Shown here: positions 1 to 64,000 of the stretch, piece by piece
How positions within the stretch are numbered: position 1 is the stretch's first letter
Layout of the letters: every line of letters begins with the position of its first letter
NCBI GenBank assembly: GCA_903231505.1
Contig: CAFBRK010000158.1
Span: 1 to 64,000 of the forward strand
Source of the DNA: Olavius algarvensis associated proteobacterium Delta 3
GTDB lineage: Bacteria > Desulfobacterota > Desulfobacteria > Desulfobacterales > CAFBRK01
Direction of reading: 5' to 3'
DNA length: 64,000 nt
The notes under the pieces: model-generated
Databases searched by the model: none
The model's input: the letters and a program-made list of their open reading frames with translations, nothing else
What the model was told of the DNA's origin: nothing
Made by a program: the position numbers and the translations under genes

Positions 1-265
1 AATTAAATCATGCTCCCATGTTGGTTGAAAGAGCATGCGTCATGGAGCTAAAGACGGCTCGATAAAACCGGTTCGGGCAACAGCCCGTTGCATTATCACA
101 TTTTTAAATTGTTAATCAGAATATATCCTAACGTGGTCCAAAATGAACCGCTCAATGCTTAACCGATAGTGGAGAAAGGACTGTGCTTTAGATGGCCTTG
201 TTGAATGGAATGGTATAATGCAGGAAACGATAACGACCTGTATGCGAAGATGGGGGAGACACATC

Positions 266-913
266 ATGGCGCCTTCAAGCGATCCGCTCAGCGCAAGCAT
301 ACTTGCGTTCATGTATTTTGGCGATGTCGTTTTTGCGATCAGCGGTGCGTTGACCGCCGCGCGATACCGCATGGACCTGGTGGGGTTCGTGCTGATAGGA
401 ACGATCACCGGGATTGGTGGCGGCACCACCCGGGATCTCCTGCTGGGACGCACCGTCTGGTGGACCCAGAATCCGACCGAGTTAATTCTCTGTGTGGCGG
501 CAAGCCTTATTACCTTCTTTTTTATCCGGAGCGATATTACCCGTCGCAAAGGAATGATTTGGGCCGATGCCCTGGGCCTGGCAGCCTTCAGCGTGGTGGG
601 CTGCCACATAGCGCTGACTTTTGGTGCGCCCATTGTGATCGCTGTGTTCATGGGAATGCTGACGGCCACCGGCGGCGGCGTGATCCGGGATATTCTCACC
701 GGAACCCAACCCCTGATCCTGTGCGGTAAGCTGTATGCCACCGCCGCCCTGTTCGGTTCGTTGGGGTATGCCGTCCTGGCCCAATCCTCGCTGCCCCAAG
801 GGGTTGCCGAAATGCTGGCGTTTCTGGCGGCCTTTTCTCTCAGGGCCGCGGCCATTGTGTTCAATATTCGAATGGGGCCCCCCGGTGAGTTTATTCGAAT
901 CGGCGGTCAGTAA
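266..913 (+). CDS. TRIC-type (UPF0126/YadS) cation channel protein
   Basis: Integral membrane protein of about 215 residues. Two internally repeated halves each carry a glycine-rich motif followed by RD: GTITGIGGGTTRD in the first and GMLTATGGGVIRD in the second. This is the signature of the bacterial TRIC / UPF0126 family, whose members are trimeric channels for monovalent cations. Six to seven hydrophobic segments are visible. An in-frame ATG at 218 exists, but GGGGGAG at 252-258 lies 7 bases before the ATG at 266, so the shorter start is preferred. It stands alone, with no partner gene. The family call is firm; the physiological ion is unknown. Confidence 0.85.
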   Translation: MAPSSDPLSASILAFMYFGDVVFAISGALTAARYRMDLVGFVLIGTITGIGGGTTRDLLLGRTVWWTQNPTELILCVAASLITFFFIRSDITRRKGMIWADALGLAAFSVVGCHIALTFGAPIVIAVFMGMLTATGGGVIRDILTGTQPLILCGKLYATAALFGSLGYAVLAQSSLPQGVAEMLAFLAAFSLRAAAIVFNIRMGPPGEFIRIGGQ

Positions 914-951
914 GTTGATCCAAAACGGGATAAACGTCACGGAGGAAACCA

Positions 952-1016
952 GTGTCAAACCTTGAATACCGAATCGTGGGTCGTCACATGGCCATTCACA
1001 ATTCAAGGTTTGACAC
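952..1016. repeat. 16-bp perfect inverted repeat in the gap before pgm
   Basis: GTGTCAAACCTTGAAT at 952-967 is matched perfectly by its reverse complement at 1001-1016, with a 33-base spacer. No T tract follows on either strand. A related sequence, GTGCCAAACCTTGAA, occurs near 3039-3053. The rest of the gap 914-1240 shows no gene, only the pgm leader with AGGAGAG just before its ATG. Confidence 0.6.
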
Positions 1017-1240
1017 CATTCACTGAAAGCATACCCCCATAATTGAAGTAACCTTGCTTGGAACGGGTTTGTATTTCCTGTAAAGAATGTATCCTAAACT
1101 TCAAGGTGCTTTTCATTGACTGATTAGATCGAACCTGACCATCTATTGACAAGTTCAACCAGGAGCACCAAGTATGGATCAAGATTATTAATAGGAAGCG
1201 CCGGCCCAGAAAACCCAGACATATTCAGGAGAGAAATAAT

Positions 1241-2893
1241 ATGACCATTCACGAGCTCGCGGGCAAAAAGGCACCCAACTCCATGCTGGCCAATATTCCA
1301 AGGCTCGTCACCGGCTATTTCACCCACCAGCCGGACATTTCCGATCCGGCACAGCGGGTTGCCTTCGGAACCTCGGGTCACCGGGGTTCGTCGTTAACAA
1401 ACAGCTTTAATGAAGATCACATCCTGGCCGTCACCCAGGCACTTTGCGAATACCGAATGTCCCGGAATATCAACGGCCCGCTTTTTATGGGAATGGATAC
1501 CCATGCCCTGTCCGAACCGGCCATGGCCAGCGCGCTTGAGGTCTTTGCCGCTGCCGGTGTGAGGGTTATGATACCAAAAGGATGGGGATATACCCCCACT
1601 CCGGTGATCTCACACGCCATTCTGACGTACAATACAGCCCAAAAAGGCGACATTGCAGACGGTGTGGTCATCACCCCGTCGCATAATCCCCCTGAAGATG
1701 GCGGATTCAAATACAATCCACCCGAGGGCGGGCCAGCAGGCAATGAAGCAACCCGATGGATTGCCGACAGGGCCAACCAGATACTTGCCGATGACCCGAA
1801 TCAGATCAAACGCATGCCCTTTGAAAAAGCCCTGAAGGCAGAAACCACCATAGAATACGATTATATCCAACCATATGTGGCGGATCTTGAAAACGTCATA
1901 GACATGGATGTGCTTGCCGCATCCGGGCTCAAACTCGGCGTCGATCCCATGGGCGGATCCGCCGTAGACTACTGGGAACCCATCGCCGAACGCTATGGGC
2001 TTTCAATAGAGATCGTCAATGCAAGTGTGGATCCCACCTTTTCCTTCATGCACCTGGACAAGGACGGCAAAATCCGCATGGACTGTTCGTCACCCTATGC
2101 CATGCAAGGTCTGATACGGCTAAAGGACAAATTTGACATCGCCTTCGGCAATGACACGGATGTCGACCGCCACGGGATTGTTACCAAAAGCGCGGGTCTG
2201 CTCAATCCCAATCACTATCTGGCCGTGGCCATCTGGTATTTGTTTCAGCACAGACCTTCCTGGAGTCCATCGGCATCCGTGGGCAAAACCCTGGTGTCTA
2301 CCTCGGTTATCGATCGGGTGGCGGAGAACCTCGGGCGAAATTTAATGGAGGTCCCCGTGGGGTTCAAATGGTTTGTGGATGGGCTGCTCAGCGGCGAAAT
2401 TGCCTTCGGTGGCGAAGAAAGTGCCGGGGCGTCCTTCCTGCGACGGGACGGCAGGGTATGGACCACGGACAAGGACGGCATCATCATGGATCTTCTGGCC
2501 GCTGAAATCATGGCCAAAACCGGCAAGGATCCCGGGGAGATCTACGCCTCACTCGAGGACCAGTTTGGATCATCCGTCTATGAGCGCATTGATGCTCCGG
2601 CGACCGCCGAGCAGAAACAAGTCTTAACACAACTGTCTGCCGATAGGATTACCGCCAGGGAGCTGGCCGGAGAGCCGATCCTTGCGAAATACACCAAGGC
2701 ACCGGGCAATCAGGCCCCTATCGGGGGCTTAAAGGTTGTCTCGGAAAACGGGTGGTTCGCAGCACGGCCATCCGGCACAGAGGACATCTATAAAATATAT
2801 GCGGAAAGCTTCCTGGGGGATACGCACTTGAAGAACATACAGCAAGAAGCCCAGGAGCTTGTCGGCACCGTCCTTGGCAAAGCGACACACTAA
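1241..2893 (+). CDS. pgm: phosphoglucomutase (alpha-D-glucose phosphate-specific)
   Basis: Interconverts glucose 1-phosphate and glucose 6-phosphate in the cytosol, linking glycogen and sugar-nucleotide synthesis to glycolysis. The 550-residue length matches the E. coli Pgm type. Visible motifs in order: N-terminal TSGHRGS near residue 44; the phosphoserine loop TPSHNP with catalytic Ser147; the metal-binding loop DTDVDRH with Asp305, Asp307 and Asp309; the sugar-specificity loop GGEESAG at 390-396; and the C-terminal phosphate-binding RPSGTED near 509-515. AGGAGAG stands just upstream of the ATG. It is monocistronic as far as can be seen. All key residues are present. Confidence 0.96.
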
Positions 2894-2972
2894 ATAGCGA
2901 GCCTATGGAAAACCAGGAGACGACCAGCGTAAAATAGGGCCAGGTCTTTAATCTGCGATCGGTTAAGACGAA

Positions 2973-3203
2973 TTGTCCATTTTGGTTTGCCATACGACAT
3001 TCAAGGGCCGTTATTCACGAAACAGGCACAGAAACTGGTGCCAAACCTTGAAAAAATCGATTGCCGGAGAGGATGACGTCCACGTGCCATCAGAAGGCCA
3101 GGCGTATCTCGATGCGTTGAAAACCCACTTCGGAATCGAACTTGACGCACCTTATGAGAAGCTGCGTCCGCTTCCGGAAGAGGCCCCGACGTTCGAATTT
3201 TAA
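2973..3203 (+). pseudogene. C-terminal fragment resembling arylamine N-acetyltransferase
   Basis: Open frame of 76 codons with no good start (TTG, no ribosome binding site, TAA at 2964). The last 40 or so residues read as real protein, and a stretch ending YLDALKTHFGIELDAP resembles the extreme C-terminus of arylamine N-acetyltransferases, which typically end near an FGI-L motif. The catalytic Cys-His-Asp domains are absent upstream, so this is best read as a 5'-deleted remnant. It ends 21 bases before the NmrA-family gene. The family assignment is tentative; a short unrelated protein is possible. Confidence 0.35.
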
Positions 3204-3224
3204 CTCTGCTCGAAGGAGGACCGG

Positions 3225-4151
3225 ATGAGCAAAAAGCATGTGGCGGTGATCGGTGCGACCGGACAAGTAGGGACTCCCCTCACCAGGGGGCTACTCAAAG
3301 AAGGTCACCAGGTCACTGCCATTGTACGTGGCCGGAGTCAGGATAATGCACCCAAGCTGGCCGATCATGAAACGCTCGGTGCGAAGGTGGTGGTTTGCCC
3401 CAACATGCAAAATGTGGATTCTGTGGCATATGCGCTAACGGGCTGTGACACCCTGGTTGCCAGTGTCCCCGCCACAAAAACGGTCATTCTGGAATCGGAA
3501 CCGGTCTGGCTGAAAGCCGCGGTCAAGGCCGGGCTTGAACGGTTCGTTCCCAACGAATTTGGTTGTCATACCCGGGCCCTCGAGATGGGTGATGGGGAAA
3601 TCTTCGACCGCAAGAAACGGTTCCACGAGTTGTTGTTCGACTCCGGCATCGGCTGGACACTTTTTTACAACGGCGGCATTTTCGACTACTTTCTTCCGAA
3701 TTTAAGGTTCTTCCGTAAAATTACGACATTCGGGAATCTGGATCTGCCGATCTATACCCATGACATTGAAGACATCGGATATATCGCCGCTCGTTCCATC
3801 ACCGATGACCGCACGCTCAACAAGTGCGTCCAGGTCGACTACAATGCCCTCACACAACATGACATGCTGGCGATGCTGAAAAAGTACTGGCCGGACTACC
3901 CCTTTGAGTATGAGCATTTCTCTTCGGAGTACATCATTGAGATGAAAGAAAACGCCGGCGATGACATCTCTGCGAAAAAGGGGGCGGAAACCGACAAAGA
4001 GCGATGGGGCATCAACTATGTCATTTACGTTATCGGAAAACTGGCGGGATTTACTGAGGAGACGCTTCGGGCAACCGAGCTGTTTCCGGAATATGTTTGC
4101 AAGCGCCCTGAAGCGCCATTAAGCGATCCGAAATTTGTATTTGAAGAATGA
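3225..4151 (+). CDS. NmrA / isoflavone-reductase-like NAD(P)-binding protein
   Basis: 308-residue atypical short-chain dehydrogenase. The N-terminus has a beta strand followed by GATGQVG, the NAD(P)-binding glycine motif of the NmrA and isoflavone-reductase group, with R35 and R37 of the following strand placed to prefer NADPH. The segment PNEFG, followed by KKRFHELL, occupies the position of the substrate-site segment and catalytic lysine in phenylpropanoid-type reductases. AAGGAGG lies just before the ATG at 3225. It converges on the helicase gene with a 21-base gap. Substrate cannot be read from sequence; some family members are redox sensors rather than enzymes. Confidence 0.8.
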   Translation: MSKKHVAVIGATGQVGTPLTRGLLKEGHQVTAIVRGRSQDNAPKLADHETLGAKVVVCPNMQNVDSVAYALTGCDTLVASVPATKTVILESEPVWLKAAVKAGLERFVPNEFGCHTRALEMGDGEIFDRKKRFHELLFDSGIGWTLFYNGGIFDYFLPNLRFFRKITTFGNLDLPIYTHDIEDIGYIAARSITDDRTLNKCVQVDYNALTQHDMLAMLKKYWPDYPFEYEHFSSEYIIEMKENAGDDISAKKGAETDKERWGINYVIYVIGKLAGFTEETLRATELFPEYVCKRPEAPLSDPKFVFEE

Positions 4152-4172
4152 CACATACTGGATACCTGCGTA

Positions 4173-5570
4173 TCAGGTGGTCGAGGCGTCCTCCAAGATC
4201 TTGTCCAGTTCCTTTCCTCCGTACACCCGCTGCCGGGCCTTGGCGGCGGACACCAGCGGCCCCACCTGGACATCCACATAATCGAACACCCGGGGGGTTT
4301 CTTTTCCCGGTGCCGGCCGCATTACCCGCCCCAGATACTGGAGCACGCGCCCACTGAACCGGATCGGGGTTGTCAGAAACAGGCTGGTTAGATGGGGGCA
4401 GTCGAATCCCTCGCCAATGAGCTGTCCGGTGGCTACCAAAACCCTTACACCGCCGTTGTTCAACCGCTCCAGAACATCCCTCCGCTCGTCATCGCTCAAA
4501 TCCCCGGTGAGCAGATCCGCCTCGATGCGATGCCGATACCGCAGCAGCGCTCTTAAGTTTTCACAGTGGTGCTTCCGGTCGGACAACACCAGGCAGACCC
4601 CCTCTCTGGATCTGGTTTCCTCGGCCACATCATCGGTGATCATGCGGTTGCGGACATCATCTGCAATCAGTTCGGTGAGCATCTGGGAGTATTCGTTCAC
4701 GGGATCGTGAAACGGTTCAAAATCCGACGCTCGAAAGATGACTTCCGCGGAAAGGACATCACCGCTTCGGACCAGCTCCCCGGCGTTCACTTCGTGATGC
4801 ACATCACCCAGATGCCAGAATATCAGTTTGGACAATTTGTCCCGGCGCCAGGGGGTGGCCGTCAGGCCCAGCATGTATTTGGCATCGAATTCTGTGACGG
4901 CCTCGGTAAATGTTCGGCTGGGAATCCGATGGCACTCGTCGACGATAAGATGTCCGATGTGGGGTGACACCTCGTCGGCACACTTGTAGAGACTTTGCAC
5001 CAGGCTGACCGTAATCCTTTTACCGATGACGTGTTTTCCTGCTCCGATCAGCCCGATCTCCGCCCTGGGAACCCCAAGGAACGATTCGATGCGATCGATC
5101 CACTGAAACGCAAGATCTTTGGTGTGAACAACGATCAGTGCCGGCTGACGGCGCCGTGCGATGAGATACAACGCCATGACGGTCTTACCGGATCCGGTGG
5201 CGGCCGAAAGCGTCCCGAACTCCTTTGCGCCCATATCTTTTACTGCTCTTTGCTGAAAGGGGCGAAGCGCTCCGCTGAAAGCAAAGTGAACCTCCGATAG
5301 GCTGCGGCGGCGGTCGTCAATTTTAAATGACTCTCTGATCTTGCGGCACTGGTTGAACAGCTGGCGGATATAGCCCCGGGGGATAAAGAGCCGCCCCTGA
5401 TTGCCCCGGTGGTAGAATTTCAGGTATCGCGGCACCCCTCGGTTCCATCGATTCATTCGGACATTATCGACCCATTTCGGATTCTGCAGCGTGAGAGTGT
5501 CAATTAGGGATTGATATAGCTCAGGTGGGATGCCTTCGAGCGCCAGTTGGTTGGAAATACGGACGTTCAC
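4173..5570 (-). CDS. SF2 DEAD/DEAH-family helicase (XPB/UvsW-like)
   Basis: 465-residue superfamily 2 ATPase. About 100 N-terminal residues of a basic, aromatic-rich domain precede motor domain 1, with Walker A ATGSGKT (124-130), the DECH box (211-214) and TATP (237-240). Motor domain 2 contains the helicase C motifs, including LVATGQLIGEGFD and QYLGRVMRP with its arginine finger. This arrangement fits the XPB/UvsW-like restriction-repair helicases. No nuclease or methylase gene adjoins it, so nothing here argues for a restriction or defence operon. The start is GTG at 5570, with a GAGGGGAG stretch about 12 bases upstream; an internal start cannot be excluded. Confidence 0.85.
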   Translation of the reverse strand: MNVRISNQLALEGIPPELYQSLIDTLTLQNPKWVDNVRMNRWNRGVPRYLKFYHRGNQGRLFIPRGYIRQLFNQCRKIRESFKIDDRRRSLSEVHFAFSGALRPFQQRAVKDMGAKEFGTLSAATGSGKTVMALYLIARRRQPALIVVHTKDLAFQWIDRIESFLGVPRAEIGLIGAGKHVIGKRITVSLVQSLYKCADEVSPHIGHLIVDECHRIPSRTFTEAVTEFDAKYMLGLTATPWRRDKLSKLIFWHLGDVHHEVNAGELVRSGDVLSAEVIFRASDFEPFHDPVNEYSQMLTELIADDVRNRMITDDVAEETRSREGVCLVLSDRKHHCENLRALLRYRHRIEADLLTGDLSDDERRDVLERLNNGGVRVLVATGQLIGEGFDCPHLTSLFLTTPIRFSGRVLQYLGRVMRPAPGKETPRVFDYVDVQVGPLVSAAKARQRVYGGKELDKILEDASTT

Positions 5571-5669
5571 GAAATTTAACCGCTCCCCTCGGCGGTCCTT
5601 TGGAAACTCTGGCTTTCGATAGGTTTTCTTGGCATGTTGAGGATAGATGGGGATTCAACAGATACTGAA

Positions 5670-5697
5670 GGTGCCCCTTCCTAGTGGAAGAGGCACC
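5670..5697 (-). terminator. hairpin downstream of the CBS gene
   Basis: GGTGCC-C-CTTCC and GGAAG-A-GGCACC form a 12-position stem with one mismatch around a TAGT loop, starting 9 bases after the stop of the CBS gene on the minus strand. No U-rich tract follows, so a terminator role is plausible but not shown. Confidence 0.4.
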
Positions 5698-5706
5698 CGG
5701 AGTTGG

Positions 5707-6267
5707 CTACACGGCGCAGCTTAGCAGGCCTTCTCGAATTTTCTCGAACAGGTCCCCAAAACGAAGCACGCCGGTCACGGTGTCACCCCGTTTTACGATG
5801 AGCGGCTGATGAACGCCCATGACATACCGGTGCAATGCCTTTTCCAGGCTGTCTTCTTCGTCCAGATATTCGAGTTCGTCCGGGGCATGCATCACTTCGG
5901 ACACCTTCAGTGCAGCACCTCTTTCACAGAGGGTCTGCTCGGGGTCCACCCAAAGTTCAAAGTCGTCTATGGCATCGACAATGAGCGCCTGGGTCAGCTC
6001 CCCCTTTCCACCGGCAAGGACTTCGTCAACCTGAACCCCCATTTTCCGGTACTTGGGTTCGAGCGCTTTGAATATATCGATCATGGTGACCTTGCCAAGA
6101 ATTTGGCCGCTCGCATCCATCACCAGGGCATCTCTATGGGCATGGCTCTTGTCCGATGTGCGGGCATTTTCAAGGGCCTGAAGCACATCGATCAGGCTGT
6201 CATCCGGGGTCACCGTGATATAATCTTTTTTAGGAATCATAATGGTTTTGACTTGAATCTCTTTCAT
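5707..6267 (-). CDS. tandem CBS-domain protein
   Basis: 186-residue cytosolic protein with two CBS domains. The first spans about residues 1-75 (typical start VKTIMIP..., then DSLIDVLQAL... and ILGKVTMIDIF) and the second about 110-180 (KVSEVMHAP..., ending TVTGVLRFGDLF). CBS pairs usually bind adenine nucleotides and gate a partner protein. An in-frame ATG at 6312 exists, but GAGGAGAG lies 7 bases before the ATG at 6267. It is paralogous to the CBS gene at 7348-7914 and points away from it, with the insertion element between. A role in sensing energy charge for the nearby transporters is inference. Confidence 0.85.
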   Translation of the reverse strand: MKEIQVKTIMIPKKDYITVTPDDSLIDVLQALENARTSDKSHAHRDALVMDASGQILGKVTMIDIFKALEPKYRKMGVQVDEVLAGGKGELTQALIVDAIDDFELWVDPEQTLCERGAALKVSEVMHAPDELEYLDEEDSLEKALHRYVMGVHQPLIVKRGDTVTGVLRFGDLFEKIREGLLSCAV

Positions 6268-6546
6268 CTCTATGCTCTCCTCATTTGTTTTAAATTCATG
6301 ATCTGTTGCCAAAAACGCGCCCGGACCCGCCGGGAGTGTTCAATCGGAGGTTCTCATACGGCCGTCAATCCACACACACTTTCCTATGCCCTACCCAAGG
6401 GCGTTTCGATGCGTCTTCTATATTTCAAATCACACGCTTAATCAACAGATCTGCCATCACCCTCTATTTTCCGACCTTTCCAAAATAGGTCCTCCAACAG
6501 TTATTGACAACCCTCCCCTGACCTGATATTCCGACTCCTTCGGTTT

Positions 6547-7282
6547 GGCTCTCGACTAGGACAGTGGCTATGGATGATGCCTAAATCCCATTATGACGCT
6601 CAAAAACAAATACGTAAAACGTTCTAAAATCAGTGAGGCGAAATTTCGCCAGTTAATCAAGTTGTTTGCTCACGATCTGGATGCCCAAACGATTTCCTCG
6701 TTGACCAAGTTGAACCGAAATACGGTCAATCGGTATTTGATGCTCATTCGAGCTCGCATTGCCGAATTCTGCGAATCCCAATCGCCTTGCAGCGAGCCGT
6801 TCGAAGGGAAAAAATCGTGTCTCGAGAGCGTCGACAGGAAGAATAAACGGTCCCGAGCAGCCATCCAAAAAACGCCGGTCTTCGGCATCCACCACCATAA
6901 CGGCAGCGTCTATACGGAAATTGTACCCGATAGTGCAAAGGCTGTCCTGAAAGGAGTTATACGTGGTGCGGTCGACCCAGAGACACTGACCCCGGAAGAT
7001 GGGTGGCACTGCTACGATGTTCTGGTGGACCCCGGCTATAAAAAGCATTTTCAGGTGAATCATGGCAAGGATGACGCGGGATTGGACCGCAGCCATTTGA
7101 ACCGGATCGAATCCTTCTGGGGCTACGCGAAGCAACATCTGATGAAATTTCACGGTATCGCCGAATCGACATTTTATCTGCATTTGAAAGAGTGCGAGTT
7201 TCGATTCAATTTCCGGAACGAAAATATTTACTCACTTTTGCTGAAAATGTTCAGAGAAAGGCCCCTGTCCTAGTCGAGGGCC
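6547..7282 (+). mobile_element. IS1595-family element (IS1016-like), degenerate
   Basis: A 736-bp element bounded by 22-bp terminal inverted repeats. The left end at 6547-6568 begins GGCTCTCGACTAGGACAG; the right end at 7261-7282 is its complement with two mismatches. One transposase gene fills the interior. The size and single gene fit the small IS1595/ISXO2 group. The 8 bases outside the two ends do not match, so no target duplication is visible, suggesting an old or rearranged insertion. It sits between two paralogous, divergently oriented CBS genes. Confidence 0.85.
6593..7273 (+). CDS. IS1595-family (ISXO2-like) transposase, probably inactive
   Basis: 226 residues. The N-terminal part (YVKRSKISEAKFRQLIKLFA... 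LNRNTVNRYL) is the usual zinc-finger-less HTH region of IS1016-type transposases. The DDE-like core follows with KTPVFG, DGWHCYD and SHLNRIESFWGYAK, then FYLHLKECEFRFN near the end. In active relatives a VDES motif, bearing the first catalytic Asp, stands about 25 residues before KTPVFG. Here that place reads KKSCLESVD and is a few residues short, so the first acidic residue appears lost. The second Asp (DGW) and the Asn of SHLN are retained. The frame is otherwise open. Confidence 0.8.
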   Translation: MTLKNKYVKRSKISEAKFRQLIKLFAHDLDAQTISSLTKLNRNTVNRYLMLIRARIAEFCESQSPCSEPFEGKKSCLESVDRKNKRSRAAIQKTPVFGIHHHNGSVYTEIVPDSAKAVLKGVIRGAVDPETLTPEDGWHCYDVLVDPGYKKHFQVNHGKDDAGLDRSHLNRIESFWGYAKQHLMKFHGIAESTFYLHLKECEFRFNFRNENIYSLLLKMFRERPLS

Positions 7283-7347
7283 TTTGATAAATACCGAGAT
7301 CCGATGCAGACCGCATGGATCATCATGAAACTTTAAGGAGGGAGATA

Positions 7348-7914
7348 ATGGAGATTATCACGGTAGAAGACCTTATGGTGCCCATCGAGGCTTACGGGGT
7401 GGTCGATGAGGATGCCACCTTGATGGACGCTGTTATAGAACTGCAGCATGCTCAGGAGCGGCGGGACATGGAAAAGCATCCCCACATGCACCGGGCGGTC
7501 CTGGTCCAGGACAAGGACAAAAACATCATCGGGAAAATCAGCCATATTGACATTTTGCGGGGGCTTGAACCCAGATATCAGCAGATGGGAGACGTCCGGA
7601 CAATGTCCCGCGCCGGTTTTAGTCCGGATTTTCTCAAATCGATGATGCAGACATATGCCCTTTGCGACATGTCCCTGACGGATATGTGTGCCAGGGGCAC
7701 CAGGGTAATGGTCAGGGATTTCATGTACACACCGGCAGAGGGCGAATATGTAGAAGCTGAAGCCGCCCTGTGTGAGGCAATCCACCAATTCGTTATGGGC
7801 CATCACATCGGTCTGCTCGTGGTTCGGGATAAAAAAATTATCGGCGTGCTGCGGCTTTCGGACGTTTTCCGGCAGGTGTTCGAAATTATGCAGAAGTGCA
7901 AAATAGAGGGCTAA
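7348..7914 (+). CDS. tandem CBS-domain protein (paralogue)
   Basis: 188-residue protein with two CBS domains: the first begins ITVEDLMVP and closes with IIGKISHIDILRGLEPRY, the second begins MVRDFMYTP and closes with IIGVLRLSDVF. It shares the domain order and the GLEPRY/ALEPKY segment with the protein at 5707-6267, so the two are paralogues. AAGGAGG at 7335-7341 sets the start at 7348 rather than the in-frame ATG at 7315. The symporter gene follows 124 bases downstream on the same strand, which suggests the CBS pair senses nucleotides for that transporter (inference). Confidence 0.87.
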   Translation: MEIITVEDLMVPIEAYGVVDEDATLMDAVIELQHAQERRDMEKHPHMHRAVLVQDKDKNIIGKISHIDILRGLEPRYQQMGDVRTMSRAGFSPDFLKSMMQTYALCDMSLTDMCARGTRVMVRDFMYTPAEGEYVEAEAALCEAIHQFVMGHHIGLLVVRDKKIIGVLRLSDVFRQVFEIMQKCKIEG

Positions 7915-8038
7915 CAGGCATGTAGAGAAAAGGCGGGGTCTCGATCGATCGTTATATTGGGGTCGGCCGCCTATATATATGGAACCGGTACCATTGCGGT
8001 AACGCGTTACGGAATGGAAAAAAGAGAAGGGGTTTTCT

Positions 8039-9643
8039 ATGGACATTGAACACGATGCGGGTGGCGGCGGAATTCTCGCAAACAAGAACTTATGGTTGGG
8101 CGTCGGTCTGGCCGTGTTTATTTTGATCGGGTTTATCGTCCCGACGCCGGGCACGGTGACGGAGGTTGTGGAAAAATACGGGTTCGTCGAGAAAATGATC
8201 GAATGGGAAGTAGCCCACGACGCTCAGGGTGCGGCCCGGAAAACCATGATCGTGCTCGGAATGATTCCGATGGCGGTCATCTTTTTTGCAACGGAAGCAC
8301 TGCCCATCGGGCTGACCGGCATCATGATGCCGATGCTGGCCTATTTCCTGCACCTTCTTCCCATGAAGGCGATCGGCAAAACATTTTCGGGCGATGCGCC
8401 GATGTTCCTTCTGGGAGTTTTGGCCATGGGGGTCGCCGTGGTCGATGTGGGGCTGCACAAACGGCTGGCCAGCTGGCTGCTCGGATGGACACGGGGGTTC
8501 TACATTCCGATTTTCGTCTTGTGCATCAGCATGTCGGTGGTCGGCTCGTTCATATCCGCCCATGCCATGTGTGCATTCATGACGCCGGTGATGGCGGCAG
8601 TCTATTTTGGCGCCGTAAAGGCTAAAAGTCCTCCGGGAAAGCTGGAGCATGACCCGGCCCTGGCCAAATTCTTGATGTTCACCCTGTGTTTTGCTCTCAA
8701 TGTCGGCGGCGTCGGGTCTCCGGCGGCCGGCGGCAGGAACGTTATTATGATGGGTTTCTGGAGCGAGTACAATGTGCCCATGGACTTCTTTACCTGGATG
8801 AGTTACGGCCTGCCCATGGTTCCAATTCTCGGGATTGTGGTCGCTGTCTACATGATCGTTCTCTTTGGAAAAAACATCAAAACCAAAGATCTCACGCCGG
8901 GGCTGGTCGCCATCAAGGAAGAGACCCGTAGAATGGGGAAAATGACCTATCCGGAATATGTCACCTTCGGCATGCTGCTGTTGATCCTGGCCCTGTGGAT
9001 CATCGGCGGCGAGGAACTCGGGCTCGGCGGGCCGTCCCTGCTGGCGCTGTTGATCCCGGTCGTTTTCAAGACCACCGAGTGGAGAAAAATCCTCGCGGGA
9101 ATCTCCTGGGATGCATGGTTTATGTACTGCGGTGCGCTGACGCTGGGCGCCCTGCTCAAGGAGAGCGGCGCGGCCCTCTGGCTGGCCCAGACGTTTCTGG
9201 CGATTCTGAGCGGCGTGGGCATGGATCAAGGCTTCGGCCTGTGGGTCGGGCTGTCCGGCCTGTCCGGTCTCATGACAAATTTCATGTCCGATGCGGGAAC
9301 AACGGCCCTTCTGGGGCCCATCGTCATTCCCATGGGCATCATGACCGGCGTTCAAGGGGAGCCGTGGGCGGTCGGACTGGGTGTTGCGTTTGCAACCTCT
9401 TTTGCCCATTTTCTCATTGTCGGCACACCGAACAACGCCATTGTTTACGGATTGGGCGTTTACCCGGATACCGGGGAAAAGATGATTCACCCCATGGACT
9501 TCGTTAAATACGGTTTCGTCCTCTTTATCCTGTCCATGCTGGTGGTTTGGGTGGTCGGGTTCCTGGGTATTTATAATTTCGTCGGGTTTCCGGAGGGGAT
9601 TCTCGAAACCGCCAAGTCGGTCATGGAAAGCAGCGCCAACTAG
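8039..9643 (+). CDS. DASS/SLC13-family anion:Na+ symporter
   Basis: 534-residue membrane protein with about twelve hydrophobic segments. SLC13 features include ATEALPIGLTG near residue 85, a first half-site GSPAAGGRN near 226, the second SNT-like site SDAGTTALLGPI near 415, and GTPNNAIVYG near 461. These clusters form the Na+ and carboxylate/sulfate sites of divalent anion:sodium symporters. A long hydrophilic insert follows the first segment (residues 43-70). Members carry dicarboxylates or sulfate; in sulfate reducers DASS proteins have been proposed as sulfate importers, but the substrate cannot be read here. A strong terminator follows. Confidence 0.9.
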   Translation: MDIEHDAGGGGILANKNLWLGVGLAVFILIGFIVPTPGTVTEVVEKYGFVEKMIEWEVAHDAQGAARKTMIVLGMIPMAVIFFATEALPIGLTGIMMPMLAYFLHLLPMKAIGKTFSGDAPMFLLGVLAMGVAVVDVGLHKRLASWLLGWTRGFYIPIFVLCISMSVVGSFISAHAMCAFMTPVMAAVYFGAVKAKSPPGKLEHDPALAKFLMFTLCFALNVGGVGSPAAGGRNVIMMGFWSEYNVPMDFFTWMSYGLPMVPILGIVVAVYMIVLFGKNIKTKDLTPGLVAIKEETRRMGKMTYPEYVTFGMLLLILALWIIGGEELGLGGPSLLALLIPVVFKTTEWRKILAGISWDAWFMYCGALTLGALLKESGAALWLAQTFLAILSGVGMDQGFGLWVGLSGLSGLMTNFMSDAGTTALLGPIVIPMGIMTGVQGEPWAVGLGVAFATSFAHFLIVGTPNNAIVYGLGVYPDTGEKMIHPMDFVKYGFVLFILSMLVVWVVGFLGIYNFVGFPEGILETAKSVMESSAN

Positions 9644-9718
9644 GACCATGGGTTCCTCGGGTGGAACGCTGGTTTCCGGCGTTTCCACCCGTTGCGTCCT
9701 TGCACACGGATACCATCG

Positions 9719-9755
9719 GCCCGTCCGGACGTTCCGTTTCCGGATGGGCTTTTTT
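9719..9755 (+). terminator. rho-independent terminator after the DASS gene
   Basis: GCCCGTCCGGA at 9719-9729 pairs with TCCGGATGGGC at 9739-9749 (one G-T pair) and is followed directly by six T. A second hairpin using GGGTGGAAACGC-like arms lies just upstream near 9659-9690. Confidence 0.85.
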
Positions 9756-9782
9756 CCACCCCTTAATCGGGTTTGAGAGATT

Positions 9783-10082
9783 ATGGGACTTTTAAACATC
9801 CTGGTGGGCCTGTTTCTTTTCGTCGTCGGCCCGTTGTGGCTCACCTTTCATCTTAGAAAGAAATATCCCCAGCGCATGCGGCTGGCGCTGTTTCTCTGCG
9901 TTCTGTTTCCCCTGTTCGGCCAGTTTTATGTTAAAGACCCCGCCTGGTATGTTATCGCCATTTTTGGTTGCGCCGTTCTGCTCTACAATCTATCGATCAG
10001 CGGCATCGCCCTCTGGATATGTCTGGGGCTCATCTCGACAGCGCTCATGGTGTATCGTTTTAAAAAAATCACCCCCATCTGA
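9783..10082 (+). CDS. small membrane protein, unknown function
   Basis: 99 residues, largely hydrophobic, with four segments: residues 4-22, 34-50, 55-70 and 73-92. Short basic stretches (HLRKKYPQRMR and a C-terminal RFKKI) mark likely cytoplasmic loops. No family motif is recognised. It starts 28 bases after the terminator of the transporter gene and has a weak GAGAG upstream of the ATG, so it is probably transcribed separately. The composition and clean frame support a real gene, but no function can be offered. Confidence 0.65.
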   Translation: MGLLNILVGLFLFVVGPLWLTFHLRKKYPQRMRLALFLCVLFPLFGQFYVKDPAWYVIAIFGCAVLLYNLSISGIALWICLGLISTALMVYRFKKITPI

Positions 10083-10513
10083 AATCCTTTCCACATTCCA
10101 TGTGTCGACACTGAAAGAATCGGCCATACGCCATCGGTTGCCGAATGATCTGAATTTTGTTAAGCATATGCAGCTGGTCCCAATAGACTCCGGATGCCAA
10201 TTGTGAATTCGGAATGTTTCGATTTGCTACCCGTTTCGGCTGGGGACCCAGATGCCACACAACGCCCGCCTCGCCAAGGGGCAATCGCATATTTTATGAT
10301 AGGTCATACGCTTTCAGGAATAATTGCAGCGGTGTATTTCCCAGCATTTCCACCACCGCTGCAGTGACCGATTCGGAGCAGTATCTTTTTCACCATTTTT
10401 TCAAACAGATCCGATAGACAAACAATATGATAGCCGGCGTATCGGGCGACTGTGATAGTTTTTCTGCTATAGCATATGTTCCGTTGGCATAAACCAATAG
10501 ACAGGTAGCTCTT
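10083..10513. other. 431-bp gap; contains a half copy of the TIR repeat
   Basis: No convincing gene. At about 10453-10486 a stretch containing CATATGTTCCGTTGG resembles one terminal repeat of the short elements described at 41450, 45263 and 52498, with a 2-3 base offset. No partner arm was found. The receiver gene starts 27 bases after it. Confidence 0.35.
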
Positions 10514-10933
10514 ATGGATGGCGTTCGCGTGCTGGTGGTTGACGATGAAACGGATTTTCTGGACATGATCGTCAGGCGCCTGAAGCAGCGTGTATTGGAT
10601 GTCAGCGGCGTTACCAGCGGAGATGCCGCCGTCAGGGTGATCCGAGAGCATCCGGTGGATGTGGTTATCTTGGACATGCGGATGCCGGAAATGGACGGGA
10701 TCGAAACCCTGCAGGAAATCAAGAAGCTCTCTCCCATGGTGGAAGTCATCGTGTTGACCGGATATGCCAATATGGAATCCGCAATGCGGGTCATGGAAAT
10801 GGGGGCTTTCGATTACCTGATGAAACCGAGTGATATGGACGATCTGGAGTACAAGATTCAGGATGCGTACCAGGAAAAACGGCTGAATGAAAAAATGCTG
10901 AATTCCAGCCAGGGAAACAGAGAGAAGACCTAA
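10514..10933 (+). CDS. stand-alone response regulator receiver protein
   Basis: 139 residues: one CheY-like receiver domain and a short charged tail, with no DNA-binding or enzymatic output. The acidic pocket Asp10-Asp11, the phosphorylation site Asp54 in VVILDMRMPEMDG, Thr82 and Lys104 are all present. The TGYANMESA and GAFDYLMKP segments resemble receivers of NtrC-type regulators. The likely histidine kinase is not in the window. It lies 66 bases upstream of the TauE/SafE permease gene on the same strand, so it may act on the membrane proteins or on the dikinase-like protein of this island (inference). Confidence 0.9.
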   Translation: MDGVRVLVVDDETDFLDMIVRRLKQRVLDVSGVTSGDAAVRVIREHPVDVVILDMRMPEMDGIETLQEIKKLSPMVEVIVLTGYANMESAMRVMEMGAFDYLMKPSDMDDLEYKIQDAYQEKRLNEKMLNSSQGNREKT

Positions 10934-10999
10934 CGACCGGTTCTATCGGGAACCGGTCTCTCAGAGAGGAGGCACCAGCACTAACGGAAGGAGAAGCGG

Positions 11000-12310
11000 A
11001 TGCGCACGCACTTTTTCAGACAGTGGGGCTACTTTATGATGTCGGGCGCACAATCGTTCGCCCGGTGGGAGATCGACAACGCACGAACCATTCTGGGAGA
11101 TCGAAAACGCCTTCTGATCCTCGGCCTGTTCACGGTCCCGGTAATCCTGGGCGGCATTGCATTCGCCGATCAAATTGCCGGTTCGTTGCCGGATATCCTG
11201 GGCGGTAAAAAAGCCTACAGTCCGGCCTTTTACTCCACCGGGATTTTTATCGTGTCCATCCTTATCGGCCTGGGAGCGGGTCTGATCACCGGCTGTATCG
11301 GGGCCGGTGGCGGGTTTATTATCGCCCCGGCCCTGATGAGCGCCGGCGTCAAGGGCATCTTGGCCGTCGGCACCGACCTGTTCCACATTTTTGCCAAGGC
11401 CATCATGGGCAGCGTCATTCACCGAAAACTGGGCAATGTGTCGGTGCCCCTGGCCGTGGTATTTCTCATCGGGGCCATCATCGGAGCGACCGTCGGGGGG
11501 TTCATCAACCGGGTGCTCTACGAAATCAATCCGGTCCTGAGCGACGCGTTCATTACCACCATTTACGCCGGTATGCTTGGCTTTCTGGGCCTCTATGCCA
11601 TGACCGATTTCCTGCGGGCCCGGAAGGGCGGCGACATCGGAGACGCCCACGGCGGGGGCGATGCCCACGGCGGTAAGGTGGAAGGTGCAGAAATGGGCAC
11701 CCTTCCGAAAAAGCTCCAGTCGGTCAAACTCCCCCCCATGGTCAAGTTCGACTTCGACTACACGCCGGGCGGCCGGAGCATTTCGTGGATTTTTCTGGTC
11801 CTCAGCGGCGCCCTGGTCGGTCTGGCTGCCGGCATCATGGGGGTCGGCGGCGGGTTTCTCACCTTTCCCATCTTCGTCTACATGTTGGGTGTTTCGTCCA
11901 TGACCACAGTCGGTACCGACATTTTTCAGATCGTGTTTACCGCCGGCTATGCATCCATCTCCCAGTATGCCATCTACGGGTTTATCTTCTATACCCTGGC
12001 CATGGGCATGCTTCTCGGCTCCCTTCTGGGCATCCAGATCGGCGCCATGGTCACCAAAGTGGTACCGGGTATCACCATCCGGGGGTTCTACGCCATGGCG
12101 GTACTGGCCGGCTTTGTCAATCGAATCTTCGCTCTCCCCTCCAAACTGGCTTCCATGGGGGTATTGCCGATTCCCAAGGGACTTGGATCAGCGCTGGAGA
12201 CCATAGGGGTGTGGGCCTTCTTCATCGTCATCGGCGGTTTCGGTGTATGGGTGATCGGCACGTTTGTGAAAAACATCAGTGCCCTGAAAGGAGAGGAGGT
12301 GGTCCGATGA
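11000..12310 (+). CDS. TauE/SafE-family anion permease with His-rich loop
   Basis: 436-residue membrane protein of the TauE/SafE (sulfite/sulfonate exporter) family. Each half carries the family's glycine motif: GCIGAGGGFIIAP with AVGTDLFH, and GIMGVGGGFLTFP with TVGTDIFQ. An unusual hydrophilic loop at residues 210-226 between the halves contains GDAHGGGDAHGG, a possible metal-binding or proton-buffering insert. About eight membrane segments are expected. GGAAGGAG precedes the ATG. Its stop overlaps the start of the next gene by ATGA, so the two are translationally coupled. Direction of transport and substrate (sulfite, sulfate or organosulfur) are not decided by sequence. Confidence 0.9.
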   Translation: MRTHFFRQWGYFMMSGAQSFARWEIDNARTILGDRKRLLILGLFTVPVILGGIAFADQIAGSLPDILGGKKAYSPAFYSTGIFIVSILIGLGAGLITGCIGAGGGFIIAPALMSAGVKGILAVGTDLFHIFAKAIMGSVIHRKLGNVSVPLAVVFLIGAIIGATVGGFINRVLYEINPVLSDAFITTIYAGMLGFLGLYAMTDFLRARKGGDIGDAHGGGDAHGGKVEGAEMGTLPKKLQSVKLPPMVKFDFDYTPGGRSISWIFLVLSGALVGLAAGIMGVGGGFLTFPIFVYMLGVSSMTTVGTDIFQIVFTAGYASISQYAIYGFIFYTLAMGMLLGSLLGIQIGAMVTKVVPGITIRGFYAMAVLAGFVNRIFALPSKLASMGVLPIPKGLGSALETIGVWAFFIVIGGFGVWVIGTFVKNISALKGEEVVR

Positions 12311-12993
12311 TCGCGAAAAAAGGGACGTTTGTACTGGGTTCCGGCATGCTGATCGGGTTTCTTGTCGTGCTGGTAGCGATCTTCATGCCGTTTTTCGACG
12401 GAAAGAACGGACTCGAGTATCTTGACGCTCTCTATAATTCCATTGCCAAGGGGTCGGCCAACTTCATGGAGAAAGTCCGACACGAAATAGAGCCCCTTTC
12501 CGGGAAACAGATCGATGTGACCCTGTCCATGGGCAGCGACACGCTTGCCAAGCAGGCCGCCGGGATGTTTAGGAAGACCGGAGGTCTCGTCAAGATCTCC
12601 GGTAGCCAGGTCAACGTCGGCGGAGACTTGGGAAAAATATTGGCAGCGGTGGTGGAAGATTCGGAAAACATGTTTTTCAACCGAGGCGATGCGGTCTCGT
12701 CCAGATATGGATTTGACCAACGGCAAGTCCTGTACAACTGGTGGACTGCGCTGAAATCCATGGAGAAAGCTCTCAATGCACAGAAGGCATTCAAGCCGGC
12801 CAAGGCGGTGGCCTTCACTGTGAAGAAAGCGGTGGAACCGGCATTTAATTTCTATGGCATCGAGCCGCAGAACATTAAGGACAGGATCGGCGTGGTGCTT
12901 TTCTCTCTGGTCTTCTATGTCGCCTACACCCTGTGGTACGGGTTTGCGGTCATGTATATGTTCGAGGGCTGGGGGATGCAGCTCGAGCATTAA
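12307..12993 (+). CDS. two-TM protein coupled to the TauE/SafE permease
   Basis: 228 residues. One hydrophobic helix at about 7-27 and another at about 195-220 enclose a soluble segment of about 165 residues with regularly spaced small residues and mixed charge (for example TLSMGSDTLAKQAAGMF). The hairpin topology would place that segment outside the membrane if both helices span. No domain is recognised. The start ATG overlaps the TauE stop (ATGA), preceded by GGAGAGGAGG within the upstream gene, which argues for a fixed-ratio partner of the permease. It could be an accessory subunit or an extracytoplasmic sensor; this is inference. Confidence 0.8.
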   Translation: MIAKKGTFVLGSGMLIGFLVVLVAIFMPFFDGKNGLEYLDALYNSIAKGSANFMEKVRHEIEPLSGKQIDVTLSMGSDTLAKQAAGMFRKTGGLVKISGSQVNVGGDLGKILAAVVEDSENMFFNRGDAVSSRYGFDQRQVLYNWWTALKSMEKALNAQKAFKPAKAVAFTVKKAVEPAFNFYGIEPQNIKDRIGVVLFSLVFYVAYTLWYGFAVMYMFEGWGMQLEH

Positions 12994-13047
12994 CCCAACA
13001 TAGATCCAATGCCGGCTCGAAGCCTCGTTCAGGGTAGGGCTGTGGTA

Positions 13048-13082
13048 GGGCTGAAGGCAGGGTTTTCGCCTTCAGCCCTTTT
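13048..13082 (+). terminator. rho-independent terminator after the TauE pair
   Basis: GGGCTGAAGGC and GCCTTCAGCCC form an 11-bp perfect stem with a 9-base loop, followed by TTTT. It separates the permease pair from the dikinase-like gene. Confidence 0.85.
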
Positions 13083-13217
13083 GCCTTTGCAATTTTGAAA
13101 AATGAATATTTTGCGGTAAGATGTGACAAATTTTAACCGGCGTGGGCAACGAAATTGTTGCCGAGACGCTCTTCGGCAGTGACGTCTCCAGAAGAAGACG
13201 CGCATGAATCTTTTGTT

Positions 13218-15803
13218 ATGCTGCGGTTTCTAAAGAAGCTTATCAATCGTACCGAACCCGAGGCGACAGAATCCCCGGAAGAACTCCGCATCGCCTTCAG
13301 GGTCCGCTATCACCATTTCAGACAGTTGCTGAAAGCGAACAACAAGACATTGGAAGTCATGGCCGAAATGGATCAGGCGCTGGCCGGACAGATCCCCTTC
13401 GACATGCACTTTATCCGGTCCCGCTGCACGGAGGTCACCACCAAGGTGTGGCAAATTGTACGTCACATCAACGAGCTGGCCTCGGGCAGATATGCCCTCC
13501 TGTTCGAACGATTGAAACACATTCAGAAGCAGATCGGTCCCCATGTGAGGCACTTGGATGTCGCGCATTCAGGTGCCTTCGTACTGCCGTTGGAGGATGT
13601 CGATGTCCGTCGAACCGGGCAGGTGGGTAGTAAACTTGCCCATATCGGTGAGATCGCCAACAGAATTCAAATGGCCACCCCGGACGGATTCGTTGTAACC
13701 GCTGCCGGGTATCAGCGGTTCATGGCCCACAACGATCTACAGACGGAAATCGATCGATGTGTCCAGGCCACGGAAGTCGCACACCTCGATCAGCTCTTTG
13801 CTCTGAGTTCGAGACTGCAGCAAATGATCATCAATGCCGGGATGCCGCCGGATCTCTCCCAGGCCATAACAGCTCAATGCCGGCGATTGGAGCGCCCCGG
13901 GAGAGCAGACCTCCGGCTGGCCGTGAGAAGCAGTGCTCTTGGGGAAGATATCCTCGGTGCATCCTTTGCCGGACAGTATCGGTCCGAGCTCAACGTCAGT
14001 CCGGACAACCTGTTGCAGGCGTATAGGGAAATTATTGCCAGCAAGTATGGTTTGTCGGCCATGAGCTACCGTTTGAATCGGGGAATCCGGGATGAAGATG
14101 TGGCCATGTGCGTCGGCTGCCTGGAAATGGTGGATGCCGTGGCCGGCGGCGTGATGTACTCGCGCAATCCGGTAGATTTGTCCGACCACCGCATTTTTAT
14201 CAATTCGGTGTGGGGACTTCCCAAGCCTGTCGTGGACGGCACACTGGATCCGGATCTGTTCATTCTGTCCAGAACGCCCACCCCGAAAGTGCTGGATAAA
14301 CACATCCCGCCGAAGCCGTGCAAGTTCACCTGTTATGCCGAGGAAGGCGTCTGTCGACTTGACTGCAACCTTGTAGAGTCTTCCCACGCCTCCCTGATCG
14401 ACGAAGAGGCGGTGGAACTGGCGCACCTGGCCATCCACCTGGAAGAATACTACGGCATACCCCAGGATATCGAATGGGCCATGGATACGGCGGGTCTCTT
14501 TGTTATTCTCCAGTGCCGGCCCCTGCATCTCGTCGATTCCGAGAAGGGTTTGGACCTGGCGGCCGAAGAACCCGAATTCGGGCAGAGCCTGCTGCGCGGA
14601 GGGATCACCGCCAGTCCCGGTGCCGCTGCCGGACCGGTACACCGGATACGTAAAGAAGCCGATACGCTACTGTTCTCGAAGGGGGCGGTTCTGGTGGCCG
14701 AGCAGGCGCTGCCGCGATGGGCAACGTTACTGAGCCGGGCGGCGGCTGTAATCACCGAGCATGGCAGCGACGCCGGCCATCTGGCCAGCGTCGCCCGGGA
14801 GTTTCAGGTCTCGGCCGTGTTTGCGCTGCCGGGGGCAATGTCGAAACTGTCTAACGGCCAGACGATCACCGTAGATGCCGACAATCGACTCCTGTATGAA
14901 GGCCGTATGGAAACGCTCCTGGCGGGACGAAAGCCCAAAAAGAACGTCATGGAAGTAAGCCCCGTCTTCGCCGCTCTCAAAGCAGCGGCAAAGCACATCA
15001 CCCCGTTGAATCTCCTGGATCCGGATGCGCCGGAATTCAGACAAAAAAACTGCCGAACATTTCACGACATCACCCGGTACTGTCACGAGAAGTCGGTCCA
15101 GGAAATGTTTCGCTTCGGCCGGGATCATGATTTCCCGGAACGTTCCAGCAAGCAACTCCGGGTTCAAGTTCCCATGAAGTGGTGGGTTCTAAACCTGGAT
15201 GACGGTTTTCGTCAGGAGGTCACGGGAAAATATGTGGATCTGGATGACATTGCTTCCACACCGATGCTGGCGCTGTGGCACGGCATCGTCGCGCTCCCAT
15301 GGGAGGGCCCGCCGCCCGTTGACGGAAAGGGGATGATGTCGGTCCTTTTTCATGCCACCACCAACACATCCCTGTTGCCGGGCCTGCGCTCCCGATTTAC
15401 GGAACGTAATTATTTTATGATCTCGAAAAATTACTGCAGCCTCTCCTCTCGCCTGGGCTTTCATTTTTCATCGGTGGAGACCATGGTGAGCGACAGGCCT
15501 TCGGAAAACTACATCACCTTCCAGTTCAAAGGAGGTGCCGCAGACAGCCATCGGAAAACACGGCGTGTCCGGCTCATTGGAGACATGCTTGAAATTTATG
15601 GCTTCCGGGTCCACATCAAGGAAGATGTGCTTTCCGCACGAATGGAAGGTCACGATCGCAAGCACATGGTGAACAGGCTCAACATTCTGGGGTTTCTGAC
15701 GATTCACACACGTCAACTGGACATGATCATGGCCAATCCTGCAAGAGTAGTATACTACCGCGAGAAACTGGAGAAAGAAATTACTACTCTGTTCAACCCC
15801 TGA
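13218..15803 (+). CDS. PEP/pyruvate-dikinase-like phosphotransfer protein with novel C-terminus
   Basis: About 861 residues. An N-terminal helical region (1-140) precedes a PPDK-type ATP-grasp domain (about 150-455), with VGSKLAHIGEI at its entry, LRLAVRSSALGED for the nucleotide-binding arginine strand, and QDIEWAMD...LQCRPL for the end of the fold. A swivelling phosphohistidine domain follows (about 470-560): ITEHGSDAGHLASVARE matches the T-C/S-HAA-I-ARE motif of PEP synthase, with His521 the likely phosphate carrier. The PEP-binding TIM barrel is absent; residues 575-861 form another domain not recognised. A TTG at 13155 would add 21 residues; 13218 is preferred but has no clear ribosome binding site. 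Acceptor unknown. Confidence 0.8.
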   Translation: MLRFLKKLINRTEPEATESPEELRIAFRVRYHHFRQLLKANNKTLEVMAEMDQALAGQIPFDMHFIRSRCTEVTTKVWQIVRHINELASGRYALLFERLKHIQKQIGPHVRHLDVAHSGAFVLPLEDVDVRRTGQVGSKLAHIGEIANRIQMATPDGFVVTAAGYQRFMAHNDLQTEIDRCVQATEVAHLDQLFALSSRLQQMIINAGMPPDLSQAITAQCRRLERPGRADLRLAVRSSALGEDILGASFAGQYRSELNVSPDNLLQAYREIIASKYGLSAMSYRLNRGIRDEDVAMCVGCLEMVDAVAGGVMYSRNPVDLSDHRIFINSVWGLPKPVVDGTLDPDLFILSRTPTPKVLDKHIPPKPCKFTCYAEEGVCRLDCNLVESSHASLIDEEAVELAHLAIHLEEYYGIPQDIEWAMDTAGLFVILQCRPLHLVDSEKGLDLAAEEPEFGQSLLRGGITASPGAAAGPVHRIRKEADTLLFSKGAVLVAEQALPRWATLLSRAAAVITEHGSDAGHLASVAREFQVSAVFALPGAMSKLSNGQTITVDADNRLLYEGRMETLLAGRKPKKNVMEVSPVFAALKAAAKHITPLNLLDPDAPEFRQKNCRTFHDITRYCHEKSVQEMFRFGRDHDFPERSSKQLRVQVPMKWWVLNLDDGFRQEVTGKYVDLDDIASTPMLALWHGIVALPWEGPPPVDGKGMMSVLFHATTNTSLLPGLRSRFTERNYFMISKNYCSLSSRLGFHFSSVETMVSDRPSENYITFQFKGGAADSHRKTRRVRLIGDMLEIYGFRVHIKEDVLSARMEGHDRKHMVNRLNILGFLTIHTRQLDMIMANPARVVYYREKLEKEITTLFNP

Positions 15804-15830
15804 ATCGCTGCCAAATCGAAAGGTCCACCG

Positions 15831-16898
15831 ATGCCCAATACCATTTTTCGCTATCTTGTAGACGAGGCGGCTCTGAATCACCTGGTCGCCGGTCTGCCGG
15901 CCGCCGGTCTACTGGGTATCATGGCAGTCTGCATTCTGCTGCTTTCCAAAGGGGCTGACTGGATGATCGATGGGGCGGTCGCTTTGGCACTCCGCACCGG
16001 ACTTCCGAAAATCATTATCGGGGCGACGATCGTATCCCTGGGCACCACGACCCCGGAGGCCTTTGTCTCGGTTTTTGCCGCTTTCACAGGAAACCCGCGA
16101 CTGGCATTGGGTAACGGGGTCGGGTCGATCATCGCCGACACGGGGCTCATCTTCGGGTTGACCGCCGTACTGGCAAAAGTACCATTGGACCGGTTCATCC
16201 TCGACCGGACCGGGTGGGTCCAGGTCGGCGCCGCCACACTGCTGGTGGTGATCGGAGTAATTTCCTGGTTTCTCACCGGTGGGGATCCGGTCCTTTCCCG
16301 GGGGGTCGGTGTCTTCTTTCTGCTTCTGCTGGCCGGCTATATGTACAAATCGTATGTCTGGGCGCGGTCGCGATGTGATATCGACAATTATTGTGAACCC
16401 CATGCGGGCATTCCCGAACTTGGACTGGGAAAATCCTGGCTGCTGATCATCTTGGGGCTGACGTTGGTGGTTTTCGGAGCCCGCGTCCTGATTCCCTGCG
16501 CATCGGAAATAGCCATGCGCCTCGGTGTGCCGGATGATGTGATTGCCGCTACCATGGTCGCGTTAGGAACGTCTCTGCCGGAATTGATTACGGCGATCGC
16601 GGCCGTCCGAAAAGGGCATCCGGAAATTACCGTCGGAAACGTGGTCGGGGCCGACGTGCTCAACTGCCTGTTTGTCATCGGTGCCGCGGCAACGGCCAGG
16701 TCCCTGGCTATTCCCGACAACTTTTTCTACTTCCATTTCCCGGCCATGCTGCTGATATTGTATTCGTTCAGGGTCTTTATTTCCATCAACCGGGAAGGTT
16801 ATTTCAAACGCTGGCAGGGGTTCTGGCTGTTAACCGTTTACGCCGGCTACGTCGCTCTCCAGTACGCCCTGAATGTTGATGTTACCGGTGGTCATTGA
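15831..16898 (+). CDS. CaCA-family Na+/Ca2+ (cation) exchanger, YrbG-like
   Basis: 355-residue membrane antiporter with the two inverted alpha repeats of the CaCA superfamily. The first is SLGTTTPEAF (about residue 69) followed by LALGNGVGSIIADTG; the second is ALGTSLPELI (about 245) followed by ITVGNVVGADVLNCL. Glu76 and Glu251 are the conserved ion-binding acids. In the first repeat the usual Asn of GS-x-x-x-N is Asp103, and in the second it is Asn279, a variation seen in cation-specific subgroups. It begins 27 bases after the dikinase-like gene and is probably co-transcribed with it. Calcium, or another cation, expelled against Na+ or H+ is the expected role. Confidence 0.9.
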   Translation: MPNTIFRYLVDEAALNHLVAGLPAAGLLGIMAVCILLLSKGADWMIDGAVALALRTGLPKIIIGATIVSLGTTTPEAFVSVFAAFTGNPRLALGNGVGSIIADTGLIFGLTAVLAKVPLDRFILDRTGWVQVGAATLLVVIGVISWFLTGGDPVLSRGVGVFFLLLLAGYMYKSYVWARSRCDIDNYCEPHAGIPELGLGKSWLLIILGLTLVVFGARVLIPCASEIAMRLGVPDDVIAATMVALGTSLPELITAIAAVRKGHPEITVGNVVGADVLNCLFVIGAAATARSLAIPDNFFYFHFPAMLLILYSFRVFISINREGYFKRWQGFWLLTVYAGYVALQYALNVDVTGGH

Positions 16899-17178
16899 TC
16901 CGATTTCTTCAGAAACTCTTCTTCGAGAAGAATTCATCCGCAACGAAGCCCTTGGCAAGGTGGCATGTTCTTTTGGACTTGGGGCAAGGTGATGATAGGA
17001 GAGATGGCGTTATTGTGTGAGCTGTTTCACAGTAAATGCAACCTCCCCATGCCGATCGCCCAAACATTCCATGGCGTCCGGCATCATTCCATCCCCATGG
17101 GATACCCATGAATCTCTCTGTTTCTGTGGGTTGTACCTGGGTGTCGGGGCAGAGCCTTCGCGAAGACCGATGCCCTAG

Positions 17179-17205
17179 CCCGAACATTGCATGAAATCTT
17201 TTCAT
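17179..17205 (+). repeat. dispersed repeat family 2, copy 1
   Basis: CCCGAACATTGCATGAAATC followed by TTTTCAT. A near-identical core occurs at 53635 and in three diverged units at 62512-62588. A TAG stands directly before it here, and stop codons also precede the copies at 53635 and 62588 (minus strand). Confidence 0.6.
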
Positions 17206-17360
17206 CGAGAGGGTAAAAAGAGCCACCATAGAGGCATTGTCGAGAATTTTGGTAGAATCAGCCAGAGGGCAATTTGTAACCAGCAAGAACTGATGGATGA
17301 GTTGAAAAGATGTCACCCTTCGGGCCGGATATCCTCGTAACACAGAACATCGCATTTGTG

Positions 17361-17397
17361 TTAAAACAAAAGCCCGCTGGAATGATTACAGCGGGCT
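17361..17397 (-). terminator. rho-independent terminator of the HU gene
   Basis: AGCCCGCTG (17371-17379) and CAGCGGGCT (17389-17397) form a 9-bp perfect stem with a 9-base loop. Read on the minus strand it is followed by TTTGTTTTAA, and it lies 25 bases after the HU stop. Confidence 0.9.
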
Positions 17398-17421
17398 TCA
17401 TGGATATCGACTTCCGGAAGG

Positions 17422-17694
17422 CTATATGGCGTCTTTCAGTTTTTTCCCGGGCTTGAATTTGACCACATTTTTAGCCTTGATTTTGATCGGACTGCCAGTC
17501 TGTGGATTGCGGCCCTTGCGTGCTTTCCGGCGAGTTTTCTGGAATGTACCGAAGCCGACGAGCGTCACTTTTCCGTCTTTTTTCTTGAGTGCCTTGGTAA
17601 CATTTGTCATAAACGAATCCAACGCTTTACCGGCGGCTGCTTTTGAAATTTTGGCATCTTTCGCCATCTTCTCAATCAATTCTGCTTTTGTCAT
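17422..17694 (-). CDS. hup: HU-family DNA-binding protein
   Basis: 90-residue histone-like protein that bends and compacts DNA as a dimer. It starts MTKAELIEKMAKDAKISKAA and carries the HU signature GFGTFQKTRRKARKGRNPQTG with the DNA-intercalating Pro of RNPQTG, ending with the basic KPGKKLKDAI. Length and sequence are typical. AAGGGGGG lies 6-8 bases before the ATG. Monocistronic, with its own terminator. Confidence 0.97.
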   Translation of the reverse strand: MTKAELIEKMAKDAKISKAAAGKALDSFMTNVTKALKKKDGKVTLVGFGTFQKTRRKARKGRNPQTGSPIKIKAKNVVKFKPGKKLKDAI

Positions 17695-17920
17695 CTGCGT
17701 TCCCCCCTTAATTATGGTTGCGGTTTTAGCCCTGTCACCTCTGTGTCACAGCCTTTACAGAATAGGAGAAAAAGTGTCAATAGGAAAATCATGTATATCA
17801 AGGGTTTTTTTAGAAGAAATCCCGAAAAAGGCTGTCAAGCAAGAGTTTCGGGAAACATTCGCTGCAAAAAACAGAAATGGCAGGCCTGATCCGGTAGATT
17901 TGCCGTTTATGTCGACGACA

Positions 17921-18748
17921 TCAGACCACTGATTTGAGATCGGCACGTGATGTTCCGGTAAGGTACCTTGTGATAACCGCCGCCTTGAGAAAAAGAAAAA
18001 CGTTGGTGTCTTGCCGGTCCGGTTTTTCCTGGCCAAGGGCCACATGGTGAACGGCCTCAATGCCGGCGTCATCCTTCTGGCTCACCTGCCGCTCGACCAA
18101 CAGAAGGCTGTTGTGAATGAGGCTGTAAATGACGATGGGGCCAAACAGAGACTCTCCGCCGGACCGTTTCGTGATCGGCCCGAGGATGCGAAATTGACCC
18201 ATCTGCATCTTTTTAGGCGCCTTCCGGTAGTCAAGCAGTTCCGCAAACAGCGTCAGCGCCTCCATGACGCCGTCAGCGTATTCCCGTTCGAGGGAGCGGA
18301 TCCCGTCCGTTGCGATATCGTCGATATCCGGGGCGCCAAAGGACAGGTTGAGCCGCTCGAGCAGCTGCCCTTGGACCGCCCGCACCGATTCATCCTTTTT
18401 GCTGACCACCACATCGCTGTCTCTCAGGATTTTGATCGCATTGCGGATACTGATCATCTCCTTGACAATTGGGTTTCGACGCATGGCGAGATCCGACTCG
18501 GAAGTGTGGTAAATGGGCAGCTCATTGTCCAGGACGAGGATATAGCCCTGGTCGGCGGCTTCCTCCGTGAGATAATACAGGTCCATCTCTCGCACGTTCT
18601 CTTGACGAAAATCACCGAACGCCAACAAAGACCGCATGGCGTCTGTGTCAATCCTCCTGCCGCTGTCCGGAGGACCCATGGAGTGGATCACTTTATTGGC
18701 CAGCGTGTCGATTTCAATTTTCTGAAGCAGATTGGCTTTGAAGGTCAT
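17921..18748 (-). CDS. conserved unknown protein divergent from citrate synthase
   Basis: 275 residues, soluble, acidic to neutral, without signal peptide or membrane helix. Protein-like composition begins at the ATG at 18748 (MTFKANLLQKIEIDTLANKV), which has AAGGGGG just upstream; the frame stays open further 5' but only antisense to the citrate synthase gene. The middle contains long amphipathic helices (LERLNLSFGAPDID..., YADGVMEALTLFAELLDYR). The last 45 residues become basic and serine/glutamine-rich. No family is recognised. The 246-base divergent region with citrate synthase could serve both promoters. Confidence 0.65.
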   Translation of the reverse strand: MTFKANLLQKIEIDTLANKVIHSMGPPDSGRRIDTDAMRSLLAFGDFRQENVREMDLYYLTEEAADQGYILVLDNELPIYHTSESDLAMRRNPIVKEMISIRNAIKILRDSDVVVSKKDESVRAVQGQLLERLNLSFGAPDIDDIATDGIRSLEREYADGVMEALTLFAELLDYRKAPKKMQMGQFRILGPITKRSGGESLFGPIVIYSLIHNSLLLVERQVSQKDDAGIEAVHHVALGQEKPDRQDTNVFLFLKAAVITRYLTGTSRADLKSVV

Positions 18749-18994
18749 GGTTGCCCCCTTGTTTGGAAAGGGATGCAAAATGAAGGTGCCGATGGTCCAT
18801 TGGGCCCGCCGGTACGAGGGAAATCTGTAAAAATGAGATAGCACAGGCAGGGGGCCGTGTCCAGCTTGACCACAACACGATGTTTGGCTATGATACCCCC
18901 GCTTTTCGGTAAGTCCTCCATTAACCAGAAGATGAATCCCGAACGGAGCGATGACAATGTCATGCCCGGGCAACTGGGTGACGGGGAGTCCTTT

Positions 18995-20293
18995 ATGGAA
19001 ATGATTCAAACCACAGAGTCTGTCACACTCACATATGGCGGCAAGGCGTATGAACTGCCCATTATCGAGGGCACGGAAGGGGAAAGGGCCATCGACATTG
19101 CCGCGCTCCGGCGCGATACCGGTTTGATCACTCTCGATCCGGGGTATGCGAACACCGGAAGCTGTACAAGTGCAATAACCTTTCTTGACGGAGAACATGG
19201 AATTCTGCGATACCGTGGAATTCCTGTAGAGCAGCTGGCAGAGCATGCCACGTTCAAAGAAACCGCCTATCTGCTGATCAACGGCCGCCTCCCCACCAGA
19301 AAAGAACTGACCCGCTTTTCCGTGCTTCTCAACGACCATTCCCTGGTTCACGAGGACATGAAGGTCTTCTATCAGAGCTTTCCAAGCCGATCCCATCCCA
19401 TGGGCATCCTGTCGGCAATGGTCAATGCATTGAGAAGTTTTTATCCTGAACTTCAGACCGCCGAAGAAGAAAACAGCATTACGGTCACACGGCTTCTGTC
19501 GAAAGTCCGTACCCTGGCGGCCATGTCCTACAAAATCTCCATGGGTCATACGGTCGTGTACCCCCGCTCGGATCTTGCCTATTGCGAGAATTTTCTAAAT
19601 ATGATGTTCGACTCCCCGGTCCGCCCCTACCACCTTGACAGTGACGTGGTGAAGGCCCTCCGTGTCTTTTGGATACTGCATGCGGATCATGAACAGAATT
19701 GTTCCACGTCGGCCGTACGATTGGTCGGCAGTGCCCGGGTCAATCTCTACGCCGCCATTTCATCCGGGATTGCCGCACTGTGGGGCCCCCTCCACGGCGG
19801 GGCCAACCAGGCGGTGATAGAAATGCTCTCGGACATTTACGAAACCGGCGGCGATTTCCGTCCCCACCTTGAAAGAGCCAAAGACCGTAACGATCCGTTT
19901 CGCCTGATGGGATTCGGCCACCGGGTATACAAGACCTATGATCCCCGGGCAAAAATTATGAAGAAAATGTGCGATACGCTTTTGACAAAGCTTCACATCG
20001 ACGATCCTCTGCTCGACATTGCCATGGAACTCGAGGAAGCGGCTGTTAAAGACGATTACTTTGTCGAGCATCATCTCTACCCGAATGTCGACTTCTACGC
20101 CGGCATTGTCTTGCGGGCTATCGGAATACCAACCAATATGTTTACGGTTTTGTTTGCGATCGGACGCCTCCCCGGCTGGATTGCCCAATGGAAGGAAAGC
20201 GTAGAAGATCCGGAGTGGAAACTCAACCGGCCTCGACAGATTTACACGGGCCCTGGCAAAATCGACTTCATACCGATTGACGAACGCGAGTAG
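18995..20293 (+). CDS. gltA: citrate synthase
   Basis: Condenses acetyl-CoA and oxaloacetate to citrate, the entry of the TCA cycle. 432 residues, the length of the hexameric Gram-negative type. Active-site elements: HADHEQN with His229 and His232, GPLHGGAN with catalytic His267, FGHRVYKTYDPRA with the citrate-binding arginine, and NVDFYAG with catalytic Asp366. The frame extends upstream to 18857, but GGGGAG at 18983-18988 places the start at the ATG at 18995 (a second ATG follows at 19001). The methionine aminopeptidase gene starts 6 bases downstream. In a sulfate reducer it could serve either oxidative TCA flux or glutamate synthesis. Confidence 0.96.
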   Translation: MEMIQTTESVTLTYGGKAYELPIIEGTEGERAIDIAALRRDTGLITLDPGYANTGSCTSAITFLDGEHGILRYRGIPVEQLAEHATFKETAYLLINGRLPTRKELTRFSVLLNDHSLVHEDMKVFYQSFPSRSHPMGILSAMVNALRSFYPELQTAEEENSITVTRLLSKVRTLAAMSYKISMGHTVVYPRSDLAYCENFLNMMFDSPVRPYHLDSDVVKALRVFWILHADHEQNCSTSAVRLVGSARVNLYAAISSGIAALWGPLHGGANQAVIEMLSDIYETGGDFRPHLERAKDRNDPFRLMGFGHRVYKTYDPRAKIMKKMCDTLLTKLHIDDPLLDIAMELEEAAVKDDYFVEHHLYPNVDFYAGIVLRAIGIPTNMFTVLFAIGRLPGWIAQWKESVEDPEWKLNRPRQIYTGPGKIDFIPIDERE

Positions 20294-20299
20294 AGGAAC

Positions 20300-21187
20300 A
20301 TGATCGGAATCAACCTGTCACCGAAGATCGGACGCAATGAGCCTTGCCCATGCGGAAGCGGACTCAAATTTAAAAAATGCTGCCTGGGCAAAAAGGAAGG
20401 CATCCCGGTAAAAGAATACTACTACAACAAGTACCGTATTCAGTTGAAGGAAAAGAATGACATCGAAGGGATCCGCAACGCCGGCAGACTGGTGGTGGAA
20501 ACCCTGGATCTGGTGGAATCGGCGATCAAGCCGGGTTTGACCACCGAAGCTATCAATACGCTGGTTCACGATTTTACGATTCAGAACAATGCCACTCCTG
20601 CGCCACTCAATTACAAAGGGTTTCCAAAAAGTGTCTGTGTGTCAGTCAATGAAGTCATCTGCCATGGTATTCCCGCTGAGCGCGTACTCCTAAGCGGTGA
20701 CATCGTGAATGTCGATGTGACCTCGATACGCGACGGCTATTACGCCGATGCCAATAAAAGCTTTTTTGTCGGCACTCCGGGAAACGACGCTCAAAAGATC
20801 GTATCGGTTGCCCGGGAGTGCTTGAAGCGGGCGATGGAAATGGTTTCGCCGGGCAACACCATCGGCGATATCGGTTGGGCCATTCAGGATTATGCCGAGT
20901 CGAATAGTTGCTCGGTCGTCCGGGAATTCGTTGGCCATGGCGTCGGCTTTGACTTTCATGAGGCTCCCCAGGTGCCCCATTACGGCAAACGCGGAGACGG
21001 GATCGTTTTGGTTCCGGGAATGGTGTTTACCATAGAACCGATGATCAATCTGGGAAAGAAGGAGTTGAAAGTGCTTCAGGACAATTGGACTGCCGTTACC
21101 CGTGACGGCTCTCTCTCGGCCCAATTTGAGCAGACAATCCTAGTGACCGAGGACGGCTGCGAGAGCCTGACGCCCTATCCTTTGTAG
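20300..21187 (+). CDS. map: methionine aminopeptidase with N-terminal SEC-C zinc motif
   Basis: Removes the initiator methionine from nascent proteins. Residues 11-30 form a SEC-C zinc motif, GRNEPCPCGSG...KKCC, with Cys16, Cys18, Cys27 and Cys28, the same element found at the end of SecA and likely used to dock on ribosomes or other proteins. The type I MAP fold follows from about residue 45, with His122 and metal ligands Asp139, Asp150, His213, Glu246 and Glu277 all in place. 295 residues, about 35 longer than E. coli Map because of the SEC-C part. It starts 6 bases after citrate synthase and is likely co-transcribed. Confidence 0.95.
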   Translation: MIGINLSPKIGRNEPCPCGSGLKFKKCCLGKKEGIPVKEYYYNKYRIQLKEKNDIEGIRNAGRLVVETLDLVESAIKPGLTTEAINTLVHDFTIQNNATPAPLNYKGFPKSVCVSVNEVICHGIPAERVLLSGDIVNVDVTSIRDGYYADANKSFFVGTPGNDAQKIVSVARECLKRAMEMVSPGNTIGDIGWAIQDYAESNSCSVVREFVGHGVGFDFHEAPQVPHYGKRGDGIVLVPGMVFTIEPMINLGKKELKVLQDNWTAVTRDGSLSAQFEQTILVTEDGCESLTPYPL

Positions 21188-21231
21188 ATTCGGTTTGCCT
21201 GTTGTCCGGTTTGCCCGCCTGCTTGTCCTGC

Positions 21232-21276
21232 CTGTCCTGAGCATGTCGAAGGGAGCAAGCGTAGCGCGTCGAAGGG
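21232..21276. repeat. dispersed repeat with GTCGAAGG arms, copy 1
   Basis: CTGTCCTGAGCATGTCGAAG followed by a spacer and CGCGTCGAAGGG. Shortened relatives occur at 53721-53756 (opposite orientation) and 59073-59103. Such CTGAGC...GTCGAAGG intergenic repeats are common in bacterial chromosomes. The rest of the gap 21188-21577 has the terminator below and no gene. Confidence 0.55.
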
Positions 21277-21399
21277 TTTGCCGGCAAAAGGCGTTTATCC
21301 ATCATACTTCATCTACCTGCTGAAGCCGGTGCGCCCGAAGAAAAACACGTCATCTATACCTTTGGTTCTCGGCACGTTGCAGTAATCTATCCGGCTCAA

Positions 21400-21436
21400 A
21401 AGAAACCGGGCAATCCTCCTCGCGGGGATTGCCCGG
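21400..21436 (-). terminator. rho-independent terminator for the small secreted protein gene
   Basis: CCGGGCAATCC (21406-21416) and GGATTGCCCGG (21426-21436) make an 11-bp perfect stem with a 9-base loop. On the minus strand it runs into TTTCTTTTG. It lies about 140 bases beyond the stop at 21578. Confidence 0.75.
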
Positions 21437-21577
21437 AACTTGAACATCGCGGGCCGATCGGAAATCCTTTATAAACAATCGAACACTATAAATACAACCT
21501 GTTTGACCTGCATTACCCATCTCCGCCGGATACCGGGCACTGCAGCAAACATGACAACAAAAGCAATTACCGCCGGA

Positions 21578-21892
21578 TTACTTCGGTTCGAACTGGCCCA
21601 GTGGTCTGTTGAATGTATAGCCAACGGGATCTGCTATCAGCTTGTCGGCGGCCTGGTCGATGTTTCCGCCGATACCGGATAACGGAATCGTTATAATAAA
21701 TGTGGCGGCTCCAACGATGGACGCTGCCAGTCCGATCGGTCGTGTAAAAAGCGCATCTGCGAACATTGCCCCGGCATCCCTGTCCTTTTGAAAGGAAGCG
21801 GACTGCTGGGCCAAAAGCGGAGTGGCGCACGGTACGAGGACCAGACTAAGAGCCAGGAAAAAGACCGTGGTATGTTTTCCGAATTTATGCAT
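21578..21892 (-). CDS. small exported protein of unknown function
   Basis: 104 residues. Residues 1-29 are a signal peptide (basic start, hydrophobic FFLALSLVLVP, likely cleavage after LLA-Q). The mature part has one glycine/alanine-rich hydrophobic stretch (LAASIVGAATFIITIPLSG) followed by GGNIDQAADKLI and FNRPLGQFE. This pattern, RPIGL...P-S-GGN...AADKLI...F-RPLG, recurs in small uncharacterised proteins of Desulfobacterota and gammaproteobacteria. GGAGGA precedes the ATG. Likely periplasmic, or anchored in the inner membrane by the second helix. Confidence 0.75.
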   Translation of the reverse strand: MHKFGKHTTVFFLALSLVLVPCATPLLAQQSASFQKDRDAGAMFADALFTRPIGLAASIVGAATFIITIPLSGIGGNIDQAADKLIADPVGYTFNRPLGQFEPK

Positions 21893-22079
21893 ATAATCCT
21901 CCTCCGATGTATCACCGTTTGGATTTCAGTGGCTGGAGAACGCCCAGGGAGACATGGTCTTCAAACCCACCATCAACGTTATTGCCTGAAATAATATGTA
22001 ACTTCGGCTATAGTGTCAAGAAAAAACAGCAAAATCAGGCAATTCGGGAGCTTCGCCCTCTGCGGCCACGATATGTTGT

Positions 22080-24524
22080 ATGCCGATGGCAGAATTTAGC
22101 GCATACCTTGATGTCGCCGTTTCACTTCCGGTGTATCGCACCTACACCTACGGCGTACCGGATCATCTTATCGACCAGGCCGCCACCGGTAAGCGGGCTC
22201 TGGTGTTTTTCGGAAAGCGCCGGGTCACCGGTTTCATCCTGGAGCATCGGCAGAAGCCGAAAGCCAAAGACATTAAACCGGTGCTTGATATTCTGGACCC
22301 GTTCCCGCTGTTTCCTGCCTCGATGATCCCGTTTTTTCGCTGGATCGCGAATTATTACATCCACCCCATCGGGGAAGTCATTCGCACGGCCCTGCCCCGT
22401 GGCCTGACCCTTGCCGACAGAACCGAAATTACGCTCACCGACCGGGGCCGGCACGCCCTCGATCAGGGAGGCATGGATACCGACGAAGCGGCATTGATGC
22501 AGCAACTCCAATCCGGGCCTAGGCCCTATCATCTGCTGCTGCGCAACCCGGAGCCCAAACAGATTGCCATTCTGGTGAACGCCCTGGAGACACGGGGTTG
22601 GATCGACAGACGACAGCGGTTGTCCGGTGGGAGCACCCGGCATCGGACCGAGCGGTTTGTATCCCTTCCGGAAGGGTTTTTACCCCCATCCCGATTTTCA
22701 GCTCAACGCCGTACGATCGTCGATATTCTAAGCGACCGGGGAGAGGTTTCCGTTGCAGAGCTAAAAAATGAGATCCCTACAGCCCCGGCATTGGTTCGAT
22801 CCATGGAAACACAAGGTCAGATCAAGGTGGTTCGGAAACCGGTCTTTCGGGACCCTTTCGGAGACGCCATTTCACCGGACACCGCGCCACATCTGAACCC
22901 GGATCAGCAGCAAGCGGTAACAACGATCGTATCCGGACTCGGACAGGGTTATAAGACATTTTTATTAACCGGGGTCACAGGCAGCGGGAAAACAGAGGTC
23001 TACCTCAGAGCCACCGCCGAAGCCATTGGCCGGGATGTTTCCGTTCTGGTACTGGTTCCGGAAATCGTCCTGATTTCACAGATGGAGCGGCGCTTCCGTG
23101 CCCGTTTCGGGGACTGCATCGCTGTTCTCCATAGCGGGCTGACCGCCGGCGAAAGATACGATCAATGGATACGCATCGTCCAGGGGCACGTACGCATCGC
23201 AATCGGCGTGCGCTCGGCGGTATTTGCGCCCATGGATCACATCGGATTGATCGTGGTGGATGAAGAGCATGACGGCTCCTATAAACAAGACGGGGGACTG
23301 AAGTATAACGCCAGAGATCTGGCTGTCGTAAGAGCCAGGCAGCATGACGCGATGGCGGTTTTAGGTTCGGCAACACCGTCGATTCAGTCCTACGATAATG
23401 CCCGGAGAAAAAAGTATTCTGAACTCACCCTCCCCAGTCGCGTTGAGGAACGTCCGCTTCCCACCATCGAGGTCATCGATCTTCGAAAAACACGGGATAT
23501 GCGGGGTATTCGACGTTTCATGACACCGCTACTGATCGACGCCATCTCGGATTCCCTCGAAAAAAACGAACAAACGCTATTGTTTTTGAACCGCCGGGGA
23601 TTTGCCAGTTATCCGGTTTGCGGCTCCTGCGGTGAGGCGATCCGTTGCCGCAATTGTGATATCTCACTAACATTGCATAGAGGATTGAACACACTCCGCT
23701 GCCACTTCTGCGGATACTCGCAACCTTTCCAGCAGGCCTGCCCTTCCTGCAGCGTGTCTCGAATTCAATTGCTCGGGATGGGTACGGAAAAAGTGGAAGC
23801 CGCTGTTCAAAAACTGTTCCCTTCGGCCCGAGTCGCCCGCATGGACCGGGATACGACCGCGCGAAAAGGTTCGGTCGTGAAGCTCCTTAAAGGTCTGCGG
23901 GAGGGCTCCATCGATGTGCTGGTCGGCACCCAGATGGTCGCAAAGGGCCATGACTTTCCAAACATCACACTTGTCGGGATTATCTGTGCAGACCTTTCCT
24001 TAAACTTCCCGGACTTTCGCTCCGGCGAGAGAACATTCCAGCTGCTGGCCCAGGTGGCCGGGCGGGCCGGGCGCGGCGATGTCCCCGGTCGGGTCATTTT
24101 GCAAACCTATAACCCCGACCATTTCTGTATCACGGCGGCAAAACGTCAAGATTTCAGAAAGTTCTACACCGACGACATTACTTTTCGCAAGGCTCTGAAA
24201 TACCCGCCGTTTACCCGCATGATACAGCTTCGCATCAGCGGCAAACGGGCCGATCAAACCGAGCACCACGCCCGGACGTTGGGCGACCGCATTCGATCTG
24301 TGCTCAGGCGGGAGCCCTTTCGCGACCGGTCCATCCAAGTCTTGGGGCCGATTGAATCGCCCCTGGCGAAGCTGGCGAATCGGTACAGGTGGCAGATCCT
24401 GCTCAAGGGCAGCCGTCACCAGGAACTTCATGCGCTGGCCATGACCGTTCTCTTCGACAACGCGTTTCGGAAGAGCAGAAACGTTAAAATTGTCGCCGAC
24501 GTGGATCCGGTGTTTATGATGTAG
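22080..24524 (+). CDS. priA: primosomal replication restart helicase PriA
   Basis: 3'-to-5' helicase that reloads the replisome at stalled forks. 814 residues, slightly long for the family. The N-terminal 3'-DNA-binding domain (AYLDVAVSLPVYRTYTYGVPD) precedes Walker A in TGVTGSGKTEVYLRA (about 297-312), DEEH at about 394-397 followed by GSYKQDGGLKYNARDLAVVRA, and the eight-cysteine zinc region between about 514 and 560 (CGSC, CRNC, CHFCG, CPSC). GTQMVAKGHDFPNITLV and QVAGRAGRGDVPG are helicase motifs V and VI. The first ATG has no clear ribosome binding site; a second ATG follows two codons later. Confidence 0.96.
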   Translation: MPMAEFSAYLDVAVSLPVYRTYTYGVPDHLIDQAATGKRALVFFGKRRVTGFILEHRQKPKAKDIKPVLDILDPFPLFPASMIPFFRWIANYYIHPIGEVIRTALPRGLTLADRTEITLTDRGRHALDQGGMDTDEAALMQQLQSGPRPYHLLLRNPEPKQIAILVNALETRGWIDRRQRLSGGSTRHRTERFVSLPEGFLPPSRFSAQRRTIVDILSDRGEVSVAELKNEIPTAPALVRSMETQGQIKVVRKPVFRDPFGDAISPDTAPHLNPDQQQAVTTIVSGLGQGYKTFLLTGVTGSGKTEVYLRATAEAIGRDVSVLVLVPEIVLISQMERRFRARFGDCIAVLHSGLTAGERYDQWIRIVQGHVRIAIGVRSAVFAPMDHIGLIVVDEEHDGSYKQDGGLKYNARDLAVVRARQHDAMAVLGSATPSIQSYDNARRKKYSELTLPSRVEERPLPTIEVIDLRKTRDMRGIRRFMTPLLIDAISDSLEKNEQTLLFLNRRGFASYPVCGSCGEAIRCRNCDISLTLHRGLNTLRCHFCGYSQPFQQACPSCSVSRIQLLGMGTEKVEAAVQKLFPSARVARMDRDTTARKGSVVKLLKGLREGSIDVLVGTQMVAKGHDFPNITLVGIICADLSLNFPDFRSGERTFQLLAQVAGRAGRGDVPGRVILQTYNPDHFCITAAKRQDFRKFYTDDITFRKALKYPPFTRMIQLRISGKRADQTEHHARTLGDRIRSVLRREPFRDRSIQVLGPIESPLAKLANRYRWQILLKGSRHQELHALAMTVLFDNAFRKSRNVKIVADVDPVFMM

Positions 24525-24545
24525 GCGCCATCTGGGTCCTTCCGC

Positions 24546-24574
24546 TTGACATTGTCCGCACGGGGCCGCATACT
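24546..24574 (+). promoter_or_regulatory. sigma-70-type promoter for the DUF1573/HAD pair
   Basis: TTGACA at 24546-24551, a 17-base spacer and CATACT at 24569-24574. A ribosome binding site TAGGAG ends 9 bases before the ATG at 24612. Because the downstream DUF1573 frame is broken, an intact promoter and leader argue that the gene is, or recently was, expressed. Confidence 0.65.
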
Positions 24575-24611
24575 TTCAGGGAAACCGTAGGAATAATAGG
24601 AGTATAATCTG

Positions 24612-25308
24612 ATGAGACAACGTTCGGCTGTTTTTCTTCTGGCGATGATCAGTTCCCTGGTCTGGGTCTGGGCGGCAGCGGCCGCCGAATCGGCCGAAAG
24701 CCGTTGCGCCGGAGCCGCGGTTTGAGTTTTCGACCGTGGTCGAGGGTACTGAGGTAACCCACGATTTTGTCATTGAAAACCACGGTACGGCACCACTCAA
24801 CATCGCAAAAGTTCAGACCGGCTGAGGGTGCACGGCGGCCTCATTCACGAGGCGAATCCCTCCCGGCGGCGAGGGAACCGTTACGGTAAAGGTCTTTACC
24901 AGTGGATATGGGGGCAGGCGTATGGCCAAGTACATCCACGTGCATACCGACGATCCCCAGCAAAAAATGGTCAACCTGATCATTTCCGGCCCGGTAGATA
25001 AATTTGCGACGATAACGCCGAAGATCGCCCGTCTGTACGGCAAGATCGGAAAACCCGCCCGGGCCACCGTTTCAATTGTCCAGGAGAAAAAGTATCCGTT
25101 TCGGCTTGTGGGCCCAAACGAACATGAGAAGAAGAATATCCGGTACACCATCTCTGAACTGAATACGGGACAAAACAAGGGCTATCGGGTGACCATCGAA
25201 AATATAAAGCAGGACAAAGGTCGGTACTTCGAGGTCCTGAAGCTTAAAACCGACAGCACCATCCGCCCGGAAATACAGATATCGGTACACGGGTATATCT
25301 CAGAATGA
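24612..25308 (+). CDS. DUF1573 exported protein with in-frame TGA (candidate Sec) and a 1-nt frameshift
   Basis: Residues 1-25 from 24612 are a signal peptide (MRQRSAVFLLAMISS..., ending AAAAAE). The mature domain continues in the next frame from about 24695 (KAVAPEPRFEFSTVVEGTEV); one extra A in GAAAGCC near 24697 would explain the shift. The DUF1573 fold follows: FVIENHGTAPLNIAKVQTG, then TGA at 24823-24825, then GCTAASF...IPPGGEGTV...VHTDDP. Family members have C-G-C-T here, so TGA falls exactly on the first conserved Cys. The remaining 160 codons are intact and overlap the next gene by ATGA. Readings: a selenoprotein with a sequencing error upstream, or a young pseudogene. Confidence 0.65.
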
Positions 25309-25952
25309 CCGGGAGCAAGGTTTTCAAAGACATCCGGGTCGTTGCTTTTGACTGTGACGGCGTCCTGTTCGATACGGAAGAAGCCAATACCAACTATTAC
25401 AATCGCCTTCTCGAGCGTTTCGGACTCCCTCCCATGACGCCGGAACAGTTTGCCTATGTCCACATGCATACGGCCGAGGCGTCCATAGCCTTCCTGTTTG
25501 CAGAGGAGACCATGTTGGCAGCCGCAAGGGCTTACGCTAAAGAAATGACCTACTTCCCTTTCCTGAAATACATGGAAATGGAACCGGCCCTGGTTCCCCT
25601 CCTGAAGAAAATCCGACCATCCGTCAAAACGGCCATCGCCACCAATCGTTCCGATACCATGCTGCCCCTCCTGGAAAAATTTAGGCTGGACGCCTATTTT
25701 GATCTGGTAGTGCGATCCATCGACGTGAAGCGGCCGAAACCGCATCCGGACATGCTCATCAAAGTTCTGGACAACTTCGACGTCATGCCGAATCAGCTTG
25801 TCTATGTGGGTGACTCATTGCTCGACGAACAGACCGCCTCGGCTGCAGAAGTGCAGTTTGTCGCTTATAAGAATCCATCCTTAAGTGCGGCACTCCACAT
25901 TGACAGTCTTCAGACACTCGAGACGCTCGTAAACGGTGGTGTTTCGGGATAG
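25305..25952 (+). CDS. HAD-superfamily phosphatase (Gph-like)
   Basis: 215-residue haloacid-dehalogenase phosphohydrolase. Motif I is DCDGVLFDTEE, with nucleophile and acid Asp16/Asp18; motif II is ATNRSD; motif III is the Lys in VKRPKPHPDM; motif IV is VGDSLLDEQ. The helical cap between residues 22 and 90 classes it with the beta-phosphoglucomutase / phosphoglycolate phosphatase group (C1 cap). The ATG overlaps the stop of the DUF1573 gene, so translation is coupled. Substrate unknown; phosphoglycolate or sugar phosphates are typical. Confidence 0.9.
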   Translation: MTGSKVFKDIRVVAFDCDGVLFDTEEANTNYYNRLLERFGLPPMTPEQFAYVHMHTAEASIAFLFAEETMLAAARAYAKEMTYFPFLKYMEMEPALVPLLKKIRPSVKTAIATNRSDTMLPLLEKFRLDAYFDLVVRSIDVKRPKPHPDMLIKVLDNFDVMPNQLVYVGDSLLDEQTASAAEVQFVAYKNPSLSAALHIDSLQTLETLVNGGVSG

Positions 25953-26115
25953 CCCGGTCACGATTGCCGGGTCGGTCGGAATAATCACGAAACCCATCAA
26001 GAGTCTTTGTTGAAATTTCCGGCCTGGTGCCCACACAGCTATGGCGTCTGCCAGAGTTCCGTTCCGAAATCGGTCTTCCGGTCCGGAGTCTGGATTTTAC
26101 ACTGCAAGAGGAAAC

Positions 26116-26820
26116 ATGACGATGAAGACAATTGGCCTGATCGGCGGCATGAGTTGGGAATCTTCCATAGAGTATTACCGGATTATCAACGAAGTCGCCA
26201 AAGACCGCCTTGGCGGTCTGCATTCCGCCAAATGCGTGATGTATTCTGTTGACTTCGGGGAGATTGAACCCCTGATGAAAGACAACCGGTGGGATGTTGT
26301 TGCCGATGCACTGATTCTTGCAGCCCGCTCGGTCGAGCAGGCCGGTGCCGATTTCCTGGTGATTTGCACCAACACCATGCACAAGCTTGCCGGAGACATC
26401 CAGGCGGCAATTCACATTCCGCTGCTGCATATTGCCAATGCGACCGGCGAACGTATCCGTACCCGAGGATGTTCAACCGTGGCGCTTCTTGGGACCCGGT
26501 TTACCATGGAAGAAATATTTTACAGGGAACGGCTTTCCGATCAGTACGGCGTGCGGGTCATCATACCGGACAGCCCGGAAAGAAACATGGTCGATCGGGT
26601 GATATTCGATGAACTATGCCGCGGAAAGATTGTCCCGTCATCAAAAACCGCCTATCTCGGAATCATGGAGACCCTGGTGAAGGCCGGTGCAGAAGGCATC
26701 ATCTTGGGGTGTACTGAAATCGGTCTGCTGGTCCATCAGGAAGACAGTCGGGTCCCTTTGTTCGACACGGCCCGTATCCATGCAGAAGCGGCGGTGGACT
26801 TTGCACTCAAAGGACCTTAG
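26116..26820 (+). CDS. aspartate/glutamate racemase family protein
   Basis: 234 residues. Starts MTMKTIGLIGGMSWESSIEYYRIINE, the usual beginning of cytoplasmic aspartate racemases (YgeA type). The two catalytic cysteines stand in VICTNTMH (Cys84) and ILGCTEIGLL (Cys199), as expected for PLP-independent two-base racemases. An upstream in-frame ATG at 26041 lacks a ribosome binding site; AGAGGAA precedes 26116. It is flanked by intergenic repeats and has no operon partner. It may make D-aspartate or D-glutamate for the wall, or act on another amino acid. Confidence 0.88.
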   Translation: MTMKTIGLIGGMSWESSIEYYRIINEVAKDRLGGLHSAKCVMYSVDFGEIEPLMKDNRWDVVADALILAARSVEQAGADFLVICTNTMHKLAGDIQAAIHIPLLHIANATGERIRTRGCSTVALLGTRFTMEEIFYRERLSDQYGVRVIIPDSPERNMVDRVIFDELCRGKIVPSSKTAYLGIMETLVKAGAEGIILGCTEIGLLVHQEDSRVPLFDTARIHAEAAVDFALKGP

Positions 26821-26867
26821 CGCAAAACAATCGGTGACGGCCACACGGTTTTGTTTTTAAAGGTGAC

Positions 26868-26955
26868 GGAGTGGTGGAGTGATGGAGCATTGGAGTATTG
26901 GTCATGAGAAGGCGCTTTACACGAAATTCCGGTATTCCATCACTCCAATACTCCA
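26868..26955. repeat. inverted intergenic repeat with TGGAGTATTGG units
   Basis: The left arm near 26868-26901 contains TGGAGTGATGGAG and TGGAGTATTGG; the right arm at 26937-26955 reads CCATCACTCCAATACTCCA, the complement of the same units. The arms can pair across about 35 bases. It lies just upstream of the shikimate-kinase-like gene and probably explains the misleading open extension of that gene. Confidence 0.6.
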
Positions 26956-27002
26956 AAAAACAAGTTGAAACGCTTCGTGATCTTCACGGTGCATTAAATG
27001 AT

Positions 27003-27515
27003 ATGAGTAGATCACTCCCAAGGAACATCATTTTGATTGGTATGCCGGCGGTCGGCAAAAGTACGATTGGTGTGCTCCTGGCGGAACGCATCGGTTTTTC
27101 TTATCTGGACACCGATATCTACCTGCAGGTCAACGAAGGGCGACGGCTTCATGAAATTATTGCCTCCGAAGGGATCGACGCCTTTTGCGATGTCGAAGAG
27201 AAGAATATTCTCGCTTTGGACTGCCGGTCCCATGTAATTGCCACGGGCGGCAGCGTCGTTTATCGGGACGCCGGCATGATGCAGCTAAAATCAATGGGCG
27301 CCGTTGTGCATCTGGATCTGCCTCCTGATCAGTTGCAGCAGCGCATTGGCGACATTGATCAACGCGGTGTCGTGCACTCGGGAGCACAGACGCTGGCGGA
27401 ACTGTATATTGAACGCCATCCCCTGTATCGGAAGTACGAAGATATTTTTATCGACTGCTCCGAAAAGTCGCCTGAGGCCATCGTCGAAGAAATCGCTTCC
27501 CAATTTCTTGTCTGA
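27003..27515 (+). CDS. shikimate-kinase-like protein
   Basis: 170-residue P-loop kinase from the ATG at 27003; the frame is open upstream but runs through an intergenic repeat. Walker A is GMPAVGKST (13-21), followed by LDTD with Asp36 and Asp38 for Mg and shikimate, TGGS near 81-84, and ERHPLYRKYED, whose Arg138 matches the second shikimate-binding arginine. The usual FR-x-x-E motif, whose Arg binds the shikimate carboxylate, reads FCDVE here, and the lid is short (QRGVV). So the fold and nucleotide site fit AroK/AroL, but substrate specificity is uncertain. No other aro gene is nearby. Confidence 0.75.
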   Translation: MSRSLPRNIILIGMPAVGKSTIGVLLAERIGFSYLDTDIYLQVNEGRRLHEIIASEGIDAFCDVEEKNILALDCRSHVIATGGSVVYRDAGMMQLKSMGAVVHLDLPPDQLQQRIGDIDQRGVVHSGAQTLAELYIERHPLYRKYEDIFIDCSEKSPEAIVEEIASQFLV

Positions 27516-27599
27516 TTCTCCTGCCTGTTTGCCTAAAGACTACCCTGCGTGATATTATTGCAGAACTTGCAGAGTATTACCTATTGAAAGGAGGAAACG

Positions 27600-28001
27600 A
27601 TGCTAAGGAAAACCATTATTCCGGTCGTCATTTTTGTGTTCATCATCAGCGCCGGTCTGGTGCAGGCCGAATCCGGGATGCAGGTGGCCCAGGTTACGTT
27701 TGCGACCGCCGTCGAGGATCGGCAGCCCATTGGGCCCGGGACGTCCTTTCCAACCACCGTGGAACGCGTGTACTGCTTCACGGCAATCAATGGGGCGGAG
27801 GGAGAAGCCTCAGTCAGTCACATGTGGTATTACAATGACACTGAAATGGCCAGGGTTCCGCTGTCGGTGCGGGCAGCCGCCTGGCGCACCTGGAGCTCGA
27901 AGAGAATTATGCCGTTCTGGGTCGGCCAATGGAGAGTGGATGTGGAGTCCGCCGATGGTGACATATTGACCAGCAAGGAATTCTCTATAGCTTCTCCTTA
28001 G
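27600..28001 (+). CDS. DUF2914 exported protein
   Basis: 133 residues with an N-terminal signal peptide (residues 1-23, ending VQA-E). The mature part is a single DUF2914 domain: VERVYCFTAINGAEGE, VSHMWYYNDTEMARVPL, WRTWSSKRIMPFWVGQWRVDV and DGDILTSKEF follow the family pattern closely. AAAGGAGGAAACG precedes the ATG. The domain is thought to be a small beta-sandwich of unknown function, often exported or fused to membrane segments. Not in an obvious operon. Confidence 0.85.
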   Translation: MLRKTIIPVVIFVFIISAGLVQAESGMQVAQVTFATAVEDRQPIGPGTSFPTTVERVYCFTAINGAEGEASVSHMWYYNDTEMARVPLSVRAAAWRTWSSKRIMPFWVGQWRVDVESADGDILTSKEFSIASP

Positions 28002-28066
28002 AGAGACAGGCGTGAGATTAACGGCAGGCGCAAGGCCTGCGGGTTAAGTCGAGCCGATTGACTGAT

Positions 28067-28150
28067 GGTTTGCCGGTTTGCCAGTTTCCCGGTTCGCCGG
28101 ATTAAAAAAGGGCGACCGGGGCAAAAACCGGCAAACCGGTCAACCGGCAG
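28067..28150. repeat. GCCGGTTTGCC intergenic inverted repeat
   Basis: Units of GGTTTGCCGGTTTGCC on the left face ACCGGCAAACCGGTCAACCGG on the right, able to fold into a long imperfect hairpin between DUF2914 and dinB (convergent genes). It resembles REP-like intergenic DNA, and no gene is present in 28002-28234. Confidence 0.5.
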
Positions 28151-28234
28151 ACTGTCGGCGAGATCACATCGTCGGCAGTCAAGCCCTTGAACACAAACAG
28201 ATCGGTCCGCCACAGACACCGTGATTGCACGTTT

Positions 28235-29395
28235 CTAGTCCTCTTTCGTTGACCCGGCCCTGCCGACAACCCCTTTCCCAAATTTTGCTGAAATTGTATC
28301 CAGGGCCCGGTCCACCTTCTCCCAGTTCTCTTCACTCCGTGGGCCGGCCTCGAAAAGTTCCATTTGAGCCGGTGTGCGCGAATCCACAAAACCGGAAGCA
28401 CCCAGACCGACCAAACGGACTTTTTGCATCAACCGATAGCTCTCCAGCAGTTTAACGCCCTCCCGATACAACGTTTCGGAAGCCCGGGTGGGGATCGGCA
28501 GGGTAGTGCTCCGTGACACCTGCCGGAAATCGGCATGCTTTAGTTTCAGGGTAACCGTGCGGGCCTTGACTTCAAGCTTCCGGAGTTGGCGGGCAACTTC
28601 CTCAGCCTGGCTTAACAACAGCGTTTTAAGTAATGCCGGGTTATCCGTGTCCTCGGAAAGCGTTCGCTCGCTGCTGGCGGATTTGCGGAGGTGCGCGGGT
28701 GTCACCGGCGATTCATCCACGCCCTCGGAAAGCAGAAGCAGCCGCTCGCCGAATTTGCCCAACCTGCGAATGATCAGCACCTTGGAATACGACCGGACGT
28801 CTCCGAGTGTCCGGATACCCATGCGCTCCAGAATCGTGTGGGTCCGCTTGCCGACGCCGGGAACTTTCCCAGTGGGAAGGGTGTTTATAAAACCGGCGAC
28901 TTCCTCCGGCATGATAATGAACAGCCCGTCCGGCTTATCCATATCCGATGCAATCTTTGCCAGGAACTTTGACGGGGCAATACCCACCGAGCACGTCAGC
29001 GCGATTTCCTCCCGGATCTTCTTTTTAATTTTAATTCCAATGTCCACCGGGGTTCCAAACAGTCGAGATGTCCCGGTAATATCCATGTAGGCTTCATCGA
29101 TGGAAACCACCTCGACCCGAGGTGTAAATTGACGGAGCAATTCCATGATTTGGCCCGAGATATCTTTGTAGCGCTCCATGCGGGGAGGCAGGAAAACCGC
29201 GTCCGGACACTTTTTCCGGGCTTTGAACGCCGGCATGGCGGAGTGAATGCCGAGCCGACGCGCTTCATAACTGGCGGCCGAGACAACCCCCCGTTTGGAT
29301 GTTCCCCCCACAATCACGCACTTTCCCTTCAGCCAGGGATTGTCGAGCTGTTCTACCGACGCATAAAACGCATCCATGTCGATATGCAAAATCAT
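28235..29395 (-). CDS. dinB: DNA polymerase IV (Y-family)
   Basis: Error-prone translesion polymerase. From the ATG at 29395 (GAGGGG 8 bases upstream; an in-frame ATG at 29431 is less well placed) it is 386 residues. MILHIDMDAFYASVEQ gives catalytic Asp6, and VVSIDEAYMDITG gives Asp100-Glu101, the acidic triad of Y-family polymerases. SVGIAPSKFLAKIASDMDKPDG is the conserved palm/finger segment, followed by a helix-hairpin-helix thumb (PGVGKRTHTILERMGI) and the little finger domain. The C-terminal beta-clamp peptide QMELFE near residue 358 is visible. Confidence 0.95.
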   Translation of the reverse strand: MILHIDMDAFYASVEQLDNPWLKGKCVIVGGTSKRGVVSAASYEARRLGIHSAMPAFKARKKCPDAVFLPPRMERYKDISGQIMELLRQFTPRVEVVSIDEAYMDITGTSRLFGTPVDIGIKIKKKIREEIALTCSVGIAPSKFLAKIASDMDKPDGLFIIMPEEVAGFINTLPTGKVPGVGKRTHTILERMGIRTLGDVRSYSKVLIIRRLGKFGERLLLLSEGVDESPVTPAHLRKSASSERTLSEDTDNPALLKTLLLSQAEEVARQLRKLEVKARTVTLKLKHADFRQVSRSTTLPIPTRASETLYREGVKLLESYRLMQKVRLVGLGASGFVDSRTPAQMELFEAGPRSEENWEKVDRALDTISAKFGKGVVGRAGSTKED

Positions 29396-29584
29396 TCCCG
29401 TGCCCCTCAGGTGATTATCGCCCCGCATCATTCGTGAGTTGGGCTGTCACGATATCGGGAGCCGAACGTCCGATCAAGGGCAGCCTGAACAAAAATGGTT
29501 CCCAAGGTTGCCATTTATTACAAAAATGTTATCCTTTCAACATCGACCCGTTACAGTGCCCTAAACAGGAGTCCGACTGCCATC

Positions 29585-31108
29585 ATGAAAAAAATCGAAG
29601 AAATGAAGCTGCTTTATGAAATCAGCAAGACTCTCAACGAGCACCTGGACTTGAGAAAATCGTTATATAAAGTTTTGGAAATTCTGTCCAACTCTCTCTC
29701 TTCGGTGCGCGGAACCGTCTCGATTCTGGATCCGCTACGCGATGAAATCAGTATCGAGGTGGCCCATGGTCTTTCCAGGACGGCCATGATGCGAGGAAAG
29801 TACAAGCTCGGGGAGGGGGTCATCGGGCGCTGCATTGCTACGGGAAAGCCGATCATCATCCCGAAAATCAGTGAAGAGCCCGATTTCCTCGACCGTACCG
29901 CGACACGAAAGACCCCCAAAGACCGGGCCCTGTCGTTTATCTGTGTACCCGTTAAAAAGGGCAAACAAGTCGTCGGGGCGCTGAGCGCGGATTTGCCGAA
30001 AGACGAGCAATACCCCCTCAAGGCAGCCCAGAAACTGCTCTCGGTGGTGGCGACCATGATCGCTCAGCAGGTCATCAACCTGGAGACAATCCGCCTGGAA
30101 AAGGATCAGCTGCGTGAGGAAAACCGCCGGCTTCATGGAGCGCTGGAAAACAGGTACCGATTCACCAACATCATCGGCAATAGCAACAAAATGCGTGAAG
30201 TCTTTCAGATGATCTCCCAGGTGTCCCGCAGCAACGCAACGGTACTCATCCGTGGGGAAAGCGGTACCGGAAAGGAACTGGTTGCCAACTCGATCCACTA
30301 CAACAGCCATCGGTCCAAGCTCCCTTTTGTGAAAGTCAACTGCGCGGCCTTGCCTCAAACATTGATTGAAAGCGAGCTGTTCGGGCATGAAAAAGGGGCC
30401 TTCACCGGTGCGATCAAGCAAAAGATGGGCAAGTTCGAGCTGGCCAACAAAGGGACGCTCTTCCTGGACGAAATCGGCTCCATCGGACTCGATGTACAGG
30501 TGAATCTGCTTCGCGTGCTCCAGGAAAAAGAGTTCGAACGGGTCGGCGGCCACCGAACCATAAAAACCGACGTCCGGATCATAGCGGCCACCAATAAAAA
30601 CCTGGAACAATCCGTAGAGGATGGTACGTTCCGGGGGGATCTCTACTACCGGCTAAACGTGTTTCCCATCTACCTGCCTCCCCTGAGGGAACGGAAAACC
30701 GATATTCTTCTATTATCGGATCACTTCCTTGAAAAATATGCCACGGAAAATCAAAAAGATATCCGCCGTTTTTCCACACCGGCCATTGACATGTTGATGG
30801 CCTACCACTGGCCCGGAAACGTCCGTGAATTGGAAAATTGCATCGAACGTGCGGTGCTCCTGTGCGAAGAGGGGGTGGTTCACAGTTACCACCTGCCGCC
30901 CACGTTGCAGACCGGAAACGAATCCGGAACGCTACCCGCCCTGTCCCTGGAGGAGGCTGTCGAAAACCTCGAGCGAGAAATGCTCATCGACGCGCTGAAA
31001 AATACCCGCGGCAACATCACGATAGCATCGGAACTCCTGAAAACCACGGTGCGAAAGTTCGGTTACAAGTCCAAGAAATTGGGGGTTGACTACAGGGACT
31101 ACAGGTAG
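29585..31108 (+). CDS. NifA-like sigma-54-dependent activator (GAF-AAA-HTH)
   Basis: 507 residues from the ATG at 29585. An N-terminal GAF domain (about 15-165) has NifA-type spacing. The AAA+ domain contains Walker A GESGTGKE (224-231), the sigma-54 contact loop GAFTGA (about 270), Walker B LFLDEIGS, and [10 protein letters not shown] short C-terminal helix-turn-helix follows ([19 protein letters not shown]). No Cys cluster between the AAA and HTH domains is present, so it lacks the oxygen-sensing linker of rhizobial NifA. No nif genes are in the window, but a glnK-amt operon with a sigma-54 promoter lies 2 kb downstream and is a plausible target. Confidence 0.9.
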
Positions 31109-31503
31109 GTCCGTGTGCCCGTTGGCCCGTTGGCCCGTTGCCCGTTGACCCGCCTGCCGAGGCGTCTTGTCCCGTCATCTTGTGCGGCGACGTTAAAACG
31201 AAGACGGAAGCTCATAGAGCGACGTCGGAAGCTTCAAAGAAGCGAAGCCCCGTGGGCCCGCTTAACTCGATTTTGGATTTTAGATTGGCGGTATAGTGTC
31301 GTCCTACCCATTGGTATCAAATCCGCATTCCGCGATCCAAATTGCTTGTATCCTGTATCTTGGATCTTGTATCTTAAGTCCCGCACTTTTTCGCGGCCTT
31401 CGTGGTGACGAGATACAGGAATGCCTGACCTGAGACTCACCCGGTGGCCAGTCGACAGCCTCCATTTGAATTGTTCAGATAATAAATAAACAGAGCGTGC
31501 AAA
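31109..31503. other. 395-bp gap with short GCCCGTTG tandem units
   Basis: Four to five imperfect copies of GCCCGTTG lie at 31114-31150, just after the NifA-like gene. The remainder has no good ribosome binding site, start or hairpin until the DUF2889 leader. No gene is supported. Confidence 0.5.
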
Positions 31504-32202
31504 ATGATATTGAATGACGTCATCCAAGAAAACCAATGCGAAAAGATCCAGCGTCGCAGTATCGATATCGCCTCCTATGGGTGCGATGACGACCACATCA
31601 TCATCTGCGGGGAACTGCATGACCGTCGGTTGATACCCACCTACACGATAGACAATCAGCCCCGGCCGCCAGCCACCGTACACCGGATGCGCATCTGCAT
31701 GAAAGTGGCCATGAACTCCCTGGCCATAGAAGAGATTGAAGCCGAGGTACCGGCAGCACCCCATGGAGAGTGTGCCGATATCCACCATACGGTTGAAGAG
31801 ATTAAAGGACTGACCCTGTCTCCCGGATTTACCGCCGAAGTCAAGAAGAGAATCGGCGGCCGCAAGGGCTGTATTCACCTGACGACATTGCTATTGGCCA
31901 TGGCGCCGGCAGCGCTGCAGGGCTACTGGGCGTACAACGATCGCGACCCAAACCGTCGCCGTTTATCGGGCGAACACCTGGAGCAATATTTGGTGGATAC
32001 CTGTCGGGTCTGGCGTCGGGAAGGGCCGCTGGTTCAGAAAATAGCCAGGGCAGCCAACGTCACTCTGGCGCAACAAAGCGACCAAGGTACCGTAACAACC
32101 CGCAAGTGCAAGCGTTGCGGGCATCGTGAGATCGGCATTCGTGATGCTCAGGGAAAATTCAGACCGTTGAAACAGGGCGACAAAGTCAGGCTCGACAGCT
32201 AG
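31504..32202 (+). CDS. DUF2889 protein
   Basis: 232-residue soluble protein of the DUF2889 family. Recognisable elements are an N-terminal beta-rich part with RRLIPTYTIDN and RMRICMKVAMNSLAIEEIEAE, then the hallmark segment RIGGRKGCIHLTTLLLAMAPAALQ near residue 118. The C-terminus carries CKRCGH, a small two-cysteine knuckle, after a basic linker. The biochemical function of the family is not known. It stands alone, followed by a strong hairpin. Confidence 0.85.
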   Translation: MILNDVIQENQCEKIQRRSIDIASYGCDDDHIIICGELHDRRLIPTYTIDNQPRPPATVHRMRICMKVAMNSLAIEEIEAEVPAAPHGECADIHHTVEEIKGLTLSPGFTAEVKKRIGGRKGCIHLTTLLLAMAPAALQGYWAYNDRDPNRRRLSGEHLEQYLVDTCRVWRREGPLVQKIARAANVTLAQQSDQGTVTTRKCKRCGHREIGIRDAQGKFRPLKQGDKVRLDS

Positions 32203-32228
32203 CGTGAAACTTTTTGGATACAAGACGT

Positions 32229-32265
32229 GTGAAGGGGGTGTGACGAAGTGTCACACCCCCTTCAC
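32229..32265. terminator. perfect 16-bp hairpin after DUF2889
   Basis: GTGAAGGGGGTGTGAC at 32229-32244 and its exact complement at 32250-32265, with a 5-base loop. No T tract follows on the plus strand, so it may work as an RNA 3'-end stabiliser or an imperfect terminator. Confidence 0.6.
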
Positions 32266-32392
32266 GTTCAGGAGGAGGAGGGCCGTTGGGTGTTCCAAGC
32301 CTGAACACGCCAACGAGACGGATTGATTGTTTCTACCAACCCGGTCCGTGTATCGAAGGACGACAAAAGGCAGGGATGATGAAAACCGATTT

Positions 32393-33091
32393 CTATGAGG
32401 ACCTCTCGTCAATTCGACGCAAGATAGCGGTCATATGCTCATTGGCGCTCTCAAACCGCCGGGGGTCCCTGATGATTTCTTCCCCGGTCTGAATATACTT
32501 TCCGTCAACCATCTCTTCACTGCAATTCCGGATCAATCCATGGGCACCTTCCAGAGTGACTTCCAGATGAAACTGAAAGGCGTATACATTTTCGGAGTAC
32601 ACAAAGCCCTGATTGCGACAGGCTTCGCTGCTTCCGATTTCGACGGCGCCGGATGGCATGTCGAAGGTGTCGCCGTGCCAATGGAATGCTTCGATCGTAT
32701 TCGGGAGGTCCCTGAACACGTCAATCCCTTCTTTCCCCTGCAGCCTCATCGGAAACCATCCGATCTCCCGATAGGCATTTCGAAATACCCGTGCACCGAG
32801 GACGTCGGCAATGAGCTGGGCACCAAGACATATTCCGATGACCACCTTTCCGGCCCGGATTGCCTGATTGATGAATCTTTTTTCGTTCCCCAACCACGAA
32901 TGTGTTTCGTCATCGTGCACACCCATGGGGCCGCCCATAATGATCACCCAGTCGAAGTCGGCAAGGGCTGGAAACGCGTGTGCTTCAAAGAGCCGGGTGG
33001 CGGCCGCGGTGTGCCCGTGATGCCGGGCCCACCCGTCAATGCTGCCAAGCCCCTCAAAGGGCACGTGCTGAAGGTATGCAATACGGTTCAT
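32393..33091 (-). CDS. class I glutamine amidotransferase (GuaA-like domain protein)
   Basis: 232 residues, a stand-alone class I (triad) glutaminase fold. The oxyanion strand IMGGPMGVHDD, the nucleophile elbow GICLGAQ with Cys88, and the catalytic pair in FQFHLEVT (His175, Glu177) are complete. This type, with a WARHHGHT N-terminus, is often annotated as GMP synthase-like and hydrolyses glutamine or gamma-glutamyl compounds. It contains no synthetase domain. The upstream extension to 33154 has no ribosome binding site. It follows the amt gene on the same strand with a 112-base gap, fitting a nitrogen-related setting. Confidence 0.87.
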   Translation of the reverse strand: MNRIAYLQHVPFEGLGSIDGWARHHGHTAAATRLFEAHAFPALADFDWVIIMGGPMGVHDDETHSWLGNEKRFINQAIRAGKVVIGICLGAQLIADVLGARVFRNAYREIGWFPMRLQGKEGIDVFRDLPNTIEAFHWHGDTFDMPSGAVEIGSSEACRNQGFVYSENVYAFQFHLEVTLEGAHGLIRNCSEEMVDGKYIQTGEEIIRDPRRFESANEHMTAILRRIDERSS

Positions 33092-33203
33092 CGTGTCTCT
33101 ATCATAATGCAGTAAACGGAACGTGGAGCGGCGGATGTTTTCCCATCGCCCCATCGTTCCATCCGTTATTGGGTTACATGTACTTCTCGTTCACTGCCGA
33201 TTT

Positions 33204-34610
33204 TCAGCTTGTCACGTATTTTTCGGCCCCAAGCATGCTCGGTTCCTCTGTGCTGCCGCCGCTGCTGCCGACATAACTGTAACTGGAATCGTGGGACTGG
33301 ATGGTGAAATCCGGATACGCATTGCCGGCATGCTCCGTGAAGTCGAGACCTTCCATCTCTTCTTCCGGGGATACCCGAAGACCCACGGTCTTGTCTATCA
33401 GTTTAAACATGAGGAACGCCGTTGGGAAGACCCACAGAATGCACGCGCCGATACCCAGCAGCTGCACACCGATAATCTTGGCAGAGGTTCCGCCGATATT
33501 GAAGATACCGGCCGCCAGGGTCCCCCAGGCGCCGCAGACACCGTGGACGGAGATGGCACCAACCGGGTCGTCCACCTTGATTTTGTCGAAGAAAAGGACC
33601 GAAAGTACGACAATAACGCCGCCGGCTGCGCCGATGATAATTGCACTGGACGGCGTCACATTGGCACAGGGTGCGGTGATGGAGACAAGACCGGCCAGTG
33701 CGCCATTGAGGCTCATCCCGACGTCCGGTTTACCGAATTTCATCCATGAGGTGGCCATGGCAAAGACAGCTCCGGCGCAGGCGGCAAGGCTCGTGTTCAC
33801 AAAAATCATGGCGATGTCTGTGGAGGCGGCGGTGGTGGATCCGGGGTTGAAACCGAACCAGCCAAGCCACAGGATGAACACACCCAGAGCCGCCAGGGGC
33901 AGATTGTGACCCAGAATGGGTCGAACCGTCCCGTCGGCTGCGTATTTGCCCAGACGGGGTCCGAGAACGATGGCTCCGGCAAGGGCCGCCCAGCCACCGA
34001 CGGAATGAACTACGGTGGAGCCGGCAAAATCGATAAAGCCTAACCCTTCCAGCCAGCCGTTGCCGTTAAAGAGGCTGCCCCAGGCCCAGCTTCCAAAAAC
34101 AGGATAGATAATGGCGCTGAGAATGGCGCTGTATAAGAGATAACCAACGAACTTGGTCCGCTCTGCCATAGCGCCTGAGACGATGGTGGCAGCCGTGGCA
34201 CAGAACACCACCTGGAACATCCAGAACGCAAGGACCCAAGGGTCGCCACCGGGAGTGAAATCGGACAGGAAAAAGCCGGAGGTGCCGAACCAGCCGGTGC
34301 GGGTAGCGCCGAACATAAGACCGAAGCCGATGGCCCAATACGCCAGAGAGCCCATTGAAAAGTCCATAAGATTTTTCATCATGATATTGACGGCATTTTT
34401 TGCCCGGGTGAACCCGGATTCGACCATGGCAAAACCGGCCTGCATAAAAAAGACAAGGGCAGCTGCAACCAGCGTCCAGACATAGTCCGCGTTGGTCTGA
34501 ACGGCATCGATGGCCGCTTTGTTCGAATCCAGAGTCGGCGCCGGATCGCCGGCCCACACGATGGACACCCAACCACATAATATTCCCAAAGTAACCAGAA
34601 CTCGTTTCAT
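33204..34610 (-). CDS. amtB: ammonium transporter (Amt family)
   Basis: 468-residue Amt/Mep channel for ammonium. A signal-peptide-like first segment (residues 1-20) is followed by eleven membrane helices. Key features are DYVWTLVAAALVFFMQAGFAMVESG, the phenylalanine-gated pore region, and the twin pore histidines in VVHSVGGWAALAG and SVHGVCGAWGTLA. The C-terminal tail has GLRVSPEEEMEGLD, the conserved GlnK-docking segment. It lies 59 bases downstream of the PII gene on the same strand, the usual glnK-amtB order. GlnK would close the channel under nitrogen excess. Confidence 0.96.
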   Translation of the reverse strand: MKRVLVTLGILCGWVSIVWAGDPAPTLDSNKAAIDAVQTNADYVWTLVAAALVFFMQAGFAMVESGFTRAKNAVNIMMKNLMDFSMGSLAYWAIGFGLMFGATRTGWFGTSGFFLSDFTPGGDPWVLAFWMFQVVFCATAATIVSGAMAERTKFVGYLLYSAILSAIIYPVFGSWAWGSLFNGNGWLEGLGFIDFAGSTVVHSVGGWAALAGAIVLGPRLGKYAADGTVRPILGHNLPLAALGVFILWLGWFGFNPGSTTAASTDIAMIFVNTSLAACAGAVFAMATSWMKFGKPDVGMSLNGALAGLVSITAPCANVTPSSAIIIGAAGGVIVVLSVLFFDKIKVDDPVGAISVHGVCGAWGTLAAGIFNIGGTSAKIIGVQLLGIGACILWVFPTAFLMFKLIDKTVGLRVSPEEEMEGLDFTEHAGNAYPDFTIQSHDSSYSYVGSSGGSTEEPSMLGAEKYVTS

Positions 34611-34669
34611 CTATCAAATCCTCCTTGACTATATTGAACTTCAATAAAGTGTGTCATCCGTGGTCCTGT

Positions 34670-35131
<462 letters not shown>

Positions 35132-35180
35132 TTATTTATATTTAATATAAACTACGAGTGGAACAAGAAAACGGATATAA

Positions 35181-35226
35181 TTTACAATAACGTAAACAAA
35201 CATTATATATAATACATTATTGTAAA
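35181..35226. promoter_or_regulatory. AT-rich inverted repeat upstream of the sigma-54 promoter
   Basis: TTTACAATAA (35181-35190) and TTATTGTAAA (35217-35226) are perfect complements around a very AT-rich centre. The pair lies about 90-135 bases upstream of the -24 element, the usual distance for an enhancer-binding-protein site. It does not match the textbook NifA site (TGT-N10-ACA), so the binder is open. The gap 35009-35341 otherwise holds only this promoter region. Confidence 0.45.
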
Positions 35227-35341
35227 TTTTTATGTGGTCTTTTACATTAATGAAACAAACTTGTGCTTCACAAGATGGGATGCTGTGGAAACGTCCATGA
35301 TTTCTCGGGTGAGAACAGCTATCTATTGGGCCGATTGTAGG

Positions 35342-35791
35342 CTACCGCTCATAATGGGCCGCCGGAGCGCACGTACCAAAGACCACATAGGCGACCCCAT
35401 CCCCCGCGGCAGACAGGATGATTTTGCCCGATTCCTTGGAAATGGCCATGCTCCAGGCCAGGCCGTCGTTTACTCCGTCCACGCCCTCTTCCACACCCTG
35501 TAGGATCAGCTTGTTCTCGATGTGCTCGATGTGCTGAATGCGGCTGGTCCTCCGGATAAGGCTCTCTTTGGTGGGTAGGAGCATCATGGCGTTAAAATCG
35601 ATGATAAAAAAGTTGGGCAATCCAACGACATCCGGATCCACGTTTTCATGGATACCGAACTTGGTGACCTCGACAATCCGGACTACGGATCCCAGAAGTT
35701 TCTTGGAGCCGTCATAATCCCCGGCAGCAGCGAAGAATGGCGTACCGAAGAGGAACACCAGAAGAATACAAGCCGACTTTATGAGATTCAC
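35342..35791 (-). CDS. exported protein of unknown function
   Basis: 149 residues when started at the GTG at 35791, which has GGGGAGA 6 bases upstream and gives a clean signal peptide (MNLIKSACILLVFLFGTPFFAAAG). Longer in-frame ATG starts at 35815 and 35938 would bury the signal. The mature part begins GDYDGSKKLLGSVVRIVEVTKFGI and has alternating beta-strand-like segments; it ends AYVVFGTCAPAAHYER. No family is recognised. Likely periplasmic. It is convergent with nothing and divergent from the gene at 36046. Confidence 0.65.
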   Translation of the reverse strand: MNLIKSACILLVFLFGTPFFAAAGDYDGSKKLLGSVVRIVEVTKFGIHENVDPDVVGLPNFFIIDFNAMMLLPTKESLIRRTSRIQHIEHIENKLILQGVEEGVDGVNDGLAWSMAISKESGKIILSAAGDGVAYVVFGTCAPAAHYER

Positions 35792-36045
35792 CGAATGTCT
35801 CCCCAAAATTTCCATGTCATTAGGCCGGTGAGGGTTCACATGATTCTGCCAGATGATCGGTAACGCTATCAGATCATCATACTCGCCCTGACCATATCCG
35901 TTACCCGAGCTATGGTAAGTGTGCGGACGGTCAACCAAAAACCGGACATTGAGGTGTGTCCGACATTACGATATAATCACCATGATCCGATGGCGAGGTT
36001 GTGAAATCAAGGCCATATAATCAAAATGTTGACTGATTTCGTTCG

Positions 36046-36780
36046 ATGCCGGTTAAAAAAAATATTTTCGTTGCCGACGATATCCTGATTAAAACAGGGT
36101 ATTTTATTCTTTTCCTGCTCATTATCACGTTATGCGTCGCATGGTCACTGCTGAGCACCGAACGGGAAAGCCTTTCCGATATGCGCATTGGGATCATGGT
36201 GCCGGTCGGATTGGTGCTACTGACGATGCCGATCGCGTTTTTGATTGCCGGCTACCGCATACGGGCAAAGGAGAAAAAGTATCTCACGGTATGGAACATC
36301 CTGGAGAACACTCTGGAAGTTTCCATGAACGATCTGGCAAACAATACCGGGCTAAAGCGAGAAACCATCACCAGGGCGCTGCAGGAGATCAACCAAAGGG
36401 GCACGTCATTTTTCATCTACGACCGAACCAGTGGTTTGATATTCGATGGCAGGTTGAAGAGTCAAACAATTTCAATAAGCACCTGTCCGGCCTGCAAGCA
36501 TACCTTAGGTTATACAATTCCCCTGGTCGTTTCGAAGTTGCCCCGTTGCAAATACTGCGGCACGGACATCGATGCCAGCCATCTGAACCGCTTGAAGCAG
36601 GAAAAAATCCAATTTATTTTAGAATCAAACCCATTTTACGGACCAAACGGTCCAGACGGGCGACAGGGCAAAAAGTTCAGCTGGATGGTTTTTTTGATTC
36701 TCCTGTTTGTTTTCTGGCCGCTGGCCATCGGCTATGCACTGGTTAAAAGTGGGAAAGTAATATCCATTAATACAAGATAA
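36046..36780 (+). CDS. membrane protein with winged-helix-like and zinc-ribbon segments
   Basis: 244 residues. Two membrane helices (about 17-37 and 48-68) are followed by a soluble part (80-205), then a third helix (213-233). The soluble part begins with a winged-helix-like stretch, VWNILENTLEVSMNDLANNTGLKRETITRALQEI, resembling PCI or MarR-type DNA-binding folds. A zinc ribbon with CPAC and CKYC follows about residues 148-179. No DNA target is implied: such membrane-anchored helices may only mediate protein contacts. The phosphatase gene begins 25 bases downstream and may share its transcript. Confidence 0.65.
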   Translation: MPVKKNIFVADDILIKTGYFILFLLIITLCVAWSLLSTERESLSDMRIGIMVPVGLVLLTMPIAFLIAGYRIRAKEKKYLTVWNILENTLEVSMNDLANNTGLKRETITRALQEINQRGTSFFIYDRTSGLIFDGRLKSQTISISTCPACKHTLGYTIPLVVSKLPRCKYCGTDIDASHLNRLKQEKIQFILESNPFYGPNGPDGRQGKKFSWMVFLILLFVFWPLAIGYALVKSGKVISINTR

Positions 36781-36805
36781 CCAAATCACATCACAAGGTA
36801 TTCCT

Positions 36806-37465
36806 ATGATCGATCAACAAAAAACGACCCTTTTGATCATCCGCCATGGCGAAACCGAATGGAATGTGGAAGACCGTTTTCAGGGGCATGGAGACAGTCC
36901 GCTGACCGACGCCGGCCGGGCCCAGGCACGGGCTCTGGCCCGGCGGATGAAAGACATCCCTTTTGACACCCTGGTCAGCAGCGATCTGGGCAGAGCCCGG
37001 GAAACGGCGTCCATCATCGCCGGGCAGACAGGCCACACGGTCCGAACAGATGCCCGTTTGCGGGAGAGAAATTTCGGGGATCTGGAGGGGTTGACCTTTC
37101 GAACCATCCGGGCACGGCACACACCGGTTCTGGCTAAACTGGATAGCAACGATCCGGACTATATAATTCCCAACGGGGAAAGTCTTCGACAGCACTATCA
37201 ACGGAATGCGGCTTTTATCGATGAATTTATCGAATCGAATCCCGGCGCCTCGGTCGCGATGGTCGTCCACGGGGGGGTTCTCGATAGCCTGTTCCGGCTG
37301 GTCGCAAACCTGCCCCTCGATTCGCCACGCTGCTTTGTGACAACCAATGCCAGTTTGAGCATTGTTCATTACGGGATGTTCTACGGTACGCTTCGATGGG
37401 TTATCGATACGTGGGGGGACGTGGGGCACTTGAACGGGATTCGTCGGTACCGTGGCCTTGGCTGA
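36806..37465 (+). CDS. histidine phosphatase family protein (phosphoglycerate-mutase fold)
   Basis: 219 residues. LLIIRHGETEWN gives the phospho-acceptor His14 in the RHG motif, GHGDSPLTDAGRAQARALA is the following family segment, RERNFGDLEG carries the acid/base Glu, and VVHGGVLDSLF supplies the second histidine. It lacks the long insertions of cofactor-dependent phosphoglycerate mutase and fits GpmB/CobC-type phosphatases with broad substrates. It is convergent with the zinc-ribbon gene and probably co-transcribed with the gene before it. Confidence 0.9.
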   Translation: MIDQQKTTLLIIRHGETEWNVEDRFQGHGDSPLTDAGRAQARALARRMKDIPFDTLVSSDLGRARETASIIAGQTGHTVRTDARLRERNFGDLEGLTFRTIRARHTPVLAKLDSNDPDYIIPNGESLRQHYQRNAAFIDEFIESNPGASVAMVVHGGVLDSLFRLVANLPLDSPRCFVTTNASLSIVHYGMFYGTLRWVIDTWGDVGHLNGIRRYRGLG

Positions 37466-37515
37466 TCCGACCAGGGTGTAACCGTTTCATGATAAGATCT
37501 TTTCTATAATCTATC

Positions 37516-37917
37516 TCAGTGCCCCAGTTTCGTTTGGATCCCGCCATCTTGCGGTTGTACGTGCCAGTATTCGTCCCATCTCAAGCCGCAATTGAAACAG
37601 ATGTATTTCCAAAGCTCCTCTCCATCCCGCTGGCCGTCACAACGCCCCATATAACTGGGTCCGATAAGGTAGCCGCATCGATTGCAGGACATGGTCCCGA
37701 CCTCGGGCGGCCACTGACACTCGCCGCTGTCTTCTTCAAACGTCTTGAGCTTGTGCCATTTCATGAGCGCGGTGGCCGCGAAAACGGACAGGATGGATAA
37801 CAGGAGAACACGAAGCGGATGGGACAATCCCGGTATCGCAATTAGAATCAACAGGGTGATGGCGTATAACGCAATACGACCGGAGTTAAGAGGGTTTTTT
37901 TCCTCGTGCTGGCCCAT
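37516..37917 (-). CDS. membrane-anchored zinc-ribbon protein, unknown function
   Basis: 133 residues. Two adjacent hydrophobic helices (about 15-50: IALYAITLLILIAIPGL and VLLLSILSVFAATALM) precede a hydrophilic C-terminal region with CNRCGYL and, 29 residues later, CFNCGLRWDEYW, a likely four-cysteine zinc ribbon. Such proteins are found near signalling genes but have no known role. The stop lies 50 bases from the convergent phosphatase gene. Confidence 0.65.
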   Translation of the reverse strand: MGQHEEKNPLNSGRIALYAITLLILIAIPGLSHPLRVLLLSILSVFAATALMKWHKLKTFEEDSGECQWPPEVGTMSCNRCGYLIGPSYMGRCDGQRDGEELWKYICFNCGLRWDEYWHVQPQDGGIQTKLGH

Positions 37918-38254
37918 AGGTCACTCCCAGGGTTTTGGTTTCCGTGGGGATAGGGAGCAAATCCCGGGCCAGGTTTGTCAATTTTCATAACTATCTGTAA
38001 ACTCAACACTATATCAATTATTCAAATCGCGCTACGCGACAAAGATGACAACATTTCCGCATTTTATAACAAAATTTTCCGAATAAAATCGTGTAACGAT
38101 GTTATGATACGTGACCATGCCGCTCATGGGGTGAACAGTTTGTCCGACCCTATCGTGACGAGATAAAATTTCTGCCTGTTTTGCCCCGCTGAGCGGGAAT
38201 TCCGCTTCGCTCCAACACGCAACGGGAAATAATCAGGTTCAACCCGCTATAGCG
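37918..38254. other. 337-bp gap, no gene seen
   Basis: AT-rich toward the zinc-ribbon side (promoter region for 37917 on the minus strand), with a small CCCGCT/AGCGGG palindrome near 38187. Short open frames here lack ribosome binding sites and protein-like composition. Confidence 0.5.
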
Positions 38255-38473
38255 TTATTGGGTTTCCACGGGGATACCTCTATTCTCGATCTTTTCCAGA
38301 ATGTCCTTGAGTTGGGATTGGGTGCAATCATCCAGGCTGTAGACTCTCTCCCCGCCGTCGGCGAAAAATAGTACCAGCCGACCCTGGGTATCGAGAAACA
38401 CTTTCCGGATATAATCTGTATCAAGCCATGGCTCCAGGACGTTTAAGAAGTCGCCTAACCGGCAGGTTTCCAT
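38255..38473 (-). CDS. small acidic protein, unknown function
   Basis: 72 residues, METCRLGDFLNVLEPWLDTDY..., acidic, with a beta-hairpin-like centre (VFLDTQGRLVLFFADGG) and an amphipathic helix at the end. GGAGGT lies 7 bases before the ATG. It is 42 bases downstream of the GYD gene on the same strand and likely co-expressed. No domain is recognised. Confidence 0.7.
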   Translation of the reverse strand: METCRLGDFLNVLEPWLDTDYIRKVFLDTQGRLVLFFADGGERVYSLDDCTQSQLKDILEKIENRGIPVETQ

Positions 38474-38515
38474 CGCCGACCTCCGCTGTTTTTCGGGTTC
38501 AGCATGATGGCGGCA

Positions 38516-38800
38516 TTAGGCTGCGGTCACCATGCGGTCAAAGGTTTCCACAGACACGCCGGGGCATGTGGTGAAGGATATGCCCGATAGCCGGGTGAGC
38601 GCCACCGATGCTTTCATGGCGTCCGAGACCTCCGGTAATTGAACACAGAACAGAAGATCGTATTCTCCCAGCAGGGCATGCATGGCCGTCATTTCACCGC
38701 CCAGGTTCTGTATTTCCTGCACGATCTGTTGAGTTCTCTCAATGCTCATATCTTTGATGGATTCCGGCGAATAGTTTCCAAACATAAAAAATGTTGTCAT
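38516..38800 (-). CDS. GYD-domain protein
   Basis: 94-residue ferredoxin-fold protein of the GYD family: MTTFFMFGNYSPESIKDMS, an amphipathic helix, then GEYDLLFCVQLPE, with the G-x-YD motif that names the family. GGAGGT stands 5-8 bases before the ATG. The function of GYD proteins is unclear; they are often small stand-alone proteins in anaerobes and are thought to bind a ligand as dimers. Confidence 0.85.
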   Translation of the reverse strand: MTTFFMFGNYSPESIKDMSIERTQQIVQEIQNLGGEMTAMHALLGEYDLLFCVQLPEVSDAMKASVALTRLSGISFTTCPGVSVETFDRMVTAA

Positions 38801-38856
38801 GTGTGACCTCCTTTCCGGCGAGGCGGCTGGCGCCGTGTTTGACTGTTGAAGATTAA

Positions 38857-39403
38857 TCAGGATGCAACCTGGGAAACAAATTCCGCGAATCCGCTCATAT
38901 ATGAGGAGAGCTGCTGACGCACCCTGTCGTCCGTTAAATTGCCCTGGTCGTCAAACTTATCCATCGCCCCGCTGACCCACAGCAGCTTCCCTGCCCAGAA
39001 CCCGAAGCGTCGGCTGCCAGGCATATTGGGAAAACGCCGTTCCGAAGCTGCCCGGTGTCGCGCCGATGAGTCCTACGGGCAGATTTTTGAACACCCGGAA
39101 GCGATCTTCCGGGGGGCGTGACAACCAGTCGATGGCATTTTTAAATGCGCCCGGAATCGAGTTGTTATACTCCGGGGTCGCCATCAGCAGGCCGTCGGCG
39201 GCCACGATGCGCTCCTTAAGGGCCGAAACCGCTTTGGGAACACCTTCATTGTCTTCGACATCCCCGTTGTAGAGAGGGATGTCGTTTATCGATGCAATGC
39301 TTACCGCGCACCCCCCGGGAGCCGCTTCGGCGGCGGCCCTCAGCAGGCCGGCATTGAAAGAAGACGTTCTAAGACTTCCCGAAATACCGATAATGGTTGT
39401 CAT
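38857..39403 (-). pseudogene. NADPH-dependent FMN reductase, frameshifted near the C-terminus
   Basis: Flavodoxin-fold reductase beginning MTTIIGISGSLRTSSFNAGLL, with the FMN phosphate loop GSLRTSSFN, TPEYNNSIPGAFKNAIDWLSR and TPGSFGTAFSQYAWQPTLRVLG. The frame then runs to an early TAA at 38957. The expected C-terminus continues in another frame (FWAGKLLWVSGAMDKFDDQGNL...) to a TGA at 38857. The overlap CGGGTTCTGGGC can be read as both LRVLG and RFWAG, suggesting that a few bases were lost between two similar short sequences. Truncated at 148 residues, the FMN site would remain but the C-terminal helix would be lost. Confidence 0.75.
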
Positions 39404-39515
39404 GCGCTCCCCCTTTCACAAAATTAATGCCGATGAAGAACCGTAAAACATTCGTGCTTAAAGGGCAAAAAAAACTTCTGAATTGCGTCAAGCTGCCTTT
39501 GGAATAATGAAGGGT

Positions 39516-40265
39516 TTAATTGTAGAGGCGGCTTAAAAAGAAATTCATCTGCCGATACCACCAGGGCCAGTCGTGGTTCACGTCGTATCCCCAGAAATCG
39601 ACCCATGCGGGAACGGCCTTCGCGTTGAACAGAGCATCGAGTTGCCGGGTGTCTGCGATCGCTTCCTCTTCCCAGGGGCCCTGTCCCACGCAAACGACGA
39701 TCGTCCGATTCCGATAGGCCTCCAGATACCAAGCGTCCGCAAGATCCGGAAGATAACTCAAGGGGGAGTTGAGATACACCGCCTGAATATCGTCGGCAGA
39801 AATTCCGAACTCGTTCCGGTCCAGCCGGTACAACCCGCTCAAGGCGATGGTGCCTTCAAACACCCCGGGATGTTTCAAAAAAAAGTTCACCGCATGATAC
39901 GCTCCCATGCTGCAGCCGTTGGTCATGACCCTCCCATCCGGAGAGTGGCAGTGCTGCCGGATAAAGGGGATGGCTTCATTGAGGATGTAACGGTCATAGG
40001 CCTCATGGCGGGCGTTTCGATCAGCCGGTGAGATGTCATAGTTGTACCAGGATTCGGCATCGATACTGTCCACACAGAAAAGTTTTATCTTCCCGCCGTC
40101 GATAAAACTGGAAACCGCCTCGATCATCCCCATCCCTTCATAGTCGAAATACCGGCCCCGGGAGCACGGAAATACGATAAACGGCATCCCCCAGTTGCCG
40201 TAAACCTTAAGGGCCATGGGTTTCCCAAGGTTCGGGCTGTGCCAGCTATGCTCTTCGATGTGCAT
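39516..40265 (-). CDS. alpha/beta-hydrolase esterase family protein
   Basis: 249 residues from the ATG at 40265, which overlaps the end of the ATP-grasp gene by 20 bases (GGAG lies 9 bases upstream). It belongs to the esterase D-like / putative esterase group: FIVFPCSRGRYFDYEG near the start, nucleophile elbow NGCSMGAYHA with Ser119, and NHDWPWW with His231. There is no signal peptide, so it is cytosolic. Overlap with an ATP-grasp gene suggests that the two work on the same metabolite, one forming and one releasing an ester, thioester or amide (inference). Confidence 0.85.
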   Translation of the reverse strand: MHIEEHSWHSPNLGKPMALKVYGNWGMPFIVFPCSRGRYFDYEGMGMIEAVSSFIDGGKIKLFCVDSIDAESWYNYDISPADRNARHEAYDRYILNEAIPFIRQHCHSPDGRVMTNGCSMGAYHAVNFFLKHPGVFEGTIALSGLYRLDRNEFGISADDIQAVYLNSPLSYLPDLADAWYLEAYRNRTIVVCVGQGPWEEEAIADTRQLDALFNAKAVPAWVDFWGYDVNHDWPWWYRQMNFFLSRLYN

Positions 40266-41412
40266 GGATAAACTCCGTGATTTCAGTGATCGTGGACAGG
40301 TCCGGGGATCGAAAGATGTACCCGATGTCGCCCAGGGCACTGCTGAAAACCCCCGGAACGCTTTCCACCTGCATCATGCGGTCACCGTACCTGTCCATGA
40401 TATGCTCGTGGCTGTGAAGGTAGGGATACCGGCTTTTCCGGCTGGCGTAACAGCAGTGGTACGTTCTCTCCCACCCCGTGCCGGGATCGCCCAGGGCCAC
40501 CATCCGGGCCCAGGACCGGTAGATATCGATGTCGCACGCATAGTTGAACATGTCGGTAGTGAATCCTCCGGGCGGGCGCATGTTGACCTCCAGAGCGATG
40601 AGGCCTTTTCCGACGGTCCGGAAAAATTCGATGTGAAAAAACCGCTCCCGTACATCAAAGGCCTCAACGCACCGTTGGCCGAGCGCTTCAAGGTCCGGCG
40701 GAATCTCTTTCAACGAATAGTAATACAGGTGGCGCGCCTCGTTGACGGTCTCCATGATTCCCTGGCTGAAGACATGTGCCGTGCAAAACACCAGATGCCC
40801 GTCGGCATCCGCCAGGCCGTCGAAGGATTCGATCGTCCCTGAAACGAACTCCTCCATGATGGTGTCCCCATCAGGTTTTTCCTGAAAAAATCTCTCCAGA
40901 TCCGATTCGCCGTCCAAACGGAACGTGTCCAGAGCGCCGACACCGGCATCCGGTTTGGCGATTACGGGATATCCCGTTTCACCGATGAACTGCCTGGCGG
41001 CGTCAAGGTCATGAACGACCATCCCCCGGGCCACCGGCACGCCGGCAGACCGGAAAGTCTCCTTCATCCTGGATTTCCGGCGGATCGAGTCGATCCGGTC
41101 GGGCCGCACGCCAAAGATGTTGAAATCTTCCCGGATTTTTGCTTCGGTGCCCAGCCAGTATTCGTTCAACGACTCGAAACGATCTATCTTGCCATATCGG
41201 TGGGTAAAGTATCCGCATGCGCGAACCAGTGCGTCGTAATCGTGCATGTCGTCCACGTGGTAGTATTCGCTGACCGCATCACGCACCTCAGCAGGGAGGC
41301 TGTCGAAATACGCATCTCCGACTCCGAGAACATTGGCACCGGCATCCTTCAGATTACGGCAGAAGCGGTGGTAATGGGGCGGGAAATGGGGGGACAGATA
41401 AACACAGTTCAT
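40246..41412 (-). CDS. ATP-grasp carboxylate ligase
   Basis: 388 residues from the ATG at 41412 (AAGGGA upstream; another in-frame ATG at 41439). An N-terminal Rossmann-like preATP-grasp region (VYLSPHFPPHYHRFCRNLKDAG) precedes the ATP-grasp core: YPVIAKPDAGVGALDTF carries the nucleotide-binding lysine, followed by EEFVSGTIESFDGL and the Mg2+ loop ALEVNMRPPGGFTTDMFN with Glu and Asn ligands. Such enzymes activate a carboxylate as acyl phosphate for ligation to an amine or thiol. Substrates are unknown. The following esterase gene overlaps its stop; an SDR gene lies upstream beyond a TIR element. Confidence 0.85.
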   Translation of the reverse strand: MNCVYLSPHFPPHYHRFCRNLKDAGANVLGVGDAYFDSLPAEVRDAVSEYYHVDDMHDYDALVRACGYFTHRYGKIDRFESLNEYWLGTEAKIREDFNIFGVRPDRIDSIRRKSRMKETFRSAGVPVARGMVVHDLDAARQFIGETGYPVIAKPDAGVGALDTFRLDGESDLERFFQEKPDGDTIMEEFVSGTIESFDGLADADGHLVFCTAHVFSQGIMETVNEARHLYYYSLKEIPPDLEALGQRCVEAFDVRERFFHIEFFRTVGKGLIALEVNMRPPGGFTTDMFNYACDIDIYRSWARMVALGDPGTGWERTYHCCYASRKSRYPYLHSHEHIMDRYGDRMMQVESVPGVFSSALGDIGYIFRSPDLSTITEITEFIHAHRRA

Positions 41413-41449
41413 TGTGGGGATTCCCTTTTTATAGGCCACCGGTGGTGAT

Positions 41450-41697
41450 TATAGTCGTTGCCATATATATGTTCCATTTGAACCTGTCGGGTTTATGTCA
41501 AACGGGTATCGTATTGGAAGATTCCGAATTGGGGCATGTTCGCTATCGGGATCGCTATCTGCATCGGAATCGAGACAGAATGGCCAACTTTGAAGTCGAT
41601 ACCGATTCTTATTTCGATACCGATTTCGATGATTCTGTAACGATCCGTTGCGCAAACAATCCGCCAATCGGAACGGATTTCTGTCGACTGCGCTATA
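41450..41697. repeat. short TIR element (MITE-like), family 1, 248 bp
   Basis: The left end TATAGTCGTTGCC...ATATGTTCCATTTG (41450-41480) is matched in inverted orientation by CAATCGGAACGG...GTCGACTGCGCTATA (41665-41697). The interior has no gene but shows short repeats of TCGATACCGATT. It starts 37 bases upstream of the ATP-grasp start and ends 2 bases before the SDR stop codon, filling the whole intergenic space. TA-flanked, TATAGxG-type ends recall IS630/Tc1-mariner derivatives. Confidence 0.7.
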
Positions 41698-41699
41698 TT

Positions 41700-42401
41700 C
41701 TACAACGCCCTGACCAATCCACCGTCCACGCAAAGACTCTGGCCGGAGATGTATCCGGCATCCCCGGAGATCAAAAAGGCGACGGTCTTGGCGATCTCTG
41801 CGACCGAGCCGGCGCGCCCCATGGGAATCGTCGCAGCGGTCTTATGGTCGACCGGGTAGCTGTCGATAAATCCGGGCAAAACGCAGTTCATCCGGATTCC
41901 GGCATGGGCGTAGCGATTCGAGAAAAGCCGGGTATACGCGGATAGCGCCGCACGCAACGCCGAGGAAACCGGAAAGGTCAGGGACGGCTCCTTTGCGCCG
42001 AATGCGGATATGTTGACGATGGCCCCCCCGCCTTGCTTTTCCATTACGGGAACGACCAACCGGGCGATCCGGACCACGTTGAGCAGAGTCAGATCGAGGC
42101 CCTGATGCCAGTCATCGTCGGAGATGCTCAGGAGATCACCCTTGGGCGGGTGTCCGGTGTTGGCAACCACGGCATCGATGCGGCCGAATCTGTCTGTGGC
42201 CGCTTTGAGGGTGTGCCCCAAATCATCGGGAGCGGTAACGTCACCCCGAACGGCAACAGCCCCGAGTTCATCGGCCAAAATCTCCACAGCCTCGGACCGG
42301 GCCATCAACACCAGATCGTATCCTCGATGAGACAACTCCCGGGCACATGCGGCGCCCATTCCCTGGCCGGCAGCGGTAACCACGGCAACGCTCTTCTTCA
42401 T
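41700..42401 (-). CDS. atypical short-chain dehydrogenase/reductase
   Basis: 233 residues with the SDR Rossmann fold: TAAGQGMG at residues 9-16, DVTAPDD, VVANTGHPP, and a C-terminal ISGDAGYISGQSLCVDGG of the FabG/BKR type. The active-site region reads NISAFGAKEPSLTFPVSSALRAAL. The Ser is present, but the YxxxK motif of classical SDRs is missing: the Tyr position is Phe/Pro and the Lys position is not basic. A subgroup of BKR-like SDRs shares this SN-LRA type of replacement. The enzyme may have altered chemistry or bind nucleotide without reduction. It lies upstream of the ATP-grasp/esterase pair on the same strand. Confidence 0.85.
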   Translation of the reverse strand: MKKSVAVVTAAGQGMGAACARELSHRGYDLVLMARSEAVEILADELGAVAVRGDVTAPDDLGHTLKAATDRFGRIDAVVANTGHPPKGDLLSISDDDWHQGLDLTLLNVVRIARLVVPVMEKQGGGAIVNISAFGAKEPSLTFPVSSALRAALSAYTRLFSNRYAHAGIRMNCVLPGFIDSYPVDHKTAATIPMGRAGSVAEIAKTVAFLISGDAGYISGQSLCVDGGLVRAL

Positions 42402-42516
42402 GTGTTCCTCCCGACTAGTTAGGATGCATTTGCGGAGTTGACACAGTTGGGTATCAGTATAGTACTTAACATGATGCTTACAAGGTGGCCCGCCCAGTAT
42501 AAACCTACAACCGGAG

Positions 42517-42566
42517 CAAAAAAAAAATGCCCCAAGGCATGGCTTTCACGAATCGGATGCCTCGGG
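42517..42566 (-). terminator. terminator of the MFS gene at 42641-43870
   Basis: On the minus strand, CCCGAGGCAT pairs with ATGCCTTGGGG, or locally ATGCC-TTGG-GGCAT, followed by ten T. It lies about 75 bases after the MFS stop and upstream of the SDR start. Confidence 0.8.
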
Positions 42567-42640
42567 AAAGATGCTGGAGCAGACATAATCGGATCGTGCA
42601 TGGCTGCATCATTCGGGTACAATAACCTAAAGACCGGCAG

Positions 42641-43870
42641 TTACCCATGCTCCGCGGCCAGCCGCGGGACAGGTTGCTCATGGATAGGCCAGTGAACCAC
42701 GGCGGCCACGACTCCGAGGGCCGCACCCAGCCACCACACAACATCGTAGCTGCCGGTGCGGTCATACAACCACCCACCCAGCCATACCCCGGTAAAACTG
42801 CCGATTTGATGCCCAAGGAACACGATGCCGTAGAGGAGCGCCATGTAGCGCGTACCGAACATAACGGCCACCAGACCTGACGTCGGCGGAACGGTGGCCA
42901 GCCAGAGGAACCCCATCACGGCACTGAACAGGAACACCGATGGCAGGGTGAGGGGAAACAGTAAAAATGCGCTGATGGCCACTGCGCGGCCCAGATAGAT
43001 AAAGACGAGTACCTTTCGCTTGGGCATTTTGCCCGACCAGATCCCGGATAGATAGGCACCGATGACGTTGCACAGTCCGATAACGGCAACACTCCAGGCG
43101 CCGATCTTCGGGTCGAAACCATTATCGATTAAAAAGGCGGGCATATGAGCGGTCACAAACGCCACATGAAATCCGCACACAAAGAACCCTGTCACCAGCA
43201 GTAAAAAGGATCGGTGCCCCATGGCTTCCTGGAGGGCCTCCGGCACGGTCTGAGATCGAATCCGTGAGGATTCTTCCCGGTCTCCGGAATAGGGGGCCAG
43301 GGGCATGGCAAGCAGGGCCATCAACAGTGCCGATCCGGCCAGCAGGTTCAGGGCTGTCATCCAGCCGTACGCGTCGATGAGCATCTGGGATGCCGGCACC
43401 ATGGCAAACTGGCCCATGGATCCCACAGCGGTACCCAACCCGAGTGCCCACTGCCGCTTTTCCTCACAAACGGCCCGGGCCATGGCCGGCAGAACGATGC
43501 CAAAAGAGGTTCCGGCAATACCGGCGCCGACCAGCAAACCGGCCGATGTATTCAGGAGCCACGGACTGTCAACGCCGGACATCAGCATCATTCCCAGAGC
43601 ATACAGAATGCTTCCGGCGGCAATCACTCTCATGTTTCCGAATCGATCGGCCAAGCCTCCTGCAAAAACAGCCACAATGCCCCAGACCAGGTTTTGAATG
43701 GCCAAGGCCGTGGAAATGACTTCGCGTCCCCAACCATTGGCTTCAGTGATCGGATAAACAAACAGACCGAAACTCGATCGGTAACCGAACGACATCAGCA
43801 GCAACAGACATGCCGAGGCAATCAGAAACCAGCTTGATTTCTGAATGTCGCAATTATTGACCTGGTTCAT
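42641..43870 (-). CDS. MFS transporter (oxalate/formate antiporter type)
   Basis: 409 residues, twelve hydrophobic segments. The first loop carries GGLADRFGNMRV, the MFS motif A (G-x-LaDrxG), and the second half has the related SGIWSGKMPKRKV. SFGYRSSFGLFVYPITEANGWGRE at the N-terminus is characteristic of the oxalate/formate antiporter and monocarboxylate group. An organic anion is therefore the likely substrate. It diverges from the second MFS gene at 44014 across a 143-base promoter region. Confidence 0.88.
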   Translation of the reverse strand: MNQVNNCDIQKSSWFLIASACLLLLMSFGYRSSFGLFVYPITEANGWGREVISTALAIQNLVWGIVAVFAGGLADRFGNMRVIAAGSILYALGMMLMSGVDSPWLLNTSAGLLVGAGIAGTSFGIVLPAMARAVCEEKRQWALGLGTAVGSMGQFAMVPASQMLIDAYGWMTALNLLAGSALLMALLAMPLAPYSGDREESSRIRSQTVPEALQEAMGHRSFLLLVTGFFVCGFHVAFVTAHMPAFLIDNGFDPKIGAWSVAVIGLCNVIGAYLSGIWSGKMPKRKVLVFIYLGRAVAISAFLLFPLTLPSVFLFSAVMGFLWLATVPPTSGLVAVMFGTRYMALLYGIVFLGHQIGSFTGVWLGGWLYDRTGSYDVVWWLGAALGVVAAVVHWPIHEQPVPRLAAEHG

Positions 43871-44013
43871 TTGGCGTGTTCCTTGGTAATAATTCTGATA
43901 AGGAGGGTGAACGCCCCGTCGACATTAATCCACATACAATGGTGCTCGTTCTACTGTCTGTAAAGTCCTGCAGGCAGTTTGGAGATGCACCCAAACCCAA
44001 TAGGCCTTGATCC

Positions 44014-45228
44014 ATGACCCGTCTTCGCCATCGGATATCTGAATTTCTGGGCCTGCAGCGCAGTACTATCGGTATGCTGGTCATGGTGATCCTTGTGGGG
44101 ATGGGGGAGCGGATGGCGGAACGATTCCTCCCCATTTACCTGATGGCTCTGGGCGGAGGTGCCATTACGGTGGGGCTGCTCAACGGCATGGACAATCTCC
44201 TGTCGGCGCTCTATGCCTTTCCCGGCGGCTACCTCTCGGATCGAATAGGTACCAAGCGGGCCCTGCTCGTTTTTAACCTGGTCGCAATTTTCGGATTTCT
44301 GATCGTTATTCTTTTTCCGTCATGGCAGGCCGTGTTGATCGGTGCGGTGTTTTTTCTGTCCTGGTCGGCCATATCCCTTCCGGCAACCATGAGCCTGATC
44401 CATCAGGTGCTCCCGAAAAACAAGCGCACCATGGGCGTCAGCATGCATTCGCTGGTTCGCCGTATCCCCATGGCGCTGGGTCCTGTCCTGGGGGGGCTGT
44501 GCATTGGGGTGTGGGGAGAGATTTCCGGAGTCCGCGTCGCGTTTGTCTTCGCCCTAATATTCGCCCTGGTGGCCATGGTGCTTCAGCAGGCGCTGATTGT
44601 GGAAAAGCAACCGGAGGCTCTCGAGGATATAAGCAGCGGCGCACCTGAAAAAAATCCGCTGAAACTGCTTTCCCTGATGAGTCCGGCGCTGAAGAGACTC
44701 CTGGTATCGGATATTCTGGTGCGCTTCTGTGAACAGATCCCCTATGCGTTTGTGGTCATCTGGTGCATGAAGGTTATCCGGGAACCGGTGTCGGCGGTTC
44801 AGTTCGGTGTGCTGACCGGCATCGAAATGATTACCGCATTGCTGGTCTACATTCCGGTGGCGTACCTGGCCGACAGAAGCACCAAAAAACCGTTTGTAGT
44901 AATCACATTCGGATTTTTCACCCTTTTCCCTCTCATACTGATGTTCTGCCAGTCCTTTGAATGGCTGGTCCCGGCGTTTATTCTGAGGGGTCTCAAAGAG
45001 TTCGGAGAGCCGACGCGGAAGGCCCTTATCCTGGACCTTGCTCCGGAGACCTGCAAGGCCGGCATGTTCGGCCTGTATTATCTACTCCGGGATACCGTCG
45101 TCTCGGTGGCCGCATTCGGGGGGGCCTTCCTGTGGATGATCAGCCCGGAAACCAATTTTATCGTGGCGTTTCTTTTCGGTGTTGCCGGCACCCTGGGTTA
45201 CTGGCTGCTGGGAAAAGACATTGCCTGA
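44014..45228 (+). CDS. MFS transporter
   Basis: 404 residues, twelve hydrophobic segments. Motif A appears as GGYLSDRIGTKRAL between helices 2 and 3, and its counterpart VAYLADRSTKKPF in the second half. GERMAERFLPIYLMALGGG near the N-terminus and LKEFGEPTRKALILDLAPETCKAGMFGLYYLLRDT are typical of a drug/sugar-like MFS group with unknown substrates. A small CATGGCG/CGCCATG hairpin at 45245-45261 follows the stop. Confidence 0.87.
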   Translation: MTRLRHRISEFLGLQRSTIGMLVMVILVGMGERMAERFLPIYLMALGGGAITVGLLNGMDNLLSALYAFPGGYLSDRIGTKRALLVFNLVAIFGFLIVILFPSWQAVLIGAVFFLSWSAISLPATMSLIHQVLPKNKRTMGVSMHSLVRRIPMALGPVLGGLCIGVWGEISGVRVAFVFALIFALVAMVLQQALIVEKQPEALEDISSGAPEKNPLKLLSLMSPALKRLLVSDILVRFCEQIPYAFVVIWCMKVIREPVSAVQFGVLTGIEMITALLVYIPVAYLADRSTKKPFVVITFGFFTLFPLILMFCQSFEWLVPAFILRGLKEFGEPTRKALILDLAPETCKAGMFGLYYLLRDTVVSVAAFGGAFLWMISPETNFIVAFLFGVAGTLGYWLLGKDIA

Positions 45229-45262
45229 GATCGAGGGCGAGGCGCATGGCGTTGCGCCATGT

Positions 45263-45468
45263 TATAGCGATTGTCAAAAATATGTTCCGATTGGAGGGAG
45301 CGATGAATCATGCAGCGGGGCTGCCCAATATCACGATGTTCCCGCGCTGGTGGAAGGTTTCTTTGGACACATTGGAGCGTTTGGATCAAGCTGTATCCGT
45401 TGTTGTCGATGACCCGGCAAGATCACAATCCGCGCTGCAATCGGAACGTTATTCTGACAAACGCTATA
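45263..45468. repeat. short TIR element (MITE-like), family 1, 206 bp
   Basis: The left end TATAGCGATTGTCAAAAATA then TGTTCCGATTGG (45263-45294) is mirrored by CAATCGGAACGTTATTCTGA then CAAACGCTATA (45438-45468). The interior of about 140 bases has no gene. It lies between an MFS gene and the KaiC-like/XRE/cupin gene. Both ends are flanked by TA, compatible with a TA target duplication. Confidence 0.75.
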
Positions 45469-45603
45469 GTAACTCTCCTGCAAATTCACCTCTGGTAAAA
45501 CAGACCCCGGACCGCTCGTCCCGCCATTTTACCAATGCACGCACATCTGCTATGTGTAAACACATACCGCTTATCCATATATAACCACACGAGTTCAAGA
45601 ACC

Positions 45604-46902
45604 ATGTTCAAGAACAAAATTCGGGTGTCCTCGGGAGTCCGCCAGCTGGACCGATTGCTCGGCGGGCTTTTCATCGGCGACAATGTCGTCTGGTACGACG
45701 ATGCCGGCAGCCTTGCCGCGGTTTTCAGCTTCAACTTTATCCAGGAATCCCAGGAGCAACAAAAACCGCTGATCTATTTCAGCTTCGACCGTTCTCCCAA
45801 AACCATCATAGAAGAATTGGGCCCCCTGGCGGAAAGCCGGTATCTCACGATCCTGGATTGTTTTACCCACGGCAAAGGGGACGGTTCGGAAATATTCAGT
45901 AACTTCTACGAGAAAAACGGCGCCAAGTGGCCGTACCAGATCATCATGGTCAAGGAGCCCTGGAAACCGGAGAAGGTCGCCGAATCCATTTACACGGTCC
46001 ATGGAGCCATGAAGAGCGACGTCCGTTTTGTGTTTGAATCCCTCACGGGAATGCAGGACCTCTGGGGGGGAGAAGAACAGATTCTCAAATTTTATACCCG
46101 CTCCTGCCCCAGGCTGTACGAACTCGAAACCATCGCCTACTGGATAATGGAAAAAGGCGCCCACTCGGATCGGCTCAAGGCCAACATCAACCAGATCGCC
46201 CAGGTGGCCATCGATCTTTCCATCAAACGGGGAAAATCCGCGCTGACCATTCTCAAGGCGGACAAGCGCAAACCCGACACATTGAACATCCCGAACAATT
46301 ACTGGGACGATGGCATGACCGTTTCCTTTGAGTCGGAATCGCACCGGATGGGAAAGATCGACCTGGGCATGCGGCTCAGGGATCTGCGCACCCGGCAGGG
46401 GCTGTCCCAGAAGGAATTGGCCGGCCTGATCGGGGTGACGCCAAGCACCATTTCCCAGATTGAAAGCAACACCATCTATCCGTCGCTTCCCGCCCTCTTT
46501 AAGATCGCCCAGATGCTCAATGTGTCTATCGGCTCCCTGTTCAAGGACATGCCGGAAACCGCGATTCAGGTGGTGTTTTCGGGCCGGGGCACCCGGGTGA
46601 GTTTCCCGTACCTGCCAAAGGGGACTCTGACGGGTTATCGACTGTCGCCGGCGGATTTTGATGCCAAAGCCGAACCGTATATCATCGAAATCGGGCCGGA
46701 TGAAAAAATATCCTCCCATTTTTTCATCCACAAGGGTGAAGAGATGGGTTATGTGCTATCCGGAAAACTGGCGTTTAAAATCAGGAATGCCGTTCATACC
46801 GCAACGGCCGGCGACCTTATCTATCTCACTTCGGATATGCCGTCCGAGTGGAAAAATGTCGGGGAGGAAACCTGCCGCCTCCTGTGGATCAGCATCAAGT
46901 AA
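45604..46902 (+). CDS. regulator fusing a degenerate KaiC/RecA-like domain, XRE HTH and cupin
   Basis: 432 residues from the ATG at 45604. Residues 1-235 look like a KaiC-type RecA domain (SSGVRQLDRLLGGLFIGDNVV... then LIYFSFDRSPKTIIEELG), but the P-loop reads YDDAGSLAAV where GxPGxGKT is expected, so ATP binding is probably lost. Residues about 253-312 are a Cro/CI-type helix-turn-helix (LRDLRTRQGLSQKELAGLIGVTPSTISQIESN). Residues about 355-430 are a cupin (HKGEEMGYVLSGKLAFKI). XRE-cupin proteins often control amino-acid or polyamine genes. It is convergent with the FMN glutamate-synthase gene. Confidence 0.85.
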   Translation: MFKNKIRVSSGVRQLDRLLGGLFIGDNVVWYDDAGSLAAVFSFNFIQESQEQQKPLIYFSFDRSPKTIIEELGPLAESRYLTILDCFTHGKGDGSEIFSNFYEKNGAKWPYQIIMVKEPWKPEKVAESIYTVHGAMKSDVRFVFESLTGMQDLWGGEEQILKFYTRSCPRLYELETIAYWIMEKGAHSDRLKANINQIAQVAIDLSIKRGKSALTILKADKRKPDTLNIPNNYWDDGMTVSFESESHRMGKIDLGMRLRDLRTRQGLSQKELAGLIGVTPSTISQIESNTIYPSLPALFKIAQMLNVSIGSLFKDMPETAIQVVFSGRGTRVSFPYLPKGTLTGYRLSPADFDAKAEPYIIEIGPDEKISSHFFIHKGEEMGYVLSGKLAFKIRNAVHTATAGDLIYLTSDMPSEWKNVGEETCRLLWISIK

Positions 46903-46942
46903 CGGCAGGACCACCCGAAGATGTCATGGGGTGAATTAATAA

Positions 46943-46977
46943 AAAGGCCCTCGCAACCTACGGGTACGAGGGCCTTT
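46943..46977. terminator. bidirectional terminator between convergent genes
   Basis: AAAGGCCCTCG and CGAGGGCCTTT form an 11-bp perfect stem with a 13-base loop. A-rich DNA on the left and TTT on the right suit use by both the regulator (plus) and the FMN synthase gene (minus). Confidence 0.8.
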
Positions 46978-47017
46978 GATGTTCACATTACCTGAAAGAT
47001 TTCAGACCGTTTCCGGG

Positions 47018-48670
47018 TTATAGGTTTAAGATCTTTCTTGCGCTTTGGTCATTGGCATCGCACATGTGCTGGATGCCGGTCTCTTTTGCGGTCTCCCGGT
47101 TGCCGGCAAAAATGTCATCCCGGGAAATCTGTGATGCTTTGAATTTTCGAGCGCCGGCCAGGAGCTGCTGCATGCCGCAGTAGAGCTTGTCGTTCATGGT
47201 ATACAGTGCAATAGCGCCGTAGGGGATATTTTTCATCTCATCCTTGCCGACCTTCTTTTCGATATCGAAATAATTCGCGAAGATTTCCTTGGCGCTGTTG
47301 CCCACACGCTGAACGGTCCTTGGAAGCTCGGCCCAGTGCCCGTTCAGATCCCCGCGTCTTTCCGGATCCAGGGCCCCTTCGATATTCGCGCCGACAAACC
47401 CCGGTACCATCAGGGCCCGGCCCATGCAGATCAGCTTGGTGTAGGGCGCTCCCAGGGCGAGCCCCTTAAATATGCTGTCCTCCAGGGCGAATCCACCGGC
47501 AAAGGACATGTCCACGACCTTCTTCCCCTTGGCCGCGAGAATGCTTGCGTACTCGTACGCTTTGGCATGCAGATTGATGGAAGGCACCCCCCAGCTCTGC
47601 ATCATGTTCCACGGGCTCATACCGGTACCACCCCCGGAACCGTCAATGGTCAACAGGTCGAGGCCTGCATCCGTCGAAAACTTGATGGCCATGGCCAGCT
47701 CTTCCATGCCGTAAGAACCGGTTTTAAGACTGATCCGTTTGAAACCAAGGCTTCGAAGGTAGTCCACCGAACCCATGAAATCTTCCCGAACCTGCTCCAC
47801 CGTGTCAAAATTTGTAGCGCCAAGGCGGCTGTGACGGGCAAAGGATTTTATAGAGCCGTTTTCGTAGGCCTGCTGGACTTCCGGCAGGCTCGGATCCGGA
47901 TCGACGACATAGCCTCTGTTCTGCAGAAACTGGGCATAGTCCAGGCTCGTGACCTGGATCTCTCCGCCGATGTCTTTGGCTCCCTGGCCCCACTTGAGCT
48001 CGATGATGCATTTATCACCGTACTTCTCGGCAACATACTCTGCCACGCCGTTTCGGGTGTCTTCCACGTTGAGCTGAACGAATAAGCCCCCATAACCGTC
48101 GAAATAGCGAAAATAGCTCTCGACGCGTCGATCCAGTTCCGGCGCCTTCTTGATCTTTCCTCGTCTTTCGGAGGACGGATCGATTTCCGAATCCCGGTCC
48201 ACACCGACGACGTTCTCTCCAATCACCACCGGGATTCCGGACAGGGCGGCTCCGATGGCAAATGAATCCCAGTATTTTGCCGCGACAAAGGTGGAGCCCA
48301 GGGCACCGGTCATGAGCGGAATGCGAAACTTGGTTTTGACCGTGTTCCCGAATTCGCCGGACAATTCCACATTCGGGAAGATACAGTCATCCGGATCGTT
48401 GCTCAGCCTACCGTTCAATCCATGGGCACCGTATGCAAAACCCTGAATCCGGAGCGAGTTGTAGGACACCCCGACATGGGTAATGTTGTCGGCCCCGGCG
48501 GTGACAATGCCGTAACTCCTTGGATAGAGAAGCTTCCGTCCGACCAGGCTGGACAGCCAGATTTCGCATTTTCCCGTGCAGTCCGCCCGGCATAGGGTAC
48601 ACAATCCCGACTCTGTTGGATTCCCCCGATTGACAGTTCCGAGGGCATCGTTGTTTTTTCCAAATCTCAT
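47018..48670 (-). CDS. glutamate synthase FMN-domain subunit (GltB2/GlxD-like)
   Basis: 550 residues. The N-terminus has four cysteines (Cys24, 27, 31, 35) in CTLCRADCTGKC, a possible iron-sulfur site. The rest is the FMN-binding barrel of glutamate synthase: PLMTGALGSTF, VQLNVEDTRNGV, ELKWGQGAKDIGGEI, GLDLLTIDGSGGGTGMSPW, and GRALMVPGFVGANIEG. It corresponds only to the synthase domain of large GltB; the glutaminase domain is the separate gene at 50163-51296, and no GXGXG (GltB3/GlxC) gene is in the window. In some anaerobes and archaea glutamate synthase is split this way. FMN and iron-sulfur chemistry would make glutamate from 2-oxoglutarate and ammonia. Confidence 0.87.
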   Translation of the reverse strand: MRFGKNNDALGTVNRGNPTESGLCTLCRADCTGKCEIWLSSLVGRKLLYPRSYGIVTAGADNITHVGVSYNSLRIQGFAYGAHGLNGRLSNDPDDCIFPNVELSGEFGNTVKTKFRIPLMTGALGSTFVAAKYWDSFAIGAALSGIPVVIGENVVGVDRDSEIDPSSERRGKIKKAPELDRRVESYFRYFDGYGGLFVQLNVEDTRNGVAEYVAEKYGDKCIIELKWGQGAKDIGGEIQVTSLDYAQFLQNRGYVVDPDPSLPEVQQAYENGSIKSFARHSRLGATNFDTVEQVREDFMGSVDYLRSLGFKRISLKTGSYGMEELAMAIKFSTDAGLDLLTIDGSGGGTGMSPWNMMQSWGVPSINLHAKAYEYASILAAKGKKVVDMSFAGGFALEDSIFKGLALGAPYTKLICMGRALMVPGFVGANIEGALDPERRGDLNGHWAELPRTVQRVGNSAKEIFANYFDIEKKVGKDEMKNIPYGAIALYTMNDKLYCGMQQLLAGARKFKASQISRDDIFAGNRETAKETGIQHMCDANDQSARKILNL

Positions 48671-48848
48671 GTTCGCTCTCCTTGTTCTGAGTTGAAATTG
48701 TAGGCCAGGACCCTTTCTTTAAAACAAAAAAAAGCGCCGACCTGTTCCGCTATTGCGCACAGGCTCAGACGCCATTGTCCCGTATTGATTCGTACGCCGT
48801 TGTACGAATACCGTTTCCGAATAGATTGCTTTGGAAACGGGGCTAATC

Positions 48849-48890
48849 ATTAAAACTAATTGCAGGACAATTCATTTATTAAAACTAATT
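48849..48890. promoter_or_regulatory. tandem 13-mers upstream of the FMN synthase gene
   Basis: ATTAAAACTAATT occurs exactly twice, at 48849-48861 and 48878-48890, 29 bases apart start to start (close to three helical turns), about 180-220 bases upstream of the FMN synthase ATG. This could be an operator for a dimeric regulator such as the nearby XRE-cupin protein. The whole gap 48671-49080 contains no gene. Confidence 0.45.
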
Positions 48891-48971
48891 TATTATGTCA
48901 ACCATGAAAGAAGTTTTTGTTAGTTTAGCTTAATTTTGCGCATCTCTGCGGTCATCGGTTCCATATTTCTG

Positions 48972-49002
48972 CAAACCGAAGATATTTAGGACAACCACTA
49001 TA
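48972..49002. repeat. half copy of TIR family 1
   Basis: CAAACCGAAGATATTTAGGA then CAACCACTATA matches the right-hand end of the element at 52498-52582 with few changes. A diverged left arm may lie at about 48790-48825 (GTTGTACGAATACCGTTTCC), which would make an element of roughly 215 bp enclosing the tandem 13-mers. Confidence 0.5.
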
Positions 49003-49080
49003 ATTACAAGATGCTGGTAAAATTATGAAAACAGGTACGCAGAGAGGGAATCGTGGTCCGGAAAGGGTAAGCCCATGCGC

Positions 49081-49809
49081 TTATTTGTGGTACAGTTCCT
49101 CGGACAGCAGAATGGCTTCGGCCACTTGTCGAATCGGCTTACGGGTATCCATGCTCTGCTTCTGGATCCATCGGTAGGCCTCGTCACCTTTCATGCGGCG
49201 CCGCTGCATCAGGATCTCTTTGGCTCTCTCGACCATTTTTCGGATCTCCAACTCTTCCTGGATAACCCGGGTCTTGACCATGAGTTCGGTGTTCAGAATG
49301 GCCACCGCCGCCTGATTGGCCACCGCCGTGAGCAGGTTGATCTCGGTGTCCGAAAAATCGTGGGGTTTTGCCGTAAAGCAATTCAGCACACCGATGACCT
49401 TGTCGTCCTTTAGTTTCAAAGGCACGCCGGCCATGGACACCAGCCCCAGCTTTCGGGCCATCTCTTTTTCCTTGAATTTTCGATTTCGAAGGACGTTTTT
49501 AATGAGCAGGGGTTTCTTATGGGTCGCCACATACCCGACCACCCCTTCATTGAGGTCCAGTGAGCGATCCTTGACGTACTCTGGAGCAAAGGCCTGGGTG
49601 GCTTTGAGGCGGATTTTAGGGGGATTCTCATTGTCATCGATCAGCCAGAGGGAACAGATTTCCACCCCGGTAACCTTGGCCGTAACCATGACAATAAGCT
49701 TGAGCAGATCTTCGAGAAAGAGGTCGGAGGTGATCGCCCGGCTGATTTCCATCAGCGCTTTAATGTATTGATCATATATCGGTGGGCCGATTTCTTCCAC
49801 GACGTTCAT
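49081..49809 (-). CDS. GAF-ANTAR antitermination regulator
   Basis: 242 residues. A GAF sensor domain (about 20-165) includes LWLIDDNENPPKIRLKATQAF and NEGVVGYVATHKKPL, and ends INLLTAVANQAAVAILN. A helical linker leads to a C-terminal ANTAR domain (about 180-240): MVERAKEILMQRRRMKGDEAYRWIQKQSMD fits the RNA-binding family, with the A-K-G/I-M and A-Y/F-x-x-L/I positions. ANTAR proteins bind paired hairpins in leader RNAs and prevent termination, often in nitrogen pathways. GGGG precedes the ATG at 49809. It lies upstream of the FMN synthase gene, whose 410-base leader region is an obvious place to look for a target. Confidence 0.87.
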   Translation of the reverse strand: MNVVEEIGPPIYDQYIKALMEISRAITSDLFLEDLLKLIVMVTAKVTGVEICSLWLIDDNENPPKIRLKATQAFAPEYVKDRSLDLNEGVVGYVATHKKPLLIKNVLRNRKFKEKEMARKLGLVSMAGVPLKLKDDKVIGVLNCFTAKPHDFSDTEINLLTAVANQAAVAILNTELMVKTRVIQEELEIRKMVERAKEILMQRRRMKGDEAYRWIQKQSMDTRKPIRQVAEAILLSEELYHK

Positions 49810-49872
49810 ACACCCCAAAATCAGCCGCTTGAAACCCCTTGACAATTAGTGCTACTAATATCTATGTCGAAT

Positions 49873-50011
49873 TTACACTATAGATAAACTTTCGTAGAGC
49901 GGGGCTTGCCCCGGACGTGGCATCAAAAGAGGTTTTAAGAATTTGGTTCTTCTCAAAATTAGTTGGAATGACCTTTGCCAGACGTTCAAGTTTTTATAAT
50001 TTTTTAGCATT
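49873..50011 (-). pseudogene. 5' fragment of a four-helix-bundle (23S rRNA IVS-type) protein gene
   Basis: MLKNYKNLNVWQRSFQLILR at the start is the characteristic N-terminus of the small four-helix-bundle proteins found in 23S rRNA intervening sequences and elsewhere. After about 25 residues the similarity ends in unrelated sequence (MPRPGQAPLYES). The upstream TTCAAGGATTCAGGGATTCAAG repeats are typical of leaders of this gene family. It is a truncated copy. Confidence is moderate because only the first 20 residues carry the signal. Confidence 0.55.
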
Positions 50012-50162
50012 TCACTTGAATCCCTGAATCCTTGAACCCTTGAACCCTCTATGTTCACATTGTCGCAAGAGCGAAAAACAGCACGTTGTCATCAAAAACT
50101 ACAACTAATCGAGAGATAATCCTAAAATATTTTAGGCTGTTTCCAGGTTCGGAGAAAATCCC

Positions 50163-51296
50163 ATGTGTAGACTGCTGGCACTGACGAGCGATGATTATAT
50201 GTCCCCCCGGCTCGCATTGAATGGATTGGCGGCCATGCGAGAAGGGTACGACGGATCCGGGGTAGGCCTGCTGCTGCGTGATCTCGGCGGTCCCTTTGAA
50301 AAAATCAAAGGTGTGCCCATTTTATCCGGGATTTTCACCTCGTCGGGCCTGAAGCGGCTGGACCGCTTCATGATGGACAAGGGCTTTACCACCAAATACA
50401 AGGTAACATTTCACCTGCCCAAGACACCTCCGCGGGGCGTTCCCAAACGGGATATTTATCTGGTGCGGGCATATGATTGGCCGGATGAGTGGGAGGATTT
50501 TTCAGAAAGCGATATAAAGGCGCAACTGATGATGACCCGTCTGCAGCTCAAGCAGATGGGTGACGAAAACAGGGACATGTTCGTGTTCTCCTTTTGGCCG
50601 GACACGGTTCTGATAAAGGAGATCGGAGATCCCGTCGAGGTGGCCCGCTATCTTGGACTGGAAAACAACGGTCTGAAAGCCCGGATTATCATGGCCCAGG
50701 GCCGCCAGAACACCAATCATCACATCGATCTTTACGCCTGCCATCCATTTTTTCTACAGGGATTTTCAACCATGACCAACGGCGAAAACACCGCCTTCCT
50801 CCCGAATCGGGATTTTTTGATGTCCCGGGGCTTTCCCGGATATGACGGATATATGTCCGATTCGGAAGTATTCACACACATTCTTCATTACACCATGTCC
50901 AAACTCAAACTGGGTCTCGAAGCCTTCAAACACGTCATCACGCCCCTTGCAGATGACAGTCTCCAGGCCCATGACAACGCCGCACTGCTTCGGCAACTGA
51001 AATATGGCTGCCGCAATCTGATCATCGATGGCCCGAACTGCATCATCGGCTGCCTCCCGGACAACACGCTGCTCATGGTCCAGGACCGCAAAAAACTGCG
51101 CCCCGGTGTGGTCGGCGGCAACGGCAGCACCGTCGCTCTGGCGTCGGAGTTCTGTGGATTGGATGCGGCGATTCCCAGCCGGGACCGGGGCAGGGATTTC
51201 CAGCCCATGCACCTGGACACGGTGGTCATCCGCCAGAGTGATTTAACAGTGGATGTCTATCAACAAACCGACCCCCTGCCGCTTATTCCCACTTAA
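50163..51296 (+). CDS. class II glutaminase subunit (GltB1/GlxB-like) of glutamate synthase
   Basis: 377-residue Ntn-hydrolase. MCRLLALTSDDYMSPRLALNG places Cys2 at the N-terminus as the nucleophile after Met removal. GYDGSGVGLLL and later RQNTNHHIDLYACHPFF...NGENTAFL match the arginine and Asn-Gly positions of purF/GltB-type glutaminases. FPGYDGYMSDSEVFTH is the conserved ammonia-channel side segment. It supplies ammonia to the FMN synthase subunit at 47018-48670. It is transcribed divergently from the ANTAR regulator. The partner GXGXG subunit is not in the window. Confidence 0.87.
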   Translation: MCRLLALTSDDYMSPRLALNGLAAMREGYDGSGVGLLLRDLGGPFEKIKGVPILSGIFTSSGLKRLDRFMMDKGFTTKYKVTFHLPKTPPRGVPKRDIYLVRAYDWPDEWEDFSESDIKAQLMMTRLQLKQMGDENRDMFVFSFWPDTVLIKEIGDPVEVARYLGLENNGLKARIIMAQGRQNTNHHIDLYACHPFFLQGFSTMTNGENTAFLPNRDFLMSRGFPGYDGYMSDSEVFTHILHYTMSKLKLGLEAFKHVITPLADDSLQAHDNAALLRQLKYGCRNLIIDGPNCIIGCLPDNTLLMVQDRKKLRPGVVGGNGSTVALASEFCGLDAAIPSRDRGRDFQPMHLDTVVIRQSDLTVDVYQQTDPLPLIPT

Positions 51297-51498
51297 AGAA
51301 TAGACGTCATGCTACGATAGGAAGTGGATGGAACACTCCGGATCGCGCTGAAGGTTGCCGGTCTCAGGCATGGTTCACGGCGCCGGCCGGCCCAACAGCG
51401 CAGCATACATTGAGTATGAGCCCGGGGACCCTGTGAACTTGATAAAAGGGGGCCCGCAGCACAGAGGTTCGGCGGTAGCCGGGATATTGGCTCCGCTT

Positions 51499-51762
51499 CT
51501 AGCACTTGTACGGACAAAAGTGATGAAAACAGTACCCTTCCGGATCCCCGTAAGGCTTTCCGGTATCCTTGAGACACTGGGACATCATGGCCTTGGACTG
51601 ATCGGAGTAATCCGCATTTTTTTCTTCCTCACGTTTGCAGTTCATGCATATCGGTTCATGGGTATACACAGAGAGGATTCGCTGGTCGTTATTGTCTAAT
51701 TTGCTGCCGCAGGTGCGGCAGTCCGTTGCGCACGCAAGATTTTTTTCCCATTGGTCCGGCAT
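51499..51762 (-). CDS. small cysteine-rich protein
   Basis: 87 residues from the ATG at 51762, which has AAAGGAGGAG upstream. Eight cysteines sit in ACATDCRTCGSKL, ICMNCKREE, SQCLKD and YCFHHFCPYKC, an arrangement suited to one or two zinc or iron-sulfur sites. No family is recognised. The acidic, lysine-rich middle suggests a soluble protein. No operon is visible. Confidence 0.7.
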   Translation of the reverse strand: MPDQWEKNLACATDCRTCGSKLDNNDQRILSVYTHEPICMNCKREEEKNADYSDQSKAMMSQCLKDTGKPYGDPEGYCFHHFCPYKC

Positions 51763-51865
51763 GATCTCCTCCTTTGCACGATCCATCAGATTAACCTTTG
51801 GAGCTTCAGATAGCTATAGCATAAGACAAAATATGACCCTGAAAAGATCTCGGGCAATATTTGGG

Positions 51866-52267
51866 CTATCGAAGTTTTAACGTCTGCCCTTGCAGCCAGC
51901 GAACGGCGTCCGAAGTTTCTGCCGCTTCAAAGTATTCAATCTCGATGCCGCTGAACAGGCTGAAGAGTCCAACGTAGGTGCGCTGTGTCGGATTGTATCC
52001 CACGATGGCGATCCGATCGATGTGTTCTGCATGGATTTTCAGAAATTGCAGACTGTCAAACAGGGCCTCGGGGCTGCCGGAAGGAATCACCGAAGCAACC
52101 GATAGCAGCAATCGAACGCTGCCCCCGGCCTCGGCAATGGCCCGACCGAGCATGCGACTCAGTCGCCGGGTTTGGGCGTCGAGCATACGATCGAAGAAAT
52201 TTACGGTGACAATCGTACCGAACCTTCTTATTTCAGGCGGTTTCAGTTGCTTCACAGCACTCACCAC
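51866..52267 (-). CDS. SpoIIAA-like (STAS-type) protein
   Basis: 133 residues. The fold order fits the SpoIIAA-like/STAS group (PF11964): a beta strand with IVTVNFFDRMLD, a helix, the strand VRLLLSVASVIPSG, a helix with LFDSLQFLKIHAEHIDRIAIVGYN, and ending IEIEYFEAAETSDAVRWLQ. These proteins bind lipids or small ligands; no serine phosphorylation site is evident. The start is GTG at 52267 (or 52264) after TAGGGA. Stand-alone. Confidence 0.75.
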   Translation of the reverse strand: MVSAVKQLKPPEIRRFGTIVTVNFFDRMLDAQTRRLSRMLGRAIAEAGGSVRLLLSVASVIPSGSPEALFDSLQFLKIHAEHIDRIAIVGYNPTQRTYVGLFSLFSGIEIEYFEAAETSDAVRWLQGQTLKLR

Positions 52268-52497
52268 GCATCCCTACGGATTCCGGGGAAGATCCCGCTG
52301 CCCAATACGAGTACATGGTTCCCCCCGGGCCGGGACACCACGGATGATTTCAAATCCTTGCAAAAGCTTTTCTGATAACCGATCCCTATCGTAAAACCGA
52401 TTCTCATTGTTATGTTTATAGTTGGATGTGCTCTCGAACAGAACGTACCAATTCCGGGTCGTTACATCAAACAGCGTATTTCATGAGATTTTCCGGA

Positions 52498-52582
52498 TAT
52501 AGCGATTGCCAGAATTGCGTTCCGATTCCTTTTACGATCAACGTATTACCGCAAACGGAACATATTTATGACAACCACTATA
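52498..52582. repeat. short TIR element (MITE-like), family 1, 85 bp
   Basis: The left end TATAGCGATTGCC...TTGCGTTCCGATT (52498-52528) faces CAAACGGAACATATTTATGA then CAACCACTATA (52552-52582). With only about 23 bases between the arms it can fold into a long hairpin. It lies 50 bases upstream of the degenerate HtrA-like gene, in its probable promoter region. The rest of the gap 52268-52632 shows no gene. Confidence 0.75.
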
Positions 52583-52632
52583 AGCGACCCACGAGCGTGT
52601 CCAACGACCATTTCTGTTTACAGGATTCCGTC

Positions 52633-53634
52633 ATGAAAACGATTACGTGCATTCTTTCAACAGCATTTATGGCATTGCTTGCCCTGCCACTATACGGTCA
52701 ATCAAAAATTAATGCTCCCCTTGAGGCCATGGTCACTGTCCGGGCGGTTATCCCGGACGACGCCCGCACGGCCCGCGCTTTAGGCACCCTGCGGGAAGGT
52801 AACGGCATCATTATCGACTCTGATGGTCTGGTCCTGACGATCGGTTACGTGATCCTGGAAGCGCAACACCTCGAGTTGGAAGTCAGGAGCGGAAAGACCA
52901 TCCCGGCGTCTTTTGTGGGGTACGACCACCGCACCGGATTCGGGCTCTTAAGAGCCCGGAAGCCCCTGAAAGGAAAACCCTTAAAATTCGGAAACTCCTC
53001 GAAATTGGAAACGGGAGATCCGGTCATGGTCTTAACAAGCGGAGGGGATGACCCCGTTCAGGGAGCACGGGTTCTGTCCCGGGCCGAGTTTGCCGGCTAC
53101 TGGGAATATTTGCTGGACAGCGCCATATACGCTGCCCCGGCCAATTCCGATTTCGCCGGGGCAGCGCTGGTCGGCCCAAAAGGCCGACTTCTTGGTATCG
53201 GCTCCATTTACACCCAACTGGCGATACCTGCACTGGGGAATGTCCCCTGCAACATGTATGTTCCCATCGATCTTCTTAAACCGGTCCTGGAGGACCTGAT
53301 CAATTCCGGAAGGTCCCGAAAGCCCCCTCAACCATGGCTTGGCGTCCACCTGGACGAGACATACGGCCGGGTCATTGTCATGCGCACAGCCCGGGGCGGT
53401 CCGGCCGAGCGGGCCGGCCTGAAAACCGGGGATATTATTATCGGCATTGGCGGGAAACCGGTTCAGGGGCTCTCCGATTTTTACCGCAAGCTTTGGGCCA
53501 TTGGAAAGGCCGGCGTCATGGTTCCCCTTTCCATCCTCCAGGGAAATGAAATCCGGAAATTTAAAATCCCTTCCGAAGACCGGTACAAGTATCTGAAACT
53601 GAGACCGGGCAGCAAATACACCAAGTGGTCCTGA
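52633..53634 (+). CDS. degenerate HtrA/DegP-like protein with PDZ domain
   Basis: 333 residues from the ATG at 52633 with a signal peptide (residues 1-23, TCILSTAFMALLALPLYG-Q). A trypsin-like domain (about 30-225) is followed by a PDZ domain (about 235-315: PWLGVHLDE..., PAERAGLKTGDIIIGIGGKPVQGLSDF). The catalytic triad is lost: LTIGYVIL stands where LTN-HVV carries His, YDHRTGFGLL where DP-TDLALL carries Asp, and ANSDFAGAALVG where GNSGGALV carries Ser. It is therefore probably a periplasmic scaffold or chaperone rather than a protease. An in-frame upstream extension crosses a TIR element and is rejected. Confidence 0.8.
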   Translation: MKTITCILSTAFMALLALPLYGQSKINAPLEAMVTVRAVIPDDARTARALGTLREGNGIIIDSDGLVLTIGYVILEAQHLELEVRSGKTIPASFVGYDHRTGFGLLRARKPLKGKPLKFGNSSKLETGDPVMVLTSGGDDPVQGARVLSRAEFAGYWEYLLDSAIYAAPANSDFAGAALVGPKGRLLGIGSIYTQLAIPALGNVPCNMYVPIDLLKPVLEDLINSGRSRKPPQPWLGVHLDETYGRVIVMRTARGGPAERAGLKTGDIIIGIGGKPVQGLSDFYRKLWAIGKAGVMVPLSILQGNEIRKFKIPSEDRYKYLKLRPGSKYTKWS

Positions 53635-53660
53635 CCCGAATATTGCATGAATTTTTTTTA
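53635..53660 (+). repeat. dispersed repeat family 2, copy 2
   Basis: CCCGAATATTGCATGAATTT then TTTTTAGC follows the TGA of the HtrA-like gene directly. The core agrees with the copy at 17179 in 16 of the first 18 bases. Confidence 0.6.
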
Positions 53661-53720
53661 GCGGGGGTGGACCTAAAAGTCTCCGTTACATCCATATATA
53701 TCCATCATCCCCTTCAACTG

Positions 53721-53756
53721 AGTTCCCTTCGGCTGCGCTCAGGCCAAGCAGGACAA
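53721..53756. repeat. dispersed repeat with GTCGAAGG-type arms, copy 2
   Basis: AGTTCCCTTCGGCTGCGCTC then AGGCCAAGCAGGACAA, an inverted relative of the copies at 21232 and 59073. Confidence 0.45.
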
Positions 53757-53894
53757 TCCCTTCCTTCGTGCTCCGAAAAAAGATGCGAGTCGGATGCCGT
53801 ATAGAAAAGAACGCCCCTGTATGGTATTTAAGATCACTGTTCTCATACAGAATCCAGAATCAAGCATCCAGTATCAAAAGATTTTCTCCACCCC

Positions 53895-55190
53895 ATGAAT
53901 ATCATTTTCCTCATCCTCGTGTTGTTCTCCGTCGGTTTCGCGGGTTGGCGTCAGGTATTCGGAGAGCATTCCGCCGGCGCCCCGTCTCCCATGGAAGCGC
54001 TTTCCTCGGCCATGGTCGATTCGGCCGGATCCGCCGTGGAGCTTGCCATCGGCCTTGTGGGAGTGATGGCCCTGTTTCTGGGGTTGATGAAAGTGGCCGA
54101 GGCCGGCGGAATGCTTCAAATTCTGTCCAGGCTCATCCGCCCCCTGATGATCCGCCTGTTTCCGGACGTGCCGCCGGACCACCCGGCCATGGGGGCCATG
54201 GTCCTGAACCTGTCGGCCAACGCACTCGGTCTGGGAAATGCCGCCACACCCTTCGGCATCCGGGCCATGCAGGAACTCGACACGCTCAACCCCCATCGGG
54301 GCACAGCCACCAATGCCATGGCCCTGTTTCTGGCCATCAACACTTCCAGCGTGACGCTGCTGCCCACCGGTGTCATCGCCCTTCGCGCAGCCGCCGGGTC
54401 CGCAGAGCCGGCCGCCATTCTGCCCACCACCCTGTTTGCCACCATCGGATCGACCTGTGTTGCCATTGTCGCGGCCAAGCTTTACAGCCGGTTCGCGCCG
54501 ATCCCACAGATTAAGGACTCGGAGAGTCTTCCGGATGATAATCGCCCGGAAACGGATAACGACCTCGAGCCGATCCACTCTCCGGCGTCAGGATATCCCT
54601 TCTGGGTCAGTCTGCTGGCCCTGGCGGTGCTTGCGGCCATGATTCCTCTGGCGATATTGTACGGCAACATCGTCTCCCCCTGGATCCTACCAGGCCTCAT
54701 GGTTGGCTTTCTCATTTTCGGGGTGGTCCGGAAGGTTCACATCTACGAGGTCTTCGTGGAAGGGGCAACGGAAGGCTTCCAGGTGGCACTGCGCATCATC
54801 CCCTATCTGGTGGCGATTCTGGTCGCTGTTGGCATGCTGAGGGCCAGTGGTGCTTTGGAGAAGATGGTCTCGCTGCTTGGGCCGGCAACCTCCAAATTGG
54901 GGCTTCCGGCAGAAGCGCTCCCCATGGCCCTGATGCGCCCGTTGTCCGGGTCCGGAGCCTATGGCATTCTGGCGTCCATTATCAACGACCCGGCCATCGG
55001 ACCAGACAGCTACACCGGTGTGCTGGTATCTACGCTGCAGGGCTCAACCGAGACCACCTTTTACGTCATGGCCGTCTACTTTGGCGCCGTTCAGGTACGC
55101 CGGGTCCGTCACGCGTTGGCCGCAGGACTGACCGCCGATGTCGCCGGAATCCTCTTTGCGATTATTGCCTGTTCATTTCTGTTTCGGTAA
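53895..55190 (+). CDS. SpmA-SpmB-type nucleoside-recognition membrane protein
   Basis: 431 residues, a fusion of two gate (nucleoside-recognition) domains equal to spore maturation proteins SpmA and SpmB. The first half carries MVLNLSANALGLGNAATPFGIRAMQELD and NTSSVTLLPTG; the second half carries RIIPYLVAILVAVGMLRASG, MRPLSGSGAYG and TLQGSTETTFYVMAVYFG. About eight membrane helices. In non-sporulating proteobacteria the fused form has no proven substrate. No ribosome binding site of note precedes the ATG. No operon partner. Confidence 0.87.
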   Translation: MNIIFLILVLFSVGFAGWRQVFGEHSAGAPSPMEALSSAMVDSAGSAVELAIGLVGVMALFLGLMKVAEAGGMLQILSRLIRPLMIRLFPDVPPDHPAMGAMVLNLSANALGLGNAATPFGIRAMQELDTLNPHRGTATNAMALFLAINTSSVTLLPTGVIALRAAAGSAEPAAILPTTLFATIGSTCVAIVAAKLYSRFAPIPQIKDSESLPDDNRPETDNDLEPIHSPASGYPFWVSLLALAVLAAMIPLAILYGNIVSPWILPGLMVGFLIFGVVRKVHIYEVFVEGATEGFQVALRIIPYLVAILVAVGMLRASGALEKMVSLLGPATSKLGLPAEALPMALMRPLSGSGAYGILASIINDPAIGPDSYTGVLVSTLQGSTETTFYVMAVYFGAVQVRRVRHALAAGLTADVAGILFAIIACSFLFR

Positions 55191-55360
55191 GTGGACAATT
55201 GACACGATGACATGCCCGCCTTATCCTCAATGTCATTAGAATCACTCATTTTATAAGCCCCCGTCAGTTCTTCGATCTCTTTCACAAAACACGCATTCAG
55301 TACCGATACGCATCGGGGTTTCCGCACTTCACGATTATCTCGGCATCCAAGGAGGTCGAC

Positions 55361-57247
55361 ATGGACGACACGCAATTTAGACGTCGCTTGAGCGCCGTTC
55401 TAAGTGCGGATGCCCAGGGATACAGCCGTCTGATGGGTGCCGACGATGTTTCGACCGTTCATAGAATTAAAACCTGTCGCGACATCATGACCCGTTTGAT
55501 CGAGAACAAAAACGGCCGTGTTGTCGATGCACCCGGCGATAACCTTCTTGCAGAATTTGGCAGTGTCGTCGATGCCGTGGATTGCGCTCTGAAAGTCCAG
55601 ATCGAGCTGGCAGAATACAATAACGGCATTCGGGAAGAAGAACAGATGCATTTTCGCATCGGCGTGAATCTGGGGGATCTGGTCATCGACGAAGGTCGCA
55701 TCTATGGCGACGGGGTCAACATCGCTGCCCGACTCGAGAAACTGGCCGAACCCGGTGGGGTCTGCATTTCCGGCGCTGCCTATGAGCAAGTTCAAGGAAA
55801 ATTGGCTCTGGGCTGTGAATACCTCGGTGAACAAGCGGTGAAAAACATTCAACGGCCTGTTCCGGCGTACCGCGTGTGGCTGGAGGAAGGTGCTGCCGCT
55901 TGTGGCATTCCAGTCGGTCGGAAGGCCAAACGTGGAATGCCGTGGAAATACCTCGTACCGATTGCAGCCGCAACAATAATCGTTGCCGCAGCAAGCGCAC
56001 TGTACATGGGGCAGCCGACCACAAAATCAACCCCGAAACCTCCCCCCGCCGAGATCGCGCCGGGCGAAGGTGAAAAGGCGTCCATTGCCGTCCTTCCCTT
56101 CGTCAATCTCGGTGAGAACAAAACCCAGGAATACCTCTGTGACGGCATAACCCGTGATCTGATCACCGATCTCTCAAAATTCCACGATTTGGCCGTGACA
56201 GCCTCATATATGTCCTTTCGATACAAAGGTAAAATAGAGAATCTTGAGAGTATCGCCCACGAGCTGGGCGCCCGGTATGTTCTGGAGGGCAGCATGCAAA
56301 CATCCGGTGACAGGATCCGGGTCAATGCGCAACTGATTGAGGTTCCTTCCGGAAAAACCCTCTGGGCCGATCGCTACGATCGAAAAACCCGGGAAATGTT
56401 TGATGTTCAGGAAGACATCATCCAGACCATTGTGCGGGTGTTATCCTTGAAAATCAGCGAGGCTGAACTGGACCGTATCCGGCAGAAAGACACGGCCAGC
56501 TACGAAGCCTACGACTATGTGCAGCAGGGGTGGTATGAGGCCAGAAAGAGAAAGCGGGACAACAACCGTAAAGCTGCCCAATTGTATCAAAAAGCCGTCG
56601 CCATCGATCCCAACTACGCGGACGCGTATGTCGGTCTGGCGGAAGTGCGTATGGCGGCAGCCAACTACGGATGGACGGAGTTTCCCGGAAAATCTATCCA
56701 ACAGGCGCTGGGGTTTGCCAAGAAAGCTGTAGATATCGACCCGAATAATGCCCAGGCAAGAAGCCAGCTTGGCTATATCTATATGCGATCCGGAGAGTAT
56801 GACCTGGCCGTAAAAGAATTAGAGACTGCAATCGATTTAAATCCGAACAATTGGAGAAGCTACAGAGACATGGGAGCGGTATTGCTCTATTCGGGCCGAC
56901 CGGAAGAGGCCCTGGGATGGTATAAAGAGGCGATGAAATATGACACGGCTATCACAGCAGGCCTGTTTATGAATATGGGCATTATGCACTTGTTAACCGG
57001 ACAATATGAATCAGCGGTGCATTGGTTAGAGGAGGGAACCGTTCGCTGGCCAGACTTTTTAGGAACACATATCGTTCTTGCTGCGGCATATGCCGAAATG
57101 AACCGCCTCCATGATGCACGGAGTGAAGTCGATGAGATCAAACGCATTTCACCGCTCTTTCAAACCGAATTTTACGGGTCGGCATATCGCAACCCCGAAC
57201 ATCGTGCCCGGATTGTCAAAGGGCTGCGTAAAGCAGGCCTCCGGTGA
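55361..57247 (+). CDS. class III adenylate/guanylate cyclase with TolB-like and TPR domains
   Basis: 628 residues. Cyclase domain (about 8-175): LSADAQGYSRLMG carries the first metal Asp, GDNLLAEFGS the second, and GVNIAARLEKLAEPGGVCIS the transition-state Asn and Arg. A single membrane helix (about 194-212) follows. Outside it lie a FlgO/TolB-N-like domain (SIAVLPFVNLGENKTQEYLCDGI, about 236-390) and then TPR repeats (about 405-600), including AVAIDPNYADAYVGLAEV and ETAIDLNPNNWRSYRDMGAVLL. Such receptors are common in rhizobia and Desulfobacterota. A cyclic-nucleotide-binding protein is encoded 5.7 kb downstream. GGAGGT precedes the ATG. Confidence 0.92.
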   Translation: MDDTQFRRRLSAVLSADAQGYSRLMGADDVSTVHRIKTCRDIMTRLIENKNGRVVDAPGDNLLAEFGSVVDAVDCALKVQIELAEYNNGIREEEQMHFRIGVNLGDLVIDEGRIYGDGVNIAARLEKLAEPGGVCISGAAYEQVQGKLALGCEYLGEQAVKNIQRPVPAYRVWLEEGAAACGIPVGRKAKRGMPWKYLVPIAAATIIVAAASALYMGQPTTKSTPKPPPAEIAPGEGEKASIAVLPFVNLGENKTQEYLCDGITRDLITDLSKFHDLAVTASYMSFRYKGKIENLESIAHELGARYVLEGSMQTSGDRIRVNAQLIEVPSGKTLWADRYDRKTREMFDVQEDIIQTIVRVLSLKISEAELDRIRQKDTASYEAYDYVQQGWYEARKRKRDNNRKAAQLYQKAVAIDPNYADAYVGLAEVRMAAANYGWTEFPGKSIQQALGFAKKAVDIDPNNAQARSQLGYIYMRSGEYDLAVKELETAIDLNPNNWRSYRDMGAVLLYSGRPEEALGWYKEAMKYDTAITAGLFMNMGIMHLLTGQYESAVHWLEEGTVRWPDFLGTHIVLAAAYAEMNRLHDARSEVDEIKRISPLFQTEFYGSAYRNPEHRARIVKGLRKAGLR

Positions 57248-57324
57248 AATCACCATTCACAAGCCTGCAATTTGTGGAAGGTCAACAGGAACATTCTCAA
57301 GACGGGCGGATCGTACATCCTGGG

Positions 57325-57786
57325 TTATTCTGCGATCCGGTCGATGACAGCATCCACACTGGCGGTAGTGCTTTCAGCGTCAGGCGTCACCCATCCCAGA
57401 TAAAGTTTTCCATTGACGATTACCCAGTCTTCGGGATTCTCGGCGGCAAACTTGCCGGTCGAAAGACTGACCGCTCAGAATCCGCCATGGCTGGGGGCAT
57501 ACGCTTCCGGGTCGGCGGCAAAACGGTCCCGGTTTTCGCCGCTGGCGAAATGCCACTCCGCTTCGTTCCAATGGTGGGCATATTTTTCCGTTCCCTTGAC
57601 CGCTTTGCCCTCGGTGAAGTAGGCAACCGGGTCATAGCCTTTGATGGCAATGCCCAGAATTTCATCCCCATCCCCATCAGAGGCAACCGCAGGCAGCCCG
57701 TAACTGAAGGCTATCACGAGTCCGAGCACCAACCCCAGCGAAAGTGGAAGAGCGTGAAAAGATATATTCGATGACGTTATATTCAT
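57325..57786 (-). CDS. exported YHS-domain protein with in-frame TGA (candidate Sec)
   Basis: From the ATG at 57786 (AGGAGG 7 bases upstream) a signal peptide (about residues 1-36, ending AVA-S) leads to a YHS domain: IKGYDPVAYFTEGKAVKGTEKYA, HFASGENRDRFAADPEAYAP, SHGGF. The next codon is TGA at 57475-57477. The same frame then continues AVSLSTGKFAAENPEDWVIV and NGKLYLGW to a TAA at 57325. Family members read GGYCA-AVS, so TGA replaces the conserved Cys exactly, and the downstream homology stays in frame. A hairpin CGGCA-AGUU-UGCCG starts 17 bases after the UGA. As a selenoprotein it has 153 residues; read as a stop it would be truncated within the domain. Confidence 0.75.
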
Positions 57787-58254
57787 GGCCAACCTCCTGA
57801 TCGTCACGTTGTTTTTCTAAAGAAACAGTGATGGAGGTTGCTTTGTCTCGGAGTGCAGCAGGGCAGATGTTTCCAGGTCTATGGATACAAAGCACCAGAA
57901 AATAGGGTAACCATGCAGGAAGTCGATGCAAGCTCACGGCCGGAAATTTGATCAGAGGCTTTTGACTTGCGTTGCCAACCTAGATCCGTTATCCGTTCTT
58001 CTGAAGTTCCCCCCTTTGGAACGGGTTCATGGCATCACCCACGAACGTGTATTTTCCTGCTGCTGCCTCCAAAGCGGCGTTCTACCATACAATCTGTCTC
58101 GACCATCTTTTCTACTGATTTACCGAAAACCAAGGATCTCGTGGCAAGGCAAACGGATGGGTACCATCGGCTCCGCTCACTGGACAAAAATGGGAGAACC
58201 GGGGAAGCCTCAGCCCGCCTCTCCGTAGCCGATGAGAATTCAAAGGAGGTTGCG
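57787..58254. other. 468-bp gap, no gene supported
   Basis: It contains the leader of the YHS gene on the left and of the lysozyme-like gene on the right (AAAGGAGG at 58242-58249). A long open frame on the plus strand is the upstream extension of the lysozyme-like gene and lacks protein-like composition. Confidence 0.5.
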
Positions 58255-59039
58255 ATGGCAAAAGGATCCATAAAACGCCGTATTCAGCGCATTCAACGAC
58301 ATCTCGGGATGAAAGCAGATGGTTTGATCGGACCGGCGACCCTCACGGCCATTGAGGAAGCGTTGTTCGATGACGCTGTCGAATCCATTGCCAATGACTA
58401 CGCGCTTACCCTGAGCCGAAAAGGTTTGAAGCAACTCGTCAATCACGAAATAGGGTCGGCCGCCTATTACCGCCAGGCGCTTTCCCACCCGATTTGGCCC
58501 GGAGGCCGCTCGGGTGTCACTATCGGTATCGGATATGATCTGGGCTACAACAGTGACAATCAGATTCGAAAAGACTGGTACTCAGTACTAGCCGAAATCG
58601 ATCTGGAGCGGCTCGTCGTCGTTTACGGCCTGAAAGGGCGGCGGCCCGGCAGGCCGTAAACAACGTGCGATCGGTCACGGTGCCGTTGGAGAGCGCCAGG
58701 GAGGTCTTTTTCAAAGCGACCCTGCCCCGCTATGCGCTCCTGACAAAGAAAACCTATCCGGGTGTGGAGAACCTCCATCCGGATGCCCAGACCGCCCTGC
58801 TGTCCTTGATTTACAATCGAGGCGCATCGTTCAAGGGGGCGCGCAGAAGAGAGATGGCCGCCATCAAAGAGCTTGTTGCCACAGCGGATTACGAAGGTAT
58901 CGCACAGCAGATCCGGGCCATGAAGCGATTGTGGGAAGGCAGCGGCCTCAGCGGTCTGCTGAAACGGCGCGACCATGAGGCCAGACTCGTCCGCCTCTCG
59001 GATCGGGAATATGAGACTGTCGAACTGGTCCGGGTGTGA
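58255..59039 (+). pseudogene. lysozyme-like muramidase (pesticin/GH24-type) with peptidoglycan-binding motif, frameshifted
   Basis: The ATG at 58255 follows AAAGGAGG. Residues 1-40 hold a peptidoglycan-binding-like motif (IQRIQRHLGMKADGLIGPATLTAIEEAL). A lysozyme-like domain follows: LVNHEIGSAAYYRQ with a likely catalytic Glu, and VTIGIGYDLGY. At about 58636 (AAAGGGCGGCGGCCC) the frame must change: the first frame ends at 58659, while AARQAVNNVRSVTVPLE... continues in another to 59039 and carries HPDAQTALLSLIYNRGASF. One missing G in the GGG run would restore a 261-residue protein. This may be a sequencing error or a recent mutation. Confidence 0.75.
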
Positions 59040-59072
59040 CCAATAGAACCAGACACGTGACCCTTTGACCCG

Positions 59073-59103
59073 CTTGTCCTGAGCAAGCGCAGCGCGTCGA
59101 AGG
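59073..59103. repeat. dispersed repeat with GTCGAAGG arms, copy 3
   Basis: CTTGTCCTGAGCAAGCGCAG then CGCGTCGAAGG, matching the copy at 21232 over most of its length. Confidence 0.5.
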
Positions 59104-59235
59104 ATGGATGCCTGGTCGCCTCTGGTGCCGCCGGAGGTTTATCGGCCTCAGGCGGGCCGGTAAACATTGGACTCTTCCCTTTGTAGAAATTGAGAAAAGA
59201 GATTCTATCTATCAACTTTTCGAAAATGGTGCCCC

Positions 59236-60273
59236 ATGCCGATTTACAATTGCCACATCCACACATTCACCGCCGATCACGTTCCCAGCGGTTACCTCCC
59301 GTTCGGTTTGGTCGCTCTATTGAAATACAAGCTGATCCGGAAAATTGTTTTTTTTATATTGCGAGTCGCCAACCCGTTTGAGGATCGGGATCAACTCCAC
59401 CGATATGCCAACATTCTGCAGACGTCATACGGACAGCGCCAGGAAAAAATATTCAAACAGGTCCGTGCTTACTATCCCTTGGACACCAAATTCGTGGTGC
59501 TGCCCATGGATTTTGCGTTCATGAGTGCAGGCGCCATCGAAACGGACATCTATCAACAGCACGACGAGTTAGCGTCGCTTCGGGACAATAATTCCGGACA
59601 GGTCATCCCCTTTGTCGCCGTAGATCCCAGGCGAGAGGAGGTGCTTGAAATGCTGAAGGATCTTGTAGAAAATAAAAACTATAGAGGGATAAAAATCTAT
59701 CCACCTTTGGGATATCCCCCGGACCACAGGGTCCTTTACGACGTTTACAAATATGCCCAACGAAAACATCTTCCGATAATGGCACACTGTTCGCGAGGAG
59801 GGGCTAGAAGTCGGGCCATCTCCCGGCAAACAGCGTATGCTTACACGGATCCGGATCGTTACAAGGGTCTGATGAAAACTTTTCCCAATTTACGGTTTTG
59901 CATGGCACACTTCGGCGGAGACGCGGAATGGGAAAATTATTTGGAAAATCCGAGAGCGGAAGCAACGACTGGAAAAGAAAAAAATTGGGTGTCTAAAATT
60001 ATGGATATGATGCGGTCCGGCGAGTATCCACATCTATACGCCGACATCTCTTACACGATTTTCCGGTTCGAAAAAAAGGTCAAGGTGCTGAAAGTCCTCC
60101 TGTCGGATGAGAGGATCCGTTCCCAGGTGTTGTTTGGATCGGATTTTTACATGGTGGAGATCGAAAAATTACATGAAAAACGATTGTCGATTTATTTGCG
60201 CGCAGAACTTGGAGAAGAACTTTTTTGGCAGATTGCCGAAGAAAATCCCAAACGGTACCTGGGCAGATCATAG
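59236..60273 (+). CDS. amidohydrolase-2-type metal-dependent hydrolase
   Basis: 345-residue TIM-barrel hydrolase. NCHIHTF near the start supplies the HxH metal ligands His7 and His9; YRGIKIYPPLG holds the strand-4 lysine region; IMAHCSRGG and FCMAHFGGDAEW carry the next two histidines; and VLFGSDFYMVE carries the catalytic Asp. This set fits the amidohydrolase 2 group (decarboxylases and hydrolases of ring or carboxylic substrates). The substrate is not evident. It is followed 31 bases later by a membrane-anchored unknown and may form an operon with it. Confidence 0.85.
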   Translation: MPIYNCHIHTFTADHVPSGYLPFGLVALLKYKLIRKIVFFILRVANPFEDRDQLHRYANILQTSYGQRQEKIFKQVRAYYPLDTKFVVLPMDFAFMSAGAIETDIYQQHDELASLRDNNSGQVIPFVAVDPRREEVLEMLKDLVENKNYRGIKIYPPLGYPPDHRVLYDVYKYAQRKHLPIMAHCSRGGARSRAISRQTAYAYTDPDRYKGLMKTFPNLRFCMAHFGGDAEWENYLENPRAEATTGKEKNWVSKIMDMMRSGEYPHLYADISYTIFRFEKKVKVLKVLLSDERIRSQVLFGSDFYMVEIEKLHEKRLSIYLRAELGEELFWQIAEENPKRYLGRS

Positions 60274-60304
60274 TTGATTAACTTTGGTGCACACCATTTG
60301 TAAC

Positions 60305-60910
60305 GTGAAAAGAGAAAACACCGGAAACGGAGGAAAAGCAGCCGACATCATCATTAAGCTGTTATTGACGGTGACAGGTTCATTCGTGGCGTTTATCATC
60401 GTCTGCCTCTTGCTGTTTTACACGCAACTCACCCCTGTTCAAGACGTCGATACGTATGCCGGCATCATTACCGAAGGCCGGTCCAATCCCCACCGACAAA
60501 TCTACTTAAGCCACTTTCCGGACAACATTCCGCTTTTGAGCGAAAGGACCGTCTTTTTCTTTTTCCCCGGATTTTTACAGGGTTCCGCCATATATCGATT
60601 GCGACTGGTTCTGCCGGAAGACGAACTGCTTGCCCTGGAAGAAGAACTGCTGAGCAGATCGGATGTCATGGCGATCAGCTTTGAAGATGCCCAATCTTTC
60701 ATCGGCCCCGGCTTTCCGAAATTTGATCACAAGCGGCGACTCAGAGGGGGCTTGTTTCAAGGCTTTGAAACGATCACAGAGGATTTTGACAGCTTCCTGG
60801 TCGCTACCACACCGGATAAGATCCGGGTGGATTGGAACCACCCCGAAATCGGGGGGTTTTCCATCTCCAAAGAGAGAAATGAAATTGTGTTCTGGACGGA
60901 AGATGGATAA
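60305..60910 (+). CDS. membrane-anchored protein of unknown function
   Basis: About 201 residues from a GTG at 60305 (TTG at 60284 and GTG at 60287 are alternatives; none has a good ribosome binding site). One N-terminal membrane helix (LLLTVTGSFVAFIIVCLLLFY, about residues 18-38) anchors a soluble domain that begins QLTPVQDVDTYAGI. The domain has mixed alpha/beta character, and ends GGFSISKERNEIVFWTEDG. No family is recognised. The position behind the amidohydrolase suggests a shared transcript. Confidence 0.6.
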   Translation: MKRENTGNGGKAADIIIKLLLTVTGSFVAFIIVCLLLFYTQLTPVQDVDTYAGIITEGRSNPHRQIYLSHFPDNIPLLSERTVFFFFPGFLQGSAIYRLRLVLPEDELLALEEELLSRSDVMAISFEDAQSFIGPGFPKFDHKRRLRGGLFQGFETITEDFDSFLVATTPDKIRVDWNHPEIGGFSISKERNEIVFWTEDG

Positions 60911-60967
60911 TTCAGGCAAATCATGAAAGATCCGACGAAACCGGATGTCTCATGATTTGTTTTCAGA

Positions 60968-62503
60968 TCAGAAGAGCTTTTTCACTTCTTCCTTGAGTAT
61001 CTTGCCCATGGTATTGCGGGGAATTATATCGAGAAACATGATTTCCTTCGGGCATTTCCAGTCGTGCAGATGCTCCTTGCAATAGGCCTTGATGTCTGCT
61101 TCGGACACCTCGGCGTCAGGTTTCAAGGTAACGGCGGCGACCACTTTTTCTCCCCATTTTTCATCGGGTTTACCCACCACCACCGATTCATCGATTCCAT
61201 CGATCTGGTTGATAACCGTTTCCACCTCCTTGGCCAAAACGTTTTCGCCGCCGGAGATAATGATGTGTTTGATCCGGTCGGTGAGGTAATAATATCCGGC
61301 ATCGTCCATTTTCCCCAGGTCACCGATCCGAAACCAGCCATCCTTGAACGTCTCGGCGGTTTCTTCGGGCTTCCCCCAATAGCCCGGAGTGATGGCCGAA
61401 CTTTTCAGCCAGAGCTCGCCCACTTCTCCGGCAGCCACGTCGGAAAAGCGATTCGGATCGACAATCCGTACCTCAACACCCGGAAGGGGCAGGCCGATGG
61501 AGCCGGGAATTCTCGGCCCGCTTAACGGGTTCGAAAAATTCATTCCGGTTTCGGTCATGCCTTCACGCTCCACCGGCTCCTGCCCAAAAACGCTGGTAAT
61601 ACGCTCAAACTCCTTAACCGGAAGCGGCGCGGATCCGGATGTGAAGAGCCGCATATGGCTGAAATCCAGATACTTTTTGCCGATGATATCCATCAATTGG
61701 GTGTACATGGCGGGTACGGCCATAAACACCGAGCAGACGGCTCCGCCAGTGTTCCGGGAAAGCTCGGCAATCACGGTGTCCGGATGGAATTGATCGAGCA
61801 TGCGCACATGGGAGCCGCTGAGAAGCGCCGTGTGCATGGCAAAGCATAACCCGTGAACATGAAACAGGGGCAACGCATGACACAGTACGTCATTCGCGGA
61901 AAATTCCCATATATCGATGACATTGCGGGCATCATGGACCAGGTTCGCGTGGGTCAGCATGGTTCCCTTGGGATTGCCGGTGGTTCCGGATGTATAAACA
62001 ATCAGACCTGGGTCACCCGGAGCGATCCCGATGCCCGGGGCGGAATCAGATGCGGCTCGGAAAAAATCGATATCCTGATAGGCCAGGCCGGTTGCCACTT
62101 CCAGCAGCTTGGCCCTGGAATCGATCTCCCTAAGCAACGATACTTTATCCGGCTCTGTGATAATTAAACCGGCAGAGGCATCCCCGAGGAGATATTCCAG
62201 CTCGCTTTTCTTGAACCCGGGATTGAGCGGTACCGCCATCGCACCGATACGGTGCAGTGCAAAATGGGCCGTCACGGCAACGAGCGATTTGCGAATGAAC
62301 AGGATCACCCGGTCGCCTTTCTTCACTCCCAAATCCAGAAGGAAGTTCGCAAATCGGTTCACATCCGCCTGTAGCTGCCCAAAGGTTACTTCGGTTTCAT
62401 TCCGTCCGTCTCGCAAAAAGGTGACGGCGGTATTGTCGGCATGCTCCCTTGCGACCGCCTCAAGCCAGTCGCCAATGGTTTCGGATGCCATGGCGTTCTC
62501 CAT
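60968..62503 (-). CDS. acyl-CoA synthetase (AMP-forming)
   Basis: 511 residues of the ANL superfamily. The A3 loop YTSGTTGNPKGTMLTH (about residue 170) binds ATP phosphates; FTSGSAPLPVKEFERI, GMTETGMNFSNP (A5) and WFRIGDLGKMDDAGYYYLTDRIKH (A7/A8) follow; the C-terminal lysine is in PRNTMGKILKEEV. It activates a carboxylic acid to its CoA thioester via acyl-AMP. Length and sequence fit the short to medium or long-chain acyl-CoA/malonyl-CoA synthetase group; the substrate is not decided. The first ATG has AAGGA upstream; a second ATG at 62491 is also possible. Confidence 0.9.
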   Translation of the reverse strand: MENAMASETIGDWLEAVAREHADNTAVTFLRDGRNETEVTFGQLQADVNRFANFLLDLGVKKGDRVILFIRKSLVAVTAHFALHRIGAMAVPLNPGFKKSELEYLLGDASAGLIITEPDKVSLLREIDSRAKLLEVATGLAYQDIDFFRAASDSAPGIGIAPGDPGLIVYTSGTTGNPKGTMLTHANLVHDARNVIDIWEFSANDVLCHALPLFHVHGLCFAMHTALLSGSHVRMLDQFHPDTVIAELSRNTGGAVCSVFMAVPAMYTQLMDIIGKKYLDFSHMRLFTSGSAPLPVKEFERITSVFGQEPVEREGMTETGMNFSNPLSGPRIPGSIGLPLPGVEVRIVDPNRFSDVAAGEVGELWLKSSAITPGYWGKPEETAETFKDGWFRIGDLGKMDDAGYYYLTDRIKHIIISGGENVLAKEVETVINQIDGIDESVVVGKPDEKWGEKVVAAVTLKPDAEVSEADIKAYCKEHLHDWKCPKEIMFLDIIPRNTMGKILKEEVKKLF

Positions 62504-62511
62504 ACTATCCT

Positions 62512-62588
62512 TGAAACGATGTTATGCAATGTTCACGTCAACCCGGACATTGCACCATGGTCCGAAAAGATTTTATGCCATATTCGGG
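62512..62588 (-). repeat. dispersed repeat family 2, cluster of three units
   Basis: Read on the minus strand from 62588: CCCGAATATGGCATAAAATC then TTTTCGG (62562-62588), followed by an inverted unit whose plus-strand form is CCCGGACATTGCACCATGG (62542-62560), then GTGAACATTGCATAACATCG then TTTC (62513-62536). The first unit directly follows the stop codon of the dctM fragment. This is the most complex copy of the family. Confidence 0.55.
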
Positions 62589-62771
62589 TTAACCGATCAT
62601 CTTGTTGGGCATCCACGTCGCCAGTTCCGGCCGGATGCACAACAAGACAATCACTAGGAGGTCGATGATTACGAATGGGATCACGCCCAGCAGCACTTTG
62701 GACATGGGAACATCAGGGGCAATATTTTTTACCACATACAGGTTCAACTCGCCCGGCGGGGCTGGTATATC
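62589..62771 (-). pseudogene. C-terminal fragment of a TRAP transporter large permease (DctM-like)
   Basis: Read on the minus strand, about 60 codons end GELNLYVVKNIAPDVPMSKVL, LGVIPFVIIDLLVIVLLCIR and PELATWMPNKMIG, then TAA. This is the standard C-terminus of DctM: the PPVG-NLYVVK-IAPD motif, the last hydrophobic helix and the PELA-WLP ending. The usual PPVG is slightly changed (PAPPGE) and nothing of the preceding 370 residues is present. A remnant of a lost transporter operon. Confidence 0.7.
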
Positions 62772-62920
62772 CTGTAGATCGTCATCACAAAAAACAGCGA
62801 CAGCACCGCAGTTGAGGAGTTATTATGGTAAATATGCAAATATGAAATACGTTCCGTAAATTCCTGGGTTTCAGCCTCGTTCATACTTAATTTTCAAGAT
62901 GCGACCCAGTAATCCCCTGA

Positions 62921-63364
62921 TCATAAAGGTTCACTCCAGCTGCAGGAGAAAAGATCTCGATACAGTCTGGAGAGTTTTTCTGTCAGCACGGCTCCCAGTC
63001 TTTTGACCAATACCAGTCCCACATCCGGATGCTGAGCGAATATTTCGTTCAACCTGTCCCTCTCGATCCGAACCACCTTGGAATCCGTTGCACAGACCCC
63101 TGAAGCGATATAAACACCGCCTTCAACCAGGCTGGACAGACCGAAAACCTCTCCGGGATTAGACAGAGGTATGGCAAAGGTGCCTCCATTTTTGATGACC
63201 AAATTTACGGTGCCCTCTTTCAGTATGAAAATGAATTTGGCGTCTTCACCTTTGTCGAACAAAACTGTCTCTCTTGGACAATCTTCTACACTGTAAATAG
63301 CAGTGATTTTGTCCATCACCTCCGGGTCGATCCCTTTGAAAAACTCTGTTTCGTTGAGAGTCAT
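62921..63364 (-). CDS. cyclic-nucleotide-binding domain protein without HTH
   Basis: 147 residues from the ATG at 63364 (AAAGGAGG 7 bases upstream). A single CNB/Crp-type sensor domain: FFKGIDPEVMDKITAIYSVED, then VLFDKGEDAKFIFILKEGTV and NPGEVFGLSSLVEGGVYIASGVCATDSKVVRIERDRL, ending with two helices. The phosphate-binding cassette of cAMP binders (FGE-AL...R-A) reads FGLSSLVEGGVYIAS, lacking the Arg, so it may bind another ligand or none. No DNA-binding domain follows. It may act through protein contacts. Confidence 0.83.
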   Translation of the reverse strand: MTLNETEFFKGIDPEVMDKITAIYSVEDCPRETVLFDKGEDAKFIFILKEGTVNLVIKNGGTFAIPLSNPGEVFGLSSLVEGGVYIASGVCATDSKVVRIERDRLNEIFAQHPDVGLVLVKRLGAVLTEKLSRLYRDLFSCSWSEPL

Positions 63365-63642
63365 GGCCAACCTCCTTTCATTCAAGCTATACATGGCATA
63401 GTTACGGCCAAAAAACGGAGAAATTCAATTTCGCTGACGAATTAGTATTACCCGATATGGCTGCCAGTAGGCCGAACGATAACTTCTCCGATTCTAAAAT
63501 GGTTAGTCTGCAATTCGAAAAAACGATGGTTGCAAAGAGTCTGAAAATGTTCAGATTCTCCAGGGCTTTCTCTATCGCAGCAAAATGCGCGAACCGGCAT
63601 AACCGTTGAAGCCAGTGTGCCGCAATGTGTCCAGAAGAGCAA

Positions 63643-63912
63643 TCATATATTGAGAGCCTGTTTCAAAAAAACCGGTATATGATCCAGGGATACGGGATGA
63701 CGCCTCTCCAGAAACAGCTCGGCCAGCAGCACGCCATTTATAGAGTAAATACGGGTGATCGCGGAGGGTCGGAAGGATTCCAAGGACCGGATCTGCGGTA
63801 GATCATGGAATAACGCAATCAGCGCACCGATCGCCGCCCCGCATAGTACATCGGTCAGATGGATGGTCCCGATCAGGAGGGTTTCCGGCCGCTCATCCGT
63901 GCCATCGTTTAA
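63643..63912 (-). pseudogene. N-terminal fragment of a class A penicillin-binding protein
   Basis: On the minus strand a 90-codon frame reads IGALIALFHDLPQIRSLESF, RPSAITRIYSINGVLLAELF and LERRHPVSLDHIPVFLKQAL, then NI and TGA at 63643-63645. This matches the start of PBP1-type glycosyltransferases: the region just after the membrane helix, with the LP-I-LE-FRPS-VTRIYS-DG-LLAEFF pattern. No start codon lies between the upstream TGA and this segment, and the catalytic EDRRFY... region does not follow. It is a degraded fragment at the edge of the window. Confidence 0.65.
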
Positions 63913-64000
63913 TCACCCGGGGACACACACCCCCGGCGGATCAAGGGATTATCGTCTCGCCTCCATCGGTGTCCGGAGGCCGGGGCGGAAGTACATACAC

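Follow-up and report, generated by a model that had tools for sequence, protein, structure and literature searches.

Selenoproteins with a YHS domain have already been listed (PMC9312934, PMC2398784, PMC13188914), and the first report of one, from the Delta 1 symbiont of Olavius algarvensis, is credited to Zhang and Gladyshev 2007 (cited as ref 60 in PMC13188914). The locus described here lies in the window, i.e., the stretch of 64,000 nucleotides of contig CAFBRK010000158.1 from the Olavius algarvensis associated proteobacterium Delta 3 that was analysed as a whole. With the NCBIfam family NF041384 (YHS_seleno_dom) it shares a score above the cut-off across an in-frame TGA, a putative Sec in a GxU motif and a host belonging to the Thermodesulfobacteriota, whereas it differs by a shorter, divergent C-terminus and by its pairing with a gene for a predicted adenylate cyclase. 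A second described system is the adenylyl cyclase of Mycobacterium phlei, where a YHS domain is fused to the enzyme, copper activates it, and one Asp and three Cys residues have been implicated in metal binding (PMC4626032). The window likewise associates a YHS domain with a class III adenylyl cyclase, but while the M. phlei protein is fused, cytosolic and rich in Cys, the YHS protein found here is encoded separately, is predicted to be exported, lacks those Cys residues and would carry its Sec after the domain. Finally, the TolB-like/TPR half of the cyclase is weakly similar to CadC (far below the cut-off), and a topology similar to that of CadC-like one-membrane-pass sensors is predicted, with a cyclase domain in place of their DNA-binding domain. 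The window gene is a well-supported addition, together with a Sec paralogue in the same genome, to an already known selenoprotein family, and the pairing with the cyclase is a possibly new functional lead. The features of the locus are as follows.

55361..57247, plus strand: predicted class III adenylate/guanylate cyclase gene, the convergent neighbour, with cyclase domain, transmembrane helix, TolB/FlgO-like domain and TPRs
57233..57268, minus strand: hairpin at the convergent gene ends (-18.3 kcal/mol, z -2.9), overlapping the end of the cyclase gene
57325..57786, minus strand: coding sequence of the predicted exported YHS selenoprotein (153 aa, Sec104, stop TAA), with the NF041384 match spanning the TGA
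57438..57464, minus strand: bSECIS-like hairpin (about -11 kcal/mol), with the core CGGCA-AGUU-UGCCG at 57444-57457
57475..57477, minus strand: putative UGA selenocysteine codon in an invariant Cys/Sec column (motif GGFU, family motif GxU)
57493..57627, minus strand: YHS domain PF04945 (residues 54-98, just ahead of Sec; 30.0 bits, slightly below the cut-off of 30.3)
57679..57786, minus strand: probable N-terminal signal peptide or anchor (hydrophobic peak 2.07 at residue 17)
57793..57798, minus strand: perfect Shine-Dalgarno sequence AGGAGG, 6 nt upstream of the ATG, read directly

A frame on the minus strand starts with the ATG at 57786, reaches a TGA at 57477-57475, continues with about 50 codons of YHS-family sequence and closes with a TAA ending at 57325; the original prediction had given this frame, its TGA, the flanking stretches SHGGF before and AVSLSTGKF and NGKLYLGW after it, and the final TAA, all of which were re-read exactly so. 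Over residues 46-138 the read-through protein scores 126 bits (E 7.4e-37) for NF041384 ("YHS domain-containing (seleno)protein"), the curated cut-off being 70 bits. Its N-terminal segment has LPAVAS at residues 31-36 and no Lys or Arg ahead of the hydrophobic stretch, and its C-terminus is shortened and divergent, the usual NW(P) segment being missing. Sec104 would be the only selenium or sulphur nucleophile of the protein, located shortly C-terminal to the YHS domain. A single-sequence scan of the sequence collection returned no match, the profile version did find homologues, and a search of solved structures by sequence with the YHS protein gave no significant relative. The confidence of an AlphaFold model is limited to the YHS core (mean pLDDT at least 90 in blocks 51-100, near 54 around Sec104), and a fold search with this model returned weak matches only, including one to the YHS region in toluene monooxygenase.

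The position of the TGA is what carries the reading as selenocysteine. It had been claimed that the family has Cys at exactly this place, and indeed all 15 TGA homologues have their TGA in a single column in which the approximately 80 others have Cys (L056 and L083 being counted once, as the Desulfobacterales locus L083 is apparently identical to L056 of the class search). In the class, a search of 291 genomes with the NF041384 cut-off as threshold yielded 27 loci, 12 with TGA and 15 with Cys in one and the same alignment column; of 54 named loci spread over many phyla, Cys occupies this column in 51 and TGA in three (from Desulfobacterales, Desulfobulbaceae and Nitrospiraceae), and nothing else occurs there. 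Outside the class but in the same phylum, a further locus (L174) has TGA in the Cys column, the rest there having Cys, so that TGA homologues are found in Desulfobacterota and Nitrospirota. The GGFU104 column is invariantly Cys/Sec in 41 aligned homologues and in every class locus. Close homologues, the paralogue in the same genome included, show TGA or Cys at this exact site instead of random stops, with no TGA elsewhere in their conserved part, and the nonsense codons of the broken copies L051 and L167 are TAG/TAA away from the Cys column. Moreover, substitutions after the TGA of the window gene favour third codon positions, for instance in the comparison with its Sec paralogue (8, 5 and 12 at the three positions). 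The Cys/Sec column thus constitutes very strong evidence for a predicted selenocysteine, and a sequencing error at the TGA is unlikely because relatives have TGA at the same site.

The genome of the window (5.74 Mb, 94% complete) also holds the machinery that the original prediction had proposed to look for, namely selA (616 bits), selB (370 bits), a tRNA-Sec with the anticodon TCA, and selD (L026, C34:69509-70429; 369 bits), which has its own in-frame TGA at a CGU motif and is itself a predicted selenoprotein. Within the class, the presence of sel genes does not discriminate the Sec from the Cys form, as selA is present in practically every YHS-bearing genome there. Four YHS members occur in this genome, two with TGA (the window gene and C194:19040-19375) and two with Cys. 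In a tree of 78 YHS cores (116 columns), in which many forks are unresolved, the window gene has its Sec paralogue as sister (99/92), the pair belonging to a group with seven Sec members, and is the fast-evolving copy of its clade (branch 0.63 versus 0.29 for its sister). Overall, the Sec members fall into three groups, with roughly four changes between Sec and Cys, one of which, at L033, is likely to be a reversion to Cys.

The hairpin CGGCA-AGUU-UGCCG that had been pointed out downstream of the UGA is present at 57457-57444 and agrees with the consensus model of bSECIS elements (PMC13188914, Fig 2) in its 4-nt loop, its 5-bp upper stem and the G at loop position 2, and with 22 bases between UGA and loop and about -11 kcal/mol it exceeds none of the limits stated there. 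Within the limits of the same model, a hairpin whose first two loop bases include a G is present 18-26 nt past the UGA in all 12 TGA loci of the class, at -7.9 kcal/mol or better. However, a G-loop hairpin at an allowed distance, with -7.5 kcal/mol or better, is also present in eight of the 15 Cys homologues, 10% of codon shuffles equal the hairpin of the window, the fold of 58 nt has a z of -1.0, and consensus folding gave little covariation. Hairpin energies are shifted as expected between TGA and Cys homologues (Mann-Whitney p 0.006, kinship ignored), yet the distributions overlap, and energy was dropped as a discriminator. A search with RF00031 was uninformative, as this is the eukaryotic SECIS family and had no match in any control genome. 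The hairpin is consistent with a Sec reading and is weak evidence alone, not being individually beyond chance.

Taken together, the Cys/Sec column, the sel genes and the TGA homologues support the proposal of a YHS-family selenoprotein, and the window gene very probably encodes an exported NF041384 protein in which the UGA at 57477-57475 is read as Sec by SelB. That the TGA is instead an ordinary stop or nonsense mutation, leaving a pseudogene or a YHS protein of 103 residues, would be compatible with the long branch and altered C-terminus of the window copy and with the existence of broken relatives (the frameshifted L059, and L167 and L051 with internal TAG/TAA), but is very improbable given that TGA is confined to the Cys column in 15 loci, that the genome decodes Sec, and that homology and coding-type substitutions persist past the TGA. 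According to the favoured selenoprotein reading, SelB and Sec-tRNA(UCA), aided by the hairpin just downstream, would decode the UGA to give the protein of 153 residues.

The convergent neighbour is predicted to be a class III cyclase, as its cyclase domain scores 39.7 bits for PF00211 (Guanylate_cyc; cut-off 21.9) and the catalytic-type motifs SADxxGYS, GDN and NIAAR are all present; the VKT-MGD of rhizobial cyclases is VDxPGD in the window cyclase and its Desulfobacterota relatives. Since basic residues precede its single transmembrane helix (about residues 198-216), the sequence suggests a cytoplasmic cyclase half and a periplasmic TolB-like/TPR half. The hairpin between the two gene ends is a possible two-way terminator.

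With respect to gene neighbourhoods, 100 YHS loci were compared, 95 of which extend 1 kb or more downstream. At 30 of 96 loci (29 of 95 plus L110 at a contig end) the YHS gene is directly adjoined by a homologous cyclase in convergent orientation; the cyclases adjoining YHS genes are convergent in 30 cases, divergent in two and on the same strand in none. As two loci were entered twice (L074 and L083 being one gene) and related rhizobia account for many of the 30, the number of independent pairings is lower, perhaps about ten lineages. All seven members of the Sec group that includes the window gene have the convergent cyclase, and so do Cys forms from Desulfobacterales, rhizobia, Rhodospirillales, Seohaeicola, Chromatiales, Muproteobacteria and Nitrospinae, the pairing spanning Desulfobacterota, Nitrospinota and alpha- and gammaproteobacteria. 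Two annotated Rhizobiaceae plasmids have the same gene order, with an ankyrin-repeat gene ahead of the YHS gene. Where YHS genes lack the cyclase, their 119 flanking ORFs include no other family with more than three occurrences.

The tree built from 39 cyclases has one group with 99/99 support, made up of 13 linked, three near and one unlinked sequence, and another with 100/100 support, made up of nine linked members from alphaproteobacteria or Chromatiales and lacking local controls; 13 of 14 unlinked paralogues, drawn mainly from five Desulfobacterota genomes, fall outside the linked groups. The YHS-linked cyclase is the best match of the window cyclase in G057, G097, G214 and G229, the best of 57 matches in G679 and the sole match in G678; in G675 (Rhizobium), G676 and G677 it is not consistently the best, and orthology is therefore less clear. 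Within its own genome the window cyclase is closest to the unlinked L197 and then to the linked copy on C194. L197 belongs to the clade of YHS-linked cyclases, yet has no adjoining YHS gene; it is one of three tandem cyclase-TolB-TPR genes (L215, L213, L197) at C214:17314-23083. In addition, nine alphaproteobacterial or Chromatiales YHS-linked cyclases (L084, L100, L104, L106, L109, L122, L128, L132, L189) are extended at the C-terminus by a further domain, some 120 residues long and with two Cys conserved in it, which is missing from those of Desulfobacterota.

With regard to the chemistry of the YHS protein, a metal sensor or chaperone for copper or a similar metal, with Sec as a ligand and signalling to the adjacent cyclase, is suggested by the copper-activated fusion of M. 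phlei (PMC4626032), by the YHS homology and by an invariant Asp52. However, C104, which like D52 is among the invariant residues in 41 homologues, is their only conserved Cys and lies outside the Pfam YHS stretch, so that the three cysteines of the metal site described for YHS/TRASH domains (one Asp and three Cys, PMC4626032) are missing; since the YHS stretch contains no Cys, the copper site of the fused protein is not present as such. As the window protein is moreover probably exported whereas the domain in M. phlei is cytosolic and fused, metal sensing appears rather unlikely. A lone Cys that is replaced by Sec in anaerobes fits better with thiol/selenol redox chemistry, and a role in the periplasm based on one thiol or selenol at Sec104, rather than on metal binding through the classical YHS site, has about an even chance of being right, because a single invariant, exchangeable Cys/Sec is retained and the classical YHS cysteines are absent.

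As to the cyclase, its proximity might be a by-product of shared transfer or of chance, the YHS protein being an independent periplasmic reductase or antioxidant. In line with this, the convergent genes are not co-transcribed, the cyclase is missing from two thirds of the YHS loci, including those of the second Sec clade, a few unlinked YHS genes (and also L051) are flanked by MsrA/MsrB genes, and no partner Cys is conserved in the periplasmic half of the linked cyclases of Desulfobacterota. In contrast, adjacency far exceeds what the density of window-type cyclases would give (eight matches in the own genome of 5.7 Mb), is repeated across several phyla and in two cyclase subclades, and involves cyclases that group apart from nearly all unlinked paralogues. 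Independence of the two genes is therefore quite possible, if somewhat short of probable.

A functional connection is tentatively suggested by the conserved tail-to-tail pairing together with the topology: with its signal peptide or anchor-like segment the YHS protein could meet the cyclase outside the inner membrane, where the TolB-like/TPR half would face it, and the extracytoplasmic redox state, or a ligand, might set the cyclic-nucleotide output of the cytoplasmic half. With moderate-to-low confidence, we rank such a redox input into the cyclase above copper sensing and above an unrelated reductase. Its extension to a two-gene selenium/thiol-to-cyclic-nucleotide module across phyla, in which the exported protein is the periplasmic redox input and Sec replaces Cys in anaerobic Desulfobacterota, is conceivable though on balance unlikely; if true, it would connect extracytoplasmic redox chemistry of selenium or thiols with signalling by second messengers. 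Within the literature searched, which does not mention the pairing (the 2007 Olavius paper and a 2025 paper on selenoprotein neighbourhoods, where it possibly appears, lying outside the searched texts), the conserved convergent cyclase is the first testable functional lead found for part of this selenoprotein family, and since the Cys version occurs in Rhizobium and Seohaeicola strains it can be tested in tractable organisms.

Several YHS loci show further peculiarities. The Cys-form paralogue L059 of the own genome (C133:78574-78852) has a frameshift near its C-terminus (after GKL) and is probably either a pseudogene or an assembly error, and the TGA-form gene outside the class (L174/L185, G329:C151) is split by a frameshift right after the Sec codon. 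At L051 (G281:C437), the YHS gene is interrupted by a TAG and lies in one reading frame with a downstream MsrB gene of the twin-arginine type. On Vibrio plasmids (L187, L190), a Cys-form YHS gene is part of a long series of small genes for GNAT, VOC and nucleotidyltransferase proteins, all on one strand, which resembles an array of integron cassettes.
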